A stretch of DNA of 26,360 nt from a virus. Of the stretch, positions 1 through 26,360 are shown in pieces. The translations under genes were made by a program, and so were the position numbers. The stretch is taken from the IMG/VR virus record IMGVR_UViG_3300034198_007766, positions 1 through 26,360 of that record. One strand, written 5' to 3'. The notes beneath the pieces were generated by a model. That model was not told the origin of the DNA. It searched no databases and saw nothing but the letters and a program-made list of their open reading frames with translations. Position 1 is the first letter of the stretch. Every line of letters begins with the position of its first letter.

Positions 1-220
1 GTGTGTTTGCTTGTACGTCGAATCCGTTTTTACGCAGGAAAGTTGCATGATCTGTGAGAATTGAACGAAGCCTCTCGACCTCGGCCTCTGCTTTCTTTGC
101 TCTCTCGGTCATCTCGCACAAAGGAGATCGGCATTCTTGACCGTGAGGGCGGCAGTAAGGCTCGCAGTCTTTTTCTCCGCAGAAACCGCAGGCATCAGTC
201 TGTGGTGTGTCGGTTGTCAT
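1..220 (-). CDS. Cys-rich small phage protein, cut off by window edge
   Basis: Function unknown. The gene starts at an ATG whose first bases overlap the stop of the upstream zinc-ribbon gene (ATGA arrangement) and runs off the left edge, so only about 73 residues are visible. The N-terminal half is rich in Cys and His (DACGFCGEKDCEPYCRPHG, then QECRSPLCE), which suggests a zinc-binding knuckle. It is followed by a charged, probably coiled-coil stretch (TERAKKAEAEVERLRSIL). The coding call rests on translational coupling with its neighbour and a protein-like composition. The opposite-strand ORFs here look like shadows. The C-terminus is not visible. Confidence 0.6.
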   Translation of the reverse strand, partial: MTTDTPQTDACGFCGEKDCEPYCRPHGQECRSPLCEMTERAKKAEAEVERLRSILTDHATFLRKNGFDVQANT

Positions 221-324
221 TTTGTTTTGTCGCAATTTATGCACTTGTTTGTTTTCGCGTTGACTGGTGCTTTGCGTCCGCACTTGGCGCAGGTCGGTAG
301 TGATGCCTTGATCTTGGGTTTCAT
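217..324 (-). CDS. 35-aa zinc-ribbon-like protein
   Basis: A tiny protein with two CxxC pairs: CAKCGRKAP near residue 12, and CINC near residue 29. This spacing is typical of a minimal zinc ribbon. Its ATG overlaps the stop of the preceding 23-codon ORF (ATGA), and its own stop overlaps the ATG of the following gene, so it sits in a chain of coupled minus-strand genes. Such mini zinc ribbons are common in phage early regions, but no specific role can be given. It is too short for standard gene callers. The call rests on the Cys pattern and the coupled starts. Confidence 0.6.
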   Translation of the reverse strand: MKPKIKASLPTCAKCGRKAPVNAKTNKCINCDKTK

Positions 325-392
325 GCTGCTAGTTTCAGTTTCTCCCGTTGCTGTTTATAGAACTCAGCCCGAGCCTTACTAAGCTCGTTCAC
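321..392 (-). CDS. 23-aa ORF in coupled operon (tentative)
   Basis: A very short ORF starting with GTG that overlaps the stop of the 59-aa gene upstream (GTGA). It ends in a TGA overlapping the ATG of the zinc-ribbon gene. The translation (NELSKARAEFYKQQREKLKL) is a charged amphipathic helix. It may be a real micro-protein, or simply a translational relay keeping ribosomes on the message. Evidence is limited to the perfect overlap at both ends and the helix-like composition. Confidence 0.4.
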   Translation of the reverse strand: MNELSKARAEFYKQQREKLKLAA

Positions 393-568
393 TTGAGGTG
401 CTTCCCGGTGTAGTAGTGGTAGACGAGACGGAATGCTTCTTGCATCTCCGCGAAGTCGTCTGGGTTTTCATGCCTTCCCATGCGGTCATTGCGCTCGTAT
501 GAGAGCTTGATCGACTTAGCGATGATCTTGTCTTCCTGTTCTCCGTTTAGTTCTATTTTTAGTTTCAT
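389..568 (-). CDS. Small hypothetical phage protein, 59 aa
   Basis: Function unknown. The 59-residue translation (MKLKIELNGEQEDKIIAKSI..., ending HYYTGKHLK) has the balanced, charged composition of phage early proteins, and the segment ERNDRMGRHENPDDFAEM reads as genuine protein. The ATG lies 3 nt past the TAA of the deaminase gene, in the same minus-strand operon. Its stop overlaps the next GTG. It is shorter than usual ORF thresholds. The opposite strand of this stretch carries only implausible ORFs. Confidence 0.7.
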   Translation of the reverse strand: MKLKIELNGEQEDKIIAKSIKLSYERNDRMGRHENPDDFAEMQEAFRLVYHYYTGKHLK

Positions 569-571
569 ATT

Positions 572-913
572 TTATTTAGTTGTTATGTGGAAAGGTTTCG
601 GGATCTCATCCATCGACTCGACGCGCTTGAGTGCTACGACCCCCGCATCGAACAGAGCGATCTGACAGTCCCTGCAATAGTGGTGGTGATTGATGAGGTA
701 AGCGGTTGCGCCCTTGACATACGGTCCTGCGAGTCGGATAGCCTCGACCTCCGCGTGCGCGTTCTGCTTGCAGATAGAGTGGCACTTCTCATACCCCTCC
801 TCGGCGTCTCGTGGGCAAGATTGCTGGGGATTGTTGCACCAGTTCTCGCCCACAAAGACGTAGCCTTGTTTACTCACTAAAACGCACTGAACTCGTTTCT
901 TGGCGCAGCTCAT
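572..913 (-). CDS. dCMP/cytidine deaminase-like enzyme
   Basis: A zinc-dependent deaminase of the cytidine/deoxycytidylate deaminase superfamily. Family members typically convert dCMP to dUMP, supplying dTMP synthesis during phage replication. The 113-aa protein has the catalytic HAE motif at residues 53-55 (NAHAEVEAI) and a YCRDC motif at 79-83 that supplies the two zinc-ligand cysteines (C80, C83), in the expected order and spacing. Extra cysteines at 26, 33, 44 and 48 could bind a second zinc, as in phage dCMP deaminases. The usual Pro before the first ligand Cys is Tyr here. The gene starts 1 nt after the stop of the DUF6378-type gene. Substrate (dCMP or another cytosine compound) is not settled by sequence alone. 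Confidence 0.82.
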   Translation of the reverse strand: MSCAKKRVQCVLVSKQGYVFVGENWCNNPQQSCPRDAEEGYEKCHSICKQNAHAEVEAIRLAGPYVKGATAYLINHHHYCRDCQIALFDAGVVALKRVESMDEIPKPFHITTK

Positions 914-914
914 T

Positions 915-1211
915 TTACGGCTCGAATCCTTGGATCTGGGCGCAGCACTTGGCGTAGCCTGCGATGTCCACGTAGCTGTCCCTAGTCGGGGTGAACGATG
1001 CCCGTGCGATCTTGAGTAAGATCATCATGGTCGCCACGTCTAGGGGGCTGAGCAGTGCGTTCGCCTCTTTACGAGAGGTGATGTAGGCATTCCAAAGCCG
1101 GGAAATGCGTTCGTGATTTGGGCCAGCGGCATCGTAGTCGCGACGACGATCACCGGAGGTGACTCGGATTGCCTCGTCGAGAATGCTTTCGGTAGGGTTA
1201 TTCGATTCCAT
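915..1211 (-). CDS. DUF6378-type phage protein
   Basis: A 98-aa protein matching my memory of the DUF6378 family, common in phage early regions. The visible signature is SILDEAIRVTSGDRRRDYDAAG at the N-terminus, an LWNAYI segment, then LSPLDVATMMILLKIAR and a DSYVDIAGYAKC ending. The conserved DVA...MMxxLKxAR and DxxVDxAGY blocks are the diagnostic parts. Its molecular function is unknown. It is often found near nucleotide-metabolism genes, as here beside the deaminase. The ATG start is preceded by an AGGA-like sequence about 10 nt upstream. Confidence 0.78.
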   Translation of the reverse strand: MESNNPTESILDEAIRVTSGDRRRDYDAAGPNHERISRLWNAYITSRKEANALLSPLDVATMMILLKIARASFTPTRDSYVDIAGYAKCCAQIQGFEP

Positions 1212-1228
1212 ACATTGACATTCCTAGG

Positions 1229-1554
1229 TTACTGAGCTGCTTGAGTGACCACTGCTTGCTCGCTTTGTTGGTCGATACGCACTTCTTCGAGGAGATTCCG
1301 GTAGCGGAGGTATTCCTCGCTGCCTTTGCCGTGGAAGATCCTTGCGGTTTCCATGTGGTGCGCGACGAGGGCGCAGATGCGCTCCCGCATTTCGTCTTGG
1401 CCTGCTTTGTACTGGTCGTTTTGCATTTTGGGTTTTTGGGTTTTGGTTTCCTGAAAATGGAGTCGTAGTTATCGAGGTAGGCTTTACTTGGGGGCGGGGT
1501 GACGTTCGGACTGGCGGCGTTTGCCATTTTGAAATTGCGTTCTAGTCGGCTCAT
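1229..1554 (-). CDS. Hypothetical protein, candidate -1 frameshifted gene
   Basis: Two partial reading frames look like one gene. Frame 0 starts at an ATG at 1554 overlapping the stop of the upstream gene (ATGA). It encodes a plausible ~43-residue N-terminus (with SKAYLDNYDSIFRKPKPKNP). Past about 1426 frame 0 becomes Ser/Thr/Lys-rich noise and runs on to 1198. In the -1 frame, from 1426 to 1229, there is a convincing helical protein (QYKAGQDEMRERICALVAHH, ending VVTQAAQ). The switch point is a C_CCA_AAA heptamer (1432-1426), in register for -1 slippage. The downstream frame does begin with an ATG, but no Shine-Dalgarno is near it. Alternatives are two separate genes, or a sequencing or mutational indel. 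Function is unknown. Confidence 0.55.
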
Positions 1555-1775
1555 TTAGTGTTCTGGGTTAAGAGTTCTTGGAGTTGGGAGCAGCAGCCGT
1601 CGCATCCGTGGATTCCACCAGTCTCGTCGGCCTGGAGGGCAGGATCTCTCGGGTCTGGGTGACCTACTCCGTGAGGGCAGTTAAGCTCCCAGTAGCCGTG
1701 GAATCGGCGAAAGGTTGCACTCCATCCATTTGGGATGCTGGGCGGACGCCAGCGTTGCTCTATTTCGGTTTTCAT
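1551..1775 (-). CDS. Small Cys/His-containing hypothetical protein
   Basis: A 74-aa protein of unknown function. A WELNCPHGVGHPDP segment and a C-terminal GGIHGCDGCCSQLQ segment provide clustered Cys and His residues that could hold a zinc ion. The HGVGHP/HGCDGCC pattern looks like a recurring phage early protein, though I cannot name the family. Its ATG overlaps the stop of the RuvC-like gene (ATGA), and its TGA overlaps the ATG of the next gene, so it is translationally coupled on both sides. A copy of the recurrent AGGTATC element lies 10 nt upstream, inside the end of the resolvase gene. Confidence 0.72.
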   Translation of the reverse strand: MKTEIEQRWRPPSIPNGWSATFRRFHGYWELNCPHGVGHPDPRDPALQADETGGIHGCDGCCSQLQELLTQNTK

Positions 1776-2245
1776 GTGTTTGTGTTGCGTGGTGTAAGAT
1801 ACCTATCGAGGAAAATATGGAGAAGATGGATTGCATCAGCCTCGTTATCGTCCGTCGGAGCATAGCCTCGTGCTTTCGCCGCTTCGATCATCTGCTCCTT
1901 GGAAGCTGATCCATTCTTAGTCGCCGCTTTCTTGATCGTTCCGACATGGACTCCCTCGTACTGGATTTCCTTGGCTTCACACTCGGTCATCATGATCGCG
2001 AGTAGTCCGCAGTAGCACTTTGCCGCCGCTCCACTGGACCAGCGCATGACCTCTTCAAAGACCACGAGCTCCGGTTTCACGATCTCGATCTGATCGCGCA
2101 GCCAGCTTCTAAATTTTAAGAATCTCACTCCAGGTTGGTCTTTCTTTTTGAGTTGAAACCCCGCACTACCCGACGAAATCAAACCAGCCGAGCTATAAGC
2201 CCAGCCAGTCTGAGTTGCAAGATCGAGGGCGAGGATTGCTTTCAT
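1772..2245 (-). CDS. RuvC-like Holliday junction resolvase
   Basis: A predicted RNase H-fold endonuclease that resolves branched DNA during phage replication, recombination or packaging. The 157-aa length is typical of RuvC-like resolvases. It begins with the first beta strand and catalytic Asp (LALDLATQTGWA, D8), followed by FEEV with E64/E65 after the predicted central strands. A C-terminal TDDNEADAIHLL block has D132, D133 and D137. This acid order is the RuvC arrangement. The SKEQMIEAAKARGY stretch before the last acids is also typical. The ATG overlaps the stop of the HTH gene (ATGA). The last codons also contain a copy of the recurrent regulatory element. Confidence 0.85.
   Translation of the reverse strand: MKAILALDLATQTGWAYSSAGLISSGSAGFQLKKKDQPGVRFLKFRSWLRDQIEIVKPELVVFEEVMRWSSGAAAKCYCGLLAIMMTECEAKEIQYEGVHVGTIKKAATKNGSASKEQMIEAAKARGYAPTDDNEADAIHLLHIFLDRYLTPRNTNT
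1786..1804 (-). promoter_or_regulatory. Recurrent upstream element inside resolvase 3' end
   Basis: On the minus strand AGGTATCTTACACCACGCA, matching the archetype at 14 of 19 positions without gaps. It lies within the last codons of the RuvC-like gene and 10 nt before the next ATG (1775). It may start a transcript for the downstream small genes. Confidence 0.4.
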
Positions 2246-2574
2246 GCTCCCAGTCGGGCTTTGACACGTTTGGCTGCGGGAGATTGACCTTTCACGAGCC
2301 AGTCGATCACGTCGGACTCAAGGAACCGAGCACGGCCCATCGCAATGGAATACGGCAGGGGGTTTCGCACTTGTCGGATATAGTTATCAATAGATCTCTT
2401 TCCTACGCCCAGCCTCCTAGCTACACCGGATTTATCGTACACGGTGTGGGGGGCTGCGGATTCGAGTTGCTGCGTCTCCACGTCCTCCAGTTCGATCTTC
2501 AATCGACCATTTGGAAGGGAGGTAACTCGGAAGCTGTGTGCGGCTTCTAGCGTAAGGGCTGCTGTGCGTCTCAT
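2242..2574 (-). CDS. Helix-turn-helix DNA-binding protein, excisionase-like
   Basis: A 110-aa protein with a winged-HTH of the MerR/excisionase type in its C-terminal half (about residues 45-95). The markers are DKSGVARRLGVGKRSIDNYI (recognition helix region), then an RARFLESDVIDWL ending typical of helix_turn_helix_17 domains. The N-terminal 40 residues are unlike a known domain. Its position in an operon with the integrase suggests an excisionase or early regulator; that role is inferred. The ATG is directly preceded by a copy of the recurrent AGGTATC element, with no Shine-Dalgarno. The stop overlaps the resolvase ATG. Confidence 0.7.
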   Translation of the reverse strand: MRRTAALTLEAAHSFRVTSLPNGRLKIELEDVETQQLESAAPHTVYDKSGVARRLGVGKRSIDNYIRQVRNPLPYSIAMGRARFLESDVIDWLVKGQSPAAKRVKARLGA

Positions 2575-2594
2575 TGTTGTGGTTGATGATACCT
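2575..2594 (-). promoter_or_regulatory. Recurrent upstream element, copy at HTH gene
   Basis: On the minus strand the sequence AGGTATCATCAACCACAACA abuts the ATG of the HTH gene. Its first nine bases are identical to the 7249-7267 and 10392-10410 copies. The rest keeps the A/C-rich character. Placement immediately before the start suggests a near-leaderless transcript if this is a promoter, or an operator overlapping the start. The role is inferred. Confidence 0.4.
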
Positions 2595-2637
2595 GTACTC
2601 AAAACGCTCCGGGGGTAGCGAATTGAGTCGGTGATTA

Positions 2638-2832
2638 CTATTCAAAGATCGGTACTACGAAGCGAGTGTTTGGGTGTTGACGCAGCTTTTCACACATTTG
2701 GTGTGTCGCAGCGCGAATGATTGCAGACGGGGAGATACCATTCTTCTTTGCGATTGCTCGTATAGTCTCCATATTCTCGATCTCTTCGATGTAGGTGACT
2801 CGGCACCTGTGGTCGGCGATTTTGTTAGGCAT
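2638..2832 (-). CDS. Small ribbon-helix-helix-like protein
   Basis: A 64-aa protein starting MPNKIADHRCRVTYIEEIE and containing NGISPSAIIRAATHQMCEKL. The second part resembles the helix-turn-helix half of CopG/Arc-type ribbon-helix-helix proteins (xxxSxSAIIRxA), and the segment before it could form the strand and first helix. A DNA-binding regulator is therefore likely but not proven. I chose the ATG at 2832 rather than an upstream one, because the upstream extension translates the A/C-rich leader and overlaps the recurrent element. It lies between the HTH gene and the integrase, separated by gaps that each contain a recurrent element copy. Confidence 0.6.
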   Translation of the reverse strand: MPNKIADHRCRVTYIEEIENMETIRAIAKKNGISPSAIIRAATHQMCEKLRQHPNTRFVVPIFE

Positions 2833-2888
2833 GGTCGTGTTTGTTTGTTTTAGGTTGAGCGTTGGCTCATGTAAAGAAGTAATGTAAT

Positions 2889-2904
2889 TGCGTGGTGTAT
2901 GCAA
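2889..2904 (-). promoter_or_regulatory. Recurrent upstream element, divergent copy
   Basis: On the minus strand TTGCATACACCACGCA keeps the ATAC and ACGCA parts of the recurrent element, with a 2-nt insertion relative to the 7249 copy. The tail ACACCACGCA is identical to the 1786-1804 copy. It lies 56 nt before the 2832 start, in the 117-bp gap between the integrase and the small ribbon-helix-helix-like gene. Confidence 0.3.
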
Positions 2905-2949
2905 CAAGAATTGTTCTAAGTAATACGCTTACATACCTCATGACCCTTC

Positions 2950-4212
2950 CTAAGCCGCTTTGAGCTCTTGTTTGACAGGGGGCACATACCCCGCCGGATA
3001 GACTCCAAACCACGCCTCTGCGTAGTCCGGAAGAACCAGCATCCGGTAGTTGCTCTTGATCATCTCGGGACTATTCCCGCAGTTCTCTGCCACTACCGCT
3101 GCGCTGGCGTCTGCATACGCCATACAGGCTGAGATGTACCCCTTCCTCAACCCATTCCTCTTCCAAGTGATCCCGGCTGTCCGAGCCCACTCTATGGGGA
3201 ATTTGCAGATCTGGTCCTCCACATAGGGCGATATGGGGCCCTTCTTCTCCCCTGTATAGCTATTAAGCCACGCAATCAGATTATCCGGCATCACCGCTAA
3301 GCGACCGCTGTGGGTCTTGGTAACTTCTGGGCTAAGAACGATACGCTTCTGGTCAATCCGAACATCCTCCCACTTGAGGCGGCAGATCTCGGCACTGCGA
3401 ACTCCCGCGAATGCTCCAATAGCCAGGTACGGCATGAATTTCTTATCGACGCAGTTCAAGAGCTTTCCCATCTCCTCGGGAGTAAAGAGATCGGGGCGCG
3501 TCTTTTTCTCCGGATAGGGCTCCTTGATCTTATCGATCTCCATCTTCCCTTCCGGCAGGTATTGGCAATAATCCCTAGCCCACTTGAAGAACGTGCGGGC
3601 GTAGGTCAGGTGATTGTTCCTAGTCTTCCCAACCTTGGAGATCGAGGTGAAGTAGGTATCGAGCTCCGTGACGGTGATTTTGTCCAGTGTCTTCAAGAAG
3701 TGCCTACCGAATTTCTTGAGGTTGCTACTTGCCGATCGGTAGTGGCGGCCCTTGGTATCCTCGAATCGTTTAAGGTACTCGACTACTGCATCCGCAGCCA
3801 TGATCGGCTTTACTGCCGTCTTAGATTTGTGCTCCGCATAGAATCGCACCGCTTCTATTAAGGTAGCTCCGTAGGGTTTGAGCATTTCTTCGCACTCTGC
3901 GACGAACATCGCTTTTTCGGTGGTGACGTTCTTTCGGGAGATCTTCCCCGCCTCGAAATCGTCGATCAGCTCTTCCATTTTGAGGAAAGCCTTGTCTTGG
4001 TCTCGGAAGGATTTCTTCTGCCTCCCTAATTCGGAAGATACCCACGAGACAATGAAGTTGGGGCTCTCTTCCGTGCCGTTCTTATAGATTTTAATCTTGC
4101 CGAATTTGGTCTTCTGAACGAATGGATAAGTGATGTTTTTAGGAACCTTCATGAGCGGAAAATCGTACAGATCGTACACTTTGTCAACGCCAAAAGGAGT
4201 AAGATCAGACAC
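2950..4212 (-). CDS. int: Tyrosine recombinase/integrase
   Basis: Catalyses site-specific integration and excision of the phage. The 420-aa protein has an N-terminal arm-binding-like region, a core-binding SAM-like domain (about 115-235) and a C-terminal catalytic domain (about 240-400). Visible catalytic positions are R272 (GVRSAEI), K299 (TKTHSGR), R356 in NGLR and nucleophile Y389 (KSNYRML). Two positions normally His (HxxR, and the GH/W position) are Asn here (N353, N380). A very similar pattern is, to my recollection, common in Verrucomicrobiota integrases. The start is a GTG, because the ATG just upstream runs into a stop. The gene is divergent from the terminase, with a tRNA-like attP candidate about 100 bp away. 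Confidence 0.93.
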   Translation of the reverse strand: MSDLTPFGVDKVYDLYDFPLMKVPKNITYPFVQKTKFGKIKIYKNGTEESPNFIVSWVSSELGRQKKSFRDQDKAFLKMEELIDDFEAGKISRKNVTTEKAMFVAECEEMLKPYGATLIEAVRFYAEHKSKTAVKPIMAADAVVEYLKRFEDTKGRHYRSASSNLKKFGRHFLKTLDKITVTELDTYFTSISKVGKTRNNHLTYARTFFKWARDYCQYLPEGKMEIDKIKEPYPEKKTRPDLFTPEEMGKLLNCVDKKFMPYLAIGAFAGVRSAEICRLKWEDVRIDQKRIVLSPEVTKTHSGRLAVMPDNLIAWLNSYTGEKKGPISPYVEDQICKFPIEWARTAGITWKRNGLRKGYISACMAYADASAAVVAENCGNSPEMIKSNYRMLVLPDYAEAWFGVYPAGYVPPVKQELKAA

Positions 4213-4218
4213 TCATTT

Positions 4219-4238
4219 GTGGTAAGCGGTATATGAAA
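4219..4238 (-). promoter_or_regulatory. Recurrent upstream element at integrase
   Basis: On the minus strand TTTCATATACCGCTTACCAC contains TCATATAC, identical to the core of the 7249 and 10392 copies, followed by the usual A/C-rich tail. It lies 6 nt before the GTG of the integrase. As at the HTH gene, a promoter here would give an almost leaderless mRNA. Confidence 0.38.
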
Positions 4239-4309
4239 CTCATTGACATTTTACTCTGTTAGATGGATTTTACAGATATGACACTTTTTGATTGTGGTAT
4301 ATGCAATGC

Positions 4310-4354
4310 TCGGGTTCGAGCCCCGTCAACTCCGGGTTTTCTACAGAGAAAACC
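4310..4354 (+). other. Candidate attP: tRNA 3'-end-like segment and hairpin
   Basis: The sequence TCGGGTTCGAGCCCCGT (4310-4326) has the shape of a tRNA T-arm, with the invariant TTCGA loop and a four-of-five-pair stem. It is followed by a 7-nt acceptor-like strand CAACTCC and a discriminator G. No D-arm or anticodon arm precedes it, so it is only a tRNA 3' end. Such fragments next to an integrase are the usual form of an attP core matching a host tRNA gene. A perfect 7-bp hairpin, GGTTTTC-TACAGA-GAAAACC, follows (4335-4354). The antisense translation ELTGLEP is the familiar artefact of tRNA 3' ends. The exact crossover core cannot be fixed without the host site. Confidence 0.6.
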
Positions 4355-4405
4355 GAGGGAGCCGAGAAAAAGTCGGACGGATCTCGTACAAACTGGAGAA
4401 AAAAG

Positions 4406-7246
4406 ATGAGCTCTCCTGTACGCGGCAAAATTAAAACTCCCGATGGTCGCATCGTGGAAATTACCGACCAAGAGTTCCAGTACGGGCGTTGGTGGAATAA
4501 AAAAATCGATCAATTCAACCGAGAGATTTACTCGTTCCGAAACCCCATGCCGCTGGAGAAAGGCGGAGAGCTTCCCGAGTTCCATTTCAAGCGTATCGTT
4601 TCCGCTCTGTGGCCTGCGGATGGGCCTAAACCCTTCGTCTGGCACCCGTGGGCAGAAAGAATGTTGGAGGCCGCGTGCCAGAACAAGTACCTCGCCGTGG
4701 CTGGCTGCGCGAGTTCGGGGAAGTGTCTTGCTCCGCACGTTCCCGTGTTGATGTTCGACGGGACTATCAAACGAAACGACGAAGTGCGAGTAGGCGATCA
4801 GCTCATGGGGCCGGACTCCAAACCCCGTAATGTTCTCGTTACGAATCCTGGCCGCTCAAACATGGTTCGTATTATTCCCGAGAAAGGAGACTCGTGGGAA
4901 TGTAACGACGATCATATCCTTACGCTCAAACGGGCTTGGTCTGGAGAGAGATGTCGGAAACGTGTCGGGGAGCTTATCGATATTTCCGTCAAAGATTACC
5001 TGGCTTCCAGCGAGTCTTTTAAGAAGCGGTTCAAACTTGTTTGCACGGGGGTAGAGTTCCCCGAGCAGCCCGTCGAGATTGACCCACGCATCTATGGGAT
5101 CTGGCTCGGTGACGGCACCACGGGACGGCCTATAATCACTTGCTCCCCGAAGACTGATCTCGACGTGTCACAGTATCTGAAAACTTATTTTCAGTCTGAA
5201 GGGTATGATCTCAAAGTGACTTCCTACGCTGGGAAGTGCCCCACATACATGGTGTCCCACAAGGGTGCTCGCGGTAACCCATTTTTCGATTTGGTAAAAG
5301 AGTCTTCCGGAAATCCTCCCCTCGCCAGACCGTGGGAGGGAGAAAAGAGGATCGCTCGACGGTACTTGATCAATAGTCATGAAAAACGGATGCGCCTACT
5401 TGCTGGAATCATAGATTCCGATGGATACTCTGCGGGCACCTACTACGAGATTGCTTGCTCCTATCCCGGACTGGCCCAAGACATCGTGTTTCTAGCTAGG
5501 TCGCTGGGGTTCCGAGTAACTGTCAAAGACCGCATCATAAAGCTCAACGGGAAGGAGTATACATCCCAGAGGATCTGCATCTTGGGGAATACGTCTGAGA
5601 TTCCGACCCTCCGTAAGAAGTGTGTTACCAAAAAGCGAAGACAGAATTCCGACTGTACTTCTTTTGAGGTGCAGCAGTTGGGTGAAGGCGATTGGTACGG
5701 GTACACCCTCGATGGAGACGGTAGATTCCTACTGGGGGATTTTACTATAAATCACAACACCGATTTTTACGCTATCTGGGCTATTGTAAACTTCATTGTC
5801 GCACCTTACGACACAATGGTTCTAGTCACCTCGACTACGCTCAAAGACTCCCGCAAGCGTATCTGGGGATCGATCCGAGATTATTGGCAAGCCGCGCCCC
5901 CTTTGCCTGGGAAATTGGTCGATAGCATGGGCCTCATCCGATTTGAGGATGGGACTGGCGGAACCAGCGATAAGTCCGGCATCACGCTTATCGCCGCTGA
6001 GAAAAAGAAAGAGAAAGAGGCGGTCGGCAAGCTGATCGGATTCAAAAACAAACGCGTGATAGTGATCGCCGACGAAATGCCCGAGCTCTCGGAATCAATC
6101 TTGGAGGCATCCGCCAGCAACCTTTCCCTGAACCCCGAGTTCCAGTTCATCGGCATCGGCAACCCTGCATCCCGCTTCGACGCATTCGGAATCCTTGCGA
6201 AGCCGAAAGACGGCTGGCAGTCCATCAGCCCTCTTGAAGACGAGTGGGAGACCGAGCGGGGCTTGTGTATCCGCTTCGACGGAGAGAAGTCCCCGAACGT
6301 CATCGCCAATAAGCTCATCTATCCCTGGATCGTGACTCAGGCCAAGATCGACGAGGCCAAGGCACGCTTCGGCGAGAACTCGCTTGCCTACTACCGAATG
6401 TTCCGTGGCTACTGGGCACCGACCGGAGACGAGGACAATATCTACTCCGAGGCGGAGATCATCGCTACCCAAGCCGACAAGACAGCTATCTGGCTGGAGG
6501 AGCCTACCAAGGTGGCGGCACTTGATCCGGCGTTCACCAATGGTGGCGATCGATCAGTGCTCTACCACGGGCTCTACGGAATCTCCCGCGAGGGAATCCC
6601 AGCTCTTTGCTTCACGCACTACGAGCTACTCCAGGACGACGTGACCAATAAAAAGCAAACTCGCAGCGAGCAGATCGTCCGTCAGTTCCAAGAGAAGTGC
6701 GAGATCGAGGGCATACTACCTGAGCACACGGCATTCGACGCGAGTGGCGCGGGAGGACCCTTCGGCGACATCGTGGACATGATCTGGTCTCGGAACGTGC
6801 TCCGGGTCCAGTTCGGAGGTAAGGCTTCCGAGCTCCCCGTTTCCGCAACTGACAACACCCCTTCGTGCGAAAGGTACGTCAACCGGGTCTCCGAGCTTTG
6901 GTTCTCGGCCAAGGAGTTGATCCGCAACGGGCAGCTCAAAGGAATCGACCGAGAGCTTGCCAAGGAGATGTGCTCTCGCAAATACAGCACCGACAAGGGC
7001 ACAGCTCTCCGGATGCGAGTTGAGAGCAAAGTTGACATGAAGGGTCGAGTGGGAGCTTCCCCAGATATTGCGGACGCCGCAGCCATTTTGATCGAACTCT
7101 GCCGTCAAAGGTTCGGGTTCGGGGGGATGACAGTCAAGGCAAAGAACGAGCAGTCCACTTTTGAGTCCAAAAGAGCCTATAACTTTAGGAAATTGGGATT
7201 AGCTAACCTTGGAAAGTCACTACAACGCGATCAGTTTTCCTCTTGA
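4406..7246 (+). CDS. terL: Terminase large subunit with in-frame intein
   Basis: The DNA-packaging motor ATPase and nuclease. The 946-aa precursor becomes a 601-aa terminase after removal of a 345-aa intein (residues 107-451). The spliced P-loop reads GCASSGKTDF (Walker A). Walker B is VIVIADE (D556/E557 of the precursor). The C-terminal RNase H-fold nuclease shows AALDPAF (D707), the AFDASGAGG segment and ASPDIADA (D887, D890). I start at ATG 4406, which has a good GGAG 7 nt upstream. An in-frame ATG at 4292 would translate the tRNA-like attP region and is unlikely. The last codons and the stop (TCTTGA) lie inside the first 32-bp direct repeat. It is the first gene of the right arm. Confidence 0.95.
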   Translation: MSSPVRGKIKTPDGRIVEITDQEFQYGRWWNKKIDQFNREIYSFRNPMPLEKGGELPEFHFKRIVSALWPADGPKPFVWHPWAERMLEAACQNKYLAVAGCASSGKCLAPHVPVLMFDGTIKRNDEVRVGDQLMGPDSKPRNVLVTNPGRSNMVRIIPEKGDSWECNDDHILTLKRAWSGERCRKRVGELIDISVKDYLASSESFKKRFKLVCTGVEFPEQPVEIDPRIYGIWLGDGTTGRPIITCSPKTDLDVSQYLKTYFQSEGYDLKVTSYAGKCPTYMVSHKGARGNPFFDLVKESSGNPPLARPWEGEKRIARRYLINSHEKRMRLLAGIIDSDGYSAGTYYEIACSYPGLAQDIVFLARSLGFRVTVKDRIIKLNGKEYTSQRICILGNTSEIPTLRKKCVTKKRRQNSDCTSFEVQQLGEGDWYGYTLDGDGRFLLGDFTINHNTDFYAIWAIVNFIVAPYDTMVLVTSTTLKDSRKRIWGSIRDYWQAAPPLPGKLVDSMGLIRFEDGTGGTSDKSGITLIAAEKKKEKEAVGKLIGFKNKRVIVIADEMPELSESILEASASNLSLNPEFQFIGIGNPASRFDAFGILAKPKDGWQSISPLEDEWETERGLCIRFDGEKSPNVIANKLIYPWIVTQAKIDEAKARFGENSLAYYRMFRGYWAPTGDEDNIYSEAEIIATQADKTAIWLEEPTKVAALDPAFTNGGDRSVLYHGLYGISREGIPALCFTHYELLQDDVTNKKQTRSEQIVRQFQEKCEIEGILPEHTAFDASGAGGPFGDIVDMIWSRNVLRVQFGGKASELPVSATDNTPSCERYVNRVSELWFSAKELIRNGQLKGIDRELAKEMCSRKYSTDKGTALRMRVESKVDMKGRVGASPDIADAAAILIELCRQRFGFGGMTVKAKNEQSTFESKRAYNFRKLGLANLGKSLQRDQFSS
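4724..5758 (+). mobile_element. LAGLIDADG intein in terminase Walker A motif
   Basis: A 345-aa protein-splicing element with homing endonuclease. It begins with Cys1 (CLAPHVPVLMFDGTIKRNDE, block A). Block B is around ECNDDHILTL. The two dodecapeptide motifs of a LAGLIDADG endonuclease are IYGIWLGDG and LLAGIIDSDG, both with their acidic residue. It ends in block F/G (WYGYTLDGDGRFLLGDF, then TINHN) with the penultimate His and terminal Asn. The first extein residue is Thr. All splicing and nuclease residues appear intact, so it is probably active. Insertion falls between the Lys and Thr of the P-loop, so the ATPase cannot work unless splicing occurs. Confidence 0.95.
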
Positions 7247-7267
7247 CAAGGTATCATATACAACGCA
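7236..7267 (+). repeat. 32-bp direct repeat, copy 1 (fibre cassette left end)
   Basis: A perfect 32-bp match to 10379-10410. It begins TTTCCTCTTGACA and ends AGGTATCATATACAACGCA. This copy contains the terminase stop codon, and the second lies between the cassette's last gene and the portal gene. Identity drops immediately outside the 32 bp. It may be a duplicated promoter or the footprint of a recombination event. Confidence 0.85.
7249..7267 (+). promoter_or_regulatory. Recurrent upstream element, archetype copy
   Basis: AGGTATCATATACAACGCA, with an inverted-repeat core GTAT-CAT-ATAC. It lies 17 nt before the ATG of the 7285 gene and directly after TTGACA (7243-7248). The TTGACA-to-TATACA spacing is only 8 bp, so this is not a standard sigma-70 promoter. 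It could be a phage or alternative-sigma promoter, or a repressor operator. Confidence 0.45.
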
Positions 7268-7284
7268 CTTATTACCCACTACTC

Positions 7285-7593
7285 ATGTCTTCCCCTCTTC
7301 CCAACATTATTAAAGGTAGTAGCTGGGGGTATATCCTCACTCTGACGAACTCCGGTGCCCCCTTTGACTACACTGGCAGCACTCTCACCGGAGAGCTGTT
7401 GGATCGTGCTGGCGGGAAGACGCTACTCACTTTTTCCGTTAATGACCTCGGTTCTGGACAGCTCAAGGTTTACCTTACCCCCAGTCAGACTGAGGGTCTG
7501 AGCACCCAGGACTACTACCATAAGGCCACCTTGGTTCAACCTGATGGGTGGACAACCCGAATGGTTGACTCGGTGGTTCACGTCAAACCGTGA
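7285..7593 (+). CDS. Hypothetical structural protein (fibre cassette)
   Basis: A 102-aa protein beginning MSSPLPNIIKGSSWGYILTL. The pattern of alternating hydrophobic strands (GELLDRAGGKTLLTFSVNDL, then GQLKVYLTPSQTEGLSTQDY) resembles the N-terminal beta-sandwich domain of phage baseplate upper or fibre-associated proteins. That family link is only a resemblance. I chose ATG 7285. The longer form from TTG 7243 would translate the direct repeat. No Shine-Dalgarno is present and the leader is A/C-rich. Its stop overlaps the GTG start of the collagen-like gene. Confidence 0.7.
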   Translation: MSSPLPNIIKGSSWGYILTLTNSGAPFDYTGSTLTGELLDRAGGKTLLTFSVNDLGSGQLKVYLTPSQTEGLSTQDYYHKATLVQPDGWTTRMVDSVVHVKP

Positions 7594-8003
7594 GCCAGGA
7601 TCTCAAAGCAACGGTTTCCCCTTTAGCAACTGAGCTTGCGGTCGTCGATGCTCAGCTATCGGCTACCGTCTCCGGACCTTTTCAGATCGGCGTGGCTTTG
7701 GGGGATTTCCCTCAGGTTCACTCCGTTTTAGAGCCAACTATTGTCCCCGCCACTCTTCATTTAGGTCCTCCAGGCCCAAAAGGAGACGACGGGGCGGCTG
7801 GGGCTGACGCCCCAGTCTACCAGCACCGATCTGATTTTCTGGGAAATGTAAATTATCTAGGAAAGGCACCTCTTTCTACATTGGAAAGCGCAGCGGCATG
7901 GCTCATTTACCGACTCACTTTTAACTCCGATGGAAGCCTATCGGAAAAAGCTACTGCTAATGCAGTGGCTTGGACAAACCGCACAACCGTAACCTACTCA
8001 TGA
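7590..8003 (+). CDS. Collagen-like phage structural protein
   Basis: A 137-aa protein with five Gly-X-Y triplets (GPPGPKGDDGAAGAD, residues 59-73) between two beta-rich parts. Short collagen-like spacers trimerise phage fibres. The C-terminal part (YLGKAPLSTLESAAAWLIYR, ending AVAWTNRTTVTYS) resembles a small domain recurrent in phage fibre-associated proteins. Translation starts at a GTG overlapping the preceding stop (GTGA). Its own TGA overlaps the next ATG, so the cassette genes are coupled. A trimeric fibre or decoration role is likely but inferred. Confidence 0.75.
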   Translation: MSQDLKATVSPLATELAVVDAQLSATVSGPFQIGVALGDFPQVHSVLEPTIVPATLHLGPPGPKGDDGAAGADAPVYQHRSDFLGNVNYLGKAPLSTLESAAAWLIYRLTFNSDGSLSEKATANAVAWTNRTTVTYS

Positions 8004-8200
8004 ACGAACAAATCTCACTAGCCTATAGCCTACAGCCTGACGGCTCTTCCTCTATCGCTTTCAGTATTTCAGTCATTGACGGCTCTGGAGAGTCAAAAAA
8101 CATTAACACTTCTTCTCTATCTGGAAATGCAATCGACTTGAAGTTCATCGCCTCAATCAACGAGGCAATCGGCGCATACCGAGAAGAAAAAGGAATCTAA
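8000..8200 (+). CDS. Small hypothetical cassette protein, 66 aa
   Basis: Function unknown. The sequence MNEQISLAYSLQPDGSSSIA through SLSGNAIDLKFIASINEAIG suggests one beta domain with a C-terminal helix. The ATG at 8000 overlaps the previous TGA. An upstream in-frame ATG inside the collagen-like gene is less likely. It ends 3 nt before the next gene. Being coupled between a collagen-like protein and a large fibre-like protein, it may be a chaperone or a small structural partner. Confidence 0.65.
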   Translation: MNEQISLAYSLQPDGSSSIAFSISVIDGSGESKNINTSSLSGNAIDLKFIASINEAIGAYREEKGI

Positions 8201-8203
8201 ATA

Positions 8204-10378
8204 ATGGCTACATTTCGTGCCATAGCTAACGGAAACTGGTCTTCAACTTCCACTTGGAATGGGGGTGTTGTGCCAACCAATGGGGCGACTGTTTATGCCA
8301 ACGGATTCAATGTGACTATTGATCAAGACATCACAATAGGTGGCTCAAACAATGTTTCCGTAAATGCTGGAAGTTTTGTAATTGGTCAGTGGTATGAAAT
8401 CACTTTTGTTGGAACTACGAATTTTACCACGATTGGAGCTTCTTCAAACACTATTGGAACCATCTTTCTAGCCTCTGGAGTTGGAACTGGAACTGGAACA
8501 GCAATCACTCATGCTACAATTACTACGCTGAATAATACTGGAGCTGGCGCAACAGCAGGAGGTGGATTTATACTCTCTACAAGCAGGGTGATAACTACCG
8601 ATATGCGTGGTTCGACTACTAATTGTCTGACAGCATCTGGAGCTATAAATATTTCTCTTTCTGGGTTGCAGCTAATTGCTGGAACAACCCAAACCTCTTA
8701 TGTCCTCGTATGGGGAAGTACAGGGACGCTCACCCTTACTGGATGCGTTGTGCAAGGTTCAAACGGAGGGCCATGCCTAATTAATTCTAGCACTGGAACA
8801 ATATCGGCAAATTCTTGCACCATCAATGGTGGGTACAGCACCAATGTAAGCTATGCAATTTTTTCAAATACTACTGGATCGATACTTGTGTCGGGTAGCG
8901 TTATTTCTGGAGGAACCACCAACCAATCAGGAACCGCAATCTACGTTACTGGACTTGGGCTGGTATCCATAACCACTAGCACAATAAATGGAGGTTATAG
9001 TTCTGGTACTTCAAGTTACGGAGTCGGCAACATGGGTAACGGAACCCTCACAATAACTAACAGCACCCTAATAGGGATTGCTGGCCCTGCCGTTGCCAAT
9101 CAAGCATCTGGAGTGACTACTTGCACAGGATGCACCTTTACTGCTGGAAACAATCACGCTGTTCTTAGCACAGTTACAGGTGTAACTATTAGCGGTTCAT
9201 TATTTGATGGCCCAACTGGTGTAGTGGCTGTCCATAGCCAGCGACAATATTTAAGTGTTGTCCCAGCGTTGATGCAACATCGACGAGCTTTGAATGGCTC
9301 AAGCACTTTCTATACTTTGTATGGGCCAGACTTTGGTGTGTTTGGAAATCCTGCGTCCACTGATGTCAGGACAGGCGTATCTTATGCTGCAGGTAACTTG
9401 ACAGGAACGCTTGCCGTCCCAGCCGCTGGAAGTGTTGCCCTTGGAGTGCCAGTAGACGCAACAACTGGAACAGCAGTCCTCACCGCAGCAAATGTACAGG
9501 AAGCACTCACTTCGCAGGGACTCACGACCACTCGTGCGGCAAACCTCGACAACCTAGATGCTACTATCTCTTCACGGCTTGGGTCTTCAGCTTACACGGC
9601 TCCAGCAAATTCGGATATTTCAGCCATCAAAGCGAATACAGATGCAAATCTTGATGCTGCGATTTCTTCTCGTCTAGCAACCTCTGGATATACAGCCCCA
9701 GACAATACATCTATTACTGCTATTAAGGCCAAGACTGATAACCTGCCTTCCTCCCCAGCAGCCGTCTCTGACATTCCAACCGCAGCGACAAATGCTTCGG
9801 CTGTTAGGACGAATCTTACAACGGAGCTTGGTAGGATCGACGTTGCTACATCAAGTCGCCTAGCAACCTCTGGATACACTGCGCCAGCAAACTCAGACAT
9901 TGCGGCTATCAAAGCAAATACTGACGCAAACCTCGACGCTACGGTCTCCAGTCGCCTCGCCGCTTCAGCTTACACGGCTCCAGATAACGCAGACATCACA
10001 GCGATCAAAGCGAAGACTGACGCAAACCTCGACGCCGCTGTTTCTTCACGGCTTGCGGCTTCAGCCTATACAGCCCCAGACAATGTGGACATCGCGGCCA
10101 TTAAAGCGAAGACTGATAACTTACCCGCAGCCCCGGCAGCCACAGGAGATATTCCCTCGGCCTCAACGATAGCCTCCGCAGTCCGGACTAACCTCGCCGT
10201 GGAATTAGCTCACCTGGACGCTAACATTTCTTCCGCTGGGGACCCTTCAGCCACCGCTACGGCGGTATGGAGTGAGGCTACTTCCTCTCTGTCCGTATCG
10301 GGTAGCATCGGTGAAAGGCTCAAGAACTCCTCCACGGTAGCCACAACTGGTGAGCAACTTACAACAGTCCTTACCTAA
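8204..10378 (+). CDS. Large repeat-rich fibre/adhesin-like protein
   Basis: A 724-aa protein with three parts. Residues 1-55 (NGNWSSTSTWNGGVVPTNGA) resemble the start of secreted beta-helix proteins. Residues about 110-330 are Gly/Thr/Ser-rich, with repeated short strands (TCTGCTFTAGNN-type), consistent with a right-handed beta-helix. Residues about 455-640 hold five copies of an SRLxxSxYTAPxNxxIxAIK unit followed by ANTDANLDA or AKTDNLP linkers, likely a trimeric stalk. Residues 57-100 (VGTTNFTTIGASSNTIGTIF, then GTGTGTA) match a short module I have seen inserted in many phage structural proteins. The start has AGGA 9 nt upstream. The gene looks more AT-rich than the neighbouring terminase and portal. 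Likely receptor binding; not proven. Confidence 0.78.
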   Translation: MATFRAIANGNWSSTSTWNGGVVPTNGATVYANGFNVTIDQDITIGGSNNVSVNAGSFVIGQWYEITFVGTTNFTTIGASSNTIGTIFLASGVGTGTGTAITHATITTLNNTGAGATAGGGFILSTSRVITTDMRGSTTNCLTASGAINISLSGLQLIAGTTQTSYVLVWGSTGTLTLTGCVVQGSNGGPCLINSSTGTISANSCTINGGYSTNVSYAIFSNTTGSILVSGSVISGGTTNQSGTAIYVTGLGLVSITTSTINGGYSSGTSSYGVGNMGNGTLTITNSTLIGIAGPAVANQASGVTTCTGCTFTAGNNHAVLSTVTGVTISGSLFDGPTGVVAVHSQRQYLSVVPALMQHRRALNGSSTFYTLYGPDFGVFGNPASTDVRTGVSYAAGNLTGTLAVPAAGSVALGVPVDATTGTAVLTAANVQEALTSQGLTTTRAANLDNLDATISSRLGSSAYTAPANSDISAIKANTDANLDAAISSRLATSGYTAPDNTSITAIKAKTDNLPSSPAAVSDIPTAATNASAVRTNLTTELGRIDVATSSRLATSGYTAPANSDIAAIKANTDANLDATVSSRLAASAYTAPDNADITAIKAKTDANLDAAVSSRLAASAYTAPDNVDIAAIKAKTDNLPAAPAATGDIPSASTIASAVRTNLAVELAHLDANISSAGDPSATATAVWSEATSSLSVSGSIGERLKNSSTVATTGEQLTTVLT
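9574..10113 (+). repeat. In-frame repeats encoding SRLxxSxYTAPxN units
   Basis: Five imperfect copies of a unit encoding SRLATSGYTAP-like plus DIxAIKAxTD, with two copies followed by longer NLP-containing linkers. The copies differ at many synonymous positions, so the array is old or under selection for protein rather than DNA sequence. It forms the predicted stalk of the 8204-10378 protein. Confidence 0.75.
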
Positions 10379-10410
10379 TTTCCTCTTGACAAGGTATCAT
10401 ATACAACGCA
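10379..10410 (+). repeat. 32-bp direct repeat, copy 2 (fibre cassette right end)
   Basis: A perfect copy of 7236-7267, starting at the end of the fibre gene's TAA context and ending 45 nt before the portal ATG. The pair exactly brackets the four fibre-cassette genes. Confidence 0.85.
10392..10410 (+). promoter_or_regulatory. Recurrent upstream element at portal gene
   Basis: Identical to the 7249 copy (AGGTATCATATACAACGCA). It precedes the portal start by 45 nt, and the intervening leader is G-poor and lacks a Shine-Dalgarno. It is likely the control element of the head gene block. Confidence 0.45.
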
Positions 10411-10455
10411 TTTAGTTGTTGCGTACAGCGCACTTACCCCTTTTTGTTTTAATTC

Positions 10456-12690
10456 ATGGAGACTCTTTCACCTTCGGTCAATGACCCGTTGGTCGGCAAT
10501 CTTAACGCCGACGGCTCCACTCCGCCTAGCCGTATCAAAGACCCGGACTCTCTCCATGCGGTCTATCTCCGTCTGAAACAATCCGATGACATCAACGCTC
10601 GTAACCGAGCCGAGGTGGACGCAATGTTCGACGGGGCAGCTCCTTACGACGATCACGTGCTCCGTCAGGCCGGAATGGGCCAACGGTGTAACCTGAACTT
10701 CGGCGAGGCCGAGACCCTCCTAGAGTCAGCTCTTGCCGGATATGTCGATCTCATCAACTCGGTGGAAAAACTGGTCAGTATTTCCGTCAAGGAGTCCGAC
10801 GCTCAGAAGAAGTCTGACTACGAACAAATCATCTCCGAAGGATTTACAAAGATGTTGCGCGAGTGGGATGAGTTTTCCTTCAAGCACGTTCTCAACAGCA
10901 CCTTCTTCATCAAGCACGGCGTATCGGTAGCCTATTTCGAGGACGAATACGATTGGCGTTGGCAGATCTCCAAGATCGGAGACTTCTTGCTTCCACGTAG
11001 AACATTTGCTTCGGAGGAGATGGTCGAGATCGCAGTCTCCCCCCGCATCATGCGAGGCCACGAGCTTTACAGCTTCATCAAAGACGAGGAGCGTGCAGCC
11101 GAACTCGGTTGGGACGTGGACGAGGTCAAGAAAGCCATCCTCGCCAACACCGGGGCTCAGAACACCTACCACATCACCGACTGGGAACGCTACGCTGAGG
11201 ATCTCAAGAACAACGATCTCTTCGTGGCTCATGGCTCCGGATCGGAAGTCCGAGTGATCCATGCCTGGGTCAAGGAGTTCGACGGAACGATCTCCCACTA
11301 CATTTCTCTAGCCGACGGCAGCAATAAAGAATTCCTCTACGCCAAGCGGAACCGCTTCCGCAAAGCCTGCGATGCGTTCGTGACGTTCACCTACGGGGTT
11401 GGAACCAACGGCTTCTACCAAGCAATCCGAGGACTCGGATATAAGATCTTCCCGCACATCCAGGTTTCCAATCGCATGAGATGCCAGTTCGTCGATGGCG
11501 CGATGCTTTCGACCTCCCTGCTCATCCAGCCGGACAGCCAGGAGTCTCTTGAGGATCTGGCGTTCGAGTATCTCGGACCTTTCAGCGTGCTGAACGCCGG
11601 GGTCAACGTCATCGACAAGCAGCTCCCAAACATCGGACAAAATGCGGTTCCGGTTCTTCAGGATATGCAACAGCAGTTGCAGAACCGCGCTGGTTCCTAC
11701 CAGTCCACTGCGGGTAACCCAAATCCGAAAGAGCGCACCAAATTTGAGGTTCAGGCTCAACTCCAAGGTGACGCAAGGCTCACTACCGGAGCCATGAACT
11801 TGTTCTATGAGCCTTGGAATCGCCTGATCCGTGCAGCCTTCAAGCGTGCAACTCGTGAGGATTACCTTGCCGCAGAGCGCGGTGGCGAAGCCGTCGCCGC
11901 TTTCAAGAAATACTGCACCTCTCGCGGAGTGCCCCTCGATGTTCTTCACAATAAGGTTGAAGAGGTCAACGCCGTCCGCTCCATCGGAGCCGGATCGGAT
12001 CAGCTCCGCTTGGTCGCGATGGATGAATTCATGCAGATGATCGGCAGCTTCGACGAGCAGGGTAAACAGAACCTTCTGCGCGATCGCGTTGCTGCTCGCG
12101 TCGGCTACGACCATGTCGATCGCTACGTTCCCGCCAAGCCAGACGCACGTCCGGTCATCGATCAAAAGATCGCCGAACTGGAGAATGCAGCCATGTCGCA
12201 GGGCAAGCAGATGCAGATTGCCCCGAACGAGAATCACTTCGTCCATGCTTCGGTCCATATTCCGGACATCCAGCAAGTGGCTCAGGCAGTGCAGCAGCAG
12301 CAGATGGACCCGCAGCAGGCTGCGGCTTATTTCCAAGCAGCCATGCCTCACGCTACAGCTCACTTGGAGCAGCTCGCTCAGGACGCCTCGCGCAAGCAGG
12401 AGTATGGACAGCTCAAGAAAGCACTCCAGCAGGCTGGGGAGATTGCAGAGCAGACCGCCGAAAAAGTTCAAGCTCAGCAGGCTCAGGCAGCAGAGCAAGC
12501 CCAGCAGCCAGGAGTTGCCTCAGAAGATCAATCAAAGCTCCAAGCCCGTCAGCAAGAGTTGCAGATGGAGGCGGAGCGTCACCAACAAAAACTGGCTCTC
12601 GAAGCCGCAGAAGCGAAGCAGAAGCTCGCTCTCCGCGATGCCGAGACCGCGCAAAAAATCCGTGCAGCGTCTGCTGCACAAATCGCCTAA
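10456..12690 (+). CDS. Portal protein
   Basis: The dodecameric ring at the capsid vertex through which DNA passes. The 744-aa length and position (after terminase, before scaffold and capsid) fit a podovirus-type portal. The N-terminal domain shows SLHAVYLRLKQSDDINARNR and a GQRCNLNFGEAETLLESAL segment typical of portals that start with a membrane of alpha/beta core. The middle holds the wing and stem-like region. The last ~130 residues are an Ala/Gln-rich coiled coil (from about QEYGQLKKALQQ on), as in many portal barrels. No Shine-Dalgarno. A recurrent element and the second direct repeat lie upstream. The portal assignment combines sequence character and gene order. Confidence 0.82.
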   Translation: METLSPSVNDPLVGNLNADGSTPPSRIKDPDSLHAVYLRLKQSDDINARNRAEVDAMFDGAAPYDDHVLRQAGMGQRCNLNFGEAETLLESALAGYVDLINSVEKLVSISVKESDAQKKSDYEQIISEGFTKMLREWDEFSFKHVLNSTFFIKHGVSVAYFEDEYDWRWQISKIGDFLLPRRTFASEEMVEIAVSPRIMRGHELYSFIKDEERAAELGWDVDEVKKAILANTGAQNTYHITDWERYAEDLKNNDLFVAHGSGSEVRVIHAWVKEFDGTISHYISLADGSNKEFLYAKRNRFRKACDAFVTFTYGVGTNGFYQAIRGLGYKIFPHIQVSNRMRCQFVDGAMLSTSLLIQPDSQESLEDLAFEYLGPFSVLNAGVNVIDKQLPNIGQNAVPVLQDMQQQLQNRAGSYQSTAGNPNPKERTKFEVQAQLQGDARLTTGAMNLFYEPWNRLIRAAFKRATREDYLAAERGGEAVAAFKKYCTSRGVPLDVLHNKVEEVNAVRSIGAGSDQLRLVAMDEFMQMIGSFDEQGKQNLLRDRVAARVGYDHVDRYVPAKPDARPVIDQKIAELENAAMSQGKQMQIAPNENHFVHASVHIPDIQQVAQAVQQQQMDPQQAAAYFQAAMPHATAHLEQLAQDASRKQEYGQLKKALQQAGEIAEQTAEKVQAQQAQAAEQAQQPGVASEDQSKLQARQQELQMEAERHQQKLALEAAEAKQKLALRDAETAQKIRAASAAQIA

Positions 12691-12693
12691 AGC

Positions 12694-12981
12694 ATGACTT
12701 ACAAAGACTGGTCCAAAAGACCGGACCTGATTGAACAGCTTGCCCTAGTTATTGGCAGCGATGTTTTCCAAGCAGCTCTTTCGGTACTAACCGAGGAGCA
12801 ACTACCCAAAACTACCCTGCGACCCGATTCCCCGAATCTCATGGAGAATCACGCTCTGCTCAACGCCAAGCGTGAGGGGTACTTCGATTTTTTGCGTAAT
12901 CTCCGGACGCTCGCCGTCCAGAAGCCCGAAGTAGTTAAAGAAGCTCTAGCCCCGTGGGGACACGTGGCTGAGAAAGAATAA
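12694..12981 (+). CDS. Small head-region hypothetical protein
   Basis: A 95-aa protein (MTYKDWSKRPDLIEQLALVI, with an ENHALLNAKREGYFDFLRNL segment). The ALLNAKREGYFDFLRNL block is helical and looks like a small conserved protein found between portal and scaffold in some phages. The exact function is unknown to me. It begins 3 nt after the portal stop and has no Shine-Dalgarno, so it is probably coupled to portal translation. It ends 15 nt before the scaffold-like gene. Confidence 0.7.
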   Translation: MTYKDWSKRPDLIEQLALVIGSDVFQAALSVLTEEQLPKTTLRPDSPNLMENHALLNAKREGYFDFLRNLRTLAVQKPEVVKEALAPWGHVAEKE

Positions 12982-12996
12982 ACCAACCCAACCCCA

Positions 12997-14220
12997 ATGG
13001 ACCCAACAGCACCAATCGAAACCGCAGCCTCTACCCCAGAGGTATCTTCAACCACGCAACAATCCTCCAGCTCCTTTGAAAAGGATTCCGGTTTCGATTG
13101 GGGCACTCGCCTCGACTCACTCCTCGACGCAGCCTCGGAAGGGAAGGACCCCTATGCTGAAAAGGAGCCTGAAGTAGAAAAGCCTAAGGCCGAGAAGAAG
13201 GCCAAGGGGGCGAAAGCTAAGGTGAAGGAAGAGCCTACTCCTGAAAAGGAAGAGACTCCTGAAGAACCTGAAAAGGAAGAGGAGAAAGATGAGACTGAGG
13301 AAGAGCCTAAGGCTGAAGAGGCTCCCTCTAACTTGACCGATAAGGCAAAGGTCAAATGGGGTGAGCTCCGCGCCGAGGCTCAAAAGGCCAAGGAGTACGC
13401 CAAGGAGATCGAGACCCTTAAAGCCGATCTGGAGAAGGCCAAGACAGCCGTGGTCGATACCTCTGAGGTCGAACGCCTCAAGCAGATCAACCAGGAGTAC
13501 GAGTCCGAGCTTGCCGTCGCCCGTGTCGAGGCTACCCAAGAGTACAAGGCCAATGTGGTCACTCCAATGGTGAACGTGGTCGGCTACCTCAACCAGTTGG
13601 CGGAGAAATACGAGCTCTCCAGCAAGGAGATGCTAACTGCGATGGCTGAGTCTGACCCAGCCAAGCAGAGTGACTTGATCGCAGACATCGCCGCCTCGAT
13701 GAATGAGCGTGATAGGTTGAAGTTCTACGCTTCCGCAGACGATTACTCCGAGATCATCCGCCGTCGCGATATGTTCCAGAACTCTGCCCGTGAGCGCATG
13801 AGCCAGATCGAGGAGAGCAGGCAGGCCGAGATCGCCAAGCAAACAGCCGAGTCAGAGAAGGCAAGCACCGAGGCCAAAGAGGCTTACGAGAAGGCTACCG
13901 ACAAGGTGTTCGAGGATTTGAAAAAGTCTGTCCCCGTTCTCTCTGACGAGGAGATTGCAGCAGATGTTCAGCGTCTGGCGAAGGGCGACTACAGCAATGC
14001 CAACCCCGAGCTCAAAGCCTATCTAGCTCACTCGGGAGCTCTGCTGCCACACATCCTGAAGGCCCTGAAGGAGGCCAAGTCTGAACTGGACGCCGCCAAC
14101 AAGAAGATTGTCGGCTACCGGAACGGATCTCCTAAAGCCGGATCGGGCAGCGCAGACATGAGCCGCTCGGTCTCCGAGGATGTCGGCTTCTTGGAAGCTC
14201 TGGACGCCCAACTAGGTTAA
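12997..14220 (+). CDS. Scaffold-like protein
   Basis: A 407-aa hydrophilic protein placed directly before the major capsid gene, where scaffolding proteins usually sit. Residues about 45-110 are extremely Glu/Lys/Pro-rich and probably disordered. About 120-185 form coiled coils (AKVKWGELRAEAQKAKEYAK, then ETLKADLEKAKTAV). A helical C-terminal half ends in a serine-rich tail and EDVGFLEALDAQLG. This organisation matches internal scaffolds that guide procapsid assembly and are then released. No protease domain is visible here or next door. The leader is A/C-rich without Shine-Dalgarno. Confidence 0.75.
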   Translation: MDPTAPIETAASTPEVSSTTQQSSSSFEKDSGFDWGTRLDSLLDAASEGKDPYAEKEPEVEKPKAEKKAKGAKAKVKEEPTPEKEETPEEPEKEEEKDETEEEPKAEEAPSNLTDKAKVKWGELRAEAQKAKEYAKEIETLKADLEKAKTAVVDTSEVERLKQINQEYESELAVARVEATQEYKANVVTPMVNVVGYLNQLAEKYELSSKEMLTAMAESDPAKQSDLIADIAASMNERDRLKFYASADDYSEIIRRRDMFQNSARERMSQIEESRQAEIAKQTAESEKASTEAKEAYEKATDKVFEDLKKSVPVLSDEEIAADVQRLAKGDYSNANPELKAYLAHSGALLPHILKALKEAKSELDAANKKIVGYRNGSPKAGSGSADMSRSVSEDVGFLEALDAQLG

Positions 14221-14230
14221 TTCCCCTGTT

Positions 14231-14302
14231 ATTCCCCGGCTCGCTGCAACACTAACCAATCGGTTGTTTGATCTAAACTGCGAGCTGGGGAATATATTTT
14301 GG
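14231..14302 (+). terminator. Long stem-loop with T-rich tail after scaffold gene
   Basis: ATTCCCCgGCTCG (14231-14243) pairs with CGAGCtGGGGAAT (14281-14293), a 13-bp stem with one G-T pair. The enclosed 37 nt holds a smaller AACC-AATC-GGTT hairpin. It is followed by ATATATTTT. It could be a rho-independent terminator or attenuator separating scaffold from capsid transcription. The large loop is unusual for a simple terminator. Confidence 0.5.
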
Positions 14303-14323
14303 AGAAATATAGTTGACAGAATG

Positions 14324-14342
14324 TGCGTTGTATAAGATACCT
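14324..14342 (-). promoter_or_regulatory. Recurrent element, inverted copy before capsid leader
   Basis: Read on the minus strand, AGGTATCTTATACAACGCA differs from the 7249 copy at one base. On the plus strand it lies just after TTGACA (14313-14318). It is the only clear copy pointing away from the gene it precedes. Because the GTAT-N3-ATAC core is palindromic, this favours a protein-binding site over a strictly directional promoter. Confidence 0.45.
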
Positions 14343-14550
14343 CTCTCGTGCCCCAGTCACCTCTACTTGGAACAAGGCGGTCTGAGCCTTAATCAGACTT
14401 CGTTAGTACATATTTTTAAGAGCTTAAAATCCGGAGGTAACTCTGGCTCTCCCCTGGCTCCGGTGAGGGAAAAACCACGATCGGTCTGTTTAAGCACTGG
14501 AAATATCCGGTGGATAGATCGGTTAAACCCCACCCAACCATTTTAATTAT
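14343..14550 (+). ncRNA. Structured leader of the capsid gene (putative cis RNA)
   Basis: About 200 non-coding bases before the capsid ATG with unusual pairing potential. AAGGC (14374-14378) pairs GCCTT (14386-14390), while its loop GTCTGA (14380-14385) pairs TCAGAC (14393-14398), so the two are either an H-type pseudoknot or alternative hairpins. GCTTAAA (14422-14428) pairs TTTAAGC (14489-14495), enclosing CCGGAG/CTCCGG (14431-14436/14458-14463). CACTGG/CCGGTG (14495-14500/14507-14512) lies inside CGATC/GATCG (14478-14482/14517-14521), which crosses the GCTTAAA helix. No known riboswitch or ribozyme signature was recognised. The final 25 nt before the ATG are A/C/T-rich without Shine-Dalgarno. 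Folding is by eye only. Confidence 0.45.
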
Positions 14551-15753
14551 ATGGCTTACGACATCGAACAGGTCCTCATTAACGAGGCCAACCGTATTGG
14601 TCCTGACATCTACCGCAAGACCCTCAACACGAGCCCTTGGCTCAAACTCATCAAGAAGGACACTTGGCCCGACGAAATGGGCGACTCCATCAAGGTCCTC
14701 ACCTACGAGCGTTCTCTTCCCGCCAACAGCCTTTCTTGGAACCAGGTCTCCCTTGACCCCGTTTCCGGTACTGGCCTCGTCGGTGGTGGTAACAACGCCG
14801 TCCCAAGTGCTCAGGTCATCGAGTTCGCGCAGACCCTGCGTAGCTACAACCTGACTCACACCGCTCTTGAGAGCCCTAAGCTCAGCGTCAATGACCTGCG
14901 CTTCTCCCTCAAGCGTAAAGAGCAGCTCTCCAACATCTTCGCCATCCTCCAGGAGAACACCTCCTATGCTTGGCAGGATCGTTTCCGCGATGAGTACGTC
15001 CGCCTCGCCCAGAACAAGATCAACGCAGTTCTCGCTCCAAGCGGACAGCTCGTTGCTACCTCTGGCGATGGATCGGCCTTCTCGACCACCGAGCCTACCA
15101 GCACTCTGACTCAGGGCATCCTGGATCGGGTCTATATGAAGCTCATCCGTGATGGTGCAGGCAACAACCCTCTCGATCGTGAGAACGCTCGCCCCGTCTT
15201 CGGTGCGATCCTCTCCTCGGAGGCTTCCCGCAACCTCATCATGGCTAGTGAGAACATCCGTATGGATTACCGCTACTCCGATTCCAAGAATGAGCTCCTC
15301 GCTCCTCTCGGTATCGAGCGCAGCTACTCCGGATTCTTCCACATGGTCGATGATTGGGGTCCACGTTACGACCTCGTCAATGGTGCATGGGTCCGCGTTC
15401 TGCCCTACAAGGCGGTCGCTACGACTCAGGGACTCAAGCAGGACATCAATCCTGCCTACGAGACCGCTGAGTTCGAGGACACCATCATCTTCCACCAGGA
15501 TGTGTTCTGCAACCTCGTTCCTAAGCCCATCACGGCTGCTGGAAGCAATGTTACCTTCGACGCAGTCTCTTACATGGGCGACTTCAAGTGGAAGAACATC
15601 ATCACCCCAGACACCAACCCAGATGGGACCATCGGATACTTCCGTGCGATCCTCTCCAGCGGTTCCAAGCCGATCCGTCCTGAGTGGGGCTACGTCATCC
15701 GCCACAAGCGGTCCTCGACGCCCCTCGTTCTCGACACGGTCATCAACGCCTAA
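14551..15753 (+). CDS. Major capsid protein
   Basis: A 400-aa protein (MAYDIEQVLINEANRIGPDI at the N-terminus, ending SSTPLVLDTVINA), predicted to be the HK97-fold shell subunit. The evidence is its size, position after the scaffold-like gene, composition typical of capsid subunits, a central FRDEYVRLAQNKINAVL helix and a beta-rich C-terminal half. Codon use is strongly biased to GCC, CTC and AAG, compared with the fibre genes, consistent with high expression. There is no recognisable maturation-protease cleavage site. Structured leader RNA lies upstream and a strong hairpin downstream, together suggesting dedicated regulation. The family name was not recognised. Confidence 0.82.
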   Translation: MAYDIEQVLINEANRIGPDIYRKTLNTSPWLKLIKKDTWPDEMGDSIKVLTYERSLPANSLSWNQVSLDPVSGTGLVGGGNNAVPSAQVIEFAQTLRSYNLTHTALESPKLSVNDLRFSLKRKEQLSNIFAILQENTSYAWQDRFRDEYVRLAQNKINAVLAPSGQLVATSGDGSAFSTTEPTSTLTQGILDRVYMKLIRDGAGNNPLDRENARPVFGAILSSEASRNLIMASENIRMDYRYSDSKNELLAPLGIERSYSGFFHMVDDWGPRYDLVNGAWVRVLPYKAVATTQGLKQDINPAYETAEFEDTIIFHQDVFCNLVPKPITAAGSNVTFDAVSYMGDFKWKNIITPDTNPDGTIGYFRAILSSGSKPIRPEWGYVIRHKRSSTPLVLDTVINA

Positions 15754-15761
15754 TTGAACCT

Positions 15762-15803
15762 CCAGAGCAGGTGCTTCGCCCACAAAGCGGAGCACCTCTC
15801 TGG
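15762..15803 (+). terminator. Strong hairpin after major capsid gene
   Basis: CCAGAG pairs CTCTGG, AGGTGCT pairs AGCACCT and CGC pairs GCG. These stack, with one bulged C and one T-G position, around a CCACAAA loop, giving about 17 bp. There is no T-tract after it, so it is more likely an mRNA-stabilising or processing hairpin, or a partial attenuator, than a full intrinsic terminator. It sits in the 67-bp gap between capsid and the acidic protein gene. Confidence 0.5.
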
Positions 15804-15820
15804 AACTCAATCCCAAGCGC

Positions 15821-16279
15821 ATGAATCCAATGGAAGCATTCCTGGGCGGCGGAGATAAGAAGGCTGAAGAGCCTCTTGTCGAAGACGAAGCCAGTTCCAC
15901 GAAGAGTGGAAAAATCAGTTTCATCAAACCCTCAGGTTTCAAGGTGCCCGATGGCGTCAAAGACGGGGAACCGTTTGACGCAATGGCGACCGTGAAGTTT
16001 GAGAATGGGAAACTTGTCCTGCACGAACTCGACGGCACCCCTGTCGATGACGAGCACGAGCCTGAGGAAGGCGGCGAGGAGGAAGCGTTGATGGAGATCC
16101 CTGAAGAAGAGGTCACCGAAGACGAGCCCGAAGAGCCAGTTTCCGAAGAGGTCAGTGAAGAGGAGCCAGAGGGCGAAGAGCCCGCAGACTTCCTAGACGC
16201 TGTCGAAAAGAAGTCCTACAAGTCCGACAAGGATAAGGAAGACAAGAAAAAGAAGGGCAACCCCTTCGCTAAGAAGTAA
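15821..16279 (+). CDS. Acidic, Glu/Lys-rich hypothetical head protein
   Basis: A 152-aa protein of unknown function. Residues 20-78 form a plausible small beta domain (KISFIKPSGFKVPDGVKDGE, then ATVKFENGKLVLHELDGTP). A long Glu/Pro-rich acidic stretch follows (about 82-125), then a Lys-rich C-terminus (SDKDKEDKKKKGNPFAKK). Position just after the capsid gene suggests a capsid-associated or decoration protein. The opposite charges in its two ends are unusual. No Shine-Dalgarno. A tRNA-T-arm-like hairpin begins a few bases after its stop. Confidence 0.7.
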   Translation: MNPMEAFLGGGDKKAEEPLVEDEASSTKSGKISFIKPSGFKVPDGVKDGEPFDAMATVKFENGKLVLHELDGTPVDDEHEPEEGGEEEALMEIPEEEVTEDEPEEPVSEEVSEEEPEGEEPADFLDAVEKKSYKSDKDKEDKKKKGNPFAKK

Positions 16280-16285
16280 TTAACC

Positions 16286-16318
16286 GGGAAGCTAGAGGTT
16301 CGATCCCTCTAGTTTTCC
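16286..16318 (+). other. Hairpin resembling a tRNA T-arm/acceptor end
   Basis: CTAGAGG-TTCGATC-CCTCTAG is a perfect 7-bp hairpin whose loop is a canonical T-loop. It extends outward as GGGAAG/TTTTCC with G-T pairs, and AGTTTTCCACC follows like an acceptor 3' strand. I could not find matching D- or anticodon arms upstream, so this is not an intact tRNA gene. It could be a tRNA remnant or a T-arm mimic. Confidence 0.4.
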
Positions 16319-16346
16319 ACCCCTGTCGGAAAACAATTTATTTATT
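16312..16346 (+). terminator. Probable rho-independent terminator
   Basis: GTTTTCC (16312-16318) pairs perfectly with GGAAAAC (16328-16334) across a 9-nt loop and is followed by AATTTATTTATT. The 5' strand overlaps the extended T-arm-like hairpin, so the two structures are mutually exclusive and could form a terminator/antiterminator switch. It separates the head genes from the AT-richer fibre-like genes. Confidence 0.5.
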
Positions 16347-16352
16347 ACGCAA

Positions 16353-16589
16353 ATGGAACTCAGCCCCTCACTTGGTGAAAATGTCCTATTAACTGAAATC
16401 GCCAAGGAGCTCGACTCCCAGAGCGGCTTCACCATCCCTCCCCATAACCAAGTTGATATGCAATACAGCAACAGCTCGTTTCCAACAAAGCCAACGTACA
16501 TCACGTTCAAGCGAAATGGAACGCCTGTGTATTACCTCTATTTGAACTATGACGCTAATGGTGCTGTAACTAGCGTTGGTCAGGATTAA
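16353..16589 (+). CDS. Small hypothetical protein before fibre-like gene
   Basis: A 78-aa protein (MELSPSLGENVLLTEIAKEL, then PTKPTYITFKRNGTPVYYLY). Function unknown. The C-terminal part with alternating aromatic and hydrophobic residues (YITFKRNGTPVYYLYLNYDA) suggests beta strands, consistent with a small virion or fibre-associated protein. It starts after the terminator and ends 12 nt before the beta-solenoid gene, with which it probably forms a unit. No Shine-Dalgarno. Confidence 0.6.
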   Translation: MELSPSLGENVLLTEIAKELDSQSGFTIPPHNQVDMQYSNSSFPTKPTYITFKRNGTPVYYLYLNYDANGAVTSVGQD

Positions 16590-16601
16590 TAGGCTTAGAT
16601 C

Positions 16602-17954
16602 ATGGCTAACCTCTATTGCATAAACACCGATTGGCAATACGGAGCTTGGGAAAACCTAAGCAACTGGAATACTGCTGCCGATGGATCTGGAAGCAATCCA
16701 ACAAATATCCCTTGGACTGACGATGGGAATGGCGGTGCTTGGTATAGTGATTATGACTTAATAGATGCAACTGGAGGGCAAGGGATAAATATCAATTCTA
16801 TAATTGATCCGAACCAAGTTGTAACTGGAAGTTGTAATATTATATATGTTACCAGCAACAGCGACATCTATGGCGGCACATTCACTGGTGATTATTTTAC
16901 CAACGCAGCAGTATATGGAAGTTATGGAACTATCCATAGCGGCTTATTTACTGGAAGCAACTTTGCCCACGAGGGCATCATCTATGGTGGTACATTCACT
17001 GGAGATAATTTTACCATCTTTGGCTATTATGGGGGACCGGGTAGTGATTTTGACCTTGGCTACATTTATGACGGCACATTTTCTGGCAATAGTGTTACCT
17101 CCTACTTTGCCCAGATCTTCGGCGGCACATTCACTGGATATAATTTTTACAGCTTCGGAAGCTACATCAACGATGGCACATTTGAGATAGACGGCATCTC
17201 TATTAATACCTCATATCAGGGGTATACTACTTTTCCAGCCATCAATATAACTTCTGGTGGCACTCCCTACACAGGAGAGTGGCTTGGTCAAAATTGGGAG
17301 GCTGGCGTTTGGGTTAGTGCAATTACTTTTAATCTCTATTATGCAAATACTAATAATGATGCAACGTGGGACACGCTAGGCAACTGGTGGAAAGATGCGG
17401 AGTTTGCAATTCCAGCGACAGCTCTTCCATCAACAGGTGATACTGTTTATTTGTATGGGAATGTGTATTTTGCGCCGTCTGCTCCAGTAACGCTTAACCA
17501 CATTTATGTGATGTCTAGTCAGGCAGAGTTAACTAATACAACAGGAGATGCCACATTTTATGGTTATGGAAGACTCAATGGAACAGTCTCAGGGAATGCC
17601 ACGTTTAACGATAGTAGCATCACCTCTTATAGCCCTTCTGGATCAGTCTTAGGAGATGCCACGTTTAACGATAGCAGCCAACACCAAGGATCAGTCTCAG
17701 GGAATGCTACGTTTAACGATGACAGTCTCATCTTCTACGGAGTAATTTTAGGAAACGCCACGTTCAATGGCAACATCGCATTTACTAATCAAACCATCAC
17801 TGGAACCTCTACATTTTCCATTCCAGCAGCCATTTTTTTAATTGGCGGCCTAGCTGGATTTGATGGCGAGGTCTTGATTGATGCCCCCTCTGGTGGAGGA
17901 AGCGACCAGACAATCGCAAGGCTGCTTAACCTTCCTTGGTTCATCAATTTATAA
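16602..17954 (+). CDS. Beta-solenoid-like fibre protein
   Basis: A 450-aa protein likely to form a trimeric fibre or tail appendage. It has two related halves, each starting with an aromatic module: NLYCINTDWQYGAWENLSNW near the N-terminus, and NLYYANTNNDATWDTLGNWW near residue 245. The first half continues with about five GGTFTGDNF-type repeats, the second with about five GNATFNDSS-type repeats. Both patterns suit a parallel beta-solenoid with short turns. It is AT-richer and uses different codons from the capsid genes, suggesting separate acquisition. Host-surface or polysaccharide binding is inferred, and no catalytic motif was seen. Confidence 0.72.
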   Translation: MANLYCINTDWQYGAWENLSNWNTAADGSGSNPTNIPWTDDGNGGAWYSDYDLIDATGGQGININSIIDPNQVVTGSCNIIYVTSNSDIYGGTFTGDYFTNAAVYGSYGTIHSGLFTGSNFAHEGIIYGGTFTGDNFTIFGYYGGPGSDFDLGYIYDGTFSGNSVTSYFAQIFGGTFTGYNFYSFGSYINDGTFEIDGISINTSYQGYTTFPAINITSGGTPYTGEWLGQNWEAGVWVSAITFNLYYANTNNDATWDTLGNWWKDAEFAIPATALPSTGDTVYLYGNVYFAPSAPVTLNHIYVMSSQAELTNTTGDATFYGYGRLNGTVSGNATFNDSSITSYSPSGSVLGDATFNDSSQHQGSVSGNATFNDDSLIFYGVILGNATFNGNIAFTNQTITGTSTFSIPAAIFLIGGLAGFDGEVLIDAPSGGGSDQTIARLLNLPWFINL

Positions 17955-18012
17955 TTTTGACCGACGAAAATGAAGAAGCAAACGCTGAACATTAATCGAA
18001 GGCAAAAACAAA

Positions 18013-18038
18013 CAGATGCTTAACTGGTCAAAGCAAGC
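18013..18038 (+). promoter_or_regulatory. Conserved leader hairpin, copy 1
   Basis: TGCTT (18017-18021) pairs AAGCA (18035-18039) around the 13-nt loop AACTGGTCAAAGC. It lies 10 nt before the ATG of the 67-aa protein. The same loop sequence (two differences), loop length and spacing recur before the paralogous gene at 19992, with a compensatory change in the stem. Confidence 0.5.
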
Positions 18039-18048
18039 AAAACAAAAT

Positions 18049-18252
18049 ATGTCCGTAACCCTTACTCCAGTATCACAGCCAACACAGGCTCGTGCAACCC
18101 TCACCGCAGCCGATGTGTCTGCCTTCCAAGCTCTTCTTGGTGGCGCAAACCTCATTGTTCTGCCAGAAGGAAAGACAGCGACCGACATCACCCAGTTTGT
18201 GGTGAACGTGCAGCCTAACGGCGGCGGATTCCTCCAGATCGCTGTTAAGTAA
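18049..18252 (+). CDS. 67-aa hypothetical protein, paralogue of 19992 gene
   Basis: Function unknown. The protein MSVTLTPVSQPTQARATLTA ... GGGFLQIAVK aligns end to end with the 68-aa product at 19992-20198, with about 30 identities by hand, including VLPEGKTATDI versus RLPNGKFASDI and the GFLxIxxK ending. I start at ATG 18049 rather than 18016, because the paralogue starts at the equivalent position and the intervening sequence is a conserved leader hairpin. The predicted fold is a helix followed by a beta sheet. It stands immediately before the lysis cassette. It may be a small virion or regulatory protein. Confidence 0.72.
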   Translation: MSVTLTPVSQPTQARATLTAADVSAFQALLGGANLIVLPEGKTATDITQFVVNVQPNGGGFLQIAVK

Positions 18253-18257
18253 ATATC

Positions 18258-18437
18258 ATGAGCAGCAACGGCACATCCTCTGATGTCGGCCCGACTTCGG
18301 CTGTTGTGTCGTTGCTATCTCTTGTTATCTCGTTTTTAGATTCTCCGCACATTTGGATGCAGAATCTCACGTTGCTTGTGTCCATGTGCGCTGGTTTTAT
18401 TGCCATTTATGCAGGGATTAAACGGCTCTTAAAATGA
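18258..18437 (+). CDS. Small membrane protein, holin-like
   Basis: A 59-aa protein with two predicted transmembrane segments: AVVSLLSLVISFL (about 15-27), and NLTLLVSMCAGFIAIYAG (about 36-53) followed by KRLLK. Small size, two hydrophobic helices and a basic tail fit a class II holin or accessory lysis protein. Its stop overlaps the ATG of the spanin candidate (ATGA), placing it first in a five-gene coupled lysis cassette. It could equally be an antiholin paired with the 18948 gene. Confidence 0.6.
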   Translation: MSSNGTSSDVGPTSAVVSLLSLVISFLDSPHIWMQNLTLLVSMCAGFIAIYAGIKRLLK

Positions 18438-18841
18438 ACAAACTTCTTATTGTTTGTGCATCAGTACTTCTTATTGGATGCGCCCATAAGAAGCCATTAA
18501 CTTATTTTCCCCCTTCCGCCACGGCGGTTGTTCAGTCCGTTGCGTCGGCCAAGACTAATACCGAGAAGCTGCGCCCCTACGTCCTTCCAGAGGGAAAGCC
18601 AACTCTCGACGCTCTCTCTGCTTCGCTTGACTCGGCTCAGATCGAGGTAGCCAAGTATTCGGGTAAGGTGGATGACTTGGTATTGCAGCTTACTAAGGCT
18701 GAAGATCAGGCCGCTTACGAGCATGAAAAGAGGATGAAAGCCCTCAAGGAAGTTTGGTTCTGGAGGCTTCTAGCTTTGACTATTGCTGGGATCACTTTGG
18801 CCGGGGTCGGCCTCAAAACGGGTTGGAAATTCTTCTTATGA
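18434..18841 (+). CDS. Candidate unimolecular spanin lipoprotein
   Basis: A 135-aa protein with a bacterial lipoprotein signal (MNKLLIVCASVLLIGC, lipobox LIGC, lipidated Cys16). A periplasmic coiled-coil region follows (LDSAQIEVAKYSGKVDDLVL, about 55-105). A C-terminal transmembrane helix (WRLLALTIAGITLAGVGL) has a short tail. An outer-membrane lipid anchor plus an inner-membrane C-terminal helix in one chain is the defining layout of u-spanins such as T1 gp11, which fuse the two membranes at the last step of lysis. Its place between holin-like genes and the endolysin supports this. It implies a Gram-negative-type host. Confidence 0.68.
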   Translation: MNKLLIVCASVLLIGCAHKKPLTYFPPSATAVVQSVASAKTNTEKLRPYVLPEGKPTLDALSASLDSAQIEVAKYSGKVDDLVLQLTKAEDQAAYEHEKRMKALKEVWFWRLLALTIAGITLAGVGLKTGWKFFL

Positions 18842-18951
18842 AAGAGATCCTATGCTGCTTTTTAGCTGGGGGACTAGGGATGCTGGTCATGTTCTTTCTA
18901 ATTTGCCTCACTCCAGAAATCGAGGACTTCATCTCCCGTAAGAAGAAATGA
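18838..18951 (+). CDS. 37-aa membrane protein
   Basis: Sequence MKEILCCFLAGGLGMLVMFF ... ISRKKK: one hydrophobic helix (about 4-24) and a basic C-terminus. It starts inside the end of the spanin candidate (ATGA) and its TGA overlaps the next ATG. It is too short for normal ORF calling. It may be an accessory lysis or antiholin peptide. The evidence is the coupling and the single transmembrane segment. Confidence 0.55.
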   Translation: MKEILCCFLAGGLGMLVMFFLICLTPEIEDFISRKKK

Positions 18952-19172
18952 AAGATTTCTTCATAAGTGTCCTTGAGGCTCCAGACGGATCGGCTTCCGC
19001 AACGCGGATCGGTTTTTTCTTAGTGCTTTTGCTCCTCTTCGCCGTCGTCATTCGATGGATGGTGACTGGTCAGGATGTCCCTCCGGATCTGTCGAGACTT
19101 CTCGAAGTATCTATCGGTGCCGTCGCCACCACTAAGTTCGTCCAAAGATTTGCTGAGAATCATGATCGCTAA
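18948..19172 (+). CDS. Putative holin
   Basis: A 74-aa protein with a short polar N-terminus (MKDFFISVLEAPDGSASATR), a strong transmembrane helix (IGFFLVLLLLFAVVIRWMV, about 22-40), and a second weaker hydrophobic stretch (LLEVSIGAVATTKFV), then a charged tail. This design, with the DGSxSxTR motif before the helix, resembles small phage membrane proteins placed beside endolysins. It overlaps the endolysin start by 11 nt. A role as holin controlling lysis timing is inferred from position and topology. Which of the membrane proteins here is the true holin is open. Confidence 0.6.
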   Translation: MKDFFISVLEAPDGSASATRIGFFLVLLLLFAVVIRWMVTGQDVPPDLSRLLEVSIGAVATTKFVQRFAENHDR

Positions 19173-19656
19173 ACTCGTCAAGATTGCAGAAAGCCAGGTT
19201 GGAGTCCGCGAGTCGGGAGCCAACTCGGGGGCGGAGGTTCGCAGATACCAAGAGGCAACTCACCTTGATCTGAAGGGGTTTGCTTGGTGTGCTGCATTCG
19301 TGGATTGGTGTATCGCCGAATGGATCAAAGATCCAGAGGTCGTCCAGTGGCTCGGCCTCAAAGTCCGCACGCCGGAGCAGTGGAGGCCAAAGACTGCCCT
19401 AGCATACGGATTCACGGCTTGGGCTAAAGATCGACCCAATACGACTAAGGTCTTGGAGCCAACCGAAATGGCGAAGCCCGGTGACATCGTTATGTACACT
19501 TTCTCCCATGTTGGGATCGTGATCTCCGACAATGGGAAGACCCTTCAGACCGTGGAGGGTAACACTAACGGAGAAGGAAGCCGTGAAGGCGATGGGGTCT
19601 ATTATAAGACCCGAAATAGATCACTAATTAAGCGACTTGTTCGCATAGGTGCTTGA
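19162..19656 (+). CDS. CHAP-domain endolysin
   Basis: A 164-aa peptidoglycan hydrolase of the NlpC/P60-CHAP superfamily. Visible active-site elements are Cys43 in KGFAWCAAFVDWC, His116 in YTFSHVGIVIS, and an acid/amide pair in VEGNTN (E132/N134). The GDIVMYTFSHVGIV block is characteristic. CHAP enzymes are amidases or endopeptidases that cut the peptide part of peptidoglycan. The N-terminus VKIAESQVGVRESG is typical of this family, and no separate cell-wall binding domain is present. ATG 19162 was chosen over longer forms because those would overlap the holin gene deeply. It has no signal peptide, so it needs the holin. Confidence 0.88.
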   Translation: MIAKLVKIAESQVGVRESGANSGAEVRRYQEATHLDLKGFAWCAAFVDWCIAEWIKDPEVVQWLGLKVRTPEQWRPKTALAYGFTAWAKDRPNTTKVLEPTEMAKPGDIVMYTFSHVGIVISDNGKTLQTVEGNTNGEGSREGDGVYYKTRNRSLIKRLVRIGA

Positions 19657-19667
19657 TCTTTTTAACT

Positions 19668-19685
19668 GGGTATCCTATACAACAC
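19668..19685 (+). promoter_or_regulatory. Recurrent upstream element after endolysin
   Basis: GGGTATCCTATACAACAC, with TTAACT directly before it in the position held by TTGACA at 7243. The core inverted repeat GTAT-CCT-ATAC is kept. It lies 15 nt before the ATG at 19701. Confidence 0.42.
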
Positions 19686-19700
19686 TACTACCACGCACTC

Positions 19701-19898
19701 ATGTATAATCAGGTCAACCTCTGCAAGCAATGTGATGAAGAGCCTGTCGTCTATAACGGTCTCTGCCATACTTGCTTAGATGCTTCTTCAGAGGGTGAGG
19801 ACGTATTTATCGGGGGGTCTCATATTGAAAAGTTCTCTAACCGGAAAACTAAGAGTCGTAAAAGGTTTGACAAACACGCCCCAGACCTCGACTCTTAA
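19701..19898 (+). CDS. Small zinc-ribbon-like protein
   Basis: A 65-aa protein with two CxxC knuckles (LCKQCDEEP, and LCHTCLDAS, about residues 8-11 and 23-26) and a basic C-terminal tail (KFSNRKTKSRKRFDKHAPDL). It probably binds one zinc and perhaps nucleic acid. I start at ATG 19701, 15 nt after a recurrent element; the longer ORF from 19653 would translate that element. It lies between the endolysin and the second 67-aa paralogue and is not obviously part of lysis. The specific function is unknown. Confidence 0.65.
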   Translation: MYNQVNLCKQCDEEPVVYNGLCHTCLDASSEGEDVFIGGSHIEKFSNRKTKSRKRFDKHAPDLDS

Positions 19899-19900
19899 TC

Positions 19901-19918
19901 GGGTGTAATATACTACAC
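19901..19918 (+). promoter_or_regulatory. Recurrent upstream element, divergent copy
   Basis: GGGTGTAATATACTACAC, preceded by TTAATC. The core is GTGT-AAT-ATAC. It is followed by CTTACACCACACATTTAAAC, similar to the tails of the other copies, and precedes the 19992 start by 73 nt. Confidence 0.35.
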
Positions 19919-19955
19919 TTACACCACACATTTAAACACCAGCGGTAAAAATAAC

Positions 19956-19981
19956 CAGAGGCTCAACTGTTCAAAGGGAGC
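19956..19981 (+). promoter_or_regulatory. Conserved leader hairpin, copy 2
   Basis: GGCTC (19960-19964) pairs GAGCT (19978-19982, outer pair G-T) around the 13-nt loop AACTGTTCAAAGG, 10 nt before the ATG. Relative to copy 1, the loop-closing T-A pair is a C-G pair here, so the stem is kept by compensating changes. GGGAG in its 3' arm could serve as a Shine-Dalgarno and be masked by the hairpin. Confidence 0.5.
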
Positions 19982-19991
19982 TCCCAATAAG

Positions 19992-20198
19992 ATGTCGATC
20001 GAACTCACTACTCTTCCTACCCCTATTTCAGCTCGCGCTGATATTGAAGCATCTAAAGTGCTTGCTATCCAGACTCTTTTGACTGGCGAGGACCTTATCC
20101 GTCTCCCTAATGGTAAGTTTGCTTCGGATATTATCTCCCTTTCTCTTTCTGTTCGTCAGGACGATGGAAGTGGGTTCCTTTCGATCACCATTAAGTAG
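19992..20198 (+). CDS. 68-aa hypothetical protein, paralogue of 18049 gene
   Basis: MSIELTTLPTPISARADIEA ... GSGFLSITIK, homologous along its whole length to the 18049-18252 product, with a helix around DIEASKVLAIQTLLTGEDLI and strands around IRLPNGKFASDIISLSLSV. Function unknown. The two copies bracket the lysis cassette, and each has its own conserved leader hairpin. Divergence is high (about 45% identity), so the duplication, or parallel acquisition, is old. Confidence 0.72.
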   Translation: MSIELTTLPTPISARADIEASKVLAIQTLLTGEDLIRLPNGKFASDIISLSLSVRQDDGSGFLSITIK

Positions 20199-20218
20199 TC
20201 CCACGCTTTAAGGTAGAC

Positions 20219-20245
20219 GAGGGAGTTCCCCTCCCCCCTATTTTT
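20219..20245 (+). terminator. Possible small terminator before giant fibre gene
   Basis: GAGGG-AGTTC-CCCTC (20219-20233) forms a short perfect hairpin followed by CCCCCTATTTTT, ending 2 nt before the ATG at 20248. It could be a weak terminator, or a hairpin that masks the start region. Evidence is local pairing only. Confidence 0.35.
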
Positions 20246-20247
20246 AG

Positions 20248-23200
20248 ATGGCAAGTTCTCCCAAAAGACCCACTCCTAGGCCGCTGACGCCCGATAATCC
20301 GGTAGTCAGTTACCCGACGCCCAATACCTCCGACCTCTTGGTCGTGCAGGATGTGGACACTCGTTTGCCTGGGTATGTTGCGCTGGAGTATGGCGACCTG
20401 CATCCCGATCAAGTTCTCTACCCAAATCTGAAGTTAGTTTACCAGACTCCCCTTGATCAGGAGCAGAATTTCATGTGGGTTCGTCGGGTCTACGCAGCGG
20501 ACCGCGCCGACCAAGATGACTACAACTACGCAGTTAAGTACGGAAGCGGTCACACGGCACACCCGATCTATATCCGCACCTACATTCTTCCTCGTGAAGG
20601 GTACGAGCCGCCAGCGGTAGGCTCCACTGATCCCGTTTATTCAGACGCTACTTTCGTCGATGAAGAGATCGTCCGGTTGAAAGATGACCAGTCCGACGGG
20701 CAGCTCGATTCTCTTTTCATCAAGGTCATGCGGTCATATCAGACACTGCCTGGACCAGATCTCGTAACGCGCCAGAAAGGTTCTGCCGACGTAGTGCCAG
20801 CTAAGTTCAAGGCTCAGCGACAGTTCACCATCACCCGGACCGAGGTTCTCCCGTCGGAGTTACCGGACGACACAAGCTCTACGATCGTGGAGAGTACGGT
20901 CGCCCAGAAGGATAACGCCAACAAGGCTGAGAAGACCACGGTTGCCATCGATGCCGCCACCGAAGAACTCCTAAGTAAGAAGATCACTCCGCAAGGACAA
21001 GTCGCCACCGTACATGAGAGACTTGTGGCAACTGGCTCCGCAGACGATGCCATTACCCCAAGTGCGCTCGTGGTGGAGGGAAGTTCCGATGCTTTGGGCA
21101 ATGGTCAGAGCGTCAGATCTATTGCGACAGTTGAAACAGTGTTCTCCGAGCAATCTTTCTCGAAGGAACGGCCTGACGTAGTACCTCAGAAATTCCGTGC
21201 TCTTGTCCCCGCCGTTACCTCTTCGGAGGTAGTCAGTACTGATGAAGAGGGAGACGCCGCTACTCCTTCACTCGATACCGGAGACCTCTCCGCTACCGAA
21301 GAACAAGTAACCGTTTTCAAGAAGAGGAAGCGTAAGACTAGTCGGCCCATTACTTCTACTGCTTCCCTAACTAGTGGGAAGTGGGTAAAGGAGTTTGGCG
21401 GCGGTCTCACTAGAGTTACTGAAAAGCTCTCTTCTGCCGATACTTCTGTTGCCGAGGAGGGCTTCAATATCCTTGATTCCTCAGTCGAGAATCTAGGTAA
21501 TGGTCAGGCCGTTACTCAAACAACGGAGATGGTTGACGACTTCCCCGTACTAAAGGGCACTCAAGTTGACCCACGCTTCGGCGTGGTTATCGAAATTGAG
21601 AAGTCTGTAGTTGAATCGGGTACTCTTGGCGGCATCGAGCAGTTCGGATCTGGAGCCGGGGCAACGGAAATCGAGCCTTCTGATAAGCACCGCTCCATTC
21701 AGATCATAAGCAAGATCCCTTCTCTCCCCCCCGATCAAGTTTGGTATGGGAGGCGGCGTGAGTCTTTTCCCGATGTTGTTACTAGCGTAGTTATTAAAGG
21801 CACGGAATCACTTTCTACTGAGGTGAACGTGCAATCCTCTTCGGATAGCCCTCTCAAGTCTCGCATAACCCGTAAGTTCAGTTTCGGTCCTCCCGCTGAA
21901 CCTGCCGACCCAATTCTTTTTAAGCCTCAGGCTTTTAATAAGGTTATTGAGTATTCCTTGCCAAGGGTTTCAAAGACTGCCTCTACAGGCACTAGTAACT
22001 CTAGCACGTCTGGAACTTCTACCGGATCTTCCACCTCAAATTCTACTGGCACGTCTGCTTCCGTAAATACGTCGGAGACTTCCTCAACTAGTAGCTCTAC
22101 CTCTACAGGGACATCTTCTTCTAACTCTTCCGGTACCTCTCAAAGCACCTCGAATACTTCTGGGACTTCCACCTCGACAGGCACGAGCTCTGGCACTTCG
22201 ACTTCAACGTCATCCGGTACTAATACTGGAACTTCGACGAGTTCCGGCACCAATACGACTACTTCAACGAGTTCCAGCACAAACTCTGGGACCTCCACTT
22301 CAACAGGTACGAGCTCAGGGACTTCAACATCATCTGGTACCAACTCAGGCACTTCCACCTCGTCTGGTACAAGCTCGGGTACTTCGACATCTACCTCAAC
22401 AGGTACGAATACTGGAACTTCGACTTCAACTGGTACAAGCTCGGGTACTTCGACTTCAACAGGCACTAGTTCAGGTACTTCCACCTCGTCTGGTACAAGC
22501 TCGGGTACTTCGACATCTACCTCAACAGGTACGACTACTGGAACTTCGACTTCAACAGGTACGAATACTGGGACTTCGACTTCAACAGGTACGAATACTG
22601 GAACTTCGACTTCAACAGGTACAAGCTCTGGGACTTCGACTTCAACAGGTACAAGCTCTGGGACTTCGACTTCAGAAGGTATAAGCTCTGGAACTTCGAC
22701 TTCTACCCAAACTGCAACATCTACTTCCTACAGTTCGGGATCTACAGGTAACTCAAGTTCTACTTCGGAAACCGTATATCCAGATGACTATAGTACTGGA
22801 AGCTCTACCGGGCCGACCACTAGAACTTCACTCTCGAACGGGGGTGCCTCTCATAGCCAGTCTTCCTCTGGGATCAATTCGTCTAACGGAAGCGGTTCCC
22901 ATAGTGGAACGTCATCTTCAACAGGTACAAACTCTAGCACTTCAAATAGTTCGGGAACTCATAGTGGAACGTCAACTTCAACGAGTACGAACTCTGGTTC
23001 TTCTACAAGTACAAGTACTCACTCAGGCACTTCTACATCAACAGGAACTAGCTCAGGCACTTCCACTAGTACTGGAGCTGGAACCCACTCCGGAACTTCG
23101 ACTAGCTCCGGTACGAACTCCGGAACTTCGACTAGCTCCGGTACGAACTCCGGAACTTCGACTACCTCTGGCTCTCATACTGGAACCTCTTCTTCCTCTA

Positions 23201-23865
23201 CCACTGGCACGAGCTCGGGTACTTCTACCTCTACTAGTACCAGCTCGGGCACTTCTACCTCTACTAGTACCAGCTCGGGAACCTCGTCCTCTACTGGCAC
23301 AAGCTCAGGCACTAGCAATGGAACTTCGACATCGAATTCTTCTTCGGCGGGTACTTCTGATAACTCCTCTACGTCATCTGGGACCAGTACTAGTTCCTTT
23401 GACTCCACCTCTAGCTCGTCAGGAACTTCTAGCTCCACCTCTAGCTCGTCAGGAACCTCCTCCTCCACGGCGTCGGGAACCAGCTCATCTACTTCAGATG
23501 TCGAGTCTACGGGGAGCTCCAACTCCACGGGGAATTCTACCTCTACGCAGTCCACTACTTCGACGTCTCAAGGTACGCAGCAAGGGACGAATCAATCTGC
23601 TTTCGACAATAACAATAACTCTACCAGCACGGGTAAGCAGTTGCTCTCGATCCAGCTACCGAGAGCCTTACGAGGAGCCTATACCCTTGAGGTACCCACA
23701 ATGATCGGGGAAGCAATGGGCAACATTACAGTTTCTATTCCCGCCACATCTCCCTCAACCCTGCCCTTCGGAAACTGGTACGAAGTAACCCGAAATAGCG
23801 AGCACTGGCGTATGGGCATCTGGGTTACTGAGATCGTCGAAGTCAAGATTCCTGATGCCACATAA
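20248..23865 (+). CDS. Giant Ser/Thr/Gly-repeat virion protein
   Basis: A 1205-aa protein. The N-terminal ~575 residues have protein-like composition (QDVDTRLPGYVALEYGDLHP; VMRSYQTLPGPDLVTRQKG) and internal repeats, such as ADVVPAKFKAQ versus PDVVPQKFRAL and NLGNGQAVTQT versus ALGNGQSVRSI. Residues about 578-1129 are almost pure Ser, Thr, Gly and Asn in GTSTSTGTSSGTSTS-like repeats. The last ~75 residues return to a normal fold (QLLSIQLPRALRGAYTLEVP, ending TEIVEVKIPDAT). The stalk is probably extended and trimeric, and could carry O-linked glycans. It is likely a tail fibre or head filament. No Shine-Dalgarno. It ends 12 nt before the next large gene. Confidence 0.75.
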   Translation: MASSPKRPTPRPLTPDNPVVSYPTPNTSDLLVVQDVDTRLPGYVALEYGDLHPDQVLYPNLKLVYQTPLDQEQNFMWVRRVYAADRADQDDYNYAVKYGSGHTAHPIYIRTYILPREGYEPPAVGSTDPVYSDATFVDEEIVRLKDDQSDGQLDSLFIKVMRSYQTLPGPDLVTRQKGSADVVPAKFKAQRQFTITRTEVLPSELPDDTSSTIVESTVAQKDNANKAEKTTVAIDAATEELLSKKITPQGQVATVHERLVATGSADDAITPSALVVEGSSDALGNGQSVRSIATVETVFSEQSFSKERPDVVPQKFRALVPAVTSSEVVSTDEEGDAATPSLDTGDLSATEEQVTVFKKRKRKTSRPITSTASLTSGKWVKEFGGGLTRVTEKLSSADTSVAEEGFNILDSSVENLGNGQAVTQTTEMVDDFPVLKGTQVDPRFGVVIEIEKSVVESGTLGGIEQFGSGAGATEIEPSDKHRSIQIISKIPSLPPDQVWYGRRRESFPDVVTSVVIKGTESLSTEVNVQSSSDSPLKSRITRKFSFGPPAEPADPILFKPQAFNKVIEYSLPRVSKTASTGTSNSSTSGTSTGSSTSNSTGTSASVNTSETSSTSSSTSTGTSSSNSSGTSQSTSNTSGTSTSTGTSSGTSTSTSSGTNTGTSTSSGTNTTTSTSSSTNSGTSTSTGTSSGTSTSSGTNSGTSTSSGTSSGTSTSTSTGTNTGTSTSTGTSSGTSTSTGTSSGTSTSSGTSSGTSTSTSTGTTTGTSTSTGTNTGTSTSTGTNTGTSTSTGTSSGTSTSTGTSSGTSTSEGISSGTSTSTQTATSTSYSSGSTGNSSSTSETVYPDDYSTGSSTGPTTRTSLSNGGASHSQSSSGINSSNGSGSHSGTSSSTGTNSSTSNSSGTHSGTSTSTSTNSGSSTSTSTHSGTSTSTGTSSGTSTSTGAGTHSGTSTSSGTNSGTSTSSGTNSGTSTTSGSHTGTSSSSTTGTSSGTSTSTSTSSGTSTSTSTSSGTSSSTGTSSGTSNGTSTSNSSSAGTSDNSSTSSGTSTSSFDSTSSSSGTSSSTSSSSGTSSSTASGTSSSTSDVESTGSSNSTGNSTSTQSTTSTSQGTQQGTNQSAFDNNNNSTSTGKQLLSIQLPRALRGAYTLEVPTMIGEAMGNITVSIPATSPSTLPFGNWYEVTRNSEHWRMGIWVTEIVEVKIPDAT
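21981..23636 (+). repeat. Ser/Thr/Gly-coding tandem repeat tract
   Basis: About 1.65 kb of short in-frame repeats, with a local period of 30 bp encoding GTSTSTGTNT-like decamers. It is nearly perfect around 22531-22690 (GGGACTTCGACTTCAACAGG plus a ten-base variable part) and again around 23091-23160. Elsewhere synonymous variation is heavy. The tract is likely to expand and contract by slippage or recombination. Confidence 0.85.
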
Positions 23866-23877
23866 TGGAGAACAGAT

Positions 23878-26118
23878 ATGTCCGACGAAGATGATAAAAC
23901 AAAGATACCGAGAGTCACTGATACCCGGGAGAGGGACATTATAGCAGAGCAGGTTAAGAAGAGAGATACGGCTGCAAACAATGAGGGAGACCTAGACCAA
24001 CCTTTTTCCCGTCGGAGTAGCTCACAAGCTATTTTACAGCAGCTACGAGAAGCTGCCCCGTCGATCCCAATGCTCGATGACATCTATGCTTCCGTAAAAG
24101 ATGTCCTCGGAAAGATGACTTTAAATGGTCATCCGATTGCTATATCCGGTAGCGACCTTCAAGTAGATGCTTCGGCTTTTAGAAAGTCTGGGAGTTTTTC
24201 GGACTCTCCTCCCGCCATTAACATTTTTGAGAGCGGTTCTAATATCTTGATGCAGAACTCAGGAGCCGTATTGTTCTCCGGTCCTCACGGCGTAGAGCTC
24301 CCAGCTATCCCCTCGATCTCTATTCCTAGCCCTGCTTTTAGTACCCCACCTCCGATTGACGCAGCAGTAGTTCCCAGTGTCCTAACTCCCTCCACGGGTT
24401 CCCCTTCAATCTCTATAGATAGTGAACAACCTTTCAATAGGTCGGAGTTGGCGGAGGTTCCCCTACCCCAGATTCAAGCATCTATCGTTCCTTCAGAGAC
24501 TGGCGAGCCGGGTGTCTCTCCAACAAGTTCGGTAGGAGAGGTCGTTCTTCAGACGGGAGATAGCTCGACTAGCAACACTCCAACCAGCCAACCCGAGGAG
24601 TCGGGATCTCAATCTTTCCCCCCATCTCCAACTGAGATCGTGGGAGCACCCCCAGAGGATTCCGGAGGAAATCTCTCGATGCCCGAGCCACCTGTATCTG
24701 AGGACGAGCCACATAGGGCCCCCGCAGACTCGAATTCTGGCGGGCAAGGTTTTGACGGCGTCGGTCAGGGTCAGTCTCTTACGGATAAAAGTGAATTACT
24801 TGGAGCGGTGGCTAGAAGCCGTAAGGCTGGGTCTCGTGCGGCTACAGCCTTGTTTAGGACTGTATTGTCATCTGAAAAGATTTATTCCGTTCTCGATACC
24901 TCGGGCAAAGTATCATCTGCTACAGATCCCTTGGTCCCAACATTCCCCTTCTTAGATTGGTCCGGAAGTATTAACAGCGGATTCAACGTATGGTTCGGGA
25001 AACCTGCTGAAGCCGATGTCTATACAGTCTCTCATTATAAAGATGCTTCCAAACAGATCTTCACTCAGTCAGATGTATCTGGTACCGCTAAACTCTACGG
25101 TCAGAATACCAGAGACAGGTGGTTCATGCTGGAAGCTAATGGTTCCTCTTCTGCACTACACGGGGTGGGGGGATCTGATTCTAATTTTCTCCTAAAAGCG
25201 GACTCGGTTGGGTCTTCCCTGGCGGTATCTAAAGGTGGGGGCATCTCGTTTATCAGCGATAAAGAGATAACGGTAACTGGTAGTGGCGGTGACTGGGGAT
25301 CTCTGAAACCTGGATACCTCGGGATTCAAGATACGACGGGGAAGAAAATGGAGCTGGAGCCCACCCAGATAGAATTTACTGATGGGGCGAATACTGGAAA
25401 ACTATCTGCTTACTCTACGGAAATCAAAGAGGGAGCTAAATCTGGTGTCCTAGATGCTAATTACCTAACGATGACGAATGGTGGGGATTGGGCTTTCATT
25501 GACTCGGCTCAACTTTCCATTGGTAGCAGCAGCGGTAACGCCGTTTATGAGGCAATTCAATTAACTCTTACGTCCAGCACAGGGCAATCATACCTTTCAA
25601 CGGCAGCACTTCAAGTAGAAGTAGGAACTTATACTGGAGTATATGAAGCAGAGCAATTGACCTTATCTGGAATTACAGGAAGCTCCTATCTATCTACTAC
25701 AGCACTTCACCTTAACACTGGCTCTGGCCCTGCAATAAAGAGTGGAACTTATGAACCGCATCAGTTAACAATCACTGATCCAGCAAATGGTCAGGCATTT
25801 CTTACTCCGTATCTGCTTCAATTAAATGATGGAGATAAACAGGCATCTTACGAGCCACATGAGCTTACCCTATCCAACCCACTAACTGGAGAGGCATTTC
25901 TTACCCCTCACCTACTTCAACTAAATGCCAATGGAAAGCAAGGCTCGTATGAGCCACATCAACTAACCCTTACCACTGGTCAGGGTGCAGGGGCTAATGT
26001 ATTTATAAATGTTCCAACAAATGGAGGGACAGAAGTTAGTGCTTTTTGGCAGGAGATTGAGGTTTGCGTTGAAGGAAGCACAATGAAGATGAAGGTGCTT
26101 GGAACTGAACCCTATTAA
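23878..26118 (+). CDS. Large tail/fibre-like protein with C-terminal repeats
   Basis: A 746-aa protein. Residues 1-55 are charged and helical. About 120-320 is Pro/Ser/Glu-rich and probably disordered (PAIPSISIPSPAFSTPPPID). From about 340 a beta-rich region follows, resembling the repetitive shaft of phage tail proteins (DGANTGKLSAYSTEIKEGAK; SGVLDANYLTMTNGGDWAF). Residues about 556-695 contain four and a half units of ~33 residues starting YEPHQLTL and ending LLQLN. A GGAG lies 7 nt before the ATG. The repeat-coding part is AT-richer than the rest, suggesting module exchange. Role in host attachment is inferred. Confidence 0.72.
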   Translation: MSDEDDKTKIPRVTDTRERDIIAEQVKKRDTAANNEGDLDQPFSRRSSSQAILQQLREAAPSIPMLDDIYASVKDVLGKMTLNGHPIAISGSDLQVDASAFRKSGSFSDSPPAINIFESGSNILMQNSGAVLFSGPHGVELPAIPSISIPSPAFSTPPPIDAAVVPSVLTPSTGSPSISIDSEQPFNRSELAEVPLPQIQASIVPSETGEPGVSPTSSVGEVVLQTGDSSTSNTPTSQPEESGSQSFPPSPTEIVGAPPEDSGGNLSMPEPPVSEDEPHRAPADSNSGGQGFDGVGQGQSLTDKSELLGAVARSRKAGSRAATALFRTVLSSEKIYSVLDTSGKVSSATDPLVPTFPFLDWSGSINSGFNVWFGKPAEADVYTVSHYKDASKQIFTQSDVSGTAKLYGQNTRDRWFMLEANGSSSALHGVGGSDSNFLLKADSVGSSLAVSKGGGISFISDKEITVTGSGGDWGSLKPGYLGIQDTTGKKMELEPTQIEFTDGANTGKLSAYSTEIKEGAKSGVLDANYLTMTNGGDWAFIDSAQLSIGSSSGNAVYEAIQLTLTSSTGQSYLSTAALQVEVGTYTGVYEAEQLTLSGITGSSYLSTTALHLNTGSGPAIKSGTYEPHQLTITDPANGQAFLTPYLLQLNDGDKQASYEPHELTLSNPLTGEAFLTPHLLQLNANGKQGSYEPHQLTLTTGQGAGANVFINVPTNGGTEVSAFWQEIEVCVEGSTMKMKVLGTEPY
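25545..25980 (+). repeat. ~100-bp in-frame repeats (YEPHQLTL units)
   Basis: Four full copies and one partial copy of a unit that encodes YE(A/P)xQLTL, a TG-containing turn, (S/F)L(S/T)T or FLTP, and a (A/Q)LxLN ending. The last two full units are the most alike (QAFLTPYLLQLNDGDKQAS and EAFLTPHLLQLNANGKQGS), consistent with recent duplication at the 3' end. Confidence 0.75.
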
Positions 26119-26124
26119 GATGTC

Positions 26125-26360
26125 ATGGCTATTAAGTTACCTACATTAAATCCATCAACTGGAGTGTGCGACTGTGAACCATATTGCGCCAGTGAAAAGG
26201 CCTATAAGAAACTCGTTGGGCTGGATGTATGCCCTAACATAAGTGGTGGACCTAACAATAGAGATTGCTATCGTTCAAACAAAATTCCTAGTTGCGTTAA
26301 TGGAACTATAACTGGAACACTTTATTCAGATGAATTTTCTCAATGCTGCGCTGAATCTAA
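26125..26360 (+). CDS. Cys-rich hypothetical protein, cut off at right edge
   Basis: Starts at ATG 26125, 6 nt after the previous stop, and runs past the window end with 78 codons visible. It has at least eight cysteines (VCDCEPYCASEK, GLDVCPN, RDCYRSN, IPSCVNG, FSQCCAES), which implies disulfides or metal binding. Function unknown. An alternative ATG 5 nt upstream meets a stop after nine codons. The AT-rich style matches the end of the preceding gene. Confidence 0.6.
   Translation, partial: MAIKLPTLNPSTGVCDCEPYCASEKAYKKLVGLDVCPNISGGPNNRDCYRSNKIPSCVNGTITGTLYSDEFSQCCAES

Follow-up and report, generated by a model that had tools for sequence, protein, structure and literature searches.

Comparison of capsid leaders across a large group of uncultured phages indicates that the stretch upstream of the capsid gene is a real, conserved RNA structure, folded differently in part from what a preliminary description had drawn, and apparently a phage RNA family that was previously undescribed. 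The kind of element, a structured 5' leader, is already known; the fold and the target gene are new. The window analysed here is a virus record of 26,360 bases (IMG/VR IMGVR_UViG_3300034198_007766, positions 1-26,360), in which the leader runs from a TTGACA promoter-like box through a hairpin P0, two pseudoknots PK1 and PK2, a long hairpin P3 and an AC-rich run-in to the ATG. The preliminary description had proposed an unrecognised, pseudoknotted cis-acting RNA before the capsid gene; Rfam, homologues and covariation uphold that proposal, whereas one of its two long-range arrangements proved wrong.

The leader occupies much of a 330-base gap, placed correctly at 14221-14550 between the stop of a scaffold-like ORF (12997-14220) and the capsid ATG at 14551. 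We call the following plus-strand ORF of 400 amino acids (14551-15753) the capsid gene, with the caveat that this identity is suggested by the order of the genes and by a weak structural resemblance to HK97-fold phage capsids. The ORF has no Pfam or PHROGs match, and its AlphaFold2 model is of low confidence (pLDDT 54.6). The best Foldseek matches of that model in the PDB are nearly all HK97-fold phage capsids (Pan3, Pam1, N4, B2), the best of them at E 1.5e-3 and probability 0.97, with low TM-scores; the order terminase, portal-like, scaffold-like and then this ORF agrees with the capsid identity. The gap had also been said to lack a convincing ORF, and a coding origin of the leader is rejected, since the longest stop-free run and its frame vary across 13 relatives and no frame is conserved among them. 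Capsid genes of several relatives (L004, L005, L012, L014) carry an insertion of ~60 residues at one place, after window residue ~272, which looks as if a surface domain had been added. Elsewhere in the window, the large terminase ORF (4292-7246) contains an intein with Hint and homing-endonuclease domains, the tail region (20248-23865) encodes a very long Ser/Thr/Gly repeat protein, and TTAACCGGGAAGCTAGAGGTTCGATCCCTCTAGTTTTCCACCCC at 16285-16330 looks like the T-arm plus the acceptor half of a tRNA (GGTTCGATCC), where ARAGORN calls no tRNA.

Two sets of leaders support selection on the fold. First, 49 proposed pairs were tested in a MAFFT alignment of 13 leaders that was not fitted to the structure: 87.1% of cells were paired vs 78.6% in shuffles, both bases had changed in 24 pairs, and none of 500 shuffles, which were not corrected for the relatedness of the leaders, matched the observed value on any of five measures. 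With registers slid by 1-3 columns 28-52% of cells were paired, a control that somewhat favours the structure because this was partly derived from the same 13 sequences. Secondly, 33 leaders were segmented by hand, 16 of them mutually below 80% identity, and showed up to 22 different arm pairs per helix; arms from the same leader paired better than swapped arms in 84-100% of comparisons, scores that are inflated because the segmentation sought complementarity. G-U exceeded A-C by 85 to 21 in the alignment and by 58 to 5 in the 33 leaders, and the plus strand is thus the RNA. The check for covariation in homologous capsid leaders, as suggested in the preliminary description, accordingly came out in favor of a conserved structure in which both pseudoknots covary. 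A second suggested measure, folding score against shuffled sequence, was unremarkable for the single-sequence fold of 14343-14550 (z -1.95), partly because single-sequence folding programs ignore pseudoknots; it is covariation that lends the structure its significance. Pseudoknot scans run blind on single sequences likewise scored only modestly (mean z about 1.1) and say little alone. Chance structure, or common ancestry alone without selection on the fold, would fit these single-sequence values and could exploit both the search for complementarity in the hand segmentation and shuffles that ignore relatedness, but it is extremely improbable in view of covariation above all 500 shuffles and all slid registers in an alignment not fitted to the structure, of compensatory rebuilding in distant lineages, and of the G-U/A-C asymmetry.

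At its upstream end the leader would begin only a few bases from a predicted sigma-70-type start, at ~14347-14350. The promoter-like boxes (14313-14341, plus strand) consist of TTGACA at 14313-14318, a 17-base spacer and GATACC at 14336-14341, the last being TAACCC or TAnnnT in relatives, and upstream of the first helix the TTGAC box keeps nearly the same distance from it in almost every leader. A promoter consensus scan did not report the boxes at 14313-14341, because the -10 box is poor. Hairpin P0 (14353-14370, plus strand) is present in the window's subgroup only, where its 7-nt loop, CACCTCT or CACATCT, is conserved, three pairs are changed on both sides and 76% of cells are paired in the subgroup alignment. 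An anti-Shine-Dalgarno pairing of the P0 loop (CACCTC) with GGAGGT at 14433-14438 is possible in the window and was rejected, being absent in relatives with CACATCT loops and without GGAGG.

PK1 (14374-14398, plus strand) is an H-type pseudoknot, in which AAGGC/GCCTT (14374-14378 with 14386-14390) forms the stem and GTCTGA/TCAGAC (14380-14385 with 14393-14398) the loop helix. It is the loop-to-downstream pairing already proposed from the window, and it covaries in relatives, both in the subgroup and across 31-32 leaders, with 12 different arm pairs for the stem and 19 for the loop helix; own arms did better than swapped ones in 94.5% and 89% of comparisons, respectively. PK1 could not be placed in L072 and its loop helix could not be placed in L056, and in several of the most distant leaders (L095, L108, L119, L125) the structure was not made out.

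PK2 (14420-14469, plus strand), missed in the preliminary description, is the most conserved part of the leader. Its stem, CUCUCCC/GGUGAGGG (14447-14453 with 14462-14469), encloses a loop that pairs upstream as the helix GAGCU/GGCUC (14420-14424 with 14456-14460), and a further hairpin, CCGGAG/CUCUGG (14431-14436 with 14441-14446), is inserted between. Both stems flanking the loop helix covary strongly. The loop helix itself is GAGCU/GGCUC in most leaders and constant in the 13 closest, so its support comes from the distant ones, in which it is rebuilt with other pairs: GAGCC/GGCUC (L072), GCGCU/GGCGC (L043) and GGCA/UGCC (L056, L059 and, by inspection, L092, L113, L116, L120 and others). Own arms were better than swapped ones in 100% of comparisons for the loop helix, 94% for the inserted hairpin and 84% for the stem. 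One blind scan found a possible equivalent, GGGGC with GCCC, in L133, L149 and L152, whose homology is uncertain. PK2 ends 81 nt upstream of the capsid start in the window, and the corresponding distance is ~73-120 nt in nearly all leaders. The same bases had earlier been assigned to a helix of GCTTAAA (14422-14428) with TTTAAGC (14489-14495), which we reject: its first arm belongs to PK2, and its second is not kept in close relatives, reading TTTAATC in L015, TTTAATT in L003, TTTACAC in L005 and TTTATTC in L007. With GAGCU paired to GGCUC instead, the claimed crossing of this helix with CGATC/GATCG falls.

The CGATC/GATCG helix (14478-14482 with 14517-14521) is itself supported, as the base of P3 and without any crossing, its supposed partner helix not being conserved. 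P3 (14479-14524, plus strand) is a long hairpin, bulged in its 5' strand; nine of its pairs, in helices 8-10, have changed on both sides, and it is predicted in most relatives. From its end an AC-rich run-in (14525-14550, plus strand) leads to the capsid ATG, with a conserved AACCACAACCCAA-like tract that is unpaired when the 3' part is folded. The run-in of the window has no Shine-Dalgarno sequence, the plus strand has no U-tailed hairpin or intrinsic terminator between PK2 and the ATG, and no conserved pairing that hides the start codon was found. In six other leaders (L048, L049, L061, L063, L065, L071) a small hairpin just before the ATG carries the Shine-Dalgarno sequence in its loop or in one arm, with varying stems (AUCC/GGAU, ACCC/GGGU, GCCC/GGGC), possibly a second regulatory element.

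Successive capsid searches of IMG/VR returned 17, 43 and 120 relatives, and 80 of the last set were retained. In nearly all relatives non-coding DNA, mostly of 150-380 nt, stands before the capsid gene, and in nearly all a similar leader precedes the gene; it is kept across phages with capsid identity down to ~45%. A DNA pattern drawn from leader motifs alone recovers the same loci as the capsid search, and a second pattern adds one more (L027), again before a capsid gene. The covariance model R1, which was built on PK2 and scores the window at 48.2 bits, gives one confident match per phage record in 13 of 16 records, always at the capsid leader, and misses the other three because their PK2 letters have diverged. 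No convincing further copies were seen elsewhere in the same phage records, and the element was never found away from a capsid gene. Two queries of 50,697 annotated phage records gave no capsid relative, so that no cultured representative is known here. One capsid relative lies in a Chthoniobacterales (Verrucomicrobiota) MAG contig; 388 Verrucomicrobiota genomes held one capsid relative and no convincing copy of the leader element, with three marginal matches (E 0.004-0.008 per genome) that are about chance expectation. Verrucomicrobiota are a putative host, the link being one small MAG contig.

The statement that the RNA falls in no known class also holds. At the gathering cut-off Rfam 15 matches no family in the window or in six relatives; positions 14300-14560 have no match even at E 10, and L048 and L040 yield sub-threshold, unrelated matches only. 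ARAGORN predicts 0 tRNA or tmRNA genes, and a tRNA, tmRNA, known ribozyme or riboswitch was rejected as lacking ARAGORN or Rfam support. A literature search, with subscription-only papers and preprints outside its reach, found no published description of such an RNA.

Structure seems to flank the capsid message at either end, since among 19 gene ends in the window folding z falls below -6 only after the scaffold and capsid genes. The stem that had been noted just upstream of the leader is real (about 14230-14294, plus strand), but it is terminator-like and appears to belong to the preceding transcript: a strong hairpin with a 15-bp MFE stem is followed by the T-rich tail TATATTTT, the 80 nt after the scaffold stop fold with z -7.1, and by inspection U-tailed hairpins stand at the equivalent place in L002, L003, L005, L011 and L013. 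It is probably a terminator that separates the upstream transcript. Past the capsid stop codon lies a very stable hairpin without a U-run (15761-15804, plus strand; window z about -7), and a hairpin directly after the stop was present in all relatives examined (mean z -5.0 in 17 phages). The post-capsid hairpins are unrelated in sequence between relatives and mostly lack a U-run; such hairpins of changing sequence occur in L003, L004, L008, L009, L012, L048 and others. A 3' stabiliser or attenuator is possible.

We hypothesize, with somewhat less than even confidence, that the capsid gene has a transcript of its own and that the leader, at the 5' end of this transcript, promotes its stability and expression. 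Transcription would start a few bases from the first helix, locking the 5' end in structure. Enzymes that begin decay at an unpaired, free 5' end (RppH with RNase E, or RNase J) would be hindered by this, 3' exonucleases would be hindered by the hairpin that follows the capsid stop, and the largely unpaired AC-rich run-in would keep the start codon open. Such a capsid message would be long-lived, well translated and insulated from its neighbours, and the leader would thereby control what is presumably the most expressed gene. In E. coli, 5' structure stabilises mRNA because both RppH and RNase E depend on an unpaired 5' end (PMC3997798). The covariation, the strand assignment, the near-constant spacing between promoter box and first helix, the single confident copy per record at the capsid gene, the lack of a U-tailed plus-strand hairpin from PK2 to the ATG, and the stable hairpin after the capsid stop all fit a stability element. 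However, one plain hairpin would give the same protection as two pseudoknots, and the post-stop hairpin could equally be a terminator or attenuator. The ompA and papA stabilising stem-loops likewise place structure at the very 5' mRNA end, but they are simple stem-loops of cellular genes without a conserved double pseudoknot (PMC3997798). Plain protection also needs no near-invariant GAGCU..AAA and GGCUC; these PK2 letters suggest a partner or tertiary contacts beyond protection alone.

Such a partner could be a capsid, scaffold or other phage or host protein that, bound to the pseudoknots, acts as a repressor or activator of capsid translation, making the leader an operator that we regard as possible at perhaps one chance in a few. 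The near-invariant letters would suit it, as would the order of elements, in which a pseudoknot gives way to a less structured stretch before the start codon, which is the layout of the gene 32 operator; the absence of a conserved start-hiding pairing and the long P3 between PK2 and the run-in speak against it. HK97-fold capsids are not known to bind RNA, which also counts against an operator. The gene 32 pseudoknot of T4, T2 and RB69, through which T4 gp32 autoregulation acts, is likewise H-type and belongs to the leader of one phage mRNA, where it precedes the start codon by 67 nt (PMC3014915), compared with 81 nt for the end of PK2. It is one small pseudoknot, whereas two covarying ones, PK1 and PK2, and a long hairpin are found here. 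Its target is the gene of a DNA-binding protein, that of our leader a capsid gene, and any binder of our leader is putative.

Rather unlikely is an RNA acting at the level of transcription, in which the nascent leader would modify RNA polymerase in a put-like manner and allow read-through of hairpins, such as the one after the capsid gene, into the tail genes. The element would sit right at the transcript start, with strong hairpins and a long co-directional gene set downstream, and HK022 put RNA is a precedent for a promoter-proximal phage leader that acts alone and is thought to act in cis (PMC9378689). But put is a different, simpler RNA, with stem-loops in early operons instead of the PK1/PK2 layout, and acts on E. 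coli RNA polymerase (PMC9378689). Moreover, the post-capsid hairpins mostly lack U-runs, and the leader is present once per genome, not once per long operon.

The T7 gene 10 leader favours high phage capsid expression, from a unit bounded by a promoter of its own and by a terminator downstream; it differs in being short and free of pseudoknots, and shares neither sequence nor fold with the present leader. Phage phi29 packaging RNA shows the principle of a free structured phage RNA. Our leader, with its own putative promoter, compact multi-domain fold and single copy, could similarly be cut or terminated before the ATG and have a role in trans, perhaps as a decoy or during head assembly; this is improbable, as no terminator lies between PK2 or P3 and the ATG, and the element keeps its distance from the start in nearly all leaders and never leaves the capsid gene. 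A riboswitch or self-cleaving ribozyme is more doubtful still, for although pseudoknots with A-rich linkers are common in both and letters near PK2 are conserved, Rfam gives no match, no expression platform such as an alternative terminator between leader structure and coding sequence is seen, a metabolite sensor would be odd before a capsid gene, and the 388 Verrucomicrobiota genomes gave no convincing copy of the element.

According to a 2010 review, translational autoregulation by a viral pseudoknot may be known from the T4-type gene 32 alone (PMC3014915), and structured RNA has rarely been described in leaders of phage structural genes. A bolder possibility, to which we give about one chance in three, is that the leader defines a new class of phage regulatory RNA: a double pseudoknot that serves the major capsid gene alone across a widespread group of uncultured phages. 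A specific partner of phage or host origin (capsid or scaffold protein, ribosome or RNA polymerase) would recognise it, and capsid synthesis would so be coupled to assembly by a mechanism not known from any tailed phage. Each head of a tailed phage needs hundreds of capsid subunits, produced in balance with scaffold and portal, and the leader offers a testable system in which to study this, with natural covariation as a ready supply of compensatory mutants. It also provides a DNA-level marker for this uncultured phage group.
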